NCBI GenBank assembly: GCA_008933615.1
Contig: WBUR01000021.1
Coordinates: forward strand, 1-64,000
Direction of reading: 5' to 3'
Source: a bacterium
Lineage (GTDB): Bacteria > CLD3 > SB21
DNA: 64,000 nt
Positions 1-64,000 of the stretch are shown piece after piece. Each line of letters opens with the position of its first letter. Within the stretch, counting starts at the first letter, position 1. Made by a program: the position numbers and the translations under genes. Under the pieces are notes generated by a model. The model was given only the letters and a program-made list of their open reading frames with translations, searched no databases and was not told the DNA's origin.

Positions 1-1849
1 CGGAAAATGATTTTACTTCACCGGAGATTACATTCTTGCCTTTGCCCGGTTCATGCCCAAAGGCATTCACGGCGCCGATAAAAAGATTATTGGAAATATT
101 ATCCAGATGGCCTCGGTACTTGAGCCACGGGCCCGCGGGGGAAATATGATCAGTCGTACATTTGCCTTTTGCTTTCATAAGCAAAGGTACATCAATAATA
201 TCTTTTCCATCCCAGGAGGTGAAAGGCGCGAGCAGTTGCAGGCGATTACTTGTAGGATCAACGGCTACCTTAACTTGTGAACCATCTTTTGCCGGGGCGA
301 GATATCCATTCTCACCTGTAATAAATCCGTTTTTGGGTAATTCATCTCCTGACGGTGCATTCAGACGAACTTGCTCGCCTTGTGAATTGGTCAGAAAATC
401 CCTCAACGGGTTGAATGTGAGCCTGCCCGACAAAGCAAGCGCTGTTACGATCTCAGGACTCGCAACGAAGGAATGAGTTGCAGAATTGCCGTCATTTCGT
501 TTTGCGAAATTTCGATTATAGGAGGACACGATCGTGTTTTTCTCCCCGTCTTGGACATCGTGACGTTTCCATTGGCCGATGCATGGCCCGCAGGCGTTGG
601 CTAGAACTTTCCCGCCTATCTTTGTCAAATCAGAAAGTTGCCCGTCGCGTTCGATCGTGGCGCGAATTTGTTCCGACCCCGGTGTGATCACAAATTCCGC
701 TTTTGCCATAACGCCTTTCGCGGACGCTAATCGCGCGATGCTGGCGGAACGCTCGATGTCTTCGTAAGAAGAGTTGGTGCAGCTTCCGATGAGCGCAACT
801 TTTATTTCTTCCGGATATCCGTTGTCTGAAACTGCTTTTGCTAATTGCGAGATAGGCCACGCTTTGTCGGGTGTGAACGGCCCATTCACATGCGGCTCCA
901 ATTCGTCTAAATTGATTTCAATGATCTCATCGTAATATTTTTCTGGATTTGCAAAAACTTCAGGGTCCGCAATCAACAAATCAGCATATTCGTCACACAG
1001 TTTTGCTAATGATTCTCGTTCCGTAATTTTTAAATACGCTGCCATCCGGCTATCGTACGGAAATACCGACGTCGTCGCGCCAATTTCCGCGCCCATATTG
1101 CATATCGTTCCTTTGCCTGTGCAGCTAATCGACTCCGTGCCCGGCCCGAAATATTCGATAATTTTACCGGTGCCGCCTTTCACCGTAAGAATACCGGCTA
1201 ATTTTAGAATAACGTCTTTCGGTGAAGTCCAGCCGTTAAGTTTTCCGGTCAACTTAACGCCGGTAATCCCCGGCCATTTCAGTTCCCACGGCAATCCCGC
1301 CATGACATCCACCGCATCCGCTCCGCCAACGCCGATCGCCAACATGCCGAGTCCTCCCGCATTGGGTGTGTGCGAATCCGTTCCGATCATGAGACCGCCA
1401 GGAAATGCGTAGTTCTCAAGAACAACCTGGTGAATAATACCCGCACCCGGTTTCCAAAAGCCGATTCCGTATTTATTCGACACGCTTGCTAAAAAATCAT
1501 AAACTTCTTTATTATCCGTTTTTGCCTTTGACAGATCGTCTTCTGCCCCAACTTCGGCCTGAATTAAGTGATCGCAGTGAACAGTGGACGGTACGGCAAC
1601 CCTTGAGCGCCCGGAAGACATAAATTGAAGTAATGCCATCTGCGCAGTCGCATCCTGCATCGCAACGCGGTCGGGGGAGAGATCTGTATAAGTTCTTAGT
1701 CTTTCAGGAGCCGTTTTAGGCGGTTCCGTAAAATGCGAGACGAGAATTTTCTCTGTTAACGTGAGCGGCCTTCCGAAAAGTTGTCGCGCTTTTTCCTGTT
1801 TTACTTTCAGGTTTTTATAAACATTTTTTATCATATCGAGATCAAACAT
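1..1849 (-). CDS. acn: Aconitate hydratase (aconitase), C-terminus off the left edge
   Basis: Interconverts citrate and isocitrate in the TCA cycle using a [4Fe-4S] cluster; cytoplasmic. Reading the minus strand from ATG 1849 gives about 616 uninterrupted residues and the frame leaves the window open, so roughly the last 140 residues of a family usually near 750 are missing. The three cluster cysteines are visible: one in GSCTNSS (residue 357) and two in ANACGPCIG (420 and 423). SDHL-type substrate motifs such as [11 protein letters not shown] are intact. The pattern is that of the mitochondrial-type (ACO2-like) bacterial enzyme rather than AcnB, whose domain order differs. A good AAGGAG ribosome site lies just upstream of the ATG. 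It is the gene after the S8 protease on the same strand, but a terminator separates them, so it probably has its own promoter. Family assignment is firm. Confidence 0.95.
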
Positions 1850-1987
1850 TTTCGTAACTCCTTATGTGAATCGTTGATGATCGTAAGATTGTTTCAACGC
1901 GAGGAAGTTAGTCAATTATCTCTTTTTTATCAAGCATATATTGGTATAGATCTTCACTCTTATGCGGAGTCGGTGCGTGTTAACAAT

Positions 1988-2019
1988 AAAAAAGTCTCCG
2001 CTTTTGGCGGAGACTTTTC
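1988..2019 (-). terminator. Rho-independent terminator after the S8 protease gene
   Basis: A perfect 12-bp inverted repeat (arms 1990-2001 and 2007-2018, loop 2002-2006) is flanked by A/T runs. It lies about 28 nt past the protease stop on the minus strand and ahead of aconitase. Confidence 0.85.
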
Positions 2020-2045
2020 GTTAAGTCCTATTTTCAATCTAATGG

Positions 2046-3203
2046 CTATCGGTGTGCAATTGGATCTGCAGGAGCTGCCGGATCACTGACGGCTGTTCCG
2101 TCGCTCGTGATATTTCCTAAAAGCAATATCCCGCAAACATGAGGCGTTGCCATTGAGGTTCCGCTGATGGTATTCGTGCCGCCGTTTTTCCACAGAGACA
2201 AAATGCTTACGCCCGGTGCAGCATAATCTACCGGTGGATTGCCGTAATTGGAGAAAGACGCAAAAACATCGCTGGAATTAACAGCCGAAACTGTATATAT
2301 GTTTGCACCGTTCACGCGAGCAGGAGAATGATTGTTGGCATTATCGCTTTCGTTACCTGCGGCAAGTGCAAATTTGACCTTGGAAGAGGCTGCCAGAACG
2401 GCATTGTCAAGCGTTGTAGAAACACCGCCGCCCAAACTCATGTTGGCAGTTTCCCCTGTCACACCCTTGCTTGCCACATAGTTTACTCCGGCAATGACCC
2501 CTGATGTCGTTCCGCTTCCGCGACGATCAAGTACTCGAACCGATACAACCGTTGCGCCGGCAGCGACACCAACAACATTTATTGTATTGCTTTTTGCAGC
2601 AACTGTTCCCGCAACATGGGTCCCGTGTCCGTTCTGATCATCCGGATTGGTTGATTGGTTACCGCTCAGGAAACTTTTGCTGTTGGCCAGATCAACGGTG
2701 AGATCCGGGTGGTCAAGATCAATACCTGTGTCTATGATCCATGCGCGTTTGCCGACCCCGTTACCGGAACCGCCGACACGAGTAATTCCCCAAGGAGTCG
2801 ATTGTGCTAAAGACTTCTGAACATGGACTTCCTGAATGTAGGGTATCAGTTTCACGACCTGATCTTGTTCGACATAACTCACTCGGGAATCATTCCGTAA
2901 TGCTTCAAGTTTTTCAGCGGGAACTTTGGCGGAAAATCCATTTAACGCCGTTTCATAAACAAACTCTGTCTCTAAGTTATACAAACTTGCCATTTCTGTC
3001 GCCATTTGCGCACTGGACTTCGCAAGAGCGGGTTTAAGAACAACTATATATTGGCCTTCAATGGGCGTGCCGGCCGGTGATGCCGCTATGAAGTCCTCCA
3101 ATTGAACGTCTTCTTTCGTATTGTTGTCGCACCCAATCAGGGCAACTAAACAAACGACAGTAAAAAGTGCGGCGGCATTGCGCCAAAGTTTAGAAATGTG
3201 CAT
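2046..3203 (-). CDS. S8 (subtilisin-like) serine protease, lipoprotein with I9 propeptide
   Basis: Predicted secreted endopeptidase, probably anchored in the envelope. The N-terminus is a lipoprotein signal with lipobox ALIGC (Cys25). Residues about 48-120 resemble an inhibitor I9 propeptide, which folds and inhibits subtilisins until cleaved. The catalytic domain follows: Asp158 in IIDTGID, His193 in NGHGTHVAG, oxyanion Asn284 in AAGNE and Ser350 in GTSMATPH. All catalytic residues are present and length (385 aa) is normal for a proteinase K-like enzyme. The C-terminal 25 residues after the Ser motif are short and Ala/Pro-rich; no type IX secretion C-terminal domain is seen. A strong AGGAGGAGAGG site precedes ATG 3203. 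The substrate is unknown. Confidence 0.93.
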   Translation of the reverse strand: MHISKLWRNAAALFTVVCLVALIGCDNNTKEDVQLEDFIAASPAGTPIEGQYIVVLKPALAKSSAQMATEMASLYNLETEFVYETALNGFSAKVPAEKLEALRNDSRVSYVEQDQVVKLIPYIQEVHVQKSLAQSTPWGITRVGGSGNGVGKRAWIIDTGIDLDHPDLTVDLANSKSFLSGNQSTNPDDQNGHGTHVAGTVAAKSNTINVVGVAAGATVVSVRVLDRRGSGTTSGVIAGVNYVASKGVTGETANMSLGGGVSTTLDNAVLAASSKVKFALAAGNESDNANNHSPARVNGANIYTVSAVNSSDVFASFSNYGNPPVDYAAPGVSILSLWKNGGTNTISGTSMATPHVCGILLLGNITSDGTAVSDPAAPADPIAHR

Positions 3204-3570
3204 AATCCTCTCCTCCTCTAGTTTAGAAAATAAGTTAATTAAGTGAATTACAAAAAAACGATAAAATTACAATTGGGCTATAACGTATCGAAAAGTTGTA
3301 ATTTGAGAAATCCGTATCCCTACGGATTTATTCGAAAATGATATGACTAATTCGATCTTACAAAACCGGGTGTGATTCTTAGACAAGAACTTTAGACAAG
3401 ATATGATTACGTAAAAGACAGACGCTTATTTTATGATGATCAGTATAAGATTATTATTACGCTCTGTCAAGAGGTTTGTCATTTTTGTAATATAACTATT
3501 AGATTCGAATCTTATTTGAAATACGCCTTTAAAAAGATATTTTGTTTTACAATGAAAAATTGAATGCAAA
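3204..3570. other. Intergenic region between divergent genes
   Basis: 367 bp, AT-rich, separating the divergently transcribed protease and amidohydrolase genes, so it should hold both promoters. A TACAAT at 3548-3553 could be a -10 element for the amidohydrolase; it lacks a good -35. No RNA gene or repeat is recognised. Confidence 0.4.
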
Positions 3571-5148
3571 ATGAATAACCTATTACTCCATAACGGAAAA
3601 TTTTACACCGGCGACAAAACCATACCGGAATGCGAGGCCGTTGCTGTTTTGGAAGACAAAATTATCGCCGTCGGTTCTTCCGAAGATTTGTTGAGGGAAT
3701 TTTACCGTTTCGAGAGAATCGATCTAAACGGAAAACGCGTTTTACCTGCTTTTACGGATGCGCATACTCATTTTTTAGCGTATTGCCTGAAACAAGATCA
3801 GATAGATCTCAACGGAATAAATTCTCTGGAACAATGCTTACAGATCATTCAAAAAAGAACTGAAACAACACCTAAAGGCCAATGGATCAAAGGCAGTGGA
3901 TGGAATCATAACTTATGGAATCCGGTTACATATCCGACCCGGTTCGATCTTGATAAAATTTCGCCGAGCCATCCGGTTTGCCTCGAAGCGCGCGACGCGC
4001 ATACGTCCTGGGTAAATTCCGTAGCGTTAAAGTTAGCCGGTATAACTTCCTCAACAGCGTTTGATTCGACCGGCGAAATTGTCAAAGACATCCGGGCTGA
4101 ACCCACCGGTATTATCAAAGAAGAAGCGCGCAGATTGATTTGGGATGTGATGGGTGAAGAGTCTGTCGAGGAACGTGTCGTTGCGCTGAAAAGTGGGATG
4201 AAGCTCGCTTATCAAAACGGATTGGGCGGCGTGCACTGCATGGAAACGATTAAAGATTTTGAGGCGTATCAGATTTTACAGGCGCGAAACGAATTGAAAC
4301 TTCGCGTTAATTTTTATTTTCCAATCCGTTATTTGAATCATGTCATTGATCTGGGATTGAAAAGCGGGTTCGGTGATGAATGGGTTCGTTTTGGCGGGAT
4401 GAAAATCTTCTTAGATGGAACGCTTGGTTCGCAAACCGCCCACATGATCGCTCCATTTGATCACGTTTTTCCTAAGACGTGGGGAACAGAGATTATTGAT
4501 CAAGATAAGGTCAATGAGCTTGTTTTGAATGCAGCGCGTCACGATATAGCTTGTGCGATTCACGCTATCGGCGACATGGCAAACCGGAAAGCTTTGAATG
4601 CATATGAATATCAAAAAAGTTTGTTGCCGGAAAAAAACCTTCGCCAGCGAATCGAGCACTGCCAGCTCATTCATCCGGATGATCTTGCGCGATTTGGAAA
4701 ACTAGGCGTTATAGCATCAATGCAGCCCGTGCATATTCCTGAGGACATTGATGCCGCTAATAAATATTGGGGTCAGCGGGCGCAATGGGCGTATCCGTTT
4801 CGTTCATTATTAAATTCCGGAGCTGTTATCGCCATGGGTTCCGATATGCCGATAGAAACGTGTAATGTCTTTAAAGGAATTCATGCTGCGTTGAGACGGG
4901 TAAAACAAAATGAAATAAAGCCCTGGTTTACGGAACAAATATTGAACCTCCATGAAATAATCTATGCCTATACGATGGGCGCCGCTTTCGCATCGGGTGA
5001 GGAAAAAATAAAAGGTTCGATATCCCGTGGCAAATTTGCGGATATGATGGTTTTGTCAGATGATATTTTTACTTGCGTACCGGATGATATTCCAAACATC
5101 TCAGTGCAAAAAATGATTGTTGGCGGTGAAATGGTTTTTGAAGCCTAA
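3571..5148 (+). CDS. Amidohydrolase family 3 metal-dependent hydrolase (YtcJ-like)
   Basis: Predicted TIM-barrel amidohydrolase of the YtcJ/AepA type; substrates in this family are poorly known. The N-terminal beta-sandwich begins NNLLLHNGKFYTG, followed by the metal-binding DAHTH at residues 63-67. Further conserved His residues occur in HAIGDMANR and IEHCQLIHPDD, and an Asp in AMGSDMPIE. The C-terminal GKFADMMVLSDD is the usual return to the beta-sandwich. Length 525 aa is typical (500-560). The start has no clear Shine-Dalgarno; if the TACAAT at 3548-3553 is the -10 box, the leader would be only about 10 nt. It stands alone between intergenic regions, so context does not help with function. 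Confidence 0.88.
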   Translation: MNNLLLHNGKFYTGDKTIPECEAVAVLEDKIIAVGSSEDLLREFYRFERIDLNGKRVLPAFTDAHTHFLAYCLKQDQIDLNGINSLEQCLQIIQKRTETTPKGQWIKGSGWNHNLWNPVTYPTRFDLDKISPSHPVCLEARDAHTSWVNSVALKLAGITSSTAFDSTGEIVKDIRAEPTGIIKEEARRLIWDVMGEESVEERVVALKSGMKLAYQNGLGGVHCMETIKDFEAYQILQARNELKLRVNFYFPIRYLNHVIDLGLKSGFGDEWVRFGGMKIFLDGTLGSQTAHMIAPFDHVFPKTWGTEIIDQDKVNELVLNAARHDIACAIHAIGDMANRKALNAYEYQKSLLPEKNLRQRIEHCQLIHPDDLARFGKLGVIASMQPVHIPEDIDAANKYWGQRAQWAYPFRSLLNSGAVIAMGSDMPIETCNVFKGIHAALRRVKQNEIKPWFTEQILNLHEIIYAYTMGAAFASGEEKIKGSISRGKFADMMVLSDDIFTCVPDDIPNISVQKMIVGGEMVFEA

Positions 5149-5311
5149 AAGAAATCAATTTCGCCGCAAATAGCGCAAGGGAAAATCCAAAACTGAAAAG
5201 TGTTTCGACAATTTTATTCTTCGTTTTTAGTTTCATTAGGAACAATATAATTATACAGGAATATTTTGGTCTTTTGCAAGTTTGATGATTAAGAATAAAT
5301 AAGGATATGAT

Positions 5312-5818
5312 ATGAAAAACAATGTGTTAAAAGTAACGATTCCGGTTTTTTTGATAGTTTTAATCATCGTTGCCGTCGGTTTTCGCTCTGCTTCACAGTT
5401 AACTTGGTATGGTTTTGATGAAGGCCTTCAAAAAGCGAAGAATGAGAACAAGCAGGTTCTAATCGACATCTACACCGACTGGTGCGGCTGGTGCAAGGTC
5501 ATGGACGAAAAAACGTACACTGATTCTCGGATTGTACAGTACCTTAACTCAAAATTCGTGTTGATCAAACTTAACCCGGAAAAAGACGGCCCTGTAATGT
5601 TCAACGGCAAAACATACAATGCCGACCATTTCGCGCAAGGTATCGGCGTCAATGGTTATCCCGCTACGGCTTTTTTTGAATCCGACGCAAAATTGATCAC
5701 ACTCGTTCCCGGTTATCTGAAAGCCGATGAATTTTTACCTATTCTGGAATACATCGGCGAAAAAAGATACAACGACATCGGCTTCGATGACTTTATTAAA
5801 CAAAGAGAAAAAAATTAA
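5312..5818 (+). CDS. Membrane-anchored thioredoxin-like protein (CGWC)
   Basis: 168 aa. Residues about 7-27 form a hydrophobic signal anchor, followed by a thioredoxin fold of the DUF255/DsbD-C type. The redox motif Cys58-Gly-Trp-Cys61 sits in YTDWCGWCKVMDEKTY, and a cis-Pro lies in NGYPATAFF. The likely role is periplasmic thiol-disulfide exchange, either reducing or oxidising exported proteins, but the direction cannot be told from sequence. The gene is monocistronic: a 163-bp gap precedes it and a terminator follows directly. An AAGGA ribosome site precedes the ATG. Confidence 0.88.
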   Translation: MKNNVLKVTIPVFLIVLIIVAVGFRSASQLTWYGFDEGLQKAKNENKQVLIDIYTDWCGWCKVMDEKTYTDSRIVQYLNSKFVLIKLNPEKDGPVMFNGKTYNADHFAQGIGVNGYPATAFFESDAKLITLVPGYLKADEFLPILEYIGEKRYNDIGFDDFIKQREKN

Positions 5819-5824
5819 TCAGCA

Positions 5825-5849
5825 GGACGGATAATATTCGTCTTTTTTT
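5825..5849 (+). terminator. Rho-independent terminator after the thioredoxin-like gene
   Basis: A 7-bp stem (GACGGAT pairing with ATTCGTC, one G-T pair, AAT loop) runs straight into a run of seven T residues, 7 nt past the stop codon. Confidence 0.8.
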
Positions 5850-6005
5850 GCCTTTCATGGGTTTGCTTTTGACTTTGTTTTGATTATTTTGGCTTGAATG
5901 TAATCGAAACTTGCAGACTCATCTTCCGTCGTATTCTTCATCCGGTTTTATCTGCATGCATTAACGCTGTCTGCGGGAAAGACATTAAAACTAAGTGGCG
6001 CCTTC

Positions 6006-7235
6006 ATGTTCACAAAAAAAATGTTCACCGTTCTCGCATGGGAGTTCATTCAAAAGGTAAAATCAAAAGGTTTTATTTTTTCGATGATATTCATGCCGGT
6101 GGTGATCATAGGGTTCACCCTTATTCCGACGTATTTCGCCGATCAGGAACCGGAACGAGCGCTCAATATAGCCATCGCAGATCAAACGGGTTTTGCCACA
6201 GATGAACTATCATTCAAATTAGAAACCCAATTCCCCCTCCAAAACGGTAGAAGTCCCGTTAATTTCGTACCTCTTCCCTACACAACGGCCGACAGTGTTT
6301 TAATCACCGGCAAGCACTTAATTCATAAAGGCATCGTGGATGGGTTCCTCGTCGTTGATGATGAAGCCATTCGACAGAAACAAGTTCGATACTTTGTTAA
6401 AGGAGCGGGCAACAACAGAACATTTCAAAACCTCGAGCGGTGTATAAACAACGTCATCATTGAACATCATGCAAAACAACTTAATTTGTCGCCTCTTCAA
6501 ATTCAAAGTATCACACAAACTATTAACGTTAAAATGATCCTTATCGGATCGGAAGATACGGAACTTATACAAAAATATTTGGCCGGAATAATACTGGTTA
6601 TGATGTTGTTCTTTGCTATTTTCAATTCCGGCGGCTCCTTCATGCGCGGCATCAGTGAAGAAAAAAACAATCGTGTTATAGAAATTCTGATCTCGTCCAT
6701 TTCACCTAGGGAACTTATGACCGGCAAGATCTTGGGATTAGGCTGTGTCGGATTAACTCAGATCTTTGTATGGGGATTATTAGGCGCACTTTTTGGACGG
6801 GAAGCGTTGGGCTTTTTAACGCCTTTCCTGCTTTTTTGTTTTGCTGCTTATTTTGTTTTAGGATATTTATTGTTTGCAGGAATTTTTTCGATTGTCGGTT
6901 CCGTTTTATCATCGGAACATGATATACAACCCGTTCAAGCCGTTCTTTCAATGATTGGTATTCTTCCGATAGCGCTTGCCATCCTGGTTCTGCAAAACCC
7001 CGATTCGGTTCTTGTTACCATTCTTTCGTATATTCCGTTGCTGACACCAACGCTAATGATTTTACGGCTAGTTATTTCCGAGCCTTCCTTGATACAGGTT
7101 ATCGGAACCATGATCGTTCTCTTATTATCATTACTTTTTATGCTAAAACTCGCAAGCAAGATATTCCATGTCTCTTTGCTCATGCATGGTAAAAGACCAA
7201 CATTAAATGAGGTTATTAGATGGGCGCGGGCATGA
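6006..7235 (+). CDS. ABC-2 type transporter permease (NatB-like), no adjacent ATPase
   Basis: 409 aa. Residues about 20-42 form the first membrane helix, then comes a large extracytoplasmic domain (about 43-190). Five to six C-terminal helices follow from about residue 195, interrupted by the conserved SGGSFMRGISEEKNNRVIEILISS loop region of the COG1668/NatB family. Such permeases export ions or small substrates with a dedicated ATPase. The family partner (NatA) is normally the gene just upstream, but here there is a 187-bp gap with a terminator, so the ATPase must be encoded elsewhere. The stop overlaps the next gene's ATG (ATGA at 7232-7235), suggesting translational coupling to the HMA-AraC regulator and a possible link to metal export. 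Start choice is modestly supported (AAGTGG 8 nt upstream). Confidence 0.85.
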   Translation: MFTKKMFTVLAWEFIQKVKSKGFIFSMIFMPVVIIGFTLIPTYFADQEPERALNIAIADQTGFATDELSFKLETQFPLQNGRSPVNFVPLPYTTADSVLITGKHLIHKGIVDGFLVVDDEAIRQKQVRYFVKGAGNNRTFQNLERCINNVIIEHHAKQLNLSPLQIQSITQTINVKMILIGSEDTELIQKYLAGIILVMMLFFAIFNSGGSFMRGISEEKNNRVIEILISSISPRELMTGKILGLGCVGLTQIFVWGLLGALFGREALGFLTPFLLFCFAAYFVLGYLLFAGIFSIVGSVLSSEHDIQPVQAVLSMIGILPIALAILVLQNPDSVLVTILSYIPLLTPTLMILRLVISEPSLIQVIGTMIVLLLSLLFMLKLASKIFHVSLLMHGKRPTLNEVIRWARA

Positions 7236-7828
7236 AGAATGAGCGTGGCACGGTGACCTTGACTATCAAAAATATGGTGTGTAATCGGTGCGTGCGGGTG
7301 GTGCGGGAGGAACTGGAAAAACTGGGGTTGGATGTTCGAAGTGTTATCCTTGGTGAGGCTACTGTGGCGTCAGGCCATGTTCAAATTGACATGAACAGAA
7401 TAAAGGGCGTGTTAAACTCAAACGGCTTTGATATTGTGGATGACCGGAAAGCCAAAACGGTGGAAAAAATTAAAAACGCTATTATTCGTCTCATACACCA
7501 CAATGAGAATCTGGAAGCGTTTGAAATGAGCTATTCAGAATATATCGCGGGAGAAGTTCATGCGGATTATCATCAAGTCAGCGCTTTGTTTTCTTCTATT
7601 GAAGGCATTACTATTGAAAAATATATTATCCTGCAAAAAATCGAACGTGTAAAGGAACTTCTAAAATACGGTGAGCTGACATTGAGTGAAATATCGTATC
7701 AGATGGGTTATAGCAGCGTTGCCTACCTGTCAAACCAATTCAAAAAAGTAACCGGCTTTACACCGAGCGCTTTCAAAAGCATGACCACGTCTTCCAGGCA
7801 GTCTATTGACCTGATCAAAAAAACATAG
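7232..7828 (+). CDS. HMA-domain/AraC-type HTH fusion regulator (copper-responsive candidate)
   Basis: 198 aa from ATG 7232. Residues about 5-70 form a heavy-metal-associated domain with the MxCxxC metal site (M15, C17, C20). Residues about 105-190 form a C-terminal AraC pair of helix-turn-helix motifs, with the family signature GYSSVAYLSNQFKKVTGFTP. The combination suggests that Cu(I) binding to the HMA domain alters DNA binding; this is inference. Genes for DUF4396, CopA and a CopZ-like chaperone follow on the same strand. An in-frame ATG at 7220 exists, but 7232 gives the typical 4-nt ATGA overlap with the permease stop and puts the HMA fold at the N-terminus. The central linker of about 40 residues carries no recognised domain. 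Confidence 0.88.
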   Translation: MKNERGTVTLTIKNMVCNRCVRVVREELEKLGLDVRSVILGEATVASGHVQIDMNRIKGVLNSNGFDIVDDRKAKTVEKIKNAIIRLIHHNENLEAFEMSYSEYIAGEVHADYHQVSALFSSIEGITIEKYIILQKIERVKELLKYGELTLSEISYQMGYSSVAYLSNQFKKVTGFTPSAFKSMTTSSRQSIDLIKKT

Positions 7829-7927
7829 TTCCCTTTCATTGCAACCTTTAGATCAGACGATCTGAATAAATTACAACATTTTCTCCTAATTTTGTAACGT
7901 CTCCGTAGGCATTTGTTATTATATTTC

Positions 7928-8081
7928 GTGCTTATCGGGTTGGCTCACAAATGGAAGAGAGCCCTTCAGTCTGAGCGAAGTCGAAGACTGATTTTACTAA
8001 ACTTGGTCATGGTTCGACAAGCCTGTCCTGAGCCCTGCCGAAGGGCTCACCATGACGTATGTGAGTAAACCCGACAAGCAC
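7928..8081. repeat. 154-bp inverted-repeat element (MITE/REP-like)
   Basis: Two 21-bp arms, 7928-7948 and 8061-8081, are inverted copies with 18 of 21 matches. A second nested inverted pair, GAGCCCTTC (7959-7967) and GAAGGGCTC (8040-8048), lies inside. Small hairpins sit within that: CAGTCT/AGACTG near 7967-7990, and GAGCCCT/AGGGCTC at 8030-8048. The internal sequence resembles short intergenic elements dispersed in many genomes, with motifs like GTTCGACAAGCCTGTCCTGA. No second copy was found in this window. Confidence 0.65.
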
Positions 8082-8127
8082 ATTATATTTTCTTAAACAA
8101 ACAAATTAACTTATGGAGGTAACAAAA

Positions 8128-8673
8128 ATGCAACTGACCTCTCCTGCTATTAATCAACCATCATTAAACCGAACGGCATTCAGTGCAACAGTCCATTGTC
8201 TGACAGGTTGTGCTATCGGGGAAATTCTCGGAATGTTTGTTGGTATTTCGTTGAGCTGGGGGAATTGGGCTACGATCGCGTTATCCGTAACGCTGGCCTT
8301 TGTGTTTGGCTATACACTGACTCTAATCTCTGTTTTACGCGCAAATGTCGATTTTCAGTCCGCCCTTGGATTGGTTTTTGCCTCTGACACTATCTCAATT
8401 GCAGTCATGGAAGTTATTGATAACGCGATTATGTTGATGATTCCCGGGGCAATGAATTCAAGCCTTACCGATCCGATATTCTGGAGCAGTATGACTCTAT
8501 CATTGCTTCTGGCGGGGCTAGTTGCATTCCCTGTCAATCGCCTATTGATTTCACGAAATCGCGGACATGCAGTGGTGCATAATCATCATAAATCCACTAA
8601 TGATACATCCGCTGTGCATGTTATGAGAGCTGGTACAAGAGCCCCTGAACAAATGAATCATTCGCATCACTGA
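8128..8673 (+). CDS. DUF4396 membrane protein with His-rich tail
   Basis: 181 aa from ATG 8128. Four to five hydrophobic segments begin with the HCLTGCAIGEILGM region characteristic of DUF4396, a family of uncharacterised integral membrane proteins often found near copper or other heavy-metal genes. The C-terminus is soluble and His-rich (HAVVHNHHK and a terminal HSHH), which could bind metal. An in-frame ATG at 8113 overlaps the ribosome binding site (GGAGGT at 8115-8120), so 8128 is the likely start. Its position between the HMA-AraC regulator and copA supports a role in copper handling, but no biochemical function is established. Confidence 0.85.
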   Translation: MQLTSPAINQPSLNRTAFSATVHCLTGCAIGEILGMFVGISLSWGNWATIALSVTLAFVFGYTLTLISVLRANVDFQSALGLVFASDTISIAVMEVIDNAIMLMIPGAMNSSLTDPIFWSSMTLSLLLAGLVAFPVNRLLISRNRGHAVVHNHHKSTNDTSAVHVMRAGTRAPEQMNHSHH

Positions 8674-8683
8674 TTCAAATGAT

Positions 8684-8712
8684 TTGAGTTTTGATTCTAT
8701 TTTGTATATTAC
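8684..8712 (+). promoter_or_regulatory. Candidate sigma70-type promoter of copA
   Basis: TTGAGT (8684-8689), a 17-nt spacer, then TATTAC (8707-8712). It predicts transcription from about 8718, giving a leader of about 26 nt to ATG 8744, and argues against the longer copA reading from 8684. Confidence 0.4.
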
Positions 8713-8743
8713 TTGCGATTTATACATAACACAAACAAAGAAA

Positions 8744-11038
8744 ATGAACAGTCATAAAATACAACTTCCCGTATTGAATTCGCCAATAGCTGATAAAAAA
8801 GCTGATTCAAAAAAAAATAATGATGATAGCCACTCGATCAAAAACACTTTTCCCGTCCGCGGAATGACCTGCGCCGGATGCGCGTCGAGCGTGGAATCGA
8901 TGCTAAGTTCTCAGAATGGTGTCATTGATGCAAACGTCAATTTTGCCAACAATACCGTTCTGGTACAATATCTGCCGGGCAAAATTTCCTTCCCGGATAT
9001 GCAAAAAGCGATTAAGAGCATCGGATACGAATTGATAGATAATTTTGAGAAAGAAAATATCGAAAACCGAAATGAAAGAGACTTTCGCGTTCTAAAAATA
9101 AAAACATTATTCGCAGTTGCGTTTGCAATACCAACCGCGATTATTAGTATGTTTTTTCACACGAGCCTACCGTATGCGAATGGGATTATGTTCATTTTGA
9201 CCATACCTGTGATGATTTGGTCGGGTCAATCTTTTTTTGTGAATGCCTACAAACAGGCTAAACATCGTACCTCCAACATGGACACGCTCGTCGCGCTGAG
9301 CACGGGAATTGCGTTTCTTTTCAGCGCGTTTAATACCATTTATCCGGAATTTTTTATTAGCCGAGGTTTAGAGCCGCATGTCTATTTTGAATCCGCCGCA
9401 GTGATCATCGCAATGATACTTTTCGGAAAAACGCTGGAAGAAGGCGCCAAGAGTCGAACCTCAACGGCTATCAAAAAATTGATGGGATTGCAACCGAAAA
9501 CACTCCGCGTTATACGAGATTCACAGGAATTTGAAGTTTCAATCGCAGATGTCCAAATCGGCGAAATTATCGTGATCCGCCCGGGTGAAAAAATTCCGGT
9601 CGACGGTAAAATTATTCTTGGCTCGTCTTTTGTTGATGAAAGTATGATCAGCGGAGAACCGATTCCTGTTGAAAAGAATATCGCTTCTTTCGTTTATGCC
9701 GGAACTATTAACCAAAAAAGCAGTTTTCAGATCCGCGCGGAAAAAGTTGGCAGCGATACCATGCTTGCTCAAATTATCAAAATGGTTCAGGAAGCGCAAG
9801 GCAGTAAAGCGCCGATCCAAAAGCTGGTGGACAAAATTGCCGGCGTTTTTGTTCCGGTTGTGATCGTTACCTCTCTTATAGCTTTTTTCATCTGGTATTT
9901 TGTCGGTCCGGAGCCCGCTTTCACTCGCGGCATGCTTGCAATGATCACGGTTTTGATCATTGCCTGCCCTTGCGCTTTAGGGCTTGCAACACCCACTGCG
10001 ATAATGGTTGGGGTCGGTAAAGGCGCTGAAAATGGCATTCTCATCAAGGATGCGGAGAGTCTTGAGCTCGCGTATAAGGTCACTGCGATCGTTTTGGACA
10101 AGACCGGAACTATCACCAAGGGTGAAGCAGTAGTAACTGATATTGTTTGGGGGGATTCGATCAACAACAAGCTGCATGAATCTATTTTATTGAGCCTGGA
10201 AAAGCATTCCGAACACCCCCTCGCTGAAGCAGTGGTGAAGAAATTACAAGAACAAAATGTACAACATGTTTTGATAACTGAATTCAGGTCAATAACCGGT
10301 ATAGGTGTTAGAGGGAAATTTGAAGGAAATGAATTTTTTGTTGGCAGTGAAAAGTCGGTTGAGGAATCCCGTATCAAAATATCTGAATTGTTAATCCGTC
10401 GTGCGGACGAATTTAAATCCGCCGGGAAAACCGTAGTCTATTTTTCAAACGAGAAAAAGGTGTTAGCAATTCTAGCCGTCGCCGACGTGATCAAGGACAC
10501 CTCCAAAAAGGCAATTGACGATCTTAAGAATATCGGACTTGACGTTTATATGATTACCGGAGATCATGAAAAAACAGCCTCCGCGATTGCCAAGGATGCC
10601 GGTATTGATCGCTATTTCGCGGAAGTATTGCCTTTTGAAAAAGCTACCCGTGTTCGTGAATTGCAAGCACAGGGTAAAATTGTCGCGATGGTCGGCGATG
10701 GAATCAACGACTCCGAGGCGCTCGCGCAGGCTGATGTGAGTATTGCGATGGGCAAAGGAACAGATATCGCGATGGACGTTGCAAAAATTACGCTGATGAA
10801 ATCAGACCTGGAGCACATTCTCGGCGCGATCAAATTATCAAAGGCGACTGTGGCTACGATTCGTCAAAATTTGTTTTGGGCTTTTATTTATAATCTTATC
10901 GGAATTCCGATTGCCGCCGGTGTTCTGTATCCGTTCTTCGGATTCACGCTCGACCCGATGATAGCCGGAACGGCTATGGCTATGAGTTCCGTCTCAGTGG
11001 TGTCCAATAGCCTGCGATTAAAAAATCAGAAAATATAG
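8744..11038 (+). CDS. copA: Copper-exporting P1B-type ATPase CopA
   Basis: Inner-membrane pump that expels Cu(I) (or Ag(I)) using ATP. With the ATG at 8744 the protein has 764 residues. The order is a disordered Lys/Asp-rich stretch (about 15-35), then one HMA domain with MTCAGC (C43, C46). Membrane helices from about residue 95 follow, with the metal-binding C408-P-C410 in TM6. Next come phosphorylation Asp452 in DKTGT, the P1B-specific SEHPLAEA and GDGIND (Asp652). The last two helices include the NLIGIPIAAG region. All catalytic motifs are intact. An in-frame upstream TTG (8684) would fall in the promoter, so 8744 is chosen. The chaperone-like HMA gene follows after 10 nt, and the upstream HMA-AraC protein is a plausible regulator. 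Confidence 0.95.
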   Translation: MNSHKIQLPVLNSPIADKKADSKKNNDDSHSIKNTFPVRGMTCAGCASSVESMLSSQNGVIDANVNFANNTVLVQYLPGKISFPDMQKAIKSIGYELIDNFEKENIENRNERDFRVLKIKTLFAVAFAIPTAIISMFFHTSLPYANGIMFILTIPVMIWSGQSFFVNAYKQAKHRTSNMDTLVALSTGIAFLFSAFNTIYPEFFISRGLEPHVYFESAAVIIAMILFGKTLEEGAKSRTSTAIKKLMGLQPKTLRVIRDSQEFEVSIADVQIGEIIVIRPGEKIPVDGKIILGSSFVDESMISGEPIPVEKNIASFVYAGTINQKSSFQIRAEKVGSDTMLAQIIKMVQEAQGSKAPIQKLVDKIAGVFVPVVIVTSLIAFFIWYFVGPEPAFTRGMLAMITVLIIACPCALGLATPTAIMVGVGKGAENGILIKDAESLELAYKVTAIVLDKTGTITKGEAVVTDIVWGDSINNKLHESILLSLEKHSEHPLAEAVVKKLQEQNVQHVLITEFRSITGIGVRGKFEGNEFFVGSEKSVEESRIKISELLIRRADEFKSAGKTVVYFSNEKKVLAILAVADVIKDTSKKAIDDLKNIGLDVYMITGDHEKTASAIAKDAGIDRYFAEVLPFEKATRVRELQAQGKIVAMVGDGINDSEALAQADVSIAMGKGTDIAMDVAKITLMKSDLEHILGAIKLSKATVATIRQNLFWAFIYNLIGIPIAAGVLYPFFGFTLDPMIAGTAMAMSSVSVVSNSLRLKNQKI

Positions 11039-11048
11039 GAGCAATTCC

Positions 11049-11258
11049 ATGACTACATTCAAATTTAAGACAAATATCAACTGTAACGGATGCATCGCAA
11101 CCGTCACGCCGTTTCTGAATTCAGAAGCAGCCATACAAAATTGGAACGTAGATATTCAAAATCCGAATAAAATTTTGATGGTCGAAGGCGAAAAGATCTC
11201 AAAAGACATGGTAGTGTCGAAAGTCAAAGAGGCGGGATTTATAATAGAGGATTTTTAG
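11049..11258 (+). CDS. copZ: Small HMA-domain metallochaperone (CopZ-like)
   Basis: 69 aa, consisting of a single heavy-metal-associated fold with CNGC (C12, C15). It should carry Cu(I) to CopA. The motif context NINCNGCIATV lacks the usual Met before the first Cys (Asn-Cys instead of Met-x-Cys), a variation seen in other small HMA proteins. It starts 10 nt after copA behind an AGGAG site and is almost certainly co-transcribed. The gene ends convergently against lpxA with 23 nt between stops and no evident terminator hairpin. Confidence 0.88.
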   Translation: MTTFKFKTNINCNGCIATVTPFLNSEAAIQNWNVDIQNPNKILMVEGEKISKDMVVSKVKEAGFIIEDF

Positions 11259-11281
11259 TTCTTTTTGTCAGTACTTATTTC

Positions 11282-12055
11282 TTATTTAATAACTCCTCGT
11301 TCGCTGTTTTCAAAAAAGTAAATGATTGTTTTCACTTCTGCGCTCATTTCCATTTCGTTTTTGATCTTTGTTAAAGCATCCGATCGCTTGAGGTGCGATT
11401 GATAAATTATGTAATATACTTTCTCCAGCGTTTTGATTTGTTCCTCAGAAAAATTATTTCGTTTCAATCCTACATAATTTAATCCGCTAAATTTTAACGG
11501 CTCGCCTGCGGCTAAAATATACGGCGGTACATCCTGGGCAACGCGATACCCGCCGCCGACAAATGCATGTTTCCCGATCCGAACAAATTGATGTACCGGA
11601 ACCAGTCCGCCAATGGCTGCGTGATCCTGAATTTCAATGTGTCCAGCCAAGGTAACCGAATTGGATAATATAATGTGGTCTCCGATTTTACAGTCATGCG
11701 CAACATGGACATAGTTCATCAGCAAACAATCGGATCCGATCAGTGTTTTTCCACTCTCGGCTGTACCGCGGCTGATCGTGACAAACTCACGTATGATTGT
11801 GCGATCACCAATCTCAAGTACGGAATGTTCGCCTTTAAATTTTAAGTCCTGCGGCATAGCCCCCACAACTGCGCCGTTAAAGATCTTGCATTCACCGCCT
11901 ATGCGCGTAAACTTCTCGATTCTGACATGTGAAGAAATTTCCGTTCCGGCGCCGATAGAAACATTTTCTTCTATGATCGAAAACGGCCCCACCGTAACCG
12001 AAGGCTCGATCTGCGAATTAGTTGAAACAATGGCTGTGGGATGTATACTTTTCAA
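11282..12055 (-). CDS. lpxA: UDP-N-acetylglucosamine O-acyltransferase LpxA
   Basis: First step of lipid A synthesis: transfers a 3-hydroxyacyl chain from acyl carrier protein to UDP-GlcNAc; cytoplasmic trimer. 257 aa against about 262 in E. coli. The left-handed beta-helix hexapeptide repeats run from residue 3 to about 190, with the active-site HVAHDC (His117 and catalytic His120), followed by a helical C-terminus. The start is TTG at 12055, one nucleotide after the upstream gene's TAA, implying translational coupling. LpxA usually sits with lpxB, lpxD or fabZ; here it pairs with a short-chain dehydrogenase, which is unusual. Presence of lpxA marks a lipopolysaccharide-bearing outer membrane. 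Confidence 0.95.
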   Translation of the reverse strand: MKSIHPTAIVSTNSQIEPSVTVGPFSIIEENVSIGAGTEISSHVRIEKFTRIGGECKIFNGAVVGAMPQDLKFKGEHSVLEIGDRTIIREFVTISRGTAESGKTLIGSDCLLMNYVHVAHDCKIGDHIILSNSVTLAGHIEIQDHAAIGGLVPVHQFVRIGKHAFVGGGYRVAQDVPPYILAAGEPLKFSGLNYVGLKRNNFSEEQIKTLEKVYYIIYQSHLKRSDALTKIKNEMEMSAEVKTIIYFFENSERGVIK

Positions 12056-12056
12056 T

Positions 12057-12779
12057 TTATACCCTGCCTGGAACTTTGATAATCGATCCTGTAACGCCCG
12101 ATGATTTGTCAGAAGCTAAAAACAAAAGTAATTCCGCGATTTCTTCCGCCTTGACCCAGTTTGAAAAATCCGCATCCGGCATGGATTTACGATTGGCCGG
12201 CGTATCGATGATACTTGGAACAATGGCGTTTATCTGAATATTGTGAATTTTGTTTTCCTCAGCCATCGTTTCGGTCAAGTTTATTACACCCGCCTTGGCG
12301 ACGCCATAGGGGCCGGCCTTTGACCCGCCTTTTAATCCTGCAATTGCGCCAACATTTATAATTTTACCGTTTTTTTGTGTTTTCATTATTTTCAGTACTT
12401 CGCGCGAACATAAAAAAGTTGATTTTAAATTTAGGTCGATCGTAAAATCCCATGTTTTGGTTTCCACTTCCGTGACTTCTGACCATGGATAAATCCCGCC
12501 AACAAGGTTAATTAAAATGTCTATCTTAGAATACTTCAGGATGGTTTCCTTAGTAAGTTCATTTACATGAGACTCAGACAAAACGTCCGTCGCTCTAAAC
12601 TTCCACTTATTATGCTTTTCCACGGTCTGCCAAAAGACGCTTTTTCTAAACTCATCGGTTAAAACTTTTTCGCTGTCTACACCAACAACTGTTGCCCCGT
12701 TATGTAAAAACGTTTTTACAGCCGTTTGCCCCAACCCGCCCAATGCACCGGTCACAATACAAACTTTGTTTTCCAGCAC
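12057..12779 (-). CDS. Short-chain dehydrogenase/reductase (SDR)
   Basis: 240 aa, Rossmann-fold oxidoreductase using NAD(P)H. The cofactor loop TGALGGLG is at residues 10-17. The catalytic YxxxK is YGVAK, about residue 150-160, with a Ser/Thr position in the NVGAIAGLKGGS segment. The substrate cannot be read from sequence; FabG-like or sugar/secondary alcohol reductases are the nearest. The start is GTG at 12779 with a strong AAGGAGG site; the in-context ATG 5 nt upstream is out of frame. It is followed after 1 nt by lpxA, so a role in lipid A or hydroxyacyl precursor supply is conceivable but unproven. Confidence 0.88.
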   Translation of the reverse strand: MLENKVCIVTGALGGLGQTAVKTFLHNGATVVGVDSEKVLTDEFRKSVFWQTVEKHNKWKFRATDVLSESHVNELTKETILKYSKIDILINLVGGIYPWSEVTEVETKTWDFTIDLNLKSTFLCSREVLKIMKTQKNGKIINVGAIAGLKGGSKAGPYGVAKAGVINLTETMAEENKIHNIQINAIVPSIIDTPANRKSMPDADFSNWVKAEEIAELLLFLASDKSSGVTGSIIKVPGRV

Positions 12780-12903
12780 CTCATGCCTCCTTTTTCTTTA
12801 AAGATTATTAATAATATTTTATAATTCAAAATTATTAGTATATTAATTTGTCTTTACTCCTTACCTTTTTCAAATTACCTTTTTCAAAAAAACAGTTTAG
12901 ATC

Positions 12904-14037
12904 ATGCTTTCCAATATAATAGGCCAGGAATCGGCTAAGAGACAATTACTCGCCGCGTTTAATCATCAACGACTTGCGCACGCCTATCTTCTTGCCGGTG
13001 AGGAGGGATTAGGCGCTGAAGAACTAGCCATTGAAATGGCAAAGTTTATTATGTGCGCTCGGCCTGATAAAACCAATTCTGAGCCATGCCAGACATGTTC
13101 CAATTGCAGAAAAATTTCTGCGTTTCAGCATCCGGACGTCCATTACTATTTTCCTGTTCTGAAGTCAACCGACAACTCCGAAATTCTCACAATGTTGGAA
13201 GAAAAATCACAGGAATTATATTTCAAGGTAAAGATTGCCGGCGGAAGCCTTCATATCGGCGACCAGGATAATCCGGAAAAAAATTCAATCCGCGGATTAT
13301 TACGCGAAATCGGCCTGCGCTCGTATGAGGGAAATATAAAGGTCTTTATTGTTACGTTTGTTGAAGAGATGAACCAGGAATCGGCGAATGCACTACTTAA
13401 GATCCTGGAAGAGCCGCCACCAAATACGCTTTATTTTCTTACTACGGGATATTTGCAGACATTGCTTCCAACCATTGTTTCCCGGTGCCAATTAGCCAAA
13501 CTTTATAAAATCAAACCTGAAATAATTGAATCCGCATTGCAGATAAAAAATCATGTGCAAATCGAAGAATCCCGAATCATTGCAAAACTAGCGGATGGAA
13601 ATTATGCCGCCGCTCTTCAGCTTTTGTCAGGTGATCTTAAAAATAAACGCGAATTGATGATTGGCTTTTTGCTCGGCATCGTAGGAACAAGGTCATCTTC
13701 AATCGTTGAAGCCGTCGACACACTTCTTGCTGAAAACAAAAAAGATAAAGCAATGATAATCGACGTTTTGAATATCATGGCCACTTGGTTCCAGGATGCG
13801 TTTTATGTAAATAATCTGCGAAGTCATTCGGAGCTTTTAGAATCTTTTGTGATTAATCGCGATAAAATCGATCGTGTTGAAAAATTCATCTCCAATTTCC
13901 CGCGAACAAATTTGGATTTGGCAATAACTGAGATAGAAAAAGCTGTTGACCTTATTTCGCGAAATGTCTATCTTAATTTAATCTTGATTAATTTAGGTTT
14001 ACAACTAAGAAAAATCATTTTTGATCCAAAAAACTGA
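12904..14037 (+). CDS. holB: DNA polymerase III delta' subunit
   Basis: Clamp-loader subunit of the replicative polymerase. 377 aa. The AAA+ N-terminus IIGQESAKRQL runs into a degenerate P-loop (GEEGLGAEE, lacking the Lys of GKT), as expected for delta', which does not hydrolyse ATP. A zinc-binding cluster Cys-x2-Cys-x2-Cys lies in EPCQTCSNC with another Cys upstream (CARPD). SANALLKILEEPP is the conserved sensor-1/Arg-finger neighbourhood. It is followed after 24 nt by ricT, the same pairing as holB-yaaT in Firmicutes. The N-terminal MLSNIIGQ is typical of the family. Confidence 0.93.
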   Translation: MLSNIIGQESAKRQLLAAFNHQRLAHAYLLAGEEGLGAEELAIEMAKFIMCARPDKTNSEPCQTCSNCRKISAFQHPDVHYYFPVLKSTDNSEILTMLEEKSQELYFKVKIAGGSLHIGDQDNPEKNSIRGLLREIGLRSYEGNIKVFIVTFVEEMNQESANALLKILEEPPPNTLYFLTTGYLQTLLPTIVSRCQLAKLYKIKPEIIESALQIKNHVQIEESRIIAKLADGNYAAALQLLSGDLKNKRELMIGFLLGIVGTRSSSIVEAVDTLLAENKKDKAMIIDVLNIMATWFQDAFYVNNLRSHSELLESFVINRDKIDRVEKFISNFPRTNLDLAITEIEKAVDLISRNVYLNLILINLGLQLRKIIFDPKN

Positions 14038-14061
14038 CGACTTTTGAGAGATTTTTAATAT

Positions 14062-15039
14062 ATGACCAACCCTATACAAGTTGAATTTAAGGCTCTGCGC
14101 AAAGAATATTTTGATAACAAACATAATTTGAACATAAAACTCGGCGAGCACGTTGTTGTTCAGGCTGAATCCGGCGTTGATCTCGGAAAGATCTGTCTTA
14201 CCCCTGAAAAAATTCCAATTCATGAAATCGAAGGCCGGGAATTACGGGCATTTGTCCGCGTTGCCAATCCAGATGAAATTGCCCGACTCGGTGAAAATCG
14301 GAATGAAGAAGAAAGAGCAAAATCGGTAGTTAAACAAAAGATCGGCGAGCATGGACTAAAAATGAAATTAGTCGATGCAGAATACCAATTTGACCGTAAG
14401 CGCCTTGTCTTTTTTTTTACTGCAGACAAGCGCGTCGATTTTAGAAATCTGGTGCGCGATCTTGCCGGTCTTTTTAAAACGCGAATCGAACTCCGCCAGA
14501 TCGGAGTTCGTGATGAAGCAAAACGCGTTAGCGGTTACGGCCCTTGTGGGAAAGAACTATGCTGCTCTTCGCATTTGACTGAATTTAAACCCATCACAAC
14601 CGACTTCGCCAAAGATCAGGGATTGCAGCTTAATCCTACAAAATTAACAGGTCTTTGTGGCCGTCTAAAATGCTGCCTGGCCTACGAACGCGATTTTTAC
14701 GTCAATACTCTATCTAAATTTCCTGGAGTCGGAGCGCCTATAAAGACATCCAAAGGCGCGGGCGAGATCAAGCATATTGATATTATAGGAAACAAGATTT
14801 TTGTGCACCATCATAAGGATGATGAATGGGAAACTCTGACACTGGAAGATGTGGCCAAGATACTGGGAATTAACCTCGATGATATTGGCGGATGTTCTGT
14901 AAATGGAGGCGGCTGCAGTTCCGGAAAATGCAGCACACATGACAAAGTGGAAGATGGTGAAATGCAAAACCCTCTGAAAGATTTTATGGAAAAAGATCCT
15001 TATTTCGACGAGCACAACTTCCCGAGACCAAAGAACTAA
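14062..15039 (+). CDS. ricT: PSP1-domain protein RicT (YaaT)
   Basis: 325 aa. The PSP1 C-terminal domain carries the Cys-rich signature GYGPCGKELCCSS and LTGLCGRLKCCLAYE (residues about 155-220). In Bacillus these cysteines hold Fe-S clusters in the RicA-RicF-RicT complex that affects RNase Y and mRNA maturation. RicA and RicF are generally absent outside Firmicutes, so the role here may differ. The C-terminus adds an unusual Cys/Gly-rich tail (GGCSVNGGGCSSGKCS) and an acidic end. Position directly after holB matches the conserved holB-yaaT neighbourhood. Confidence 0.9.
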   Translation: MTNPIQVEFKALRKEYFDNKHNLNIKLGEHVVVQAESGVDLGKICLTPEKIPIHEIEGRELRAFVRVANPDEIARLGENRNEEERAKSVVKQKIGEHGLKMKLVDAEYQFDRKRLVFFFTADKRVDFRNLVRDLAGLFKTRIELRQIGVRDEAKRVSGYGPCGKELCCSSHLTEFKPITTDFAKDQGLQLNPTKLTGLCGRLKCCLAYERDFYVNTLSKFPGVGAPIKTSKGAGEIKHIDIIGNKIFVHHHKDDEWETLTLEDVAKILGINLDDIGGCSVNGGGCSSGKCSTHDKVEDGEMQNPLKDFMEKDPYFDEHNFPRPKN

Positions 15040-15075
15040 TACATCTCTTTTCGTTAGAATCAAGAGGAGTATGCA

Positions 15076-15978
15076 ATGATATTCACGCTTCTTGGAACAC
15101 GTGGCTCAAGACCAATTTTGACTAATGAGCAGGTTAAATACGGCGGAAACACTACTGCTTTCAAAATCTCTATCGACGGAATGGATCCTATTTATGTAGA
15201 CGGAGGTACGGGAATTTTTCGTGAAGGCGTCGCCATCACAAAAGCGAATTCACGAGGACTTCATGCGCATTTTCTCATTACACATACGCACTGGGATCAC
15301 ATTCTTGCTTTTCCGTTTTTCGCGCCACTTTTCATGCCCGGAACAAAACTCACGATCATGGGCCCCCGATCTGAAAAATATGATATAAAATCGCTTTTCG
15401 AACATCAACACAATAAAGGGCTCATTCCCATTCCGTTTGAAATTTTCAAGGAAAGAATCGATTTCAAAGAGTTGTATCCTAATGAAGAGTTTATGATAGA
15501 AAATGCAACTATTAAAACAGTGGAACTTAATCATCAAGGATTGACATTGGGGTATAGAATAGAACACGACGGAAAATCTATTTGTATCATTACTGACCAC
15601 GCGCCTATTGAAAACAACCATCTGGGGGTTTTAATGAAAGGATGGAAAAAAGACGACTTTACCGCGAAGGAAAAAGTTTTCTATGATACATTGGTTCGAT
15701 TTGTAAAAGACGCCGATTTAATGATGCATGATACGCATTTTACGAAAGAAGGAATCAAAGGCAAAGAAAATTGGGGGCATTCGTCTCCTGAAATGGCCGT
15801 GGATCTGGCTTTAAAAGCTAATGTCAAAAAAGTGGTTCTTGGGCATCATGCACCTGAAGATAAAGACAATGACGTTGAAATTAAGATTAAGTCGGCCAAG
15901 GACTATTTGAAATCCGTCGGTAAGTTGAATTCGGTTGAGGTTGTCGCCCTTAGTGAAGGAGATGAAGTATGCCTTTAG
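15076..15978 (+). CDS. Metallo-beta-lactamase-fold hydrolase (copy A)
   Basis: 300 aa. The fold begins with FTLLGTRGSRP; the metal motif is HTHWDH at about residues 71-76, with further ligands at His in ELNHQG, Asp in MMHDTHF and His in LGHHAPE. This arrangement belongs to the Lactamase_B_2/PhnP-like branch, which includes cyclic phosphodiesterases and RNase Z relatives; the exact substrate is unknown. A compact insertion around residues 105-150 is not present in the neighbouring paralogue. Translation starts behind AGGAGTATGCA. The gene overlaps the next by 10 nt, so the pair is translationally coupled. Confidence 0.88.
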   Translation: MIFTLLGTRGSRPILTNEQVKYGGNTTAFKISIDGMDPIYVDGGTGIFREGVAITKANSRGLHAHFLITHTHWDHILAFPFFAPLFMPGTKLTIMGPRSEKYDIKSLFEHQHNKGLIPIPFEIFKERIDFKELYPNEEFMIENATIKTVELNHQGLTLGYRIEHDGKSICIITDHAPIENNHLGVLMKGWKKDDFTAKEKVFYDTLVRFVKDADLMMHDTHFTKEGIKGKENWGHSSPEMAVDLALKANVKKVVLGHHAPEDKDNDVEIKIKSAKDYLKSVGKLNSVEVVALSEGDEVCL

Positions 15979-16781
15979 ATGTCGTGTTTTATGGAACGCG
16001 CGGCTCCATCAGCGCCCCGCACGAAGACATTTTAAGATACGGATCGCTCACATCCTGTGTTGTCGTAAAAAGCGGTGATCGTAGTATTGTAATAGACGCC
16101 GGTTTTGGAATTGGCTTTTATTCAGACCACCTCGCTAATAAAATGGGAAGTTTTCATGTCCTTATTTCTCATTTTCATTGGGATCATATTCAGGGTTTGA
16201 ATTATTTCGGCCCTGTTCATCATCCAAAAAGTACCAATAATTTTTATTCACCGTTTAAAGTTGAGCAGCTACAGGAAGTCATGGATATTTATTTTGACGG
16301 CTCCTACGGCCCGTTTAACGGATGGGAAGCTCTGAACTCCAAATTTGAATTTCATAAACTTACCGGTGACATTGAGATTAACGGATTTACCGTTTCAATG
16401 ATGCCGGTCAATCACACCGATCCGTGTTATGCTTATAAAATTAGCGAAGGGAATTCATCCGTTGTGTATGCAAGCGATCACGAAGCCATTAATAATCAGG
16501 TAAACCGGGATTTTATCGACTGGGCAAAGGGTTGTGATATTCTCATTCATGACGCCATGTATGAAGATAGCGAATATGAGCATAAGATCGGTTGGGGTCA
16601 TAGCACATTTGATATGGCTTGTGAAAACGCAAAAAAAATTGCAACAAAAAAACTGCTTCTTACGCATCATGAACCTCTGCGCTCGGACAAAGAACTCGAT
16701 CGAATCGAATCGGAGCTAAAGAAGAAATATCCGGGCCTTGATCTAATTTGTGCGCAACAGGTTGTAACATACTCTTCATAG
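15969..16781 (+). CDS. Metallo-beta-lactamase-fold hydrolase (copy B)
   Basis: 270 aa, paralogous to the preceding gene: FYGTRGSISAP aligns with its N-terminus and the metal motif is HFHWDH. Other ligands are His in PVNHTDP, Asp in IHDAMYE and His in LTHHEPL. It is likely a second member of the same PhnP-like family, perhaps forming a heteromer or acting on a related substrate; both points are inference. It ends at a short hairpin terminator before metG. Confidence 0.87.
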   Translation: MPLDVVFYGTRGSISAPHEDILRYGSLTSCVVVKSGDRSIVIDAGFGIGFYSDHLANKMGSFHVLISHFHWDHIQGLNYFGPVHHPKSTNNFYSPFKVEQLQEVMDIYFDGSYGPFNGWEALNSKFEFHKLTGDIEINGFTVSMMPVNHTDPCYAYKISEGNSSVVYASDHEAINNQVNRDFIDWAKGCDILIHDAMYEDSEYEHKIGWGHSTFDMACENAKKIATKKLLLTHHEPLRSDKELDRIESELKKKYPGLDLICAQQVVTYSS

Positions 16782-16791
16782 GCTCCTTCAC

Positions 16792-16817
16792 GTTACCCGC
16801 CGGTAATTTGTTTTTTT
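16792..16817 (+). terminator. Hairpin terminator after the hydrolase pair
   Basis: The stem TTACC/GGTAA with a CGCC loop (16793-16806) is followed by TTTGTTTTTTT, 11 nt past the stop. The stem is short, so efficiency is uncertain. Confidence 0.6.
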
Positions 16818-16881
16818 ATCTGATCTTGTGCATATTACTGATGCATCAACTATATTTTATCCTGATCACAACGGAGTTGCC

Positions 16882-18984
16882 TTGAAAAAAGATTTCAAAC
16901 GAATATTGGTTACCAGCGCACTGCCTTATGCCAACGGCCCAAGTCACATAGGACGCCTTACCGGCGCTTATTTACCTGCTGATATTTATGTCCGTTATCA
17001 ACGCATGATGAAACGTGACATTGTTTATATCTGTGGTAGCGATGAACACGGTGTTCCGATTACCATTCAGGCTGAAAAGGAAGGCGTTACGCCGCAACAG
17101 CTTGTGGATCGCTATAATGCGATGATCCAAGATGAGTTTTTCAAAATGGGAATCAGTTTTGACCACTATTCCCGTACATCCAGCTTCATTCATCGCGAGA
17201 CCGCGCAGGAATTTTTTTTGGATCTTTTAGGAAAAGCTATTCTCCGAAAAAAACCTGAAATGCAATGGTATGATGAGACGGCGAAAATGTACTTGTCCGA
17301 TCGTTATGTTGAAGGAACGTGTCCCATCTGTCGAAACACAGACGCCCGCGGCGATCAATGTGAAAAATGCGGAACGTATCTCAATCAAATGCAGTTGATC
17401 GACCCGCGCAGCAAAGTGTCGGGCTCAACCCCGGTTGCAAAGGAAACCACCCACTGGTACATGCCCTTGGGCGATTTTCAACCGGAATTGGAAAAATGGA
17501 TTGGGAGTAAAACCCATTGGAAAGACAACGTCATAAATTACTGCAAAGGCTGGTTTAATCAAAAATTGGCCGATCGTGCTATTACGCGTGATCTTGACTG
17601 GGGAGTTCCTCTTCCGCAACAAGACAATAATGGAAAACCTATTGAAGGGGTTAGTGGAAAAGTATTATATGTTTGGTTTGAAGCTGTTCTTGGCTATATA
17701 TCTTCAACAAAGGAATGGGCACAGAAGATCGGTAACCCAAGTAAATGGAAGGAATATTGGCAGCAGGAAGATACTAAATTGGTTCATTTCATCGGAAAAG
17801 ATAATATTGTTTTTCACGCGATCATGTTTCCCGCAATCATGATGGCATACAATAAAAATAAAAGCGTCGATCGCTTTGTTTTGGTCAGCGAAATCCCTGC
17901 ATGTGAGTTTTTGAATCTCGAAGGTGCGAAACTTTCGACAAGTCGAAACTATGCAGTCTGGGTCAAAGATTATTTGGAAAAATTTCCCCCGGACCCGCTG
18001 CGATATACATTGACATCCAATTTACCGGAAAACAAGGATTCAGATTTTTCCTGGAAAGATTTCCAAGCAAAAAATAATAATGAACTTGCTGATATTTTGG
18101 GAAATTTTGTAAATCGAAGCCTGGCATTTACTATAAAAAACTTTGATGGCAAAGTTCCCGCGCCAGGCACATTTAGCGAAATGGACAATGAAATGTTGAG
18201 CGAGATTTACCGTGCTCAGGCTGAAGTTGGTGAATTTATTGAAGACTTTAAGTTCCGAGACGCGTGCCGCCGATTCATGGATTTAGCGCGTAATGCAAAC
18301 AAATACTTCAACGATAGCGAGCCGTGGAAAACGCTGAAATCGGATCGTGTAAAATGTCAGAATACGCTGTATGTCAGCGTTCAGATTGTAAAGGCGTTAG
18401 CCGTGATCATGCATCCGTTTATGCCGTTTACATCTGAAAAAGCCTGGAAAATGCTTAACATGAAAGAACAGGTTGCCGGTCAAAATTGGAATCAGGTTTC
18501 AGAAAATAGAGTTTCAGCCGGACATATCTTAGGCAATGTAGAGATTCTCTTTACAAAAATTGAGGATGACATGATATTAAAAGAAACGAATGCTTTAAAT
18601 CAGATTACAGAACACAAGGGATCCGATAAATCAGAGCCATCAAAAATGCAGCCATTATCAGCCCCGATTGACATTGATGATTTCGCAAAAGTAGATATGC
18701 GCTCTGCAACAGTGCTTCAATGCGAAAAAATTGAGGGAACGTCTAAGTTACTCAAATTACAGCTCGATCTTGGAGGTGAAAAGAGGCAAGTTGTTTCCGG
18801 ACTGGCGGAATACTATAAGCCCGATGAATTGATCGGTAAACAGGTGATCATTGTTGCTAATCTGAAACCTGCAAAAATTCGCGGTGTGGAATCTAATGGG
18901 ATGATATTAACGGTTGGTGACGGACAAAACTTAAAAATATTAATGCCTGAAAATCTCATTGCATCCGGATCGAAAGTCAGCTAA
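16882..18984 (+). CDS. metG: Methionyl-tRNA synthetase
   Basis: Charges tRNA-Met. From TTG 16882 the protein has 700 residues. The class I signature is NGPSHIGR (HIGH variant). A knuckle CPICR...CEKC occupies about residues 145-165. The KMSKS loop reads AKLSTS. The C-terminal 110 residues (FAKVDMRSATVLQCEKIEG onward) form the EMAP/Trbp111-type tRNA-binding and dimerisation domain. Start choice: GGAG at 16873-16876 sits well for TTG 16882. The alternative GTG 16828 adds 18 residues without homology, and its region looks like a promoter (TTGTGC near 16826). The Zn and catalytic motifs show a functional enzyme. Confidence 0.94.
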   Translation: MKKDFKRILVTSALPYANGPSHIGRLTGAYLPADIYVRYQRMMKRDIVYICGSDEHGVPITIQAEKEGVTPQQLVDRYNAMIQDEFFKMGISFDHYSRTSSFIHRETAQEFFLDLLGKAILRKKPEMQWYDETAKMYLSDRYVEGTCPICRNTDARGDQCEKCGTYLNQMQLIDPRSKVSGSTPVAKETTHWYMPLGDFQPELEKWIGSKTHWKDNVINYCKGWFNQKLADRAITRDLDWGVPLPQQDNNGKPIEGVSGKVLYVWFEAVLGYISSTKEWAQKIGNPSKWKEYWQQEDTKLVHFIGKDNIVFHAIMFPAIMMAYNKNKSVDRFVLVSEIPACEFLNLEGAKLSTSRNYAVWVKDYLEKFPPDPLRYTLTSNLPENKDSDFSWKDFQAKNNNELADILGNFVNRSLAFTIKNFDGKVPAPGTFSEMDNEMLSEIYRAQAEVGEFIEDFKFRDACRRFMDLARNANKYFNDSEPWKTLKSDRVKCQNTLYVSVQIVKALAVIMHPFMPFTSEKAWKMLNMKEQVAGQNWNQVSENRVSAGHILGNVEILFTKIEDDMILKETNALNQITEHKGSDKSEPSKMQPLSAPIDIDDFAKVDMRSATVLQCEKIEGTSKLLKLQLDLGGEKRQVVSGLAEYYKPDELIGKQVIIVANLKPAKIRGVESNGMILTVGDGQNLKILMPENLIASGSKVS

Positions 18985-19003
18985 TCTATAACCTACTTTG
19001 TTT

Positions 19004-20119
19004 ATGGAAATTGATCGAACAAAAATTTTAGTAGTGGAAGACGATTTTCAAAATCGTCAACTCATTAACATTTACCTGAGCCGTTCCGGATACGAGGTTG
19101 TGTCGGCAATCAATGGAACTGCGGCTCTGGACAAACTGCAAAATTATACGCCCGATCTTATCATCAGCGATATTGCAATGCCCTTTATGGATGGCTTTGA
19201 GCTTTACGATAAAGTCAAAGGCTTTCCACACCTTAGATCGGTTCCTTTCATTTTTTTAACAGCTTATTCAGACACCGAAAAACGGCGGCACAGTAAGGAA
19301 ATCGGATCCGATGATTTTCTGACCAAACCGATCGAACAGGAAGAACTCCTGGCGTCGATTCGCGGTAAGCTCAAACGCGTCAATGAAATTAAGGCTTCTA
19401 CACAAACAGAAATTCTAAATCAAGTTGATCAATTAAAACGTGAAATCCTGTCAACTATTACACACGAAGTCAATACTCCGCTTTTTATTATCAAGTTAAC
19501 ATCAAATTTACTGCTTGACGAAAAAATGGATTTTCAACAGGACGAACTTCAGGAGTTGTTACTGCGAATCAAACGCAGCGGTGAACGCCTTGATTCTCTA
19601 CTAAAAGATTTTTTGGTAACAGTGCGTGTTGCGACCGGTGAAGCAAAAAATGAGTTTGAAAAGACAAAACAAGATGTGGACCTGAATTTCATCATACAAC
19701 ACCTCTTACCTAGATTTGATAACGACGCTAAAACAAGAAATGTTAGTATAACATCTCATTTTACAGCTAATATGCCGTCGCTAAAGTTGGACGTAGATCA
19801 AATTGCAGACGTAATGGAACGCCTGATCGGCAACGCGATTAAGTTCAACAAAGAAAAAGGTTTTGTAAAAATTAACACCTCTCATGATGAAGAAAAAATT
19901 GTAATCGTTATCGAGGATTCCGGAATTGGAATTTCTGCTGATAATATTCCGCTCATTTTTAATAAATTTTTTCAGGTTAATCGCGGCGAAATGGAACAAC
20001 AGGGCGCCGGCCTCGGCCTAAATATTGCTCGCGATCTTACGCGAATCAATGGCGGCGAGATCTCCGTCACGAGCGAAGAAGGGGTTGGCAGCAAGTTCAT
20101 CTTGACATTTCTAATTTAA
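19004..20119 (+). CDS. Soluble response-regulator/histidine-kinase hybrid
   Basis: 371 aa. An N-terminal receiver domain (phospho-acceptor Asp56 in IISDIAMP, Lys108 in LTKPI) precedes a HisKA domain with His154 in TITHEVNTPL. The HATPase domain has the N box GNAIKFNKE and G boxes DSGIGIS and QGAGLGLNIARD. There is no membrane segment, so the kinase is cytosolic and probably controlled through phosphorylation of its own receiver by another kinase. This REC-first arrangement is common in cyanobacteria and FCB bacteria. No output gene lies next to it. ATG 19004 is preferred over a TTG two codons upstream. Confidence 0.9.
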   Translation: MEIDRTKILVVEDDFQNRQLINIYLSRSGYEVVSAINGTAALDKLQNYTPDLIISDIAMPFMDGFELYDKVKGFPHLRSVPFIFLTAYSDTEKRRHSKEIGSDDFLTKPIEQEELLASIRGKLKRVNEIKASTQTEILNQVDQLKREILSTITHEVNTPLFIIKLTSNLLLDEKMDFQQDELQELLLRIKRSGERLDSLLKDFLVTVRVATGEAKNEFEKTKQDVDLNFIIQHLLPRFDNDAKTRNVSITSHFTANMPSLKLDVDQIADVMERLIGNAIKFNKEKGFVKINTSHDEEKIVIVIEDSGIGISADNIPLIFNKFFQVNRGEMEQQGAGLGLNIARDLTRINGGEISVTSEEGVGSKFILTFLI

Positions 20120-20208
20120 AATCCTTTTTTCTCCAACTTAATCTTTTCGATGCTATTTGTTACATTTTTTTTAGACAGTTTTCTGTTTTAGAAACTATAG
20201 AGTAATCG

Positions 20209-20868
20209 ATGTTTGTTGGTCATTACGCGGTTGCATTTGCGGTAAAAAAAGCTGCGCCAAAAGTATCGCTAGGCACTTTATTTTTGGCAGCACAATTTGT
20301 CGATTTACTATGGCCCCTGCTGCTGCTCGTCGGTCTCGAGCACGTTCGCATTGATCCGGGCAACACGATTCTTACTCCTATAGATTTTTACGATTATCCT
20401 ATTTCGCATAGTTTTATTGCTGCAATCGTGTGGTCCGGGGTGCTTGGTTTTTTGATTTTTTCTATCAAACGGGACAAGAAAAGCTCTTTCGTTGTTGGGT
20501 TGTGTGTTTTTAGTCATTGGATCCTTGATTTTATCACGCACCGGCCCGACCTTCCTTTGGCCTTCGACAAGGACATGTACTTTGGGCTCGGGCTATGGAA
20601 TTCTCCGATTGGAACCATTTTGATTGAACTTGGTTTGTTTATGACCGGTACTCTTATTTATGTTCGAGCGACGAAATCTATAGACCGCGTTGGCGTTTAC
20701 GGATTCTGGTCTTTGCTAAGTGTGTTGCTGCTTATTTACGTTAGTAATTTTCTTGGCCCGCCGCCTCCAAACGAATTTGCATTAGCGATTGTTGCCAACG
20801 CCGCTTGGCTATTCGTTATTTGGGCATATTGGGTTGACCGCCATCGGATTGCGGTTTTAAAGATTTGA
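20209..20868 (+). CDS. Polytopic membrane protein, possible membrane-bound metal-dependent hydrolase
   Basis: 219 aa with about six hydrophobic helices. Conserved polar residues are set in or near the membrane: GHYAVAFA at the N-terminus, a QFVDLLWP segment, and SHWILDFITHRPDLP near residues 103-117. This His/Asp pattern resembles YdjM-like membrane-bound metal-dependent hydrolases, though the family has no defined substrate. It lies between the hybrid kinase and a small unknown gene on the same strand; the gap of a few nt to the next ORF suggests an operon. Confidence 0.75.
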   Translation: MFVGHYAVAFAVKKAAPKVSLGTLFLAAQFVDLLWPLLLLVGLEHVRIDPGNTILTPIDFYDYPISHSFIAAIVWSGVLGFLIFSIKRDKKSSFVVGLCVFSHWILDFITHRPDLPLAFDKDMYFGLGLWNSPIGTILIELGLFMTGTLIYVRATKSIDRVGVYGFWSLLSVLLLIYVSNFLGPPPPNEFALAIVANAAWLFVIWAYWVDRHRIAVLKI

Positions 20869-20925
20869 ATTATGACTTATATTAGAAGTTTACGTTTTTC
20901 TAACTTACAGAAAGGGGCTGTTCCA

Positions 20926-21288
20926 ATGGAGAAAGAGATGATCGATCTACGAGACCTGATCATGATGATCAAAGAAAAGAAGGAAATGAATGCCAACCTT
21001 GCGTTGGAATTTGATTGTAGATTGGAAGTTGAAGATTACAAACCTTTGGTCAAGGTGATCAATTACGCAATTAACTATGTAAGTCAATTAACGGATCAGC
21101 CAATGCAGATTTCGCTTAATGCTGGCGGAAGCGGTTATCTTTTGGGCTTTACCGCATTCACATCCCAATTGGAGTTTCCTGCAATCAGCGATCAGGTGGT
21201 TGAAGCCCTGGTTCCATATCAGGCTTCCGTCAAGGTAGATGGTGAAAAGGGTAAGTATGTTAAAATGTTAATTACTTTTAAACAATGA
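20926..21288 (+). CDS. Small protein of unknown function, possibly a degenerate kinase-like ATPase fold
   Basis: 120 aa from ATG 20926, which has an AAAGGGG site. An in-frame ATG at 20872 (only 3 nt past the upstream stop) would add 18 residues of no evident value. No family is recognised. The pattern DYKPLVKVINYAINYVSQLTDQPMQISL followed by a C-terminal GEKGKYVKMLITF weakly resembles the N box and end of a GHKL ATPase domain, but the catalytic Asn and Gly-rich loops are absent. Location downstream of a histidine-kinase hybrid fits this idea, yet it remains a guess. No signal peptide or membrane segment. Confidence 0.7.
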   Translation: MEKEMIDLRDLIMMIKEKKEMNANLALEFDCRLEVEDYKPLVKVINYAINYVSQLTDQPMQISLNAGGSGYLLGFTAFTSQLEFPAISDQVVEALVPYQASVKVDGEKGKYVKMLITFKQ

Positions 21289-21350
21289 TCAGGTGAAGCC
21301 ACGCCGCCTGATTCGTTAGTCGTTTGCCACTTATGGTATAATAAATAATA

Positions 21351-21376
21351 AAGGGGCAAGATTGCTCAAGCCCCTC
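21351..21376. terminator. Bidirectional hairpin between convergent genes
   Basis: AGGGGC (21352-21357) and GCCCCT (21370-21375) form a GC-rich stem with a 12-nt loop between the ends of the small unknown gene and dnaA. A/T-rich tracts flank both sides. Confidence 0.7.
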
Positions 21377-21412
21377 TATTAATTTATCTGAAGGTGAAAG
21401 GAAATATCTTAA

Positions 21413-22882
21413 TTAGTAACCCGCTAATTCGATCTTGCGTTTCATCGTTTCTACATCGTCTTTTATTTTTGGGTTAGAGCCCATAGATTCTTCGACCAGT
21501 CTGCAAGCATAAATTACGGTTGAATGGTCCCGCCCGCCAAAATGTAACCCTATTGTTTTTAGCGACGAGCCTAATATTTCTTTTGTCAGGAACATACAAA
21601 TCTGCCGCGCCTCAACAATTTCTTTTTTTCGCGTTTTCGCTCTCAACATGTCTTCCGGTATATTGTAGTAAGCCGCGACGGTTTTTTGAATCATATCTAT
21701 GGATAAATTCTTCTTTTTGATCGCTATCGTATCTTTCAAAACCGATTTTGCCAAATCGAGATTCAATTCCGTATTGGCAATGGAAGAGTAAGCCAGTAAT
21801 TTGATCAATGCGCCTTCCAGTTCACGAATATTCGCTGTGATATTCATCGCAACAAACTCACAAACTTCCGGAGGCAGATATACGCCATCCTCTTCGCTTC
21901 GCTTCTGTAAAATCGCTATACGTGTTTCAAGATCGGGCGGTTGAATGTCGGTAACCAAACCCCATTGAAACCTCGAAATAAGCCTTTCTTCAACCTGCTT
22001 GAGTTCTTTGGGCGGGCGATCTGAGGTCAAAACAATCTGCTTACCCATCTGATGCAACGTATTGAAGGTGTGGAAAAATTCTTCTTGGGTTTTTCCCTTA
22101 TCTGCAAAAAACTGAATGTCATCAACCATTAATAAGTCAAAATTTCGATAGAGTTTGCTGAATTCCTGAATTTTGTCGTTTCGAATTGCGCCGACGAAAT
22201 CATTCGTAAAGTTTTCACTCGTTACATACGCAATCTTTTTATTGGGATAGTTTGTTTTAACGTAATTCCCGATTGCTTGAATCAAATGCGTCTTACCCAT
22301 ACCTGCCCCGCCATAGATCACGAGTGGATTAAAAGACGTAAGACCTGGTTTCTCTGAAACAGCAAGTGCTGCGGCCTTCGCAAATTTGTTTCCGTTTCCC
22401 TCAATAAAGCTTTCAAATGTATAACGCGCATTCAGAAACGTTTCAAATCGATCGGCCGGAGTTTTTGAAGGCAATACAATGGTTTGCGTCTGTCCGGGCG
22501 TCTCGTGTATGAAATTCGATTTATCATTTGTAAAAGCGCCCGAAGAATCTTTTATCAAATAAGAAATACCAAAATTCTCATTCACAATTTCATGTAAGGC
22601 CGATAGTATAAATTCGCTGTAACGCCCCTCAAGCCACTCGATAAAAAATTGGTTCGGAATAGATACAATTAATTTGTTATTTTCAATTCTTATCGGCTCA
22701 ATTGGGTTTATCCAAGTACGAAATGAAGGCCCTGAAATTTGGTTTTGTATTATTTCACAACAACCGCCCCATATCTCTTTAGGATCCAATAACTTCTGAG
22801 AAACTACTGAATGATCCTGTTCTTTATCAGTTGTGGAAAACGTAGAAAAACTGAATTTATTTTGACTTTGAGACTCTATCAT
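21413..22882 (-). CDS. dnaA: Chromosomal replication initiator DnaA
   Basis: 489 aa initiator ATPase that melts oriC. Domain I (about 35-115) starts at EIWGGCCEIIQNQI. The AAA+ domain has Walker A GGAGMGKTHL, Walker B LLMVDDIQFF and an Arg-finger region ISRFQWGL. C-terminal domain IV carries the DNA-recognition signature GGRDHSTVIYACR. An extra N-terminal extension of about 30 residues before domain I is Ser/Gln-rich and unassigned. dnaN does not follow; downstream genes are convergent. It is transcribed away from the putative origin at 22883-23480. Confidence 0.97.
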   Translation of the reverse strand: MIESQSQNKFSFSTFSTTDKEQDHSVVSQKLLDPKEIWGGCCEIIQNQISGPSFRTWINPIEPIRIENNKLIVSIPNQFFIEWLEGRYSEFILSALHEIVNENFGISYLIKDSSGAFTNDKSNFIHETPGQTQTIVLPSKTPADRFETFLNARYTFESFIEGNGNKFAKAAALAVSEKPGLTSFNPLVIYGGAGMGKTHLIQAIGNYVKTNYPNKKIAYVTSENFTNDFVGAIRNDKIQEFSKLYRNFDLLMVDDIQFFADKGKTQEEFFHTFNTLHQMGKQIVLTSDRPPKELKQVEERLISRFQWGLVTDIQPPDLETRIAILQKRSEEDGVYLPPEVCEFVAMNITANIRELEGALIKLLAYSSIANTELNLDLAKSVLKDTIAIKKKNLSIDMIQKTVAAYYNIPEDMLRAKTRKKEIVEARQICMFLTKEILGSSLKTIGLHFGGRDHSTVIYACRLVEESMGSNPKIKDDVETMKRKIELAGY

Positions 22883-23359
22883 CTAATTTTTTATGCCTTA
22901 TTCACATTTAATAATATGAATCAAGTCCATGAAACATTTTTTAAATATGTGCTTACAGGCATCGTTCCTTAGGCAGCGATTTTCAATTATAAAATATTGA
23001 TAAACAGGTGTTTAGAATATGGGTTTGTGTCCGTTACCGGTCGTGTAAAGCGTAAGAACTTTTGTTTTTTTATAGACTATCATGCAACAAATTATTAACA
23101 ATTAACATTTTATCAACATTATATGTTCGGCTGGTTGAACTAAGCCTAATTTACGAATCCGCATATGATTGTCAAGAAAAAAGCTTTGCGCCTGTTTTGA
23201 GATTATCATATCCTTATATTTATGAATATGTTAATAAACAAATAATTTTTTTCAATTCACATTTTTTTTTAAATTGCCCACATGGTCGTTTGATTTAAAC
23301 TATTAATTTTAATAAGTTAAGTGCTGTGGTGTAATTCTTTATTTTTTTTGAGTTTTATC
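22883..23359. other. Putative replication origin (oriC) region
   Basis: About 480 bp, strongly AT-rich, between dnaA and rpmH. TTATTCACA at 22898-22906 fits the DnaA-box consensus TTATNCACA. Three further 9-mers differ by one base: TTATTAACA (23092-23100), TTATCAACA (23110-23118) and its inverse-strand form TGTTAATAA (23229-23237). Long A/T runs at 23240-23290 and 23330-23370 could serve as unwinding elements. Location beside dnaA and within the rpmH-rsmG gene cluster matches bacterial origins; function is inferred. Confidence 0.6.
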
Positions 23360-23388
23360 TTGACTTTTTATATCATTTATGTTAAATT
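23360..23388 (+). promoter_or_regulatory. Candidate promoter of rpmH
   Basis: TTGACT (23360-23365) is followed after 17 nt by TAAATT (23383-23388); TTAAAT at spacing 16 is an alternative -10. It would give a leader of roughly 85 nt before the rpmH GTG. Confidence 0.45.
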
Positions 23389-23480
23389 TGCTACCCTAAT
23401 TTTATATTAGGCTATTAGAGGCAAAATTTCTGTAAGCTTATATAAATCAATAAATTATTTGATGGAATGAAGGAGATGTA

Positions 23481-23627
23481 GTGAAAAGAACTTATCAGCC
23501 TAGCAAGAGAAAACGAAAGAATAAACACGGGTTTAGAGAACGGATGAATTCTAAAGGGGGAAGAAGGGTTCTTGCATCCCGAAGGGCAAAGGGCAGAAAA
23601 AAACTTTCTGTTAGCGATGAGTTTTAG
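23481..23627 (+). CDS. rpmH: 50S ribosomal protein L34
   Basis: 48 aa, Arg/Lys-rich, starting with GTG 23481 behind AGGAG (23471-23475). [19 protein letters not shown] is the invariant L34 N-terminus, followed by the [10 protein letters not shown] pattern. It opens the conserved cluster around the origin. The rnpA gene that usually follows is missing; only 73 nt separate it from yidD. Confidence 0.97.
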
Positions 23628-23660
23628 TGTCGCATCAGTTTTATAATATCATTCTGAAAG

Positions 23661-23691
23661 TAAGGCTTCTTTCGTATCGGAGGAAGCCTTA
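23661..23691 (+). promoter_or_regulatory. Hairpin between rpmH and yidD masking a GGAGGA site
   Basis: A perfect 9-bp inverted repeat (23661-23669 with 23683-23691) encloses and overlaps GGAGGA at 23679-23684, the only Shine-Dalgarno-like sequence before yidD ATG 23701. No T-run follows, so it is less likely a terminator than a translation-modulating or mRNA-processing structure. Confidence 0.5.
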
Positions 23692-23700
23692 TTAGTTAAT

Positions 23701-23961
23701 ATGAGTTTTTTTTTCACACATATTTTTATCTTCCTCATCCGAATTTACCAAAACACCATTTCGGTTGTCCTGCCGTCTACCTGTCGTTTTTTTCCTTCGT
23801 GCTCCCATTATTCAGTTGAGGCTATCAAATCACACGGTGTTGTCTGCGGTTCCTGGCTATCGGTAAAGAGAATTCTCAAATGTCATCCATTCCATCCGGG
23901 CGGCTACGATCCGGTTCCAACTAAAGATCATTTGCATTCATTTTGTAAGGAGTCTCATTAA
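23701..23961 (+). CDS. yidD: Membrane protein insertion efficiency factor YidD
   Basis: 86 aa. It carries the family core [35 protein letters not shown] with its three cysteines (including one in FPSC), and GCWLS-like region [25 protein letters not shown]. An amphipathic N-terminal helix associates with the inner membrane and helps YidC insert proteins. The spacing to yidC is 1 nt, so the two are translationally coupled. The last dozen residues ([11 protein letters not shown]) are variable. Confidence 0.95.
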
Positions 23962-23962
23962 G

Positions 23963-25699
23963 ATGGACAGAAGAACGATTATTGGAATGATCCTAATTGC
24001 GGTCATTATTATTGCTTGGCCTTTTTATACGAAGCTTATTTCGCCGGAACCCGTACCGGTGAAATATAATAAAGAAGGCGCTGCAGTTAAGATAGATACG
24101 GCAAAATCAATTTATGAAAAACGCGATTCTGTCATAGCAAAAAAAGTAAATGCAGATGAAACTCAAAAAACAAGAACCGATATTCCGATAAAAGAAAATG
24201 CGTTATGGTCCAACGCTCCCGAAAAGGTTATTTCAATAAAAAGCAAACTATACACAACAAAAATTTCCAATAAATCGGGCGGCACGATCAGAGAATGGAT
24301 TCTACAAAATTACAACGACGGCAATGGCAATAAAGTTAGTTTTGTTGACTCTCAAAAAAACATCAATTTTTCTTTCAACTATCACAATCAAGTTATTAAT
24401 CTAAGCGATGCTGTTTTCGAAACCTCTTCAAATCAGAGTGAAATTGATCTAGATTATGTCGGTAATTGGTCAATTAGTTATACGCTCGTATTCGATCAGA
24501 CACGGGCGATCGTGCAAACGTTCACATTTTATAAAGACCGGTATGATTTTGATGTTGATGTTGAATTCAAAAATTTTGGCGATGAAGTCATTAATTCTGA
24601 ATATCAGTTGCAATGGTTGTCGGGCCTTCATTCAACTGAAAAAGATTTACATGGCGATCTGACTTATTTTAAAGCGTATTCACTATTGGGTGATGAGAAA
24701 GAAGAATTTGATGTAAGCGAGAATTCATCGGAACTTGCTTTTTCAGGTTTAACAAAGTGGTTGGCTTCGCGTACTAAGTATTTCGTTCTCTTCATTATTC
24801 CACAGGAAAAGGACGGCACGGGGTGCAAACTCAGAGGCGAGGCATTTACGAAAAACGGGGCACTGGACAAAAAAGAATACCTACTCTCCATGAGTATGAA
24901 ATTCGAATCAAACAAAAAAGACCGGTTCAAGATTTATATTGGACCTATGGATTTTTCAACGCTCAATAAATATGATGAAAATCTCACCGTGATAATGGAG
25001 TGGGGGTGGGCCATTATTCGTCCGATTACAAAAGCAATTCTGTACACATTCAATTTTCTATACGGAATAATTCCGAATTATGGATGGGTAATTATTGTTT
25101 TCGCCTTATTAGTGCGTATTGTGCTATACCCTCTTACGCATAAGAGTTTTGTTGGTATGCAGAAAATGAAAGAGGTCATGCCAAAACAAAAAGAGATTCA
25201 AAAGAAATTCAAAGACAACCCGACAAAAATGCAGCAAGAAATGATGAAGCTCTATAAAGAAGTTGGATATAATCCTCTCTCGGGCTGCCTTATCATGTTC
25301 ATTCAGCTTCCAATATTGTTTCCTATTTATCAGGTATTCAATGAATCCCTCGATTTAAGGCAGGCGCCTTTCTTCGGCTGGATCAAAGATCTTTCTATTC
25401 CTGATACAGTTGCGATTTTACATACCGGATTACCGTTTATCGGAGATTTTCATGTAAACCCGCTGCCTATCATAATGACAGTTTTGACTTTTGTTCAGCA
25501 AAAAATTGCTCCGATGACTCCGATGGACAATTCTGATCCTTCCCAGAAATTCAATCAAAAATTTCTCCTGTATGGCATGCCTATCATGTTCTTTTTCTTG
25601 TTCAATAATTTCGCTTCAGGACTCGTACTGTATTGGACCATGTTCAACGTTCTTACAATGGCACAGCAGCTTTTGATGGCAAAACATGTGATAAAATAG
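23963..25699 (+). CDS. yidC: Membrane protein insertase YidC
   Basis: 578 aa, Gram-negative type. An N-terminal anchor (RRTIIGMILIAVIIIAWPF) is followed by a charged linker and a large periplasmic beta-sandwich domain (about 85-330). The conserved 60KD_IMP insertase core has five helices from about residue 345, including NYGWVIIVFALLVRIVLYPL and GCLIMFIQLPILFPIYQVF. It inserts and folds inner-membrane proteins with or without SecYEG. It ends 1 nt before mnmE. Confidence 0.96.
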   Translation: MDRRTIIGMILIAVIIIAWPFYTKLISPEPVPVKYNKEGAAVKIDTAKSIYEKRDSVIAKKVNADETQKTRTDIPIKENALWSNAPEKVISIKSKLYTTKISNKSGGTIREWILQNYNDGNGNKVSFVDSQKNINFSFNYHNQVINLSDAVFETSSNQSEIDLDYVGNWSISYTLVFDQTRAIVQTFTFYKDRYDFDVDVEFKNFGDEVINSEYQLQWLSGLHSTEKDLHGDLTYFKAYSLLGDEKEEFDVSENSSELAFSGLTKWLASRTKYFVLFIIPQEKDGTGCKLRGEAFTKNGALDKKEYLLSMSMKFESNKKDRFKIYIGPMDFSTLNKYDENLTVIMEWGWAIIRPITKAILYTFNFLYGIIPNYGWVIIVFALLVRIVLYPLTHKSFVGMQKMKEVMPKQKEIQKKFKDNPTKMQQEMMKLYKEVGYNPLSGCLIMFIQLPILFPIYQVFNESLDLRQAPFFGWIKDLSIPDTVAILHTGLPFIGDFHVNPLPIIMTVLTFVQQKIAPMTPMDNSDPSQKFNQKFLLYGMPIMFFFLFNNFASGLVLYWTMFNVLTMAQQLLMAKHVIK

Positions 25700-25700
25700 T

Positions 25701-27089
25701 ATGTTCCTCGAAGATACTATAGCGGCAATTTCGACACCTTTGGGCATAGGCGCCGTATGTATGGTACGTATTTCCGGAAAAGACTCTATCTCTATTGCTG
25801 ATAAGATTTTTAATGGAAGAGTAAAACCTTCCGTTGCTGAATCTCATTCTATCCATTTTGGTTACCTTATCGATCCGGAAAATACAGAAAAAATTGATTC
25901 GGTTTTACTTAGCGTCATGCGCTCTCCAAAATCTTATACAGGTTTTGACTCGGTTGAGATTAGCTGCCATGGAGGAATTGTAAACACAAAAAAGGTTCTT
26001 GATCTCGTCTTGTCACAAGGTGCACGGCTGGCAGAGCCGGGGGAATTTACAAAGCTCGCTTATTTAAACGGTAAAATTGACCTTTCTCAAGTTGAAGCTA
26101 TCGCCGACCTTATTCATGCTAAAACTGAAGGCGCCCGTAAAGCCTCAATGTCTCAATTCACAGGCAACTTAAGAAATGAAGTTTCCAATCTACGGAATCA
26201 ACTCATTCAACTTTGTTCACTTTTAGAAATTGACCTGGATTTCGCCGAAGAAAATCTGTTAATAATAGATACAATGAAAATAAAAGATCAATTGTACGCT
26301 GTAGAAAATCAGATCAAAAAGCTTCTGTCAACGTACAATACCGGACATATCATTCGGGAAGGTGCCAGGGTTTCTATTCTTGGCAAACCCAACGTTGGGA
26401 AATCGAGCCTTATGAACGCCATGCTACAGAAGGACAGGGCAATCGTGAGCCATCTGCCCGGCACGACGCGTGATTATATCGAAGAAACCATAGATATTAA
26501 CGGTATTCCATTTACATTCGTTGACACTGCCGGAATAAGAGATACAAAAGATGATATAGAGATTCACGGGATTCATTTCTCAAAAGAAATTATCCATTCA
26601 AGTGACCTTATTATTGCTATGTTCGACATATCATCTCCATTAGACGCTGATGATGATAGAGTCAAAAATATTATTCACGACGCCGTGTTGCAAAATGAGA
26701 CGGTTAAAACCATATATGTAGGAAACAAGACGGATCTTGGAGAATTCGACAGAAGTAAATTCGTTTCTGATATTGGATCAGATTTCATAAAAATATCCGC
26801 AAAATCACAATCAGGCATTGATAAACTAAAAACAAAGATCGGTGTTTTATTTAATTCCAATGTTTCGTTTAGTTCGCCAATGATATCAAGATTGAGGCAC
26901 AAAATCGCGTTAGAAAAGAGTTTATCTAGCCTGGAGATTGCAAAAAAATCCTTGGCTGATAATTTGTCTTTTGAGTTCGTTGCGTTGGACATACATAACG
27001 CTATTCAAGCCTTGGCGGAAATTGTTGGCGACGTTTCATCTGACGATGTGTTGAAAAATATTTTCTCTAATTTTTGCATTGGTAAATGA
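25701..27089 (+). CDS. mnmE: tRNA modification GTPase MnmE
   Basis: 462 aa. With MnmG it installs the 5-carboxymethylaminomethyl group on wobble uridine of tRNAs, using a tetrahydrofolate one-carbon unit. The N-terminal folate-binding domain starts DTIAAISTPLGIGAV. The G domain has GKPNVGKSSLMNAM (G1), a PGTTRDYIEE switch, DTAGIRDT (G3) and NKTD (G4). The C-terminal FCIGK carries the catalytic Cys. All motifs are intact. mnmG follows after a 144-bp gap that holds two parS sites. Confidence 0.96.
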   Translation: MFLEDTIAAISTPLGIGAVCMVRISGKDSISIADKIFNGRVKPSVAESHSIHFGYLIDPENTEKIDSVLLSVMRSPKSYTGFDSVEISCHGGIVNTKKVLDLVLSQGARLAEPGEFTKLAYLNGKIDLSQVEAIADLIHAKTEGARKASMSQFTGNLRNEVSNLRNQLIQLCSLLEIDLDFAEENLLIIDTMKIKDQLYAVENQIKKLLSTYNTGHIIREGARVSILGKPNVGKSSLMNAMLQKDRAIVSHLPGTTRDYIEETIDINGIPFTFVDTAGIRDTKDDIEIHGIHFSKEIIHSSDLIIAMFDISSPLDADDDRVKNIIHDAVLQNETVKTIYVGNKTDLGEFDRSKFVSDIGSDFIKISAKSQSGIDKLKTKIGVLFNSNVSFSSPMISRLRHKIALEKSLSSLEIAKKSLADNLSFEFVALDIHNAIQALAEIVGDVSSDDVLKNIFSNFCIGK

Positions 27090-27140
27090 GTTTGTTTGAG
27101 GTAGATCTTCATCATAACATGTATAGATAGATTATCTAAA

Positions 27141-27156
27141 AGTTTCACGTGAAACA
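27141..27156. promoter_or_regulatory. parS: parS site 1 (ParB binding)
   Basis: AGTTTCACGTGAAACA matches the 16-bp parS consensus TGTTTCACGTGAAACA except for the first base. It lies between mnmE and mnmG. Confidence 0.88.
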
Positions 27157-27189
27157 TCTGTAAAATGGATGCTCCTTGAGTTGCCTTCG

Positions 27190-27205
27190 TGTTTCACGTG
27201 AAACA
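27190..27205. promoter_or_regulatory. parS: parS site 2 (perfect consensus)
   Basis: TGTTTCACGTGAAACA, an exact match to the bacterial parS palindrome, 49 bp from site 1. ParB loads here and spreads to segregate the origin. parA and parB are not in this window. Confidence 0.95.
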
Positions 27206-27233
27206 AATGTAAATTATTTAAAAACAGAGTAAT

Positions 27234-29141
27234 ATGTATGATGTTGTTATAGTTGGAGGCGGTCATGCGGGCTACGAGGCCGCGTTTGCTTCATCAAGAA
27301 TGGGCTGCAAGACGCTGCTTGTTTCCATGGAGATTTCAAAGATTGGAACTCTTTCGTGTAATCCCGCGATCGGAGGAACAGCTAAAGGCCATCTTGTCAA
27401 AGAAATTGATGCTCTTGGGGGTGAGATGGGATTCATAACCGATCAGGTTGGAATTCAATTTCGTATTTTGAATCAATCAAGAGGGCCGGCTGTCTGGTCT
27501 CCGCGTGCACAAGTAGATCGCGCAGAATATCCACGTACAACTCAGATGCTCCTGAAAAAAGAAAAAAATCTGGAGCTCTTGAGTGCTAATATAGTTGATC
27601 TTAAAATTGAGCACAACAAAATATGCGCAATCATTACTTCTGATGGCCATGTAATATCTTGTAAAACTGCAATTCTAACTTGCGGAACATTTTTGAACGG
27701 AATCATTCACATCGGCCTAACGAACCAAAGCGCCGGCAGATACGGAGAAGCTCCAGCAAAAGGGATCACTGAAGCGCTTGTAAGTTTGGGCCTCGAAAGC
27801 GGCAGACTGAAAACCGGCACGCCTCCTCGTGTTCATAAAGAAACTATTAATTTTTCTGTATGCGAAGCGCAATTCGGAGATGAGTCACCGGAACCTTTTT
27901 CATATAGAACAGAAAAAATAACGAATGAACAGATTCCTTGCCACTTAACTTATACTAACGAAACGACGCATGATTTATTGAGAGCGGGTTTCGATCAATC
28001 GCCCATGTTTACGGGAAGAATAAAAGGAGTCGGGCCTCGATATTGCCCTTCGATCGAAGATAAAATCAATCGTTTTTCAGACAAAGATCGGCATCAGATA
28101 TTCCTGGAGCCTGAGGGATACGATTCAATCGAATATTATGTAAATGGGTTTTCTACAAGCTTGCCTCAGGAAATTCAAGAGGCAGCTATTCGAACAATTC
28201 CCGGGTTGGAAAATGTCAAAATGCTTCGACCCGGGTATGCCGTCGAATATGATTTTTTCCCACCATATCAGATTAACTTGAATATGGAATCGAAATTTGT
28301 AGAAGGGCTTTTCTTTGCGGGGCAAATCAATGGGACATCCGGGTATGAAGAAGCTGCGGCACAAGGTCTTATGGCAGGAATTAACGCTTCACTGAAGGTA
28401 CAGAATAGAGAACCGTTCATACTAAAACGGAACGAGGCTTATATCGGAGTTCTGATCGATGATCTCGTCAATAAGAGTACTCTTGAACCGTACCGAATTT
28501 TTACATCGTTGGCGGAATATCGTCTCATACTTAGGTACGACAACGCTGATCTTCGTTTGACCGATTTTGGTAAGAATTTAGGCCTATTGTGTGATGAACA
28601 ATATGACAAATATACGCGTAAAAAACAGGCGCTAAAAAATATAGGTGACTGGATGCAGACAACTAATGTTCATCCAAGCTCGATAAATCCTGTTTTACAA
28701 GCGATCAAGTCTAGTCCAATTACCGAGCCCGTTTCTATATTGCAAATATTGAAAAGACCGGAAGTTTCATTATCCGGATTTATCAAGAACGGGGATCTTA
28801 TACCTCAAGAAATTATAGAATCTCTCAATTACAGAGATACGATGAGGGAAATTGATACGTCGATAAAATATGATGGATATCTAAAACGGCAAAACGAACA
28901 GATCGAAAAATTTACTCGAATGGAGTTGAAAAAAATCCCGAAGCAATTCGATTACAATATGATCTCTTCTTTATCAAATGAAGCGAAGGAAAAACTCAAC
29001 AAGATAAGGCCTGAAAATCTAGGACAAGCTAGCCGGATTTCCGGAATTACACCCGCAGATATTTCTCTTTTGCTAGTTTATATTGAAAAAGGATTTAGAG
29101 GTTTAACAAAAGAAATTTCTTATGTCACAAATATAATATGA
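27234..29141 (+). CDS. mnmG: tRNA uridine-5-carboxymethylaminomethyl modification enzyme MnmG
   Basis: 635 aa FAD enzyme, partner of MnmE in wobble-uridine modification. The FAD loop VVIVGGGHAGYEAA is at the N-terminus. SLSCNPAIGGTAKGHLVKEIDALGGEMG-type segments follow, and later come GTPPR and the FFAGQINGTSGYEEAAAQGLMAGINA signature. The C-terminal helical domain that binds MnmE ends with ISGITPADISLLLVY. Length is normal. The stop overlaps the rsmG start by 4 nt. Confidence 0.97.
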   Translation: MYDVVIVGGGHAGYEAAFASSRMGCKTLLVSMEISKIGTLSCNPAIGGTAKGHLVKEIDALGGEMGFITDQVGIQFRILNQSRGPAVWSPRAQVDRAEYPRTTQMLLKKEKNLELLSANIVDLKIEHNKICAIITSDGHVISCKTAILTCGTFLNGIIHIGLTNQSAGRYGEAPAKGITEALVSLGLESGRLKTGTPPRVHKETINFSVCEAQFGDESPEPFSYRTEKITNEQIPCHLTYTNETTHDLLRAGFDQSPMFTGRIKGVGPRYCPSIEDKINRFSDKDRHQIFLEPEGYDSIEYYVNGFSTSLPQEIQEAAIRTIPGLENVKMLRPGYAVEYDFFPPYQINLNMESKFVEGLFFAGQINGTSGYEEAAAQGLMAGINASLKVQNREPFILKRNEAYIGVLIDDLVNKSTLEPYRIFTSLAEYRLILRYDNADLRLTDFGKNLGLLCDEQYDKYTRKKQALKNIGDWMQTTNVHPSSINPVLQAIKSSPITEPVSILQILKRPEVSLSGFIKNGDLIPQEIIESLNYRDTMREIDTSIKYDGYLKRQNEQIEKFTRMELKKIPKQFDYNMISSLSNEAKEKLNKIRPENLGQASRISGITPADISLLLVYIEKGFRGLTKEISYVTNII

Positions 29142-29782
29142 ACAACACTTTAGATGGGTTTTTTCAACATATTGATAAACATATGTTTGAAACTACTGAT
29201 GTTCAAAAAAACCAGTTTAACGCGTTTTATAATATATTGGTAGAATGGAACTCAAAAATAAATTTGATTTCTCGGAATGAAAAAAACATAGTTGATCGAC
29301 ATTTTTTGAATAGCTCTTGTATCGCCCACTTTATAAAATTCAATCCTGATGATAAAATCATTGATCTTGGATCGGGCGGAGGGTTTCCTGGAATTATTTT
29401 AAAAATATTATTTCCTCAATCTTATTTTACCTTAGTTGACTCTGTGAGAAAAAAAACTGATTTTCTACGTCTTGTTGTTAGGGATTTGGGGTTGACTAAA
29501 ATAGACATAATAAATGATAGAGCTGAAGAAATATCTTCTATGAAAAAATTTTATAACTCTTTTGACTACGTTACTGCACGTGCAGTTTCTTCATTAAAAG
29601 ATCTTGTCGGTCTGTCAAAACCGTTTCTTAAAGAAAATGGAAATATGGTGTTCTTGAAAGGGAGAAGTTATGCTGATGAAATAACCGCCGCTTCAGTTGA
29701 GCCGCGACAACTTAAAATACACAAACTGTTTTCCATCGCAGAAAGTCAAGACGGTGTGCTTTTGGTCATTTCTGCCTATTAA
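29138..29782 (+). CDS. rsmG: 16S rRNA (guanine-N7) methyltransferase RsmG
   Basis: 214 aa. It methylates G527 of 16S rRNA with S-adenosylmethionine. The SAM-binding motif IDLGSGGGFPGI is at about residues 69-80, after the family helix FNAFYNILVEWNSKINLISR. TARAVSSLKDLVGLSKPFL is the conserved catalytic region. ATGA overlap with mnmG indicates coupling. parA/parB, which often follow rsmG, are replaced here by sprA. Confidence 0.95.
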   Translation: MNNTLDGFFQHIDKHMFETTDVQKNQFNAFYNILVEWNSKINLISRNEKNIVDRHFLNSSCIAHFIKFNPDDKIIDLGSGGGFPGIILKILFPQSYFTLVDSVRKKTDFLRLVVRDLGLTKIDIINDRAEEISSMKKFYNSFDYVTARAVSSLKDLVGLSKPFLKENGNMVFLKGRSYADEITAASVEPRQLKIHKLFSIAESQDGVLLVISAY

Positions 29783-29914
29783 GTAATATTCTCTTGAAAT
29801 CATCATTTAAGTTACTTACTTTTTTCTATCACCTATGATCAATCGTGGAGAATCCTCTAAAGACCCTTTTTACTGTTAACCTTCCCAGAAAAAAACATAT
29901 TGAGTTGGTTAATT

Positions 29915-29930
29915 CCAAAATGTATTTTGG
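29915..29930 (+). promoter_or_regulatory. Palindrome overlapping a possible sprA promoter
   Basis: CCAAAAT/ATTTTGG arms (29915-29921, 29924-29930) around a 2-nt centre. TTGGAC (29927-29932) at its edge with TTACAT 18 nt later could be the promoter of sprA, which starts at 29976. This would make the palindrome an operator candidate; unproven. Confidence 0.35.
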
Positions 29931-29975
29931 ACAATCGCGATTCTTACCGCTTACATATTACAGTAAGGTGATGGT

Positions 29976-32900
29976 GTGGGATTTATTTCTGAGATCGTTT
30001 TCTTTATAAAGAATAACTTACCAAAGAAATTAACATTAACTCTTGTAGTTTTATTCTGCCTCGTCGCGCCCGCTGTTCTGCGCGGCCAGACCGACAACCA
30101 AGATTCAAAAGCTAAATCCAGTCTCGACTCTTCCCGGCTCCCATCTCACTCTATTTCCGATTCTCTGGAAAAAATTAGATATATTGATGACCTCTTTCAG
30201 AAGATCGCAATGAACTTCTCCGGATCTTTTGGAATCAACGGCGCTATTCAAAATGTGGCAAATGAAGCAGTAAAGGCCGCCACTCAGTATATGCCTCCTG
30301 ACACCGTCATCCAAAGTGATTTCATGTTATATCCGTTTAAATATTTGCCATCGATTTCAACCAACCCAAATGAAAATTTTTTACTGCTTAAAGGCCCGCT
30401 CATCGATTATTCACAAACCCATACGCTGTTGCCAAACTATATTGTTAAAGTGAAATTGGATTCAACGGGGCGATTTTACGTCTTTTCAGATAGCTACGGC
30501 ACTTCGAAACAAGCGTTAAGAAAACCAACTATCATTGGTAAACAGACTTACATTGAATCAAACTTTAACAATCAGATTCGAAACACTTTCTCCAAGTCTG
30601 TATTAGCAAATTTGTCGGGAAAGGACGAGAGAACCTCAGGTGCGGTTCGTTTATTTACCGCTTCAGTTACAACAAACGAAACTTTTACTAAAATATTTGG
30701 AGGCGACGAAGTTGCTGTTGACGCTACCGGAAATATCAACTTGAGCGTGTCCGGTGCCTCTGAAAAATCATCAAATCAAAATTCAAACACAGGTAAAAAC
30801 TCCACTTTTACCCCAAAATTCGAACAACGCCAACGATTTAATTTACGCGGAACCATCGGTAAAAAGGTCGAAATCTTGTTTGACCAGGACAGCGAGCGTG
30901 AATTTGATTTTGAAAACAACATCAAAATAACTTATACCGGTTTTGACGATGAAGTTCTCCAAAAATTAGAAGCGGGTAATATTGATTTGTCCCTTCCAGG
31001 AACAGAGTTTGTTACAACCGGCGGACAAAATAAAGGCCTCTTTGGCATCAAAGCGTTGTTCAAACTTGCCAATCTGAACATAACTACTATCGCAAGTATT
31101 CAAAATGGTGAAAAAACGAAATTGTCATTATCGGGCGGCGCATTGAAATCGGAAATTAACAAAAAAGTGTATGATTACGCCAAAGCTAAATTTTTCTTCC
31201 TTGAATCCTATTACAGAGACAATTATGAAAATTACAGCGGCAGAATTCATGTTGCTAATCCCGAAAATGATATTTCGAATATCCGTGTTTTTCGTTACTC
31301 TCCCAACAATCAGTCAATTCCGGGTAACATACCGGGAATTGCAATTAATAGGATGTCAATCCTTACTGATCCTAATTTGGCAAATCTAACCAATGATGAA
31401 ATCGACACGCTCGATAATGGCCAAACGATAGACGGCAACTTTCTTGAAATTGGTGAGGAGCAGTACGACTTAGATACTAGGCTTGGGATTCTTAAATTAC
31501 ACTCTCCCATTGCGGACGGCGATCTTCTTGCGGTAACGTACCAAACGGCCACAAAAACCGTAGGTCTCTTTACGCCGAGTTATCTTAAGTTAAAAATGTT
31601 ATGGAGCAACAAGCCTAAACCGGCAGATTCATCATGGACTCTTGAATTAAAAAATATTTACGACTTTGGGATAACCGGACTGAGCGCAGAAGATGCAAAA
31701 ACACTAAAAATAAGCTATAGGGCTAATGGAACCGGAACGGATCAAACGATTGTAAAAGATAAAAACGGCAACGATGTAGGCCTGCTCAAAATGCTGCACG
31801 TGGATGAGCAGGGTCAAAACTCAGAGCCTGACGATATCGTGGATGAAGCGCTGTACGGATACGGCCTTGATTTCTCAAACGGGTATTTGATTTTTCCTAA
31901 ATTAAGGCCATTTGACCCCAGCACTCAACAGCTGGATGGCTTTTCCGAAGAGGTTTATCCGGATACTTTGAGAATATGGAAAACAAATTCCATTTACGAC
32001 CTTGATCGCACGCCAACTAATATTACTCAGCTGCAGAATATAAATACCTTTAATATATATCTGTCCTCAAGTAAAAAAAGTTCAACCATATCATTAGGAA
32101 TAAATATTCTTGAAGGCAGTGAAGAGGTTCTATTAAGCGGTGAAAAACTGGAAAAAGATATAGGATATGCGATTGACTATTTTTCAGGAAATATTGAATT
32201 GCTTGACCCTCGCGCTTTACTCCCGTCCGCAGATATTGAAATAAAATACGAACAAGCCCAGCTATTCCAGATTAACAAAAGGACTATTTTCGGCGCTCGT
32301 GCAGAGTATAGCTTAGCCGATTATGGAATGGGGGCGAATTCGTTCATTGGAACTACGGCGCTTTTTCAAAGCCAATCCACTATCAACAAGCGAGTTCAAC
32401 TGGGCGAAGAACCATTTAGCAATTTTGTATGGGATGTTAACACGAACCTTGAATTTAACGCTAAATTTCTGACTAAGCTGGTCAACTACATTCCCCTTGT
32501 TTCAAGCAACCAGCCTTCAAAAATAAATATTCGCGGTGAATACGCCAAAATATTTCCCACTCCGAACACAAGTAACGGATTAATGAAAAACGATGAAAAC
32601 GGCGTAGCCTATCTTGATGACTTTGAGGCTGTTAAAAGAACATTTCCTCTCGGCACCACCAGAAAAGCCTGGTCATTAGCAAGCACGCCGCTTGAGAGAC
32701 GGGCGTCTGATCGTGGGCAAATTGTCTGGTTTATAAAACAAGAGGCGCGCGAAAAAATTTCGCTTATTAGGACCAACCCAACCGATAACGTGCTAACTCT
32801 CGGATTAGCTTTGAAACCTAAATCCGATGATCCCATTAATTCATGGGGTGGAATTATAAGGGGATTTTCTTCATCGGCCGCAAAAGAACTATCTGAATCA

Positions 32901-35900
32901 CGATTTATAGAACTATGGGTGAAAAACATTAAAGGAACATCTCTCATCAATATTGATCTGGGAGCGATTTCTGAAGATCAAAACGGCAATCGCGGGGAAC
33001 CGGATCGCGAAGTGAAATCAGCTCTGCAGGTAGGTGTAACTGAAGAGCAGGATGTGGGATTGGACGGCCTTAACGATCAACAGGAAGCCGATACATTGCT
33101 ATCGCTGGGAATTACGCCGGGATCCACGAACTTAACACCAACTCAACAGTCGACCATTGACTCACTTCAAATTAGATATCCTTGGGGCATAATAAACAAA
33201 AGCGCGGACGACCCTTTCGGTGATAACTGGAATAGGGAACAAGCACAACCTCAAAACATAGAAGAAATAGAAAATGCCATTACTAATAACGATATCTCCG
33301 GAATAAAAGTTAACGGCCTTGAAAAAAACATCGAGGATGGAACAACACGAATAGGTGATACCGAAGACCTCAACGGCAATGGCGTTATAGACCAACAGAC
33401 CAATTCCTATTTTCGATATTCATTTTCAACGAATAGAAATAGCAAAGATACGTCTTTTGTTATCGGAAGAGGAAAGGATGATTGGCTCTTGTATAGGATA
33501 CCGATATTAAGTCCGGATAGTGCCATTAACGCCGTTGTTCTGCCTGATATTACCAACGCACGCATATGGATTAATCCAGAAGACAATTCAGACGATGTCA
33601 TCGCCTTACAGATCGCAGAACTTCAATTTGTGACCAGTGAGTGGACATTTACAAAAGAAAACCCCAGCGGGGTCATTGTTGACCCTAACGGGAAACAAAT
33701 TGATAGTAATGATATTAAGAAGATTGTCGAAATTTCCTCCATCAGCACAGAAGAAGGCGGTGAATATCAAAAACCACCCGGTGTTCGACGAGAATATATA
33801 CAAGGATCCAGCGACGGGCGCAAAAGGGAAGTAAAAGAGCAGTCGCTGTCTTTGAAGCTTAACGAGCTTCCCGCGGGATCTACCGCGCTAATTGTAAAAA
33901 ATATTTCATCGTCTGATCTTAGAAATTACGGCAGAATCAAGATGTTCGTTCATGGCGATATCATACCTAAAGGCAATGTGCTTCTTCCGGATGAAAATGA
34001 AAACACAAACAATAGTCCGATCAATTTCTTTTTTAGGTTTGGCAATAATTCAACAAATTATTATGAGATTGAATATCCGCTCTTTGCAGGCTGGGCTGAG
34101 AGAAATTTTGTGGAAATAAGTTTTGATGAAATAACAGCGCTTAAGTTTGATAAAACGAATGTACCCGATGCTTTGACTGACATACGAACATTTATATTAA
34201 CGGACGGTAAAACCCTACGAATTAAAGGAAGCCCGACGATTGCCGGTATTACACAGTTATATTTAGGCGCGATTAATAACGAAACGGTATATACGTACAC
34301 CGGCGATATCTGGTTTGACGAATTACGTCTTACCGATGCAAATGATAAACCCGGTCAGGCAGTTAAAGCTAATTTATCATTTAATCTTGCAGATTTTGCA
34401 TCTTTTAATGGGTTTGTACAATATCAAACGTCCGAATTCAGAACCGTGGACCAGCGGTTTAATGCAAATTCCGGCGACACGCGTAATTGGAATATTAATA
34501 CAAGCGTTGCTCTGCATAAATTTTATTTGGAAAATTGGGGAATTAATTTACCCTTTACCTTCAACATAAGCAATAGCCGGTCCGATCCAAAATACTTGCC
34601 AGGAAATGATATATTAGTTGAATCTGCAAAAGACCAAAACGATAAAGATTTAATCTTACTTCGATTAGAGTCTGATGAAATAAGGAGAAGATCTGATAGT
34701 TTAAGATCTGTTACTTCTGATACGGCACTGATAAATCCGTTTGTCAGAGACAGTGTTCGTCAAAATAATATTTTAACTTTAGCAGAAAATTTTGAATCAA
34801 CGTTGCGAACATCAAGTGTCACTAAAGGATTTAGCTTAAATTTTTCCAAAGCGAAAAATGAGAAAAATTTTTGGCTACTTCGCTACACTATTGACAATAT
34901 TACGTCCAGTTTTAATTACAATACGTCAGAACAGAAAAACCCACAGTTCATTTCAAACAGCAACATATCATGGACCAGTGCAACCTCTTATAATCTTGGC
35001 TTCAAGAGAAAACCTTTTAAACCATTGAGTTGGATACCGTTAAGCAGCATGCCAATGTTGGGCACAGTCTTCAAGAACATTAAGGATACAGAATTCAACT
35101 ACATGCTTTTTACTGGGGCTACTACAGATTTTTCGATTACATCCACGAAAAGCGAAGCCATTGAGCGGGATCAATTGGGCAACCCTATAAACAAACCGAC
35201 TATTGCAACGCTATCCTCCACACGAGGATATGGTTTATCTCTTAGCCCATGGCAGACTCTTAATTCGTCTATCGGAGTGAAATATCAAACCGACTTACGC
35301 GGATTGTCCGCCGGTCAAATTCTAAAAGGCGTTGCAAACGGACTAAATCCCTTCGACGGTTTTAACGATTTTGTTTTTGATCGGTCCATTGATACCATAA
35401 AAGGAGGCAAGACCCTCGACTCTTTAATATACAATCGCGATTTTGCAACTACGAATACGTTCAACGTCAATTATAATCCGTTAACATTTCCCTTTTTGAC
35501 ACACACGCTCAATTATACATTTTCAAACACTGGAAGAAGGCAAAAACCACCCATTTCAATCTACAATGAGTCTTCTTCCATAAGCAGACGAGTTCAAGTT
35601 GACATGGGCTTCAGTATTAGATCTTTTATTTCATCTGTGAAAGAGCCGTTCAGTCAACAAGGTCGTAAAGATCAGGCCAAGCCCGACGACTCCAAAAAAA
35701 GCCGAAGGGATAAATTTAAAAATCTTAACCAAGGTACGGGCGTGCAAACCGGAAGAGACGGGGCCGATACAACCAAAGACAACAGCAAAACCTCAATTCT
35801 AGATGTGTCTAGAAAAGTTGGGTCTGCTACCGAAAGAGCCTTGAAGATGATTAATGACGTTCGATTTACAATTGGTTTTGATAATAATTTTCAAATAAAC

Positions 35901-36908
35901 AACACTGATAAAAAAATAAATCCTTCCCTGCAATGGTTTGGCTATACTACAACTCAAAATTCGGGTTTTGTTGATAATATTTTCAGTTTTGATCTTGATA
36001 CGATCAAACAATTCAATAAATCAAAACTCGACACGAGCAAAAATCTTTTCAATTACAGCGCCGGTAAAAGCATCAATTATGGGTTTAACTACGGATTTAA
36101 TTTTGTCTATTTTACGGTGGACCTTCGTTACGATTATGCGGAAAATAGAACTCTTAGCCCTCCAAACATTTTGCGGCGAACCGTTTCCAGGTCAGCACTA
36201 TTCCCTTGGTTGAAATTTTCTCCGATACCGATGTTCTACGATATTACAATCCGTGCAAATAATATCGGGCGTTGGCCGATATTCAATCTTATGGCTGGAA
36301 TCACCAATAATATGGGTTTCGGGTTTACCTTTAATTCTAAAGAAACTGAAAACTGGATAAGTTTTACTGGAAATAATTTTACCGGTATTGATTCTACTAA
36401 GCTGAATGGAAGAAGTATACAGCTCGAAAGTGTATCTAATCAACAAACATTTCCTCAAATTAACTACGATATTATATGGAAAGGGAATATTACGCAAAAC
36501 ATAGTATTCACCAACACTAATACTACGGGTGAAAACAAGTCTTCTATTCAAACTTCAAACACGAAATCTATAACAACAAACATAAGTTACACAAAACGCG
36601 GAGGGTTTAAAGTGCCAATCTGGTTCCTCAAAAAAAAGCAACTTGATAATGAAATAAGAGTTGGGGCTGTTGCCTCGTATACAAAACGAATCGCATACAA
36701 TGAAAGCAAAAAAACCGATCAAACTTCGGATAAAACAAAAATTGATGATAGTATAACTTGGTCGGTTGAGCCGCGTGTTGATTATTCATTTACAAAATGG
36801 ATAACCGGAGGCAGTTTTTTCAGATACGAAAGTTCAAAAACTTTACGAACGGGAAAAATCACGAGAATCCTTGCCGGTATTGTTATAAATATTACCATTG
36901 GTACATAA
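29976..36908 (+). CDS. sprA: Cell-surface protein SprA, type IX secretion translocon
   Basis: 2310 aa (Flavobacterium SprA is about 2400). The family forms the giant outer-membrane beta-barrel through which T9SS cargo passes. A hydrophobic signal region at about residues 18-36 ends near VLRGQTD. The body has many alternating beta-strand segments typical of the SprA repeats. One is FNLRGTIGKKVEILFDQDSEREF near residue 285, with similar stretches later. The C-terminus has closely spaced amphipathic strands ending KITRILAGIVINITIGT. The start is GTG 29976 behind AAGGTG; it may be preceded by other in-frame codons. No stop or frameshift interrupts the frame. No other T9SS genes are in the window. 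Confidence 0.92.
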   Translation: MGFISEIVFFIKNNLPKKLTLTLVVLFCLVAPAVLRGQTDNQDSKAKSSLDSSRLPSHSISDSLEKIRYIDDLFQKIAMNFSGSFGINGAIQNVANEAVKAATQYMPPDTVIQSDFMLYPFKYLPSISTNPNENFLLLKGPLIDYSQTHTLLPNYIVKVKLDSTGRFYVFSDSYGTSKQALRKPTIIGKQTYIESNFNNQIRNTFSKSVLANLSGKDERTSGAVRLFTASVTTNETFTKIFGGDEVAVDATGNINLSVSGASEKSSNQNSNTGKNSTFTPKFEQRQRFNLRGTIGKKVEILFDQDSEREFDFENNIKITYTGFDDEVLQKLEAGNIDLSLPGTEFVTTGGQNKGLFGIKALFKLANLNITTIASIQNGEKTKLSLSGGALKSEINKKVYDYAKAKFFFLESYYRDNYENYSGRIHVANPENDISNIRVFRYSPNNQSIPGNIPGIAINRMSILTDPNLANLTNDEIDTLDNGQTIDGNFLEIGEEQYDLDTRLGILKLHSPIADGDLLAVTYQTATKTVGLFTPSYLKLKMLWSNKPKPADSSWTLELKNIYDFGITGLSAEDAKTLKISYRANGTGTDQTIVKDKNGNDVGLLKMLHVDEQGQNSEPDDIVDEALYGYGLDFSNGYLIFPKLRPFDPSTQQLDGFSEEVYPDTLRIWKTNSIYDLDRTPTNITQLQNINTFNIYLSSSKKSSTISLGINILEGSEEVLLSGEKLEKDIGYAIDYFSGNIELLDPRALLPSADIEIKYEQAQLFQINKRTIFGARAEYSLADYGMGANSFIGTTALFQSQSTINKRVQLGEEPFSNFVWDVNTNLEFNAKFLTKLVNYIPLVSSNQPSKINIRGEYAKIFPTPNTSNGLMKNDENGVAYLDDFEAVKRTFPLGTTRKAWSLASTPLERRASDRGQIVWFIKQEAREKISLIRTNPTDNVLTLGLALKPKSDDPINSWGGIIRGFSSSAAKELSESRFIELWVKNIKGTSLINIDLGAISEDQNGNRGEPDREVKSALQVGVTEEQDVGLDGLNDQQEADTLLSLGITPGSTNLTPTQQSTIDSLQIRYPWGIINKSADDPFGDNWNREQAQPQNIEEIENAITNNDISGIKVNGLEKNIEDGTTRIGDTEDLNGNGVIDQQTNSYFRYSFSTNRNSKDTSFVIGRGKDDWLLYRIPILSPDSAINAVVLPDITNARIWINPEDNSDDVIALQIAELQFVTSEWTFTKENPSGVIVDPNGKQIDSNDIKKIVEISSISTEEGGEYQKPPGVRREYIQGSSDGRKREVKEQSLSLKLNELPAGSTALIVKNISSSDLRNYGRIKMFVHGDIIPKGNVLLPDENENTNNSPINFFFRFGNNSTNYYEIEYPLFAGWAERNFVEISFDEITALKFDKTNVPDALTDIRTFILTDGKTLRIKGSPTIAGITQLYLGAINNETVYTYTGDIWFDELRLTDANDKPGQAVKANLSFNLADFASFNGFVQYQTSEFRTVDQRFNANSGDTRNWNINTSVALHKFYLENWGINLPFTFNISNSRSDPKYLPGNDILVESAKDQNDKDLILLRLESDEIRRRSDSLRSVTSDTALINPFVRDSVRQNNILTLAENFESTLRTSSVTKGFSLNFSKAKNEKNFWLLRYTIDNITSSFNYNTSEQKNPQFISNSNISWTSATSYNLGFKRKPFKPLSWIPLSSMPMLGTVFKNIKDTEFNYMLFTGATTDFSITSTKSEAIERDQLGNPINKPTIATLSSTRGYGLSLSPWQTLNSSIGVKYQTDLRGLSAGQILKGVANGLNPFDGFNDFVFDRSIDTIKGGKTLDSLIYNRDFATTNTFNVNYNPLTFPFLTHTLNYTFSNTGRRQKPPISIYNESSSISRRVQVDMGFSIRSFISSVKEPFSQQGRKDQAKPDDSKKSRRDKFKNLNQGTGVQTGRDGADTTKDNSKTSILDVSRKVGSATERALKMINDVRFTIGFDNNFQINNTDKKINPSLQWFGYTTTQNSGFVDNIFSFDLDTIKQFNKSKLDTSKNLFNYSAGKSINYGFNYGFNFVYFTVDLRYDYAENRTLSPPNILRRTVSRSALFPWLKFSPIPMFYDITIRANNIGRWPIFNLMAGITNNMGFGFTFNSKETENWISFTGNNFTGIDSTKLNGRSIQLESVSNQQTFPQINYDIIWKGNITQNIVFTNTNTTGENKSSIQTSNTKSITTNISYTKRGGFKVPIWFLKKKQLDNEIRVGAVASYTKRIAYNESKKTDQTSDKTKIDDSITWSVEPRVDYSFTKWITGGSFFRYESSKTLRTGKITRILAGIVINITIGT

Positions 36909-37199
36909 CTGACACTCAATTAAATTGTTGGTAACTTCTTAGTTAGCGTTAATAGACTTCGGGTAAAAAGCAGAGCGAGACTGCAGAACAACAAAAATAA
37001 TCAATATTAACATTTTAGCTAGATCGAATCAACAAAACACTAAATCTAAATCAAATAAAAACAATGCATCATTTTGTTTATTAACATATCAACTTTGTAA
37101 CACTACTATTATTACTAATTAAATAAATTAACAATTATATATATATGATATGAGTATAAACTTGATTTTATAGACCAATTGTTTTAATATATTCCAGCC
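36909..37199 (+). promoter_or_regulatory. AT-rich gap with a strong promoter for the radical SAM gene
   Basis: The 291-bp gap has no gene or hairpin terminator I can support. TTGATT (37162-37167), a 17-nt spacer and TAATAT (37185-37190) form a good sigma70-like promoter. Transcription would begin at about 37197, only a few bases before ATG 37200, so the mRNA may be leaderless. Confidence 0.55.
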
Positions 37200-38312
37200 A
37201 TGAATTATCTAATTAAAGAAGCCTTTCAAATATTACAGCGGCCAAAAACTTTTACTAAACTCCCGAATATTTTTCTTGTAGTTCTTTCCTACTTCATATG
37301 TAAATTAACTAAAAAAAATTTTGTTCTTGGATATCCGTTTATGTTAATGCTGGAACCAACCAACATATGTAATTTGAGATGTCCGCTCTGTATTACAGGA
37401 AGCGATCAGATGACGCGCAAAGACGGCGTCATGGAGCTTAATAATTTTATAAGGCTAATGGATGAAGTTGGCGACTATCTCGTTCATCTGACGCTATGGA
37501 GTCAAGGTGAACCTTTTGTGAATCGCAATTTTACTGAAATGATACGTATTGCAAAGGATAAAGGAATCAAAACAATGACCAGCACCAACGGTCATTTTCT
37601 GATTGAAAACGCTGATAAAATTGTCAACTCAGGTCTAGATGTGCTTATCGTCGCGATGGATGGGGCATCACAACAAACATATGAAAAATACCGTGTTAAC
37701 GGCAACTTCGAAAAAGTCCGGAACGGCATGAAAGCGGTTTCCGAAGCAAAAAAAAGACTAAACAGCAAAACGCCGGAGATAGAACTCCAATTCATCGTTA
37801 TGAAGCATAATGAACATGAGACAGATCGAATTCGTAGCCTGGCTTATGAGTGCGGCGCACAAGTTATATCAATTAAGACGGCGCAAGTTTACACAGAAGA
37901 ACAAGCTGCAGAATTTTTGCCAACTAAAGAAAAATATAGACGGTATGAATTAGATGCTCATGGAAAAATCAAGACAAAACTAAAAGAGATAAATTTTTGT
38001 AGGTGGGTTCTTCTGTGCCCCGTTATAAATTGGGACGGAACCGTATCTCCTTGCTGTTTTGATAAGAACGCTGAATACGGGCTAGGCAACGTCTTTTCCA
38101 ATGGCGGATTAAAGAAAATATGGAAAAGTGAAAAATATGCAAAGTTTCGCCAACAAATCTTTACTAAAAGGAAGGATATTCCAATTTGCAGCAATTGCTC
38201 CGAAGGTCTCGAAGTCGAGGTTTTTGAAAAAGAGAACGTTCGCCATGATATAAACAATCCACATATCCAGGAACAAAATAAATACAAATCATTTGAATCC
38301 GCACACATCTAA
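37200..38312 (+). CDS. Radical SAM/SPASM domain enzyme
   Basis: 370 aa. The N-terminal 45 residues include a hydrophobic stretch (FLVVLSYFICKL) that may anchor the protein. The radical SAM cluster is CX3CX2C at Cys57, Cys61 and Cys64 (ICNLRCPLC). A GEPF and a TSTNGHF motif follow in the barrel. The C-terminus has a SPASM-like region: NFCRWVLLC, WDGTVSPCCFDK and ICSNCSEG. SPASM proteins often modify peptides, but others act on sugars or lipids; no peptide precursor is seen nearby. Co-transcribed with the lysine-tailed phosphatase and DUF3108 gene. The function is undetermined. Confidence 0.87.
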   Translation: MNYLIKEAFQILQRPKTFTKLPNIFLVVLSYFICKLTKKNFVLGYPFMLMLEPTNICNLRCPLCITGSDQMTRKDGVMELNNFIRLMDEVGDYLVHLTLWSQGEPFVNRNFTEMIRIAKDKGIKTMTSTNGHFLIENADKIVNSGLDVLIVAMDGASQQTYEKYRVNGNFEKVRNGMKAVSEAKKRLNSKTPEIELQFIVMKHNEHETDRIRSLAYECGAQVISIKTAQVYTEEQAAEFLPTKEKYRRYELDAHGKIKTKLKEINFCRWVLLCPVINWDGTVSPCCFDKNAEYGLGNVFSNGGLKKIWKSEKYAKFRQQIFTKRKDIPICSNCSEGLEVEVFEKENVRHDINNPHIQEQNKYKSFESAHI

Positions 38313-38336
38313 CTTAGAAAATAGCAGGCATCGATT

Positions 38337-39188
38337 ATGAAAAACAAAAAATTAAAAAAACAAAAGAAACTTGTCAAAAAAACAACAAAAAAACCAAAAA
38401 AAACATCAAAAAAACTAAAAAAGACACAAAAACCGACTAAAACAAAGAAAAAACCAACAAAAAAACCTGTTCGGTCATCCAAGAAAACACGTACAAAATC
38501 CAAGAAAAGGGCAGCAAAGAAAGTAACAATAACAAAGAATAAGAGCTCAAAATCACATCAAACAAAACCGATTGAAAAAAAGAAAAAATTTAACAACTCT
38601 CCTCAGGAAAATCTAACAAGACCATTTAATATTATAGAAAGCTATATGGGAGATTACAGTTTTAACGATATATATTCAATTCTATTTGTTTGCACCGGCA
38701 ATATGTGCCGGAGTCCTATCGCCGAGGGTTTATTAAAGAAAAAAATCAGCGAAGAGGCACCTGTTGAATTAAAAGACAAGATTTTCGTACACTCCTCCGG
38801 CATCTACGCATACGAAGGAAATAAGCCGTCTGAAAACTCAGTTAAAGTAGCGTTGCAAAATCTTATTGATATATCACAAATTAGGTCTAAGCCGATCAAC
38901 CGGGTTCAAATCGAACAGTCTGATTTAATCTTTGCGCTTTCAATAGATCATCTGAACTTCATACTTGAGAACTTTCCTACGGCAAGGCATAAATCTACAT
39001 TACTTAAAACATACGGAAAAGAAAGAAGCATAACGATCGCCGATTCGATTCCGGACCCGATAGGTTTTTCGATGGAATTCTATATAAAAACATTTACTGA
39101 AATAAAAAACGCGATTGATTCTGCGTTTCCAATGATTGTAGCGGCAGCGCAACAGAAAATATTTCAAAAAAATAATTTAAGTCTATGA
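38337..39188 (+). CDS. Low-molecular-weight protein-tyrosine phosphatase with Lys-rich histone-like N-terminal tail
   Basis: 283 aa. The C-terminal part (about 112-270) is an LMW-PTP/arsenate-reductase fold. Its P-loop is Cys119-(X)5-Arg125 in FVCTGNMCRSP, and a general-acid Asp lies in IPDPIG (Asp240). Residues 1-84 contain about 39 Lys plus Thr, Ser and Pro in KKPKKT-like repeats, resembling histone H1 or DNA-binding tails. Such a tail on a phosphatase is unusual and may bind nucleic acid or acidic surfaces. The phosphatase could act on tyrosine kinases or other phosphates. It begins 24 nt after the radical SAM gene and overlaps the DUF3108 gene by 4 nt (ATGA). The tail's DNA is a long A-rich stretch; a shorter start within the tail is possible, but no strong internal ribosome site was seen. 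Confidence 0.85.
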   Translation: MKNKKLKKQKKLVKKTTKKPKKTSKKLKKTQKPTKTKKKPTKKPVRSSKKTRTKSKKRAAKKVTITKNKSSKSHQTKPIEKKKKFNNSPQENLTRPFNIIESYMGDYSFNDIYSILFVCTGNMCRSPIAEGLLKKKISEEAPVELKDKIFVHSSGIYAYEGNKPSENSVKVALQNLIDISQIRSKPINRVQIEQSDLIFALSIDHLNFILENFPTARHKSTLLKTYGKERSITIADSIPDPIGFSMEFYIKTFTEIKNAIDSAFPMIVAAAQQKIFQKNNLSL

Positions 39189-39943
39189 TTTCTTTCAAAA
39201 AAATAGCGTTATCCGCTATTTTTTTTCTCTCTTGTTCAATTTCACAGCTAATTGGCCAAAACCAGCGAAAAATTGAAAATAACGCATTCAAAGTTGGAGA
39301 AAAACTGACTTTTTCAATAGGCTGGGAATTCATTAATGCCGGTACGGCGATTCTGAATGTAGAGAAGATTGTCAGTATCAATAATTCCCCGTGTTACCAC
39401 ATCTCCGCAGTTACAAATTCTAATACTTTTTTTTCAACGCTCTATAAAGTTCGAGATCGTCTGGAATCCTATGTTGATGTAAATGGAATCTATCCGTTAA
39501 GATACATTAAAAAAACGTACGAAGGGGGATATGAAAGGAATTTTACCGTCAATTTTCATCACGAATCGCAAGTTGCATTGATTTCTGATGCCGATTCCGG
39601 GAATAGAGAAATAAAAATTCCTCAATACTTACAGGATATAATTTCGTCTTTCTATTTTGTGAGAACCCAGCCAATGGTTGAAGGACAAGACATTCAATTA
39701 TCTGTCTTTGATAATGGACGATACAATAACGTTACTGTCAAAGTCATAAGGAAAGAGCGGATTTCCGTAGACGCAGGGGAATTTGACTGTATTCTAGTTC
39801 AAACACCCATTGGCCCGTTTAGCAACAAATCTGATCTGAATATCTGGCTTACCGATGACGTGAGGCGTATTCCTGTTCTCATGAAAAGTAAAATAATTAT
39901 CGGCTCAGTTCGCGCAGAGTTAGAATCCATTTCCGCTGAATAA
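39185..39943 (+). CDS. DUF3108 family protein, exported
   Basis: 252 aa. A signal peptide (ISFKKIALSAIFFLSCSISQLIG) leads into a mostly beta domain of DUF3108 (FKVGEKLTFSIGWEFINAGTA onward). The family is common in FCB and proteobacteria and is likely a periplasmic lipid- or ligand-binding fold; function not established. The FSCSIS region lacks a clear lipobox. ATGA overlap with the phosphatase gene indicates operon membership. Confidence 0.88.
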   Translation: MISFKKIALSAIFFLSCSISQLIGQNQRKIENNAFKVGEKLTFSIGWEFINAGTAILNVEKIVSINNSPCYHISAVTNSNTFFSTLYKVRDRLESYVDVNGIYPLRYIKKTYEGGYERNFTVNFHHESQVALISDADSGNREIKIPQYLQDIISSFYFVRTQPMVEGQDIQLSVFDNGRYNNVTVKVIRKERISVDAGEFDCILVQTPIGPFSNKSDLNIWLTDDVRRIPVLMKSKIIIGSVRAELESISAE

Positions 39944-40042
39944 ACCTATAAAACTCAGACCGGCTTCCCTATTATCGCTCATTTGAAGGCCATATAATTA
40001 ATTAGAACAAAATTTAGTCCACGCTTTGCTCAGGAGAAAAAG

Positions 40043-40756
40043 ATGCACCACTATACATATGGATGGTACAGCGAAAGATTAAACCGACAAATGGACTTTC
40101 AGCATTTTGGACACGCAGGTGCGCCGATAATTGTGTTTCCTACAACCCTGGGTAATCATTATGAATTCTCTGACAGGAATATGATTGACCCGATTGTGTG
40201 GAAAATTGAACAAGGTCTTATACAGGTTTTTTGTGTGAACTCTATTAATAATGAAAGCTGGTACAACAACCAAATTCATCCTCATGAAAAGGTGAAACGC
40301 CACGTTTCTTATGAAGAATACCTCATTCAAGAGTTTTTCCCCTATGTTCGCCAAAAAACGGGAACGGAATACCTTGTCTTATTTGGCTGCAGTTTTGGCG
40401 GTTTTCATGCCATCAACTTCACATTACGGCATCCGGAGCTCGTAGACAAAGCAATTAGTCTAAGCGGTTCATTTACAATCGAGGGTTTTCTAAACGGATA
40501 TTATGACGATCTTTGCTATTACAATAATCCGGCGCATTACATGCAAAACATGCGCGACCCGTACTATATAGATCGCTATAATCACTCGACGGAATTGTCA
40601 TTAGTAACAAGCGACTGGGATGTTTGTAGAGATCGGAATGAATATTTTCATAAATTGTTGACCGACAAAGGAATACGGCATAACTATTATTTCTGGGACG
40701 GCCACGTTAATCACGATTGGCCATCATGGCAGAGAATGATAGGTCATTATCTATAA
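40043..40756 (+). CDS. Alpha/beta-hydrolase, putative esterase (esterase D type)
   Basis: 237 aa, cytosolic. The nucleophile elbow is GCSFGG (Ser117), the oxyanion/His-rich end is FWDGHVNHDWPSW, and the fold starts with YGWYSERLNRQMDFQHFGHAGAP. This matches the putative esterase (PF00756) family that includes esterase D and antigen-85-like enzymes. It precedes glgA by 37 nt, and the pair recurs in related lineages as far as I can recall. A link to glycogen or trehalose metabolism is possible, but the substrate is unknown. An AGGAGAAAAAG ribosome site supports the ATG. Confidence 0.85.
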   Translation: MHHYTYGWYSERLNRQMDFQHFGHAGAPIIVFPTTLGNHYEFSDRNMIDPIVWKIEQGLIQVFCVNSINNESWYNNQIHPHEKVKRHVSYEEYLIQEFFPYVRQKTGTEYLVLFGCSFGGFHAINFTLRHPELVDKAISLSGSFTIEGFLNGYYDDLCYYNNPAHYMQNMRDPYYIDRYNHSTELSLVTSDWDVCRDRNEYFHKLLTDKGIRHNYYFWDGHVNHDWPSWQRMIGHYL

Positions 40757-40793
40757 TGCGAATAACTTTTGAATTCTCAATAGGGAACAAATC

Positions 40794-42266
40794 ATGAAAA
40801 TAGCTGTAGCGGCTACAGAAGTTGCTCCCTACGCTAAGACGGGCGGACTTGCCGATGTGATAGAGGCTCTACCGAAGACTTTGGAAAAATTAGGTAATGA
40901 CGTCAAAGTCTTCATGCCCAAGTATTCTCTCATCGATGAAAACAAGCATAAACTAACATACGAACCTGCCATAGGCGAAATGCCGATTCGTGTAAATGGT
41001 CATACACGATCTGTTCATGTTCAAAAATCCAAAATTAATGGCTCTGAAGTTGATATTTATTTTATTGATTGTCCGCACTATTTTTATCGCAGACATATTT
41101 ACACAATGGATCCCGATGAGGACGAACGGTTCATCTTATTTTGCAAAGCGGTTATTGAGACCATGCAACGATTGAAATGGGCGCCGGACGTCATTCATTG
41201 TAATGACTGGCAAGCCGGCCTGATCCCGCTTTTTATCAAGGACAATTACAGTTGGGACAGGATGTTTGACGAAACCGCCACACTCATGTCTATTCATAAC
41301 ATCGCCTATCAGGGACGATTTCCAAATCAAACAATTCATAAAGCCGAATTAAAAGGAAGTCTATATTATCCCGGAGGACCGCTGGAGTTTTACAATACGT
41401 TTAGTTTTTTGAAAACAGGCATCGTCTATTCTGAAATCATTAGCACGGTGAGTGAAACGTATTCACATGAGATACTGACCGGCGAATATGGATTTGGAAT
41501 GGAGAAAGAGTTGTTGCCGCGCAGGGATGACCTTTTTGGCGTACTGAATGGCGCAGATTATGATCAGTGGAATCCAGAAGGCGATCCGTTTATTCCTTAC
41601 CACTATTCAACAGCGGACTTGTCAAATAAGCTGAGGAACAAAGAATATTTAATAAAGCAAACCCATTTACCTTTTGACAAGAATAAGCCGATTATTGGAA
41701 TTGTATCTCGGTTAGTTGCACAAAAGGGATTTGATCTCGTTGCTGAGGCAATCAATGAACTCATGTTTTTGGACGCACAATGGGTAATATTGGGAAGCGG
41801 AGAAGACAGGTATGAAGAAATGTTTACGATATTGAGCCATTCAATTCCTGATAAAGTATGGGCATATATCGGATTCAATAATGAACTGGCTCATTTGATC
41901 GAAGCCGGCGCGGACATGTTTCTGATGCCGTCGAGGTATGAACCTTGCGGATTAAATCAGATCTACAGTTTAAAATATGGTACGGTTCCTATCGTTCGAA
42001 AAACAGGAGGATTAGCAGATACAGTACAGGATTGGCATGAATTCAAAGCACGAGGGGACGAAACGGGCGACGGTTTTTCTTTTAATGATGCAACAGGATT
42101 TGCGCTTCATACGACGGTTCTGCGCGCTGTGGAGACATTCAGAGAAAAAAAGACATGGAGGAAAATTCAGGAAAACGGCATGAATCGAGATTATTCATGG
42201 CGGGTTTCTGCAAAAAAATATATGGCGCTTTATGAATTGGCCGTAAAAAAAAGAAGAGGGCAATAA
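40794..42266 (+). CDS. glgA: Glycogen synthase (ADP-glucose starch/glycogen synthase)
   Basis: 490 aa GT5 glycosyltransferase that extends alpha-1,4-glucan from ADP-glucose. The N-terminal KTGGLADV (residues 15-22) binds ADP-glucose. The second Rossmann domain has GIVSRLVAQKGFDL, the catalytic Glu region (SRYEPCGLNQIYSLKYGTVPIVRKTGGLADTV) and a C-terminal helix. Family length is about 475-490. It is preceded by an AGGGAAC site and followed by a hairpin terminator overlapping the stop. It points to glycogen storage. Confidence 0.95.
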   Translation: MKIAVAATEVAPYAKTGGLADVIEALPKTLEKLGNDVKVFMPKYSLIDENKHKLTYEPAIGEMPIRVNGHTRSVHVQKSKINGSEVDIYFIDCPHYFYRRHIYTMDPDEDERFILFCKAVIETMQRLKWAPDVIHCNDWQAGLIPLFIKDNYSWDRMFDETATLMSIHNIAYQGRFPNQTIHKAELKGSLYYPGGPLEFYNTFSFLKTGIVYSEIISTVSETYSHEILTGEYGFGMEKELLPRRDDLFGVLNGADYDQWNPEGDPFIPYHYSTADLSNKLRNKEYLIKQTHLPFDKNKPIIGIVSRLVAQKGFDLVAEAINELMFLDAQWVILGSGEDRYEEMFTILSHSIPDKVWAYIGFNNELAHLIEAGADMFLMPSRYEPCGLNQIYSLKYGTVPIVRKTGGLADTVQDWHEFKARGDETGDGFSFNDATGFALHTTVLRAVETFREKKTWRKIQENGMNRDYSWRVSAKKYMALYELAVKKRRGQ

Positions 42267-42280
42267 ACCCTCTTCTTTTT
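42248..42280 (+). terminator. Rho-independent terminator overlapping the glgA stop
   Basis: A 13-bp perfect stem (42248-42260 with 42268-42280) with a 7-nt loop and flanking A/T runs. The 5' arm lies in the last glgA codons and the loop holds the TAA. It is roughly symmetric, so it could also stop minus-strand transcription from the lipoprotein gene. Confidence 0.85.
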
Positions 42281-42320
42281 AAGAACATTTCTATGACAAA
42301 AACAGAATAAATATCGTAAG

Positions 42321-42938
42321 TTATTTGACGATATTAAATGAATTTACCATTTCATCAAATCCTTTGCTCCAGCCGTCAATCGTTTTCTGGGGTCCGACAG
42401 CTTTGTAGAACCAAGGACCGTTAGGCGTTTCAACAATGGCGGCGCGCAGAGCGTAATTTGCCATTTCATCCACAGGCCCACCCATCATGCTTCCATCACG
42501 GGATTTTAAGTAGGTTCCGGTCACATAAACAACGGTCACTTTTAATCCGTTCACTTCTTTAATTTGTGAAACAACCTTATCTTTTGTTTGTCTGCCGTCC
42601 GGCTGCTTAAATTGTCCATACCAACGGTCGAGATTAGCATCAACACTTCCGCCTGCTCCCGGAAAGAAAAAGGCTGCCATTTCAGCGTCGCCCGCTGTTC
42701 CCGGCAAACGGTATTGAGCTTTACGCATCGGATTATTTGGGGCCTCCGCTAGCCAACCGTCCGGGGCTTTGAATGTAACCTCACTGCCTTGGGTGTTTTG
42801 CATAGAAGACATCCCACCACTGTGCACATCTTCCGTTTTATTTGAGGCGCCCTCACCAGGTTGAGTCTTGTCGTCTTTTTTTGGGTTGGAATTACAGCCG
42901 ATAACGAAAATTAGAAATAACATCAGTAAATTTTTCAT
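42321..42938 (-). CDS. Lipoprotein of unknown function
   Basis: 205 aa. The signal ends in lipobox FVIGC (Cys15); residues 16-50 are low-complexity, with Gly/Ser/Met/Gln. The remaining globular domain is soluble and contains WLAEAPNNPMRKAQYRLPG and a Trp-rich end. No family recognised with confidence. It has its own GGAGAAAAA start site and sits alone between glgA and the cupin gene. Confidence 0.75.
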   Translation of the reverse strand: MKNLLMLFLIFVIGCNSNPKKDDKTQPGEGASNKTEDVHSGGMSSMQNTQGSEVTFKAPDGWLAEAPNNPMRKAQYRLPGTAGDAEMAAFFFPGAGGSVDANLDRWYGQFKQPDGRQTKDKVVSQIKEVNGLKVTVVYVTGTYLKSRDGSMMGGPVDEMANYALRAAIVETPNGPWFYKAVGPQKTIDGWSKGFDEMVNSFNIVK

Positions 42939-43029
42939 TTTTTCTCCGTAAAATAAGTTGGTCTTAAGAAAAAGTCATAACGCGAATATAACAAAAAATT
43001 TCAAAAAAAAAACAAAAAGTTTAAATTCA

Positions 43030-43338
43030 CTATTTGATCATAGTGAGTATCATTTTGAACTTAGTAAGCGCTTTGACCGCATGCGGCTCATTTGCCGGCA
43101 TAATGATCATGTCGCCCGACTTTAGATGAAACGGTGTGCCTGAGATATATATTTCCACCTCGCCGTCAAAAACCTGAACCATCGCATCAAAAGGCGCGGT
43201 ATGTTCACTCAAAGTTTGACCTTCATCAAAAGCAAAAAAAGTAATCGTTGCCGTTTTTTTGTTAATTATCGTTTTACTTACAATCGAACCCTCTTGGTAA
43301 TTTCCGAGCTCAGTCATTGCAGAAATTTTCTTATCCAC
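43030..43338 (-). CDS. Single-domain cupin protein
   Basis: 102 aa. The cupin motif 1 region SEHTAPFDAMVQVFDGEVEI and motif 2 GDMIIMPANEPHAVKA provide His ligands for a metal. The GTG start (43338) has AGGAGGG close upstream. Such small cupins can be enzymes or sensors; here it lies 10 nt after the permease gene at the end of the efflux operon, so a role in tolerance or regulation is plausible. Confidence 0.85.
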   Translation of the reverse strand: MDKKISAMTELGNYQEGSIVSKTIINKKTATITFFAFDEGQTLSEHTAPFDAMVQVFDGEVEIYISGTPFHLKSGDMIIMPANEPHAVKALTKFKMILTMIK

Positions 43339-43348
43339 AACCCTCCTT

Positions 43349-44461
43349 TTAGTCGCTCACTTTTCGATACCGTAATACCGAAAGAGTGAGCATGATAATT
43401 GAAAACACAGATAATACAATAACATGAAAACGGATATCGTAAAAACCGGAGCCTTTAAGCAGAATGTCGCGCATGATCTTTATATAATGTGCGACTGGAT
43501 TCAAAAGAGTCATATTTTGCGCCCACTGCGGCATACTTTCGATGGATGTGAAAAGTCCGCCCAACAATATAAAGATGACTATAATAAACCAAGCAATGAA
43601 CATCGCTTGCTGTTGAGTATCTGTGATAGTAGAAATAAATAAACCCATTCCAAGTACGACCAACAAATAAATGGCTGCCGTCCCGAAAACAAGCCAAAGA
43701 CTGCCTACAATTGGAATATGAAAAATCAATTTTGCAACAGCTAATCCAAAAGCAAGAATAAACAATCCCAACAACCAGAAAGGAAGCAATTTGCCTATTA
43801 TAAATTCATATTTTTTTATGGGTGTCACATTTAATTGTTCTATCGTCCCAATTTCCTTCTCTCGCACAATATTCATTCCAGACAAAAAAAGCCCGATCAT
43901 AGATACGAGAGAAACCAGGATCCCCGGTATCATGTACGTTTTGTAATTTAGCTCCGTATTATACCAATATGAATACTCTATTTTGATCACGTTCGGAATA
44001 TTGGCAACCTGAGGTTTAAACTGAAGCTCCTGAGAAAAAGTGCTCACGATATTGGATGCATACGACTGTATCAGCCCGGCTGAATTACCGTCTTCCGCAT
44101 TGATAACGAACTGAACTTTTGAAACGCCGAGCTTATGAATATTTTTTTCAAAGTCTTTAGGAATTTGCAGAATCATCTGCGCATTATTACTTTTAAGGTC
44201 ATTTTCACCAAGTTCATCTGAAAAAGACCGATCAACTAATATAAAATATTTTGAAGATGTAAATTTTTCTGTCATTTTGCGAGAGATCGTACTTTGATCA
44301 CGATCAATCAAGTGAAATCGTACATTTTTGATATCAAATGTTGCGGCGTTAGTCAGGATCAACAACTGGATAACGGGCATTCCGAATATAATCGGGAGCA
44401 TGCCTTTGTTTCGGAATATTTGTAAAAACTCTTTTTGAATGAGAAACCAAATGATGCGCAT
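43349..44461 (-). CDS. ABC-2 type export permease (YbhR-like)
   Basis: 370 aa. The N-terminal helix (about 20-40), an extracytoplasmic domain (about 45-175) and five C-terminal helices match YbhR/YhhJ. The conserved ABC-2 loop SGMNIVREKEIGTIEQLNVTPIKKYE is present. It should pair with the neighbouring permease to form the pore of the drug exporter. Gap to the next upstream permease gene is 7 nt. Confidence 0.9.
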   Translation of the reverse strand: MRIIWFLIQKEFLQIFRNKGMLPIIFGMPVIQLLILTNAATFDIKNVRFHLIDRDQSTISRKMTEKFTSSKYFILVDRSFSDELGENDLKSNNAQMILQIPKDFEKNIHKLGVSKVQFVINAEDGNSAGLIQSYASNIVSTFSQELQFKPQVANIPNVIKIEYSYWYNTELNYKTYMIPGILVSLVSMIGLFLSGMNIVREKEIGTIEQLNVTPIKKYEFIIGKLLPFWLLGLFILAFGLAVAKLIFHIPIVGSLWLVFGTAAIYLLVVLGMGLFISTITDTQQQAMFIAWFIIVIFILLGGLFTSIESMPQWAQNMTLLNPVAHYIKIMRDILLKGSGFYDIRFHVIVLSVFSIIMLTLSVLRYRKVSD

Positions 44462-44468
44462 AAGTCTT

Positions 44469-45575
44469 TTATTGTAATCTTATTTTAAATTTTTTTAGGC
44501 TGACAGCCATAAAAAACAATGTCATTCCGCCTAATATTAACGTTTCCTTCCACAGATACTCCAGACCGATTCCTCTTAGCATAATTCCTTTCACAATAAT
44601 CAGGAACCATTTAGCGGGAACGATGTTACTAAAAATCTGCAGTGGCCAAGGCATCGAGGAAACCGGAAAGATGAATCCCGACAAAATAATTACAGGGAGC
44701 ATCAAACCAGCTAATGCGATCATCATAGCTGTTTGCTGGGTTTTACTTATAGTTGATATCATAATTCCAAGCGACAAAGCAGTAACAACAAAAAGCAGGG
44801 CTTCTATAAAAAACAAAATATAGCTGCCTTTAAACGGGACATCAAACACAAAACGAGCAAGAATAATAATCGTGGCCGTATTAACAAATGACAAAAACAA
44901 ATATGGAAGAACTTTTCCGACAATAATCTCATATGGTTTAAGCGGTGAAACCAAGAGTATCTCCATAGTTCCCAATTCTTTTTCCCGTGTGATTGTTATG
45001 GAAGTCATCAAAGCGGAAACCAACATCAAAATCACAGCAACCAATCCCGGGACAAACATAAAAACGCTTTTGAGTTCAGGATTATAAAGCATCTTTACCT
45101 CTGGAACGATTTGTGGAACTAACTCACCTTGATTTTTCAGGCTCAATTGATATTCTTGAATTATCGATGAAGTATAGCCGATTAACAGGTTTGCCATATT
45201 CGGATCATTGGCGTCAGCGATGATTTGAATATGCGCCTGGCCGTCTCTCAGGAGCCGCTGCGCAAATTCCGGTTCAAATACGATCACTTCTTTTACAATT
45301 CCCTTACGAAATACCGCTTCCATATCCGAATCTTTATTGATGTCGTCCTTAAGCAAGAAATATCCTGAAGAGAGTAATTTTTGCTTTATTTCTAATGTGA
45401 CATAGTCATTGGAATGATCGACGATGGAGATATTCGCGTCATTGATTTCATTGCGAATGGCAAAACCGAACAAAATAAGTTGGATCACTGGCATGCCGAA
45501 AAGAATTAGCATGGTACGTTTATCTCGGAAAATATGATAAAACTCTTTTATGACAAATCCTCTGAAACTTTTCAT
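44469..45575 (-). CDS. ABC-2 type export permease (YbhS-like)
   Basis: 368 aa, paralogous to the following permease: same topology, with the loop TSITITREKELGTMEILLVSPLKPYE and the N-terminal KEFYHIFRDKRTMLILFGMPVIQL. It likely forms a heterodimeric pore with the YbhR-like protein. The start overlaps the end of the ATPase gene by 4 nt (ATGA), so translation is coupled. Confidence 0.9.
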   Translation of the reverse strand: MKSFRGFVIKEFYHIFRDKRTMLILFGMPVIQLILFGFAIRNEINDANISIVDHSNDYVTLEIKQKLLSSGYFLLKDDINKDSDMEAVFRKGIVKEVIVFEPEFAQRLLRDGQAHIQIIADANDPNMANLLIGYTSSIIQEYQLSLKNQGELVPQIVPEVKMLYNPELKSVFMFVPGLVAVILMLVSALMTSITITREKELGTMEILLVSPLKPYEIIVGKVLPYLFLSFVNTATIIILARFVFDVPFKGSYILFFIEALLFVVTALSLGIMISTISKTQQTAMMIALAGLMLPVIILSGFIFPVSSMPWPLQIFSNIVPAKWFLIIVKGIMLRGIGLEYLWKETLILGGMTLFFMAVSLKKFKIRLQ

Positions 45576-46321
45576 ATCGCACCTGCTCTTTGAGGACGCG
45601 CGAGCTTGAGAAAAACATCATCCATCGAAGAAGCCCGGAAGCTTTCTTTAAGCCCCCGCGGCGTATCCAGCGCCGCGATACGCCCATCCACCATAATGGA
45701 AACGCGGTTGCAATATTCCGATTCGTCCATATAATGCGTCGTGACAAAAACCGTTACGCCGTCGGAAGACGCCTCATAGATCAGGTTCCAAAACTGGCGT
45801 CGCGTGATCGGATCCACGCCGCCCGTAGGCTCGTCAAGAAATACTATTTTTGGATCATGGATCACCGCAATGGAAAAGGCCAGTTTTTGTTTCCATCCGA
45901 GGGGGAGTTCGCTGATCAGCATATTACGTGCATGTTCCAATTCAAGTCTTTTCAACAAAGAATCTGTTTTATCGCGGATCTGCAGATCACTGAGGCCGTA
46001 CACACCGCCATAAAAGCGTATATTTTCTTTAACTGTCAGATCTTCGTATAAAGAAAACCGCTGGCTCATATAGCCGATATTTCTTTTGATATTTTCTGTT
46101 TCTTTGAACACGTCAAATCCTGCAACGGTTGCCATTCCCGATGTAGGCGAAAGAAGCCCGATGAGCATACGAATTGCCGTGGTTTTTCCGGCGCCATTAG
46201 CGCCGAGAAACCCGTAGATCTCGCCTTGTTTGACATCAAAAGTAATCTCATTGACCGCAATAAAATCGCCGAAGCGTTTGGTCAATTTTTCCGCCCGAAT
46301 GGCATAAGCAGTATCAACCAT
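45572..46321 (-). CDS. ABC transporter ATPase (second YbhF half)
   Basis: 249 aa. Walker A is GANGAGKTTA, and Walker B lies in KIVFLDEPTGGVD. The signature loop reads LPLGWKQKLAF in place of LSGGQ, the form known for the C-terminal half of E. coli YbhF. It probably pairs with the other ATPase as a heterodimer, with this one carrying the degenerate signature. It starts 8 nt inside the upstream ATPase gene, typical of an operon. Confidence 0.9.
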   Translation of the reverse strand: MVDTAYAIRAEKLTKRFGDFIAVNEITFDVKQGEIYGFLGANGAGKTTAIRMLIGLLSPTSGMATVAGFDVFKETENIKRNIGYMSQRFSLYEDLTVKENIRFYGGVYGLSDLQIRDKTDSLLKRLELEHARNMLISELPLGWKQKLAFSIAVIHDPKIVFLDEPTGGVDPITRRQFWNLIYEASSDGVTVFVTTHYMDESEYCNRVSIMVDGRIAALDTPRGLKESFRASSMDDVFLKLARPQRAGAI

Positions 46322-47234
46322 TGTTATGAGACTCCATTAAAGACATAAAACAATCTTCGATGTTGGGCTCGATCAATTTCATTTCGACCTGCTTTATGTT
46401 TTGTTCCGACAAATAATTACCGATCTCATCGTTCGAAAATCTATTTCTCCGGTCGGTATAATGCAGAAATTCGCCGAATGGATAAACCGAATGGGTGTGA
46501 GGGAATTTTCTAAGCGCAACGATCAGCTCGTGTGTACTCTGAGCTTTAACCGCCAGAAGCGGCCGGTCAAAAGTCTTTACTATGCTTTTCGGGGTATCAA
46601 TTCCAAGAATGTTCCCGTTCTGGATCAACGCGATCCGGTCGCACAAACCGGCCTCGTCCATATAAGGAGTTGAAACCACGATCGTAATCTCCTTTTGCTG
46701 AAGACGTTTCAACATTTCCCAAAATTCTTTTCGTGAAACCGCATCGACGCCGGTTGTGGGTTCGTCCAGAAAAAGAATTTCAGGTTTATGAATTAATGCG
46801 CACGAAAGAGCAAGCTTTTGTTTCATGCCGCCGGATAATTTCCCAGCGCGCCGGGTTTTAAAAGGCTCGATCTGAACATAAATATCTTTGATCAGGTCAT
46901 AATTTTCTTCGACGGTTGTTCCAAAAACGGAAGCAAAAAACTTAAGGTTTTCTTCGACACTCAAGTCCTGATACAAAGAAAAACGCCCCGGCATGTATCC
47001 TATCTGAGTGCGCAGTTTTCTGTAATCCTTTACAACATCCAAACCGTTGACGGACGCTTCTCCATCATCAGGCAAAAGAAGAGTTGTAAGCATTCGAAAC
47101 AAAGACGTTTTTCCTGCACCGTCCGGCCCGATGAAACCGAAAAGCTCGCCTTTTTCAACGGAGAAATTTAAAGTGTTTACAGCAACAATATCGCCATACT
47201 TTTTAGTCAGATTTTTAACGACAACCGCAGGCAT
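46314..47234 (-). CDS. ABC transporter ATPase (first YbhF half)
   Basis: 306 aa from ATG 47234. Walker A is GPDGAGKTSL, with a canonical signature LSGGMKQKLAL and Walker B EILFLDEPTTGVD. The C-terminal 75 residues form an extension absent from the partner. Although an upstream in-frame start at 47300 exists, 47234 overlaps the stop of the preceding gene in TAATG and has the family's typical start (MPAVVVKNLTKKYG). It supplies the intact nucleotide-binding partner of the exporter. Confidence 0.9.
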   Translation of the reverse strand: MPAVVVKNLTKKYGDIVAVNTLNFSVEKGELFGFIGPDGAGKTSLFRMLTTLLLPDDGEASVNGLDVVKDYRKLRTQIGYMPGRFSLYQDLSVEENLKFFASVFGTTVEENYDLIKDIYVQIEPFKTRRAGKLSGGMKQKLALSCALIHKPEILFLDEPTTGVDAVSRKEFWEMLKRLQQKEITIVVSTPYMDEAGLCDRIALIQNGNILGIDTPKSIVKTFDRPLLAVKAQSTHELIVALRKFPHTHSVYPFGEFLHYTDRRNRFSNDEIGNYLSEQNIKQVEMKLIEPNIEDCFMSLMESHNNG

Positions 47235-47638
47235 TATTTCACCAAATCTGTTTGTTTCCGTTGATATAAATAATATCCGGCAAAGCTGATCAATGCCCAC
47301 ACGACTGTCCTTATCGTCATAGCCATGACTGTCCGGTTTTCAAATAATCCTCCAGACCACACATGAATACCGAACGCGATGAAAATCACTCCGGTTGAAA
47401 TGAAAATGAAAAATGCGAGCTTTACGCCCCAGGATCTGATAAACCAAAGCCCGATACCAGACAATATGTAGAGAAAGCCCGCACAGAAATTGAACCACAG
47501 AACAAAAGGAACATATTGTCCTGCAGCCAACCTAGCCTCCCCGTTAAAAAACAATACGGCGCCGCCTTCTTTGATCGTTGCGATACCGAAGAATAAAGCA
47601 AAAGCCGCCAAGATTCTAAAAAAAAGTACATGATTCAT
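47234..47638 (-). CDS. Small four-helix membrane protein
   Basis: 134 aa, four hydrophobic helices, no charged motifs and no recognised family. It lies inside the efflux operon, between the lipoprotein and ATPase genes, sharing TAATG with the ATPase. It may be an accessory subunit. The C-terminus is cytoplasmic by the positive-inside rule (YLYQRKQTDLVK). Confidence 0.75.
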   Translation of the reverse strand: MNHVLFFRILAAFALFFGIATIKEGGAVLFFNGEARLAAGQYVPFVLWFNFCAGFLYILSGIGLWFIRSWGVKLAFFIFISTGVIFIAFGIHVWSGGLFENRTVMAMTIRTVVWALISFAGYYLYQRKQTDLVK

Positions 47639-47652
47639 TTTTGTTTACATCC

Positions 47653-48087
47653 TTATTCAAAAAAATTGCTATAGGAGAATAAGTTCTTTTCCATGACAAG
47701 AACCGCATGTTCGGAGGCTTTCAAGTCATCCTCTTTGAGTGTGTTGAGTTCTTTGATAACCGACGCCAAAAAATTGTGTAATTGTTGATGGGCGTTTCCG
47801 GTCATCGTACATTTTTTGAAAACTAAGTCCAATTCAGTCTGAAGTTGTGAATTAAGACGTTTATAGTCTTCGATGCCCGGACGCGGAGTTTCCGTTTTGA
47901 ATACGGTAACAAGACGTTGTAGCTTGGCGACGCCCTCATTTGTCTGCTGATCCGCCTTCCATTTTTTCCCTTGGTCTAGTTGTACGGGTTCGATCTTGTG
48001 CGAACTTTCATCTTCGCTGTGTTTGTGTTTACAGCTTCCGAGAGAAACGAAGCTGAGTACAATCACTAATGTGAGTAATGTTTTCAT
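47653..48087 (-). CDS. Small lipoprotein in the efflux operon
   Basis: 144 aa. Lipobox SLGSC (Cys19) follows a signal, then a His/Glu/Asp-rich KHKHSEDESSHK stretch that could bind metal. A helical domain with CTMTGNAHQQLHNFLASV resembles FCB proteins found in metal- or efflux-linked loci. Function unknown. Flanked by the HlyD gene (15 nt) and the small membrane protein (14 nt). Confidence 0.78.
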   Translation of the reverse strand: MKTLLTLVIVLSFVSLGSCKHKHSEDESSHKIEPVQLDQGKKWKADQQTNEGVAKLQRLVTVFKTETPRPGIEDYKRLNSQLQTELDLVFKKCTMTGNAHQQLHNFLASVIKELNTLKEDDLKASEHAVLVMEKNLFSYSNFFE

Positions 48088-48102
48088 AACTGCCTCCTTT
48101 AT

Positions 48103-48990
48103 TTAATAAGGTTGTTTAAATTTAATTTCTCCGGGCATGCCGATCTTGAGCGATCCGTCATTGGTCACACGCACCTTCACGGCATACACCATATTTACAC
48201 GCTCCTGTTTGGTTTGAATGATCTTGGGCGTAAATTCCGCCTTAGAGGAAATCCAGCTGATCTCGCCCTCGAGTTTTATGTTTTCCGTTTTGTTTTGGTC
48301 GATCAGAACTTCCACCTTCTCGCCGATCTTAACCTTGGGCAACTGGTCGCCGCTAACGTACACGCGGAGAAACATCGTGGAAAGATCCGCGATCTTGTAT
48401 AGCGGTTTCCCGAAACCGATGACCTCAAAAGGTTCAGCAAATTTCGTTAAAATCGTTCCTTTGACAGGATTGATAATGATGCTTTTCTGAATCTGGTCAT
48501 TGATCTGGCGAATTTGAGAATCCAACGAACGTATATCCGACAAAACCGCTGCGTTTTGTGTTTCGATAGAAGCCATTTGTTTATCCAGCACGTTCAATTG
48601 TCCGTTAATATCGTCGAGCTGTTTCTGCGTTGCCGCGTTCTCTTCGAACAGTTTTTCCAATCGCTGTTTTTCGATCAGCGCAACATTCTTTTGTTCCTGC
48701 ACGACGTCGATCTGAGCGAGAATATTTGCTGACTTTGAGCGGATGCTTTGTTGTGATGCCAAAAGCTGTTCGCGTTTCAGAGCAAGCTGGGTCGTGTCGA
48801 TATAACCCACAACGGCATTAGCATTGAGCGTCAACCCTTCTTCTGCTTCAAAACGAAGCAACTTTCCGCCGGCCTCAGCGGAAATAATGATTTCTGTGGC
48901 TTCGAAGTTACCGTACGCGTCCGATTTATCGTTATTTCCAGAACAACTTATGACGGTTAACAATGTGAGCGCTAAGAATAATTTTTTCAC
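48103..48990 (-). CDS. HlyD-family membrane fusion protein (YbhG-like)
   Basis: 295 aa periplasmic adaptor linking the ABC pump to TolC. A lipobox VISC (Cys16) replaces the usual inner-membrane anchor. The barrel-sandwich/lipoyl parts flank a coiled coil of about 120 residues (approx. 75-175, LKREQLLASQQS ... QIRQINDQIQ). Beta-barrel end FTPKIIQTKQERVNMVYAVKVRV is the HlyD_D23-like region. It is 2 nt from the TolC gene. Confidence 0.91.
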   Translation of the reverse strand: MKKLFLALTLLTVISCSGNNDKSDAYGNFEATEIIISAEAGGKLLRFEAEEGLTLNANAVVGYIDTTQLALKREQLLASQQSIRSKSANILAQIDVVQEQKNVALIEKQRLEKLFEENAATQKQLDDINGQLNVLDKQMASIETQNAAVLSDIRSLDSQIRQINDQIQKSIIINPVKGTILTKFAEPFEVIGFGKPLYKIADLSTMFLRVYVSGDQLPKVKIGEKVEVLIDQNKTENIKLEGEISWISSKAEFTPKIIQTKQERVNMVYAVKVRVTNDGSLKIGMPGEIKFKQPY

Positions 48991-48992
48991 CT

Positions 48993-50243
48993 TTATTCTC
49001 CTATGGTAATGAGGTAATCTCTTTGAGCTTTGATGAGTTGTATCTTGTGTGATTCTAAAGTCAATGATGCCTGATGTTCGGCATTAAGTTCGGTCAGATA
49101 TTCCGACGATGTGACCACGCCGTTATCAAGCTGGCTTGACAACTGTTGCGTAACTTTTTTTCTCAGCGCGATGATATCCTGGTCCAGCTTTATAAGCTCC
49201 TGCAGTTTGTCGATTTCCGACAGGTTTTTATGAGCGGCAATGCTAATGTTTTTTGTAAAAACCTCTTCCTGAGTGATGATTATTGATTGTTGTTGTTTCA
49301 GGATCTCCCTGTCACGGTTATCGGTGTTCCAGTTCCAGAAAGTCCAGGTTGCGCGGAGGCCGGCGATATAGTATTTCTGAAATGTATTGTCAAACGCATT
49401 GATACCCGGACGCGCATAGGATAGCTGGAGGAATGCCGAGACCTTCGGCAAATTGCGCCGGCCGGTAAGATCGATCGAGTGGCCGATCTTTTTTCGTGAC
49501 AGATCGAACGCCGCGTATTCGGGACGTTTTAGTGATGTACCGGAACCGCCGGCAGTAACATCATGGGGGATCGCAAGATTCAGCGATTCGTCCAGCGGGG
49601 TATTGAGTAATTGCGACAAAATATCGATCGAGGCCATTTTGTTCGCTTTGGTCTCTGCTACGGTTTGAGTGATCTTCAGCAGTTCCGCTTCGAGAATGTC
49701 TGCATTGCTCGGGAGTATGGTCCCGTTTTTTACTTTTGATCGGATACTCGTAAGTTTGGTGCGCACATCCTCATCGGTTAACCTGAGTGAACGTTCTTTT
49801 TCCTGCAAGAGCAATACGGAAAAATAGGCCTCATTGACCTGAGTTTTGAGCTTGTAGAGTTCCACCTCAACGGACTTTTTATCAACAACTGTCTGAGCCT
49901 TTTCGACTTCTTTTTGTTTTGAAATGACTCCGAAATCGTAGATAAGTTGATTGGCCACAAGCGAAGCCTGGTACCCGTCTTTATGCTGCTGAGGGATTGA
50001 GACTGTTGGCAGCGAAATTGGAAGTACGGTTACGTCCGACTGATAGGATGTTTGCGCATTCAATGTCGGCTCAGGAAGATATTTCGCATTGAGGTTTTTC
50101 AGACGCAGTTCGAGCATGTTGTCGTACAGTTTGATCTGCTTGCTCAGAGGAAATTGTTCCATTGCCTTTTGATAACACTCCTCCAGCCTCAGGGTGTCTG
50201 TCGGGGGCGAGAGGAAAAACCAGTATAAAAAAAGAATCTTCAT
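48993..50243 (-). CDS. TolC-family outer membrane efflux protein
   Basis: 416 aa. A cleavable signal (KILFLYWFFLSPPTDT is the start, short) leads to two OEP repeats made of long helices: LTSIRSKVKNGTILPSN and EVFTKNISIAAHKNLSEIDKLQELI, with beta-strand insertions. It forms the outer-membrane exit duct for the exporter. The start overlaps the TetR gene stop by 4 nt. Confidence 0.91.
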   Translation of the reverse strand: MKILFLYWFFLSPPTDTLRLEECYQKAMEQFPLSKQIKLYDNMLELRLKNLNAKYLPEPTLNAQTSYQSDVTVLPISLPTVSIPQQHKDGYQASLVANQLIYDFGVISKQKEVEKAQTVVDKKSVEVELYKLKTQVNEAYFSVLLLQEKERSLRLTDEDVRTKLTSIRSKVKNGTILPSNADILEAELLKITQTVAETKANKMASIDILSQLLNTPLDESLNLAIPHDVTAGGSGTSLKRPEYAAFDLSRKKIGHSIDLTGRRNLPKVSAFLQLSYARPGINAFDNTFQKYYIAGLRATWTFWNWNTDNRDREILKQQQSIIITQEEVFTKNISIAAHKNLSEIDKLQELIKLDQDIIALRKKVTQQLSSQLDNGVVTSSEYLTELNAEHQASLTLESHKIQLIKAQRDYLITIGE

Positions 50244-50857
50244 TTTTTGTATAATCCGTTTAATATGAATTGGGTCATTTGTTCTTTTCGTTGTTCGATA
50301 AATTCGTCAAAACCATCATGATCAAGGCCGAAAACAGCGTGTAACATCGGTTTGGCTATAAAAGGGAAAATGCATGACGAAACTATCGTGACCATCAGCT
50401 GCAATGGAGCAATTGGAATATATTTTCCCGTATCAATTCCTTCCTGGATTTGAGTGAAAAATTTCTGCGGACGCAGGAGTGCATTGTTGGCGATGAATTG
50501 TTTCATTCGCTCCGGATTCTGAGTTAACTCATGCAGAACAAATCCGGGGATGTAAGGGTTGGATTTGATAAGATCAATGTAATTATGAATAAGTTTTTTT
50601 ATCTTTTCTTCCAAAGTCAAGTCGGACTCAATTATGGAACCAACCAGCGGCAATATTTTCAGTGCCGCTTCTCTGAAAACCGCTTCAAAGAGCTGATCTT
50701 TACTTCGAAAATAATAATGAAGCATAGCTTTATTGATCTGTGCTTCATCCGCAATTTCCTGCATTCTGGCGCCATCAAAACCCCGTCGATGGAATATTTT
50801 CCTCGCCGCTTCTATTATTTTGTCCTCTGTTTTGCTATCTAAACCATTATTAATCAT
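50240..50857 (-). CDS. TetR/AcrR-family transcriptional regulator (CecR-like)
   Basis: 205 aa. The N-terminal HTH (about 12-58; KIIEAARKIFHRRGFDGARMQEIADEAQINKAMLHYYF) is typical, with a larger ligand-binding C-terminal domain. As first gene of the efflux operon it most likely represses its own operon and senses a toxic compound, as CecR does for ybhGFSR in E. coli. A promoter and repeats lie just upstream. Confidence 0.92.
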   Translation of the reverse strand: MINNGLDSKTEDKIIEAARKIFHRRGFDGARMQEIADEAQINKAMLHYYFRSKDQLFEAVFREAALKILPLVGSIIESDLTLEEKIKKLIHNYIDLIKSNPYIPGFVLHELTQNPERMKQFIANNALLRPQKFFTQIQEGIDTGKYIPIAPLQLMVTIVSSCIFPFIAKPMLHAVFGLDHDGFDEFIEQRKEQMTQFILNGLYKK

Positions 50858-50877
50858 ATGTTTTTAATTAACCTTAC

Positions 50878-50910
50878 GGTCAAATTATATAGTTAAATCA
50901 TTTGGTTAAA
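50878..50910 (-). promoter_or_regulatory. TetR operator/promoter candidate with 13-bp repeats
   Basis: Three heptamers GGTCAAA (50878), AGTTAAA (50891) and GGTTAAA (50904) recur exactly every 13 bp. TATAAT on the minus strand at 50889-50884 sits within this array, with the tetR ATG about 27 nt downstream. Repressor binding here would block the promoter. The remaining gap to 51150 shows nothing else recognisable. Confidence 0.5.
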
Positions 50911-51150
50911 CAGAATATAAAACATAAAACGCTGTTTGTCAAGAAAAAAATTCATCAATTGCAAGTTTTTGTTAAAAAATACCCATGAAGTGTGTTTTTC
51001 GAAAACTGAATCCCAGACAAGTCGATGAGACGGGAAATCATGGCTGAGAACTAAAATATCTATTTGCTTTCTTGTCGCTATTTGGATCGTTGCCAATGCC
51101 CAAAAGTCCAATCTCATTAAGTTACATGCACTAAAATAATATCTCTTAAT

Positions 51151-52434
51151 TTAATAATATACCCTCATCCACAATTCGACACGCTCCTTCATCTGCTTAT
51201 CTCCATACTCCGTCTGACCTCCGCCGACGAGTATGCTTGGCCAAAAAATGAATTCTACGTTCGTAACAGGCTTGTAATTCACTTGTAACGAGAGAAGATA
51301 ACTCTTGTCAGACAGATTGTAAATCGTGTATAGAGACGGGGTGAAGTAAAGCCAGTCAAAAGGCTCGGGATATGTTAGTTTGACGTACAGATAATCCAGC
51401 ATCAGTGTACCGGTTCTAAAGTATGTTTGACTGATACTAAGCGCCTGCTGCGCTGCTAAGAAACTACTATTATCGGCGCTCTTTTGTAAAAAATCGATAT
51501 ATTGTTTGTACTCGTGTCTTTTCAATCCAAGACCGTTATGATAATATTCAGCAATAAGGGTAATATTGAAGGCGTTTAAGTAGCGAACGCCAAACAGATA
51601 TGAGAATTTATCGGCACGTCGAATATTAATGGAATCGTTAAAAATTGTATACCGCGGTGCATCCATGTTGAGGCCTAGCTCACCGTGAATTTCAAAGTTC
51701 TCCCTGACGTTCCGGGCAAAATCCAATCCGTATCTTTTCGTTTCATTTTTACTATAATAAGTCATCAGGTCAATGTCTGTGTCCCATAACAAAAAATACG
51801 TTTTCAACGCAAGATCCGTTTTCTTAAACTCGCCGTATCGGCTATTCGGGATCTCTGAGGAAGGGATCACAGCAAACGTCAGAGCGAAACTCTGCAAGGC
51901 TTCGGATGACAAACTTTTTATGTACTCGACATTGGCCGAAAGCAGTCCTGCTTGTGCAAGTTCCGGGTTTTCAGCGTCTTTCACCGGATTGACAAATCCG
52001 ACGGGATTGAACGCGTAGCCCTTTCCCCAATTGTAGGTGCGCTTTCCCGCCTGCAATGTTGTATTGAAGGATGGATTGTAGCTGCCGTACGCCTCAAACA
52101 AATCAAATCGCATATCGGCATCGTTGTAATAGGTTGCGTGTGTTTTCAAATGAAAGCCGATATCTTTCGTGCGATAGTCGGCATTGAGATAAGGCTCTAA
52201 CCTGTACTGCGAGAGCAATGATGATGACGGACGCTCTTTCAGGAATTGAAGTTTGTATAGCGCCGAGCTTTGGTCCATGTGAAACAGCGTGTATTTCACA
52301 TCGAGGTTGCCGCTCCAGTCAAGTTTTTTTTCATCTTGAGTTTCGGCCGGCGCTCCAGTCGTCTCGACTTGCCCAAACGCAACACCCCATGACACGAAGA
52401 CCAAAATAGATATAAATTTTCCAGCAAGTCGCAT
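51151..52434 (-). CDS. Outer-membrane beta-barrel protein
   Basis: 427 aa. A signal peptide (KFISILVFVSWGVAFGQVE) leads to many alternating short strands and a final Tyr (MRVYY), as in barrel proteins recognised by BAM. The domain looks DUF1302-like, but I am not certain. It overlaps the stop of the LolA-like gene by one base and is the last gene of the Lol-type cassette. Confidence 0.82.
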   Translation of the reverse strand: MRLAGKFISILVFVSWGVAFGQVETTGAPAETQDEKKLDWSGNLDVKYTLFHMDQSSALYKLQFLKERPSSSLLSQYRLEPYLNADYRTKDIGFHLKTHATYYNDADMRFDLFEAYGSYNPSFNTTLQAGKRTYNWGKGYAFNPVGFVNPVKDAENPELAQAGLLSANVEYIKSLSSEALQSFALTFAVIPSSEIPNSRYGEFKKTDLALKTYFLLWDTDIDLMTYYSKNETKRYGLDFARNVRENFEIHGELGLNMDAPRYTIFNDSINIRRADKFSYLFGVRYLNAFNITLIAEYYHNGLGLKRHEYKQYIDFLQKSADNSSFLAAQQALSISQTYFRTGTLMLDYLYVKLTYPEPFDWLYFTPSLYTIYNLSDKSYLLSLQVNYKPVTNVEFIFWPSILVGGGQTEYGDKQMKERVELWMRVYY

Positions 52435-53153
52435 TATTTTAGATCTCCTAACCGCCCCATGTAATTCAGCGTGAACACTTCATCGGGGAATTGCCGTTTT
52501 TTGATGGTTTGATAAATCATCAAGGAACGATACCCTTTGTATAGAGGACTGTATGTTTCGATTACGGAAGGCCGTGTCAATCCGCCTCCAAAATTTTTGT
52601 CATCTTTGAACTCGAGTGTTTTAATAAGCATGCCGCTGGCCGAATACGCTTCAACTTTACGAAGTATTTTCTTGTCTTTCGTAATCCACATCTTCAGTTT
52701 GTCGTACGCAACCGTTTTGTTCTTCGCCTTCAAATCGAGAATGAACTCATAATCCGTTCCTTCCGCATAAGCCGCGTCGTACTCCTCAGAATACTCCAAC
52801 TGCATAAGGTCCGCATTGTTGAAAACGCCGCCAACAACGGACTGCAAACTTGTAATGCGTATGGGTTTGTTTACGCTCGGGACGTAAAGCCACATATTCT
52901 CCCCCAAGCGAAGCGTTGCCCTTCCTTTTTCACTCGCAGGGAGTAGATAGAGCATCGCAATCTTATCCTTTCCTTTCTTTATCGTGTAGAACGTGAACTC
53001 TTTCTTCGATCCGTTTGGCTCTTCGTTGATAAGTTTGCGGTTAGCCTCATAGGATTCCGGCATGAGATTGTCGTCAACATCCTTTAAGAGGCTGTTGGCG
53101 TCTTGCGCTGAAAGAGTATATGAGAAAAGCGCCATGATAATTAGTTTTTTCAT
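52434..53153 (-). CDS. LolA-like outer-membrane lipoprotein-sorting protein
   Basis: 239 aa, signal peptide then a half-barrel LolA-like domain (COG2834). It starts after the signal with DANSLLKDVDDNLMPESYEANRKLIN; LGENMWLYVPSVNKPIRI and a FKDDKNFGGG end are typical of the family. Co-located with an FtsX-type permease and LolD-like ATPase, it should accept hydrophobic substrate from the inner membrane and pass it to the barrel. The real cargo may be lipid or lipoprotein. Confidence 0.87.
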   Translation of the reverse strand: MKKLIIMALFSYTLSAQDANSLLKDVDDNLMPESYEANRKLINEEPNGSKKEFTFYTIKKGKDKIAMLYLLPASEKGRATLRLGENMWLYVPSVNKPIRITSLQSVVGGVFNNADLMQLEYSEEYDAAYAEGTDYEFILDLKAKNKTVAYDKLKMWITKDKKILRKVEAYSASGMLIKTLEFKDDKNFGGGLTRPSVIETYSPLYKGYRSLMIYQTIKKRQFPDEVFTLNYMGRLGDLK

Positions 53154-53193
53154 AAAACTCTCGTTTCTTTCATATTAAAAGTAGTGATTTATC

Positions 53194-54426
53194 TTACACA
53201 TGTCCTAACGCATCCACCGGTTCCATTTTCGACGCCTTATACGCGGGTTGGAATCCTGCGAAGAGCGACACGAGCATGACGATAACCGCAAGCCAAACAA
53301 TTTCGCCTGTAGGGATACTCGGCGCGAGAGACACATTCATCTGACCAAACGTGAAATCAATCTTCGTTATGTTCATCACCCATAACATGACGAGTCCGAC
53401 AACTATGCCCGCAATCGTGCTAAGCAATCCCATAGCAAATCCTTCGATCAGAAAAAGAGAAAGAATCCGCCGGGGCGGCGTTCCGATTGCCGCGATGGTC
53501 CCGATTTCACTGATTCTCTCGTACACTGACATCGTCATAATGTTGAGAATGCTAACCAGAACAATGGTAATCAAAATGAATTTCACAACAAAGATCAGAA
53601 GGTCAACGATACGTGCAATACTGGCAAACGGTGAAAGTTGTTCCCATGTGTGCACTTCAAATAAGGCATCCGGCGCGGCGGATTCTTTTTTCAGCTGCAA
53701 AGAAACCGCGCTAAGTTTATCGAACTTATGTAAATGAATCGCAATTTCAACAACCTCCGGCTGATCCATTCGCAGAAGCGTCTGTGCGTCCTGGATGTGT
53801 ATGTAGCCATCCTTGCCGGACGGACCGAAGACGCTCTCCGTTACCGCAGCAATACGCAGCGTTACGGCGTTAACCGAGCTTTCCTTATTCGTTGCGACAA
53901 GAACAATTTCATCTCCCGTCTTCAGCGAAAGCCCTTTCATGAGATTTTCCGGAACCAAGATTTCTCCCGGTTTTAGAAATTGGTCGGGATCCGGTACGTC
54001 TCCTTTGATACGTTTTACGAACCCTGACACAGTGCGGTTTTCCATTTCCGGATAAACAGCGCTCAAGCGAATGTTGGATGTCTGAGCGTAGTTACTGATC
54101 ATCGCGCCGAATTTAATCCGCGGACTGTATGCCGCTATTTCAGGCATGTTTTTCAGCATCTTTTCGATCTTCGCCAACTCCGCTCCTGAGAGAATGAGGT
54201 TGAGGGGCTGATTATCAATAGATTCCACATACCCTTTTACGTGTATTTGCAGATCGCCCATCACTGTGTTTGTCAATACGCCAACCATTTGTGATTTGAA
54301 GGAAATGGCCAAACCACCGAAGACCACCACGAGAATCACTCCAAACGCAATAAGCGATGTAGTCAAGAGCGTTCGTCGTTTGTTACGAAACAAATTTCGG
54401 AGCGCAATTATGATCAGATTCTTCAT
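53194..54426 (-). CDS. FtsX/LolC-type ABC transporter permease
   Basis: 410 aa. One N-terminal helix (about 20-45), a large periplasmic domain (about 50-270) and three C-terminal helices; the MacB_PCD/FtsX domain LRNLFRNKRRTLLTTSL and ISEIGTIAAIGTPPRRI are conserved. It acts with the adjacent LolD-like ATPase in mechanotransmission-type export or extraction of membrane substrates. Gap to the ATPase is 3 nt. Confidence 0.91.
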   Translation of the reverse strand: MKNLIIIALRNLFRNKRRTLLTTSLIAFGVILVVVFGGLAISFKSQMVGVLTNTVMGDLQIHVKGYVESIDNQPLNLILSGAELAKIEKMLKNMPEIAAYSPRIKFGAMISNYAQTSNIRLSAVYPEMENRTVSGFVKRIKGDVPDPDQFLKPGEILVPENLMKGLSLKTGDEIVLVATNKESSVNAVTLRIAAVTESVFGPSGKDGYIHIQDAQTLLRMDQPEVVEIAIHLHKFDKLSAVSLQLKKESAAPDALFEVHTWEQLSPFASIARIVDLLIFVVKFILITIVLVSILNIMTMSVYERISEIGTIAAIGTPPRRILSLFLIEGFAMGLLSTIAGIVVGLVMLWVMNITKIDFTFGQMNVSLAPSIPTGEIVWLAVIVMLVSLFAGFQPAYKASKMEPVDALGHV

Positions 54427-54429
54427 AGT

Positions 54430-55125
54430 TCATCCCGCCTTTCTGTTTTCCGTGTTGACGATGCTTCCGTCTTCCAAAGTGTAAAGAATTTCTGCTTCTC
54501 CGACAATTTTAGGGTCATGAGTTGAAAAGATGAACGTGGTGCCGTATTCGCTCGTCATCTCGTGCATGATGCTTATAACTTTAAACGCGGTGGTATGATC
54601 GAGGTTAGCGGTGGGTTCATCGGCAAGTACAATTTGCGGATTCGTTACTAATGCGCGAGCCACCGCCACACGTTGCTTTTGACCGCCGGAAATTTTGTTC
54701 GGATATTTGTCTTTTTGATCGGTCATGCCTACTTTTTCCAGCAGTCGCAGCACACGATCACGGCGCTCCTTTAAAGGAAGCCGGTCGAGCATAAGGAGAG
54801 GATACTCGACGTTCTCATATACCGTCAGAACCGGAATGAGATTGAAATTCTGGAAAACAAACCCAATGGTTTTTCCGCGAAACGCCGCCGCTTCGGCGCG
54901 GCTGAACAATCCTACGTCGACACCGTTCACAAACACTTTTCCTTCCGAAGGCTTATCCAGACAGCCGATGAGATTCAGCAGGGTAGACTTTCCGCTTCCT
55001 GATGGGCCGATAAACGACACAAACGTTCCCTTCAGGATTTCTACATTTATCTCCTTCAATGCATGAACAGGAATTTCTCCCGTTTGGTAGACCTTCCTCA
55101 CGTTTTCCAGACGAATCAAACTCAT
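54430..55125 (-). CDS. LolD/MacB-type ABC ATPase
   Basis: 231 aa. Walker A GPSGSGKSTLLNLIGCLD, signature ISGGQKQRVAVARAL, Walker B IVLADEPTANLD and the H-loop FSTHDPKI. Drives the FtsX-type permease that follows. It begins the Lol-like cassette, separated by about 107 nt from the TPR gene upstream, so a promoter may lie there. Confidence 0.94.
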   Translation of the reverse strand: MSLIRLENVRKVYQTGEIPVHALKEINVEILKGTFVSFIGPSGSGKSTLLNLIGCLDKPSEGKVFVNGVDVGLFSRAEAAAFRGKTIGFVFQNFNLIPVLTVYENVEYPLLMLDRLPLKERRDRVLRLLEKVGMTDQKDKYPNKISGGQKQRVAVARALVTNPQIVLADEPTANLDHTTAFKVISIMHEMTSEYGTTFIFSTHDPKIVGEAEILYTLEDGSIVNTENRKAG

Positions 55126-55232
55126 GGGTGCCTTTCAATAATGTTTGATAAAAAGTATACTAAAATTCTCATAAAATCAAAATCGAGTAAAACGAGCTTA
55201 GCCAATCTTTTTAAACTTTATTCTTTCTGTTA

Positions 55233-55856
55233 TCACTTGATTAATTTCAAACCCTCCAATGCCGATTTGTCATCCGGGCTATACATCAAGACCTTATTGA
55301 AAAGAACTTTTGACTCACGGGTTTTTTGTAATTTAAGCTTATTCCAGGCAAGCAAAAGCACTGAGTCGTAGTCGAAAGGATAGAGATTCACAACCTTTTC
55401 GATAAAACCATCTGCCTTTTCGTAATTTTCCCGGCCATAATAAATGAGTCCTAATCGATAATTGGCAATTGTATTTTGGGGATCGATCGCAAGAATTTTA
55501 TTGTAAAGGTCAATCACTTCCTCCCATTTTCCCTGCGCAGAAGCGGGGTAAGTCATGCCAAATCGCGCTTCAATGGCATAAGGTTTTAATGAGATAGCTT
55601 TACTATAAAAGCCGATGGATTCGTTGAACTGTCCACCGAGGTAATTCAGCCAACCAAGCCGAAGATTCATTTCATAAGAGTCAGCCTGATACACCGCTTT
55701 GATTTGATCAATGGCTTTGATGTAATTTCCGCTTTTCTCTAATACATAGTTTTCTCTAAACGCCTTGATTACTTCGTCCTGTCCAAACAAAGAAATAGGG
55801 AATAGAACAAACAAAATAATCGTCCATAGATTTGTGTGCTTTTTCAATAGTTCCAT
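55233..55856 (-). CDS. Exported TPR protein
   Basis: 207 aa. A signal peptide (LWTIILFVLFPISLFGQ) and about five tetratricopeptide repeats (e.g. GQFNESIGFYSKAISLKPYAIEARFGM, NTIANYRLGLIYYGRENYEKA). Likely a periplasmic scaffold for protein or substrate interactions. It overlaps the barrel gene by 13 nt, so it belongs to that cluster. Confidence 0.87.
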   Translation of the reverse strand: MELLKKHTNLWTIILFVLFPISLFGQDEVIKAFRENYVLEKSGNYIKAIDQIKAVYQADSYEMNLRLGWLNYLGGQFNESIGFYSKAISLKPYAIEARFGMTYPASAQGKWEEVIDLYNKILAIDPQNTIANYRLGLIYYGRENYEKADGFIEKVVNLYPFDYDSVLLLAWNKLKLQKTRESKVLFNKVLMYSPDDKSALEGLKLIK

Positions 55857-57181
55857 ATAATGCCTCCAGTAATTGAATGGTTAGTGTATTGAATAGTATT
55901 ATAAATATTATGATCAGGCAATGCCGGAATAAATGAACTTTCATATGCAAGCATCGAATAATCAAACCTAATTTTAAATGCCGGCTTTAGCGGAAGTATC
56001 AGTCGCCCACCATAACGTCGTTTGATAATATCAGTACCATTGTAAACGACAAATCCATCGTTGCGCAAAAAGTTATGCATGTCGCCGAGGCTTCCATATC
56101 CTTCAATCCATATCCGGCTTGTCAATTTAAAGCCCATGAGCTGGTCAAAAATTAATCTGTTTTGAGACCTATCGCCGGAATTTGTTTCAGATTGATAGGA
56201 TACCGTTGAAACAGTATACAAATTTAAATTTCCCAAAGGATATAACGTAAGTAAAAAGTCACCCTGGATCTGCCGGGCATTATTCAATCCTGCATAATAA
56301 AAGGATGCACCCAAGGTAAAATAGCTGAAGTTTCTATAGATGGATACAAAACTTACGATATCATTTTCCGAAAATGTTTGGGTAGTAATCCGATTCTGCC
56401 CTTGCCTGAAATCCGTAACTTCAACAGGATATCGGATATTAATGTAATGTAGCCCCAAAAGCATATTTAATCCTTTTGCCAAGCGGGCATTTCCCGATAA
56501 ATAGTACTGGTGCAAAGATGTTTTATAGTCAGGATTGGAAGAGAAAATGCCGCCTTGTTGTGAGTATACAAAAGAGGTTTTGGCGATATAACTATAAGCG
56601 TGAAATATTGAAATTTTTGGATTCAAACTATGCTTTAAGCTTAGATTGAAATAATGATGCCCTTTTGAAATATATTGTGCCCCGTTTTTTTGCGAATCAA
56701 TATTGATAGAATATTTATTCGTCACGGATGGATTTGCGATAAAACCTGAATTGTAAGTAAAATCCAATTGATCTATTAAATTATTTTCTTTGATTCCGAT
56801 TTTTTCTTTCAATTGCCATGAGAATGTAGCCGCTAAAATTTCAGCTTCCGTTTGACGGCCTGAATATAAGTAAGAATAATACAAGTATTCTTTCAGAAAG
56901 GTTTCAACCGAGTTAACGGCATACGCTTTTTCGAAATGACGAATGGATTGATGATAATTTTGTTTCTCAAAATACGCTATCCCCATGCGTACTCTCAAAT
57001 AATAAAAATCGATTCCGTGGTCAAGCGACTTTTTCCCTTCGATAATCAACTTATCCCATTCTTTTTCTAACCAAAGAGAATACGTTATTTTATCTACTGT
57101 AGCCATATTCACGACTTCTTGCGAAGCGCCGTTGTAAGCTGAAAACAGTATTAAAAAGAATACCCCTAGTCGTTTATACAT
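55844..57181 (-). CDS. TPR plus outer-membrane beta-barrel protein (YaiO-like)
   Basis: 445 aa. Signal peptide, then N-terminal TPR-like helices (about 30-140; YYLRVRMGIAYFEKQNYHQSIRHFEKAYAV), then a C-terminal beta-barrel of roughly 16 strands (about 155-445), ending in a Trp-Asn-Tyr. The composition fits YaiO-family outer membrane proteins. It overlaps the UT-M23 gene by 16 nt and the TPR gene by 13 nt, forming a coupled trio. A role in moving the product across the outer membrane is a working hypothesis. Confidence 0.78.
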   Translation of the reverse strand: MYKRLGVFFLILFSAYNGASQEVVNMATVDKITYSLWLEKEWDKLIIEGKKSLDHGIDFYYLRVRMGIAYFEKQNYHQSIRHFEKAYAVNSVETFLKEYLYYSYLYSGRQTEAEILAATFSWQLKEKIGIKENNLIDQLDFTYNSGFIANPSVTNKYSINIDSQKNGAQYISKGHHYFNLSLKHSLNPKISIFHAYSYIAKTSFVYSQQGGIFSSNPDYKTSLHQYYLSGNARLAKGLNMLLGLHYINIRYPVEVTDFRQGQNRITTQTFSENDIVSFVSIYRNFSYFTLGASFYYAGLNNARQIQGDFLLTLYPLGNLNLYTVSTVSYQSETNSGDRSQNRLIFDQLMGFKLTSRIWIEGYGSLGDMHNFLRNDGFVVYNGTDIIKRRYGGRLILPLKPAFKIRFDYSMLAYESSFIPALPDHNIYNTIQYTNHSITGGIIWNY

Positions 57182-59361
57182 ATAGCTCGTATGTTAATTT
57201 GATTGGTTTGTATCTCGAACTCTTTTATACCTCTCTTGTCGACGTAGAAAAAAAAACTTATTTCTTTGCTTTTCTTACCGAAAACTTTTGTTGTTGTTTT
57301 TGAATTTAGTACAAGCCGCGTATCTGATAAGGCGTCATGTGAACCGGCATAAGTTAAGCTGAATTCTCCACTCTTATAGCGAAAAAAAGGCGCGACGAAA
57401 TCCTGTAAAACGAGGTTTTTTGGGTTGAATACCATATTGAGGGGATAAGCGTCATGCAGAACAAATTCTTTATTAAAACCTAAACAAACCTTGTACGCCG
57501 CCAAATAAAAATAATACAGTAATGATCTTCTATCGCCTTCAAAATGGATAAAGTGCATCATCGCATCGTCTATTTTGAAATACGCCTTAGACTTTGATTT
57601 CTCACATTCAATATACTTATTTAAAAAGTAATCGATTTTGACCTCCCAATCGGCTTCATGTTCTGCGCTGTCGATTACATTAAATTTTATCTTTTCTCCA
57701 GGAATAAAGAAAAAAGCTCTTCGCAATGAAGGATTCACTTGTATATTTGAAATCGTTTGATTCTTTTCTGGGGTGGCAACTGTTTTTAATTCCACATTTT
57801 TAGATGTTTTAAGAAAATAATTGCTTATTGGATAGTCTATCGTTTTAGACCCTATATAGGGCGTTGCCTGCACCTGAAAGTGCAAATGCGGATAAGGCGA
57901 ATTACCTGAATTACCGCATTTGCCGAGTAAATCGCCTTTTTTTACCTTATCGCCAGACGTTACCTGTACGGTACCCTGCTTGAGGTGGCTTAGTTTTGTA
58001 TATAAGTATTCGGCGTGCTTAATAATAATTGTATTTCCCCAGTTATTCTCAAGATTTTTTTCACCAATCATGTTGTCTTGAATATCGTCCACTACTTCCT
58101 CAATAGTACCGTCGGCGGGAGCAATAATGTTTTTGTTGTAACAATAATAGTCTTCCGTGTAGTCGCCTTCATTTTTGTAGGTCTTTCCTGCGTCATCTGC
58201 CATTTCAAAATCCCAGGCGTGTCGCCATCCGTTTTTATGAGTATATTCCCCATTATGTCCCTGTGTTATGACCCATTCGCCAAAAAAAGGCAAAAAAATA
58301 GAAACAGGGCTTTCTTTGCCAAAACGTTCTGTATGATTGATGAATGAATAAAGATTTTTCTCGGGTGAATTTTGCTGTATAAACAGAGTGTTCAATTTTG
58401 CGTTGTTATGCACCCTGAATTTAAGTGCGTATAAAAACAATAAGGTAACAATATTGAAAGGTAAGGAATAAATCGGCAGATGATACAATGCTAAAACGGA
58501 GCTTAGGCTTATAGTAAGAATAGCAACCATCGGTATAAGAAGTATAACCGCTAAATACGAGTTGCGATTCGGTATGATGAAGTATCCGCCAATGGCAATA
58601 GCCGATAAAATATAATTGAACCCGATGTAGCTATAGCCGACTTCAGTAAAACGCGCGCCGATAAGTAAGTAGAATAAGTATGCAATGTAAAAACCAATTA
58701 AAGAGAGGATAAACCCTATTCTGGAATAAACCAGTAAGCCTATTGCTACCAAAACACCAGCAAAAACACTATGCTGAAAAAGAATTGCCCCTAAAGATAA
58801 AAAATATCCTTTTAATGAAACCGGTATTGGAATACTGTTCCACCATTCGTATAAATCGACAAACAAACTTCCGCCAATAGTATATAGATCATTTAAAGTG
58901 TAAATTTGCCTCTCATTCAGCCCCAGAGCCTGAAATTCACGGGATGCAAGTGTCAATGCCCACAATGACAATACGAAGGGAACACTTAAGTATGGTAGAC
59001 CATATTTGCCGATAATGCCTTCAAGCGCAACTGAAAAAAACAGCGTCAATACCGCTGCAAGCAATACTAATAAGAGAAGCAAGATTCCGGGTTGAAAATA
59101 AACCCCTAAACCCAGACCTACGAGCAATGAGTTAAACCCATAATAGCCCTGTCGTATTCTAAATTTATCAAAACCAATCCAAAGGGCCGTAGCATTGCTA
59201 ATTAATACCGAAAACAATCCGAATAAGCCCGTATAAAAATCAACAAAGGTTACCAGCAAAAGAATGCTTGCAAAAACTTTATTGTCCGAAAAAAAAACCT
59301 GAGAATAACTGTTTAATATACCCTGCAAATACCATTTCAGACTGCTCATAGACTTCAACAT
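57166..59361 (-). CDS. Urea transporter-M23 peptidase fusion
   Basis: 731 aa. Residues about 10-312 form ten-helix urea transporter (UT family) repeats with paired LPxxxxPF motifs (GLPYLSVPF near 121-129, HLPIYSLPF near 294-302). A linker follows to about 355. Then comes a LytM/M23 metallopeptidase-like domain: a first zinc site read as His381-x-x-Asp384 in RHAWDFE, a His459 in SHL, and HLHFQ with His492/His494. The canonical motif is HxxxD, so the spacing is one short. C-terminal residues about 540-731 are a novel domain rich in aromatic and charged residues. The protein could move a small amide while the peptidase domain cuts peptide or peptidoglycan. Topology of the C-terminus is unresolved. 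Confidence 0.85.
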   Translation of the reverse strand: MLKSMSSLKWYLQGILNSYSQVFFSDNKVFASILLLVTFVDFYTGLFGLFSVLISNATALWIGFDKFRIRQGYYGFNSLLVGLGLGVYFQPGILLLLLVLLAAVLTLFFSVALEGIIGKYGLPYLSVPFVLSLWALTLASREFQALGLNERQIYTLNDLYTIGGSLFVDLYEWWNSIPIPVSLKGYFLSLGAILFQHSVFAGVLVAIGLLVYSRIGFILSLIGFYIAYLFYLLIGARFTEVGYSYIGFNYILSAIAIGGYFIIPNRNSYLAVILLIPMVAILTISLSSVLALYHLPIYSLPFNIVTLLFLYALKFRVHNNAKLNTLFIQQNSPEKNLYSFINHTERFGKESPVSIFLPFFGEWVITQGHNGEYTHKNGWRHAWDFEMADDAGKTYKNEGDYTEDYYCYNKNIIAPADGTIEEVVDDIQDNMIGEKNLENNWGNTIIIKHAEYLYTKLSHLKQGTVQVTSGDKVKKGDLLGKCGNSGNSPYPHLHFQVQATPYIGSKTIDYPISNYFLKTSKNVELKTVATPEKNQTISNIQVNPSLRRAFFFIPGEKIKFNVIDSAEHEADWEVKIDYFLNKYIECEKSKSKAYFKIDDAMMHFIHFEGDRRSLLYYFYLAAYKVCLGFNKEFVLHDAYPLNMVFNPKNLVLQDFVAPFFRYKSGEFSLTYAGSHDALSDTRLVLNSKTTTKVFGKKSKEISFFFYVDKRGIKEFEIQTNQINIRAICIND

Positions 59362-59399
59362 GTTGTTTTTACAAAACTGCTCAATACATAATTTGTTCC

Positions 59400-59461
59400 A
59401 GCAGATTTCGCAGATTCAGTCAGCTATTTTTATCCGCGTAAATTAGCGCGATCTGCGTGAG
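59400..59461. repeat. Degenerate intergenic repeat
   Basis: A GCAGATT unit is repeated at 59401 and 59411, followed by CCGCGTAAATTAGCGCGA, a sequence type common as short dispersed elements in FCB genomes. No second copy was found in the window, so this is suggestive only. Confidence 0.3.
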
Positions 59462-59585
59462 ATAAATTCATAGTTTATATGTAACTACTCAGTATTAGAA
59501 ATTTTATGTCCCATGAAGCCGTGAGGGATCCATAACAAAACGCATGCCTTCTTAGCGGGAATCAAAGAATTGTTGTTTAGTTACA

Positions 59586-60944
59586 TTACAGGCTAAGTTT
59601 TTTTAAATGTTCCGGAAATTGTTCCAACATGTTCATGCTTTCAAGGGTTTCATTGTTTTTGATAACATGCGGATTTCCTTTGGTATCAATCATTACAACA
59701 TTGGGTCTTAGCGTAATAAATTGCAGCCATTGGGTATTGTTATAAGCCCCTATGCGCCTGATAATATAATGATCACCTTTTTTGAGCAAAGGGAAAAGTA
59801 CGCTGCCGCGAATTACGTCAATATTCATACAAAGGGGTCCGTATATAGTTGTATCTTCAGACTGATCGGAAGTGGGTTGCGCCGGACGTATATCATGTTC
59901 GTACCAAAATGAAGTGAATAAAAAGTTTACTCCTGCATCAATTATTGTTGCGCGCCGGCCATCAGCAAGCCGCTTATTGGCAACTACGGTACCCAGAATA
60001 TAGCCGGCATCGTCGATAAGCGCCCGTCCCGTTTCCAGTATTAGCAGCGGCAGGTTATCGGGCTTAATTTCCGATTTCATGAAGGCCGATGTAATGGCTT
60101 CGGCAAATTCGTCGAATGAGGGCGCAGTATCGCTTCCGGGGTAATAGGCTCCTTTCAGTGTATTTTTCGATGCAAATCCCCCGCCCAAATCAATGTACTT
60201 GATTGTGTGTTTATGCTTTCGTTCAATCCCGATAGCCAAATCAGCCAGTTTGGATGCAGCGATGCGATAAGCATCGGTACTCATCATATAGGTTCCAATG
60301 TGGGTATGCAAACCAAGCAGTTCGATTTTTTTACTAACCATAATTCGGTTTAACGCATCCCATGCCTCGCCGTTTTCATAATTAAAACCAAAGCGATCCC
60401 ATTGTGGATAAATGCCGGTATCCATATTTACACGAATGGCAACTTTAGGCTTCTTTTCTAATTTATCTGCCAGTGCGATTATGTCATACAGCTCATCGAA
60501 ATGATCGATATGTATAAGCGATCCATTGTTAATAGCTTTAGCCAGATCCTCAGTTGTTTTATAGGGCCCGTTAAAAATTATGTTGTTTCCAGGAACTCCG
60601 TTCGCAATGGCTTTGTCGTATTCAAAACCGGAGACCACTTCAGCCCACGATCCTTCCTGATGGAATACCTTGCAGACCGCATTCAGGTAGTTCGTCTTGT
60701 ACGACCATGCAAATTGAACTTTCGGATAACGTGACGCGAATGCCCTGTAAGCTTCTTTATAGGTTTTTCGAATAGTTGATTCAGAAAAAACATAAACCGG
60801 TGACCCAAATTCTTCAATCAGCGTCTTTACAGGAATACCATCAATGTGTGTGATCGGTTCTACACGGCTTTTGATGCCGAATTTACTTGGTAATCCCGCG
60901 TTTATTTTCTGAATTAGCGGCCGTTCAAACGGAAGTTTTTCCAT
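59586..60944 (-). CDS. PLP-dependent decarboxylase (DAP/ornithine decarboxylase-like)
   Basis: 452 aa, fold type III. The PLP lysine is Lys83 in WSYKTNYL. GLHTHIG is at 211-217, the phosphate-binding DLGGGF at 252-257 and ETGR at 304-307. The C-terminal YGPLCMNIDV carries the active-site Cys. It most resembles diaminopimelate/ornithine/arginine decarboxylases but with EPGR altered to ETGR, so the substrate may differ. It likely makes an amine or D-amino acid-type compound used with the adjacent ATP-grasp ligase. GGAG precedes the ATG and 8 nt separate it from the ATP-grasp gene. Confidence 0.87.
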   Translation of the reverse strand: MEKLPFERPLIQKINAGLPSKFGIKSRVEPITHIDGIPVKTLIEEFGSPVYVFSESTIRKTYKEAYRAFASRYPKVQFAWSYKTNYLNAVCKVFHQEGSWAEVVSGFEYDKAIANGVPGNNIIFNGPYKTTEDLAKAINNGSLIHIDHFDELYDIIALADKLEKKPKVAIRVNMDTGIYPQWDRFGFNYENGEAWDALNRIMVSKKIELLGLHTHIGTYMMSTDAYRIAASKLADLAIGIERKHKHTIKYIDLGGGFASKNTLKGAYYPGSDTAPSFDEFAEAITSAFMKSEIKPDNLPLLILETGRALIDDAGYILGTVVANKRLADGRRATIIDAGVNFLFTSFWYEHDIRPAQPTSDQSEDTTIYGPLCMNIDVIRGSVLFPLLKKGDHYIIRRIGAYNNTQWLQFITLRPNVVMIDTKGNPHVIKNNETLESMNMLEQFPEHLKKLSL

Positions 60945-60952
60945 GGTTGTTT

Positions 60953-61999
60953 TTACAACTCCCCTTTTGTTGATAATTGTTCAAATTCATCGAGATTACA
61001 AATCATATCGTACGAATAGCGAATGAACATTTTGCCGATATCGTAGCCAGTATAAGGTTTTACTTCATTGCCAAGAGCTAGATTAACCAATGCTTCAGGC
61101 AAATTTTGTCCGGCTCCTGTTGCGAGATAAACCCATGCAGGCAAGCGAGGGTTTATCTCGATAAGATATAGTTCGTTTTTCAATGTTCTGATCAATTCCA
61201 GTTCCATACCGCCCCGCCACTGTGTTGCGCCGATAATCCTATGCGTCAGATCAAGCATGCTCTTATCGTCGAGTGTAATGCCGCCCCATGCTTTCCCTTT
61301 ATCGGTGATATACTGCTTCCGCATAGGCACCGCACCAACAGTGTTTCCTTTACCATCGCCCAAAGCCACGACATTTACTTCAGTGCCTTTTACAAATTGC
61401 TGAACAATTATGGGCAAGCCCCATTTGGCGGATATTTTGTCAAAATACATTTTCCCCTGTTCTGCATTATAGGCAATATACGCATCGTAAAATTTGCCCT
61501 TGACTACAACAGGGTAGTCAAAATCTTCCGTGAGATCATTGATGTCAACTGGGCTGGTAATGGCTTTGCTGAAAGGTACCTTTACATCGTATTTCCTGCC
61601 AAATTCAGGCAGGTTACTTTTTTGCCGTTCCTCAAATTGCTTGCGAGTTGGCAGAAAAGTGCTGATTCCTATTGATTTTAGTTTGGGAGCTGATTTCATA
61701 AACGCATGAAGCTCTGAATCAAAATTCGGTATTAGAACATCAACCTTTTCAATCGCCTGTATGTGCCCTATTCGTTCGATTACGGCTTCTATGCCATCCG
61801 AAGGGTATGGAACCTTATAGGTTTTATCTACCAAATCGTGCATATACGCACCGGGCTCAAGATTCTCGTAGGCTAAACCAATAATTCGCGACTCTAAAGA
61901 AAATGATTCGCGAATGCTGCGAATCACAGGAATGCCTGGACCCGGACTGTCAATATTATTCAAGCCCGAAACAGCGATAGTTATCTTCGTTTTATTCAT
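60953..61999 (-). CDS. ATP-grasp ligase
   Basis: 348 aa from ATG 61999. The N-terminal domain VSGLNNIDSPGPGIPVIRSI is like pre-ATP-grasp folds, followed by the ATP-grasp B-domain (DYPVVVKGKFYDAYIAYN) and the metal-binding ELELIRTLKNELYLIEINPRLPAW. This pattern is close to carbamoyl-phosphate synthase-type ATP-grasp enzymes that join a carboxylate to an amine. An in-frame TTG (62008) upstream is less likely. The start lies within the last codons of the PqqD-like gene (8-nt overlap), so the two proteins are coupled and perhaps physically associated. Confidence 0.88.
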   Translation of the reverse strand: MNKTKITIAVSGLNNIDSPGPGIPVIRSIRESFSLESRIIGLAYENLEPGAYMHDLVDKTYKVPYPSDGIEAVIERIGHIQAIEKVDVLIPNFDSELHAFMKSAPKLKSIGISTFLPTRKQFEERQKSNLPEFGRKYDVKVPFSKAITSPVDINDLTEDFDYPVVVKGKFYDAYIAYNAEQGKMYFDKISAKWGLPIIVQQFVKGTEVNVVALGDGKGNTVGAVPMRKQYITDKGKAWGGITLDDKSMLDLTHRIIGATQWRGGMELELIRTLKNELYLIEINPRLPAWVYLATGAGQNLPEALVNLALGNEVKPYTGYDIGKMFIRYSYDMICNLDEFEQLSTKGEL

Positions 62000-62240
62000 G
62001 TTCTTCAACTAACTGCATTTGTTTCAGCGTGGACAAGAAATCAATAAAATACCGCTCGAACGAATTTTGATCAACGTCGTATTTCGATATGATCAAACCG
62101 GTTATTTCATTCTGATTTTTACCTTGTTTTATCAATTCCAATATCTCCTGTCCAACAGGATTAAGAGAAAAGGAATCGCCTGTTGTTGGGTCAAAAACAA
62201 AACCCGACTCGCTTATTGCAACATTCTTCTTTAGGATCAT
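61992..62240 (-). CDS. PqqD-family protein (RiPP-recognition-like)
   Basis: 82 aa. The core VFDPTTGDSFSLNPVGQEILELI is a PqqD-like winged helix, and FIDFLSTLKQMQLVE is the C-terminal helix. PqqD and related RRE domains deliver peptide substrates to modifying enzymes. No precursor peptide is evident beside it. Gene overlap with the ATP-grasp suggests the PqqD-like protein presents the acceptor, possibly a peptide or protein. AAGGATAA site upstream. Confidence 0.85.
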   Translation of the reverse strand: MILKKNVAISESGFVFDPTTGDSFSLNPVGQEILELIKQGKNQNEITGLIISKYDVDQNSFERYFIDFLSTLKQMQLVEEHE

Positions 62241-62274
62241 GATAAGTTATCCTTTGAATAAAGTAATCAATGTT

Positions 62275-62733
62275 TTAACGCCGACGCCAACCGCTCCAGG
62301 CAGGAAATCCGTTATCGTCTCTGAGTTTCAACGTATCGTCGCCTCTTTTCAGTTCCGCAGTGATAATAACCGGCTTGCCGTCAATGGTTACACGCGAACC
62401 CTTAACCTCGACCTTATCGTTTTTTGAAAGATCAATATCCTGATTGTCGATGTACCACGCCGGCCCGAGATGAACGGAGATCTGTTCTTTGTCCGTTTTT
62501 ATCATAAGGTGAATACCGTTTGACATTCCTTTCAAAGGCGTGATGGTATCAATTTCCATGATTGTTCCGCTTAGCGTTTCCACGGTCTTAGTATCGTACA
62601 GCCTGTGATAATTTCCTTTATGTCCCCAGCCGCCGCTGCCTCGGAATTTCCACCAACCCTGTGAATAAACGGATGAAGATAAAACTGTCAATAACAAAAA
62701 CGCTGAAATTGAAAAAAACAAACTTGATTTCAT
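62275..62733 (-). CDS. Small exported protein, beta-rich, unknown function
   Basis: 152 aa from ATG 62733, behind GGAGGATGTC; a TTG 4 codons upstream falls in the ribosome site. Signal peptide (MKSSLFFSISAFLLLTVLSS), then a Trp/Gly-rich segment (GWWKFRGSGGWGHKG). A beta domain with ETLSGTIMEIDTITPLKGMSNGIHL and VKGSRVTIDGKPVIITAELKRG looks OB-like. It ends in the aromatic NGFPAWSGWRRR. The family appears conserved in FCB and other anaerobes, but I know no function. Its stop lies 34 nt ahead of the PqqD-like gene. Confidence 0.8.
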   Translation of the reverse strand: MKSSLFFSISAFLLLTVLSSSVYSQGWWKFRGSGGWGHKGNYHRLYDTKTVETLSGTIMEIDTITPLKGMSNGIHLMIKTDKEQISVHLGPAWYIDNQDIDLSKNDKVEVKGSRVTIDGKPVIITAELKRGDDTLKLRDDNGFPAWSGWRRR

Positions 62734-62816
62734 GACATCCTCCAATTAAAAGTGATAAGTTTATTATATAACCATATTAGTATATAGTCACTAAAGAAAA
62801 CATAAGAAAATGGTTT

Positions 62817-63290
62817 TTATTCCTCTATTTCTTTTCTTTGCTCCCATTCGACGTAATCCAAGAACATTTGCGCATGTTCTTTATGGATTCGCAAATGATC
62901 TTCTTTCATTTCCTTATGATACTTTTGCATGCGAGCATGGTCAGATAGAATGGTCTTATCGTCCATACCAAGTATTAGATGGCGATTCTCTAACTGTATA
63001 TGGGCTTTGGCGATATGAGCATGCTTTTCGCGTATTGCAACATGGCCCTTTTCAATTTCCTGATGTATATCCATCATGGATAAAAAATACTTATCCTGGC
63101 TTACATTAACAAGCTTCGAGTAAACATCGACGGCTTTCTCTTGTTCATGGTTTAGGGAGTCATCCATAACAATCATTCTGGCGCACTCCGCCCTCAAGTG
63201 TTCATGCTCTTCCCAAAACTTACGTTTGTCCACTCCGGAACACGATGATATGGCAAAAATTAATAAGATGGCAATCAACAGAGTTTTCAT
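62817..63290 (-). CDS. His-rich helical lipoprotein
   Basis: 157 aa. Lipobox SSC (Cys17) after a signal peptide. The body is helical with many His/Glu/Lys: HEHLRAE, EKGHVAIREKHAHIAKAHIQLENRHL, DHARMQKYHKEMKEDHLRIHKEHAQ. It may bind metal or act as a coiled-coil scaffold. Its promoter has a palindromic -35 region, so it is probably regulated. It is 83 nt upstream of the next exported protein. Confidence 0.82.
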   Translation of the reverse strand: MKTLLIAILLIFAISSCSGVDKRKFWEEHEHLRAECARMIVMDDSLNHEQEKAVDVYSKLVNVSQDKYFLSMMDIHQEIEKGHVAIREKHAHIAKAHIQLENRHLILGMDDKTILSDHARMQKYHKEMKEDHLRIHKEHAQMFLDYVEWEQRKEIEE

Positions 63291-63316
63291 GGTATTGCCC
63301 TTTTTCTTTTTATTTT

Positions 63317-63344
63317 TTTATATTCCAATATTTGACATGTCAAA
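63317..63344 (-). promoter_or_regulatory. Promoter with palindromic operator for the His-rich lipoprotein
   Basis: On the minus strand TTGACA (63343-63338) lies in the perfect 14-bp palindrome TTTGACATGTCAAA (63331-63344). TATAAA (63322-63317) follows after 15 nt; TAAAAA at spacing 17 is an alternative -10. A regulator binding the palindrome would cover the -35 box. Confidence 0.5.
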
Positions 63345-63798
63345 AATATTTTATTCGCCACGTTCATCAAGCCTACACGCCAATCTCTACACATCTTTGT
63401 GAACTGCAAATATCACGCCCAACGCTAATTAATTGTATTTTGTGCATTATTTCACATGGTCAACGAGAATTGACGGGTTTATCGTCGACGAGATTATAGC
63501 CATACTTAACCATTTCTTGTTTGAATCTTAAAGATCAACAGATCTTCCCCATACAATGACCACTTGTGATTTCTAATAAAAGAGCTATTTTTACTTCAAT
63601 CAGAAAAATTAGATATAAAAATAAACAAAAAAATAAGGCCATTCATGGCGGATAACACAATAATCTTCTCAATGGTTGGCGTCGGCAAGATCCACAAACC
63701 AAACAAACAGGTTCTCAAAGACATTTATTTATATTTTTGTTCAAACAAAGATCCTATTGTTTGTTTAAACGTTGAGTGTCTTTAGGTTACGTCAAGCG
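63345..63798. other. Intergenic region, no recognised gene
   Basis: About 450 bp between the His-rich lipoprotein and the partial DUF2141 gene. AT-rich; weak short repeats of AAACAAA-type appear near 63700-63770. No RNA gene, array or convincing coding ORF is seen. Confidence 0.4.
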
Positions 63799-64000
63799 TT
63801 ACATATATATTACTTTTACAATAACCTTCAAGTCTTTATCCAGATCAAATGCCGCATTATCAAATGAGGGTCGGTTAGTTAATCCAATGGACTGGTAATT
63901 TGAAAAACCAATTCCCTCCAGGGGTAACATTAAACCCTTTTTTATTCTGCCATCATTGTTTTCATCGTGTAATACATTAACAGCATATTTACCCTGAGGT
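63799..64000 (-). CDS. DUF2141 domain protein, C-terminal part only
   Basis: The last 66 residues or so of a minus-strand gene that enters from the right edge. GKYAVNVLHDENNDGRI, a LEGIGFSNYQ and PSFDNAAFDL segment followed by a strand-rich VIVKVIYM match the end of DUF2141. These are exported proteins of FCB and proteobacteria with unknown function. The stop codon is at 63801-63799; the N-terminus lies outside. Confidence 0.85.
   Translation of the reverse strand, partial: PQGKYAVNVLHDENNDGRIKKGLMLPLEGIGFSNYQSIGLTNRPSFDNAAFDLDKDLKVIVKVIYM

Follow-up and report, generated by a model that had tools for sequence, protein, structure and literature searches.

Parts of the locus described here resemble several known systems. 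In the rhizoferrin pathway, which contains an NIS synthetase and the decarboxylase FigC/FslC (structure 7KH2), the conjugate is formed first and decarboxylated second. The butirosin system (BtrJ/BtrK/BtrI) uses ATP-grasp ligation, presumably by BtrJ, followed by decarboxylation of the attached residue by an enzyme of the alanine-racemase (AR) fold, and it employs an acyl carrier protein. PqqD and the lasso-peptide RREs TbiB1 and TfuB1 belong to systems with a precursor peptide and a radical SAM enzyme or lasso cyclase. Urea transporters (dvUT, UT-A/UT-B) have a fold with LPxxSxPF-type repeats whose usual cargo is restricted to tiny neutral solutes, as a rule M23 enzymes act as peptidoglycan endopeptidases, and the exporters PgaA, BcsC, and Slam join N-terminal TPRs to an outer-membrane barrel. 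AR-fold decarboxylases acting on carrier- or peptide-bound residues include BtrK and MccE, the clade shares an ancestor with diaminopimelate (DAP) decarboxylase, and residues T327, Y331, and M355 of FigC have been tied to a larger conjugated substrate (PMC7857480).

Here we analyze a six-gene operon that departs from each of these. It differs from the rhizoferrin pathway in having an ATP-grasp ligase with a PqqD neighbor and no NIS synthetase, and from the butirosin system in having a PqqD/RRE protein where that system has an acyl carrier protein and in including envelope genes. Neither a precursor peptide nor a radical SAM enzyme or lasso cyclase lies nearby. We found no description of the operon in open-access text, and no paper combining these genes, yet it is present in 27 of 297 sampled Bacteroidota genomes.

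Six genes form a conserved cassette

The window is a 64,000-nucleotide stretch of contig WBUR01000021.1. The preliminary description of it, made from the sequence alone, listed six consecutive minus-strand genes, and all six open reading frames are present (Table 1); its PqqD, ATP-grasp, decarboxylase, UT plus M23, and TPR assignments are borne out by Pfam profiles. The junctions were also described correctly: an 8-nt overlap between the PqqD and ATP-grasp genes (counted from the ATG at 61999), an 8-nt gap before the decarboxylase gene, and overlaps of 16 nt (UT-M23/barrel) and 13 nt (barrel/TPR). What had been missed is the 224-nt gap separating the decarboxylase and UT-M23 genes. The repeat within it has 14 further matches elsewhere in the same genome, and the corresponding gap in relatives has a median of 21 nt; the repeat is particular to this genome and lies outside the conserved cassette. 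Across relatives, the overlapping junctions are kept, with medians of –14, –13, and –13 nt.

Table 1. Features of the cassette in the window.
Feature	Position	Strand	Details
PqqD-like small protein, predicted RRE fold	61992..62240	-	82 aa; PF05402 39.5 bits
ATP-grasp amide ligase (putative)	60953..62008	-	351 aa from TTG 62008; conserved ATG 61999; PF15632/PF02655
PLP decarboxylase, AR fold, FigC/FslC-like	59586..60944	-	452 aa; PF02784/PF00278
Dispersed short repeat within gap	59362..59585	.	224 nt; decarboxylase/UT-M23 intergenic
UT-fold membrane domain + M23 + C-terminal beta-rich domain, fusion	57166..59361	-	731 aa; PF03253, PF01551
Signal-peptide-like N-terminus + TPR helices + predicted 14-strand outer-membrane beta-barrel	55844..57181	-	445 aa; AlphaFold model
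Secreted TPR protein	55233..55856	-	207 aa; TPR_2 1.7e-17

Gene order is kept in 76/76 (PqqD next to ATP-grasp), 68/70 (decarboxylase in place), 52/55 (UT-M23 in place), 47/52, and 45/51 (TPR protein ending the cassette) GTDB loci, where each denominator counts the loci with contig room for the gene in question. In the Bacteroidota sample, the ATP-grasp gene occurs in 27/297 genomes (~9%), and full-length UT-M23 occurs in exactly the same 27, always alongside it (27/27 versus 0/270). Pairwise distances are correlated among the six proteins (r 0.49–0.88), values reached by 0 of 999 permutations. This arrangement is far from chance. We conclude that the six genes are one co-inherited unit; the claim that they form one system thus holds, and the gene-neighborhood test proposed for it is strongly positive. 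The genes flanking the cassette are otherwise variable between loci, and diverged versions are found well outside the 297-genome sample. The operon is probably self-contained and horizontally moving, and plasmid searches returned only relatives of the ATP-grasp protein (23–28% identical) and of the decarboxylase (about 26–32% identical). Carriers are aquatic and sediment bacteria. Two other identities were set aside: anti-phage defense, since none of the six proteins matches a PADLOC model, and an RNA element or riboswitch, since 128 kb of cluster loci searched against Rfam gave no match.

The decarboxylase resembles an enzyme that acts on a conjugate

The ATP-grasp protein matches the ATPgrasp_Ter and ATP-grasp_3 profiles in Pfam and the carbamoyl-phosphate synthase (CPS) type in the PDB, its nearest solved structures being the carbamoyl-phosphate synthase large chain and 2pn1; K170, E271, E284, and N286 are invariant in 20 sequences. 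For the decarboxylase, the best PDB profile match is FigC (7KH2, 312 bits versus 237 for LysA; 30% identity over 399 aa), and the BtrK structures 7ru7 and 2j66 are also among the matches. In FigC, the catalytic Cys is followed by Met (M355) instead of an acidic residue, and the same loop is found here (C372-M373). The specificity-helix residues T327 and Y331 of FigC are matched by T345 and Y348, whereas T330 is W347 and H357, the proposed citrate contact, is I375; the pocket set T327/T330/Y331/M355/H357 is therefore incomplete. The score against the N-citrylornithine decarboxylase model NF041039 is 230 bits, below its cut-off of 500. By these comparisons the enzyme is closest to FigC/FslC and has kept some of the residues that fit the pocket to a large, conjugated substrate, while the loss of H357 together with the change of T330 to Trp makes citrate an unlikely acyl part.

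A housekeeping role in lysine synthesis can be rejected because the genome has another LysA at a separate locus (TIGR01048, 347.9 bits); the cassette enzyme scores 208 bits against that model, below the cut-off of 297.9, and its LysA DAP-binding residues are replaced (specificity-helix Arg by Thr, and the acidic residue after Cys by Met). Since FigC acts on an already conjugated substrate and the pockets are alike, the ligation step probably precedes decarboxylation. The order given in the preliminary description, in which an amine is synthesized and then ligated, is thus probably reversed.

A proposed pathway for an amide conjugate

We give about even credence to the reading that the operon serves one small molecule: an amide conjugate is assembled, loses CO2, and is then transported or processed across the envelope. 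Judging by protein families, the ATP-grasp enzyme, aided by the PqqD/RRE protein, would join a carboxylate and an amino acid by an amide bond; the pocket residues suggest that the FigC-like PLP enzyme would then decarboxylate the amide-linked amino acid, leaving an amine-ended conjugate. The UT-fold protein may carry this product, or a related compound, through the inner membrane, the fused M23 domain would have either the wall or the product as its periplasmic target, and the architecture of the TPR-barrel and TPR proteins is consistent with an outer-membrane route. Product, direction of transport, and any sulfur or metal role are likewise conjectural, and our best guess is that the molecule helps the cell where sulfide is present or metals are scarce, for instance by serving as a ligand or by accepting sulfur. 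Two points weigh against this reading: the UT fold ordinarily admits only tiny neutral solutes, and next to the cassette we saw no recurrent family of TonB receptors.

Should this reading hold, the pathway would bring together a domain for peptide recognition, a ligase of the ATP-grasp family, and a decarboxylase of the siderophore type and would do without an NRPS or NIS synthetase, and a urea-channel fold would have been recruited for another solute and fused to a wall peptidase. More tentatively still, the cassette could represent a widespread pathway class, in which RRE/PqqD-assisted ATP-grasp ligation and FigC-like decarboxylation yield a new metabolite family that passes through the repurposed channel/peptidase fusion and a dedicated outer-membrane barrel, within a sulfane-sulfur response.

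A shared operator links some cassettes to sulfur genes

A CRP/FNR-type palindrome (GTGAY-N4-RTCAY) precedes 11 of 86 cassettes (shuffles: mean 0.08, maximum 2), and strict sites in nine genomes number 21 versus 4 in the reversed control. In Cyclobacteriaceae, it also stands before persulfide-dioxygenase-like, sulfur-transport, SoxA/TsdA, and YgaP-like genes, and further sites precede MBL-rhodanese and YgaP-like genes; in one Algoriphagus genome, four of the 11 distinct sites are accounted for by the cassette and three positions in one sulfur gene cluster. The operator is confined to Cyclobacteriaceae and one relative and is absent from the window. As judged from these sites, the Cyclobacteriaceae cassette shares an operator sequence with sulfane-sulfur genes, which supplies a condition under which to seek the product.

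Outside this group, an AraC-type regulator is often the neighbor of the cassette. In 26 loci, the gene at about position –2 encodes an AraC protein whose N-terminus is HMA-like, and some cassettes are preceded by AraC-type direct repeats spaced at 21 bp. The likely operator of this AraC protein gave no clear regulon beyond the cassette. The AraC protein and the repeats, together with recurrent nearby DUF2202 proteins (ferritin-like motif by eye) and the closeness of the decarboxylase to a siderophore enzyme, favor a specific form of our proposal: a metal ligand would be made along the lines of rhizoferrin, the ATP-grasp enzyme replacing the NIS synthetase, and then released. Because sulfide reduces the supply of metals, the sulfur operator would also be consistent with it. 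We nevertheless consider a metallophore unlikely: the genome lacks an IucA/IucC synthetase (PF04183; the control matched in two genomes), no TonB receptor recurs, the proposed citrate-contact residue is not conserved, and neither are the cysteines of the HMA-like domain, for which reason we also reject metal sensing by this AraC protein. Rhizoferrin itself is rejected on the missing synthetase and the different citrate-contact residue. A copper-linked reading of the whole cassette was demoted to a rival because the stronger regulatory signal is that of the sulfur genes.

The PqqD-like protein has an RRE profile but no conserved precursor peptide nearby

The PqqD domain is clear (PF05402, 39.5 bits versus a cut-off of 23.4), and the protein aligns by profile with the lasso-peptide RRE structures 5v1u and 6jx3 (TbiB1 and TfuB1; E 5.9e-11 for TbiB1), which suggests the same fold. 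It also exceeds the cut-off of the HPr-rel-A system model TIGR04353 (37.3 versus 35 bits); HprK-related kinase A (TIGR04352) had no match in the genome, and the control likewise matched in no genome. These matches, the overlap or adjacency of its gene with that of the ATP-grasp protein, and the existence of AR-fold enzymes such as BtrK and MccE that decarboxylate carrier- or peptide-bound residues (PMC7857480) would fit an RRE-guided chemistry akin to aminoacylation of a carrier peptide. In such a scheme, a ribosomal peptide or the tail of a protein, displayed by PqqD, would receive an amino acid from the ATP-grasp enzyme; the decarboxylase would trim this added residue, and the product would be freed by M23 or by a different protease.

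We regard this as rather improbable for the following reasons: No family of 18–140-aa open reading frames within 2.5 kb recurred in at least three loci at E < 1e-4, while spiked 35-aa pieces were recovered in 40 loci, so a precursor peptide beside the cassette is rejected, as the preliminary description had anticipated in seeing no obvious one. The ATP-grasp protein is CPS/PylC-like, with no RimK/MvdD-type (graspetide) match among its Pfam and PDB profile matches. Finally, the C-terminus of PqqD is not conserved, which also argues against a LysW-like carrier. Of the peptide- or amine-conjugate system first suggested, the peptide part has the RRE as its one supporting feature.

The envelope proteins combine a urea-channel fold, a peptidase, and a barrel

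The UT domain scores 222 bits against PF03253 (cut-off 25) and the M23 domain 58.7 bits against PF01551. In the predicted structure of the fusion (pLDDT 87.9; target-normalized TM 0.85 to dvUT, 3me1), the UT fold appears to be kept, as are both LPxxSxPF-type repeats, but the second-half pore Glu, which we take to correspond to dvUT E187, is lost, its position being taken by Ala, Ser, or Leu in every one of the 20 sequences aligned. Together with the fusion to M23 and a C-terminal domain, this sets the protein apart from urea transporters. The TPR-barrel assignment is backed by an AlphaFold model (pLDDT 91.8, 14 long strands). Foldseek relates it to FadL, porins, and PgaA-type barrels at the fold level only (query-normalized TM about 0.44 at best; first PgaA-type barrel at rank 50), and in profile searches neither SlamB nor PgaA came up as a family match, so that it differs from the PgaA, BcsC, and Slam exporters in strand number and family. 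From these models, the envelope end of the suggested "envelope processing or export" appears to be real.

The M23 zinc ligands and catalytic His (H375, D384, H459, H492, and H494) are conserved in 20/20 aligned sequences. A complete active site, and the usual role of M23 enzymes, would suit a cell-wall system in which the enzymes modify a DAP-containing peptide and UT-M23 acts on peptidoglycan or its fragments. The ancestry that the decarboxylase clade shares with DAP decarboxylase (PMC7857480) would also suit it. This is very doubtful, however, given the Thr and Met in place of LysA DAP-binding residues, the link to sulfur genes, which it does not predict, and the absence of any other recurrent cell-wall gene family near the cassette. 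That the six are merely neighbors without functional relation, as a family mix unlike any described pathway might suggest, has negligible probability and is already refuted by the 27/27 and 0/270 co-occurrence, the conserved overlaps, and the co-divergence of the proteins.

Conservation of the six genes as one unit

Re-checking the sequence showed that the six ORFs of the cassette (window 55233-62240, minus strand), their strands, and their junctions are correct as first described, and the domain calls (PqqD, ATP-grasp, Orn/DAP/Arg decarboxylase, UT plus M23, TPRs) are backed by Pfam. The TPR-barrel protein has almost no sequence match; a confident model (pLDDT 91.8) places TPR helices before 14 long strands, in agreement with the TPR plus barrel assignment. 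The model of UT-M23 comprises a urea-transporter-fold (UT) domain (target-normalised TM 0.85 to dvUT), an M23 metallopeptidase domain, and a beta-rich C-terminal domain. The observation in the preliminary description is confirmed; it had left out a gap between the decarboxylase and UT-M23 genes, which is 224 nt in the window compared to a median of 21 nt in other genomes and which holds a dispersed short repeat with 14 further matches in the genome.

We used the ATP-grasp protein to collect 80 GTDB loci and counted only those with sufficient contig. PqqD was adjacent in 76/76, and the remaining genes were at their places in most loci (decarboxylase 68/70, UT-M23 52/55, barrel 47/52, TPR 45/51). 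Three loci (L066, L082, and L089) have no UT-M23 nearby, but each of these genomes encodes one elsewhere. Among 297 evenly drawn Bacteroidota genomes, ATP-grasp was present in 27; full-length UT-M23 was found in all of these, adjoining ATP-grasp every time, and was confined to them. Overlaps are kept (medians -14 nt for PqqD/ATP-grasp and -13 nt for both UT-M23/barrel and barrel/TPR), and a comparison of 44 complete loci shows correlated pairwise distances for the six proteins, a correlation to which genome relatedness contributes. The flanking genes mostly differ between genomes. Neighborhood counts, co-occurrence, overlaps, and correlated distances together make a strong case for the earlier claim that the cassette is one system. 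We found no description of it in the open-access literature searched.

Named hosts include Cyclobacterium, Algoriphagus, Aquiflexum, and Thermaurantimonas, alongside records labelled Balneolaceae, Marinimicrobia, Kapabacterium, Chlorobiota, and Victivallaceae. Seven further genomes carry a diverged version (ATP-grasp 36-47% identical), with PqqD, ATP-grasp, decarboxylase, and UT-M23 together in six and the first three in the seventh (L036). Among the closer relatives searched, two genomes of the same genus and four of the same family lack the cassette, and two of the same class have only the diverged version. By contrast, the versions in the other genomes with names, most of them Bacteroidota, share 64-79% identity with that of the window, a pattern that suggests horizontal acquisition.

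Predicted chemistry and envelope functions

The decarboxylase profile scored 312 bits with FigC (7KH2, N-citrylornithine decarboxylase) versus 237 with the best LysA. To make room for its conjugated substrate, FigC has T327, T330, and Y331 on the specificity helix and, next to the catalytic Cys, M355; at these places LysA and its relatives have Arg or Asp plus an acidic residue. FigC H357 is a proposed citrate contact (PMC7857480). Because the cassette enzyme carries T345, W347, Y348, and M373 at the pocket places and I375 in place of H357, a conjugated substrate is indicated, with an acyl part that is probably not citryl. A separate LysA on another contig exceeds the family cut-off, and the cassette decarboxylase falls below it. 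The metal and ATP residues expected of an ATP-grasp enzyme are retained, and the PqqD profile search matches lasso RREs (peptide-recognition domains). The preliminary description had noted no obvious precursor peptide, and a precursor-ORF search at the cassette loci was likewise empty, with spiked 35-residue control pieces recovered in 40 loci. From these results we infer that ligation would be followed by decarboxylation, a mechanism we reason to have about an even chance of being right.

M23 ligands are conserved in 20/20 aligned sequences, diverged ones included, and the UT signature repeats persist. In dvUT the pore Glu of the second half is E187; at the matching UT-M23 position all aligned sequences carry Ala, Ser, or Leu, and the solute may therefore be something other than urea.

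Putative operators upstream of the cassette

In Cyclobacteriaceae and Thermaurantimonas, a palindrome, TGAY-N4-RTCA, lies 5′ of PqqD (13/86 upstreams), nearly always at -72 to -81. The stricter GTGAY-N4-RTCAY occurs in 11/86 upstreams versus a shuffled mean of 0.08 (maximum 2), although the loci are interrelated and the test overstates their independence. Across nine genomes a stricter pattern gave 21 sites versus 4 with the reversed control. Seven of the 21 are cassette promoters by position, five lie 77-83 nt 5′ of a gene for an MBL-fold/double-rhodanese protein, and others precede genes for YgaP-like membrane proteins. Algoriphagus sp. CAU 1675 has 11 distinct sites, of which one belongs to the cassette and three to promoters within a single sulfur gene cluster that includes Sulf_transp genes of the YeeE/YedE type and cytochrome genes of the SoxA/TsdA type. 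MBL-rhodanese genes flank the cassette in two loci (L048, L055). Outside the palindrome group, 26 loci encode at about -2 an AraC protein whose N-terminus is HMA-like, and in some upstreams ATTTTRTAAC recurs as a direct repeat with a spacing of 21 bp. The window has neither the palindrome upstream of PqqD nor the AraC gene. In three Cyclobacteriaceae loci (L154, L157, and L158), a putative CRP/FNR-type operator lies 5′ of several promoters belonging to an MBL-rhodanese, YeeE/YedE, and SoxA/TsdA cluster, which suggests a small sulfane-sulfur regulon.

Neighboring features

Features around the cassette and in related loci (L, loci of compared genomes; G000, the window's own genome, with C its contigs)
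Feature	Location	Strand	Remark
EttA-like ABC-F gene start, first ~30 codons	window 63645-63740; G000:C21 ~65897 (L120 10898)	+ (window copy)	twice on contig
Histidine-rich lipoprotein-like protein, 157 aa	window 62817-63290	-	just 5′ of cassette; no Pfam match
Secreted protein, 156 aa	window 62275-62745	-	directly 5′ of PqqD; weak MamS match (24.9 vs cut-off 200 bits)
Decarboxylase/UT-M23 gap	window 59362-59585		
LolD-like ABC ATPase, permease, 239-aa secreted protein, secreted beta-rich 427-aa protein	window 51151-55125	-	after cassette, same strand
DUF4405 membrane protein gene	L060 7090-7923; L091 9142-10005; L102 9154-10008; L111 2382-3251; L034 10681-11508		overlaps PqqD
Small protein with haem-like CxxCH motif	L050 16653-17135; L051 16636-17118		close behind TPR gene, two Cyclobacteriaceae loci
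Second PqqD-domain ORF	G000:C14:45380-45541 (L002, L132)		

The window copy of the EttA-like gene start looks like a partial duplication because it runs into a different frame end. The 156-aa secreted protein was not seen at the same place in relatives, and the L050 copy of the CxxCH protein has no Pfam match. By eye, the 239-aa secreted protein is LolA-like in appearance. The DUF4405 gene also overlaps ATP-grasp in four of its five loci, which represent both near and diverged cassette versions.
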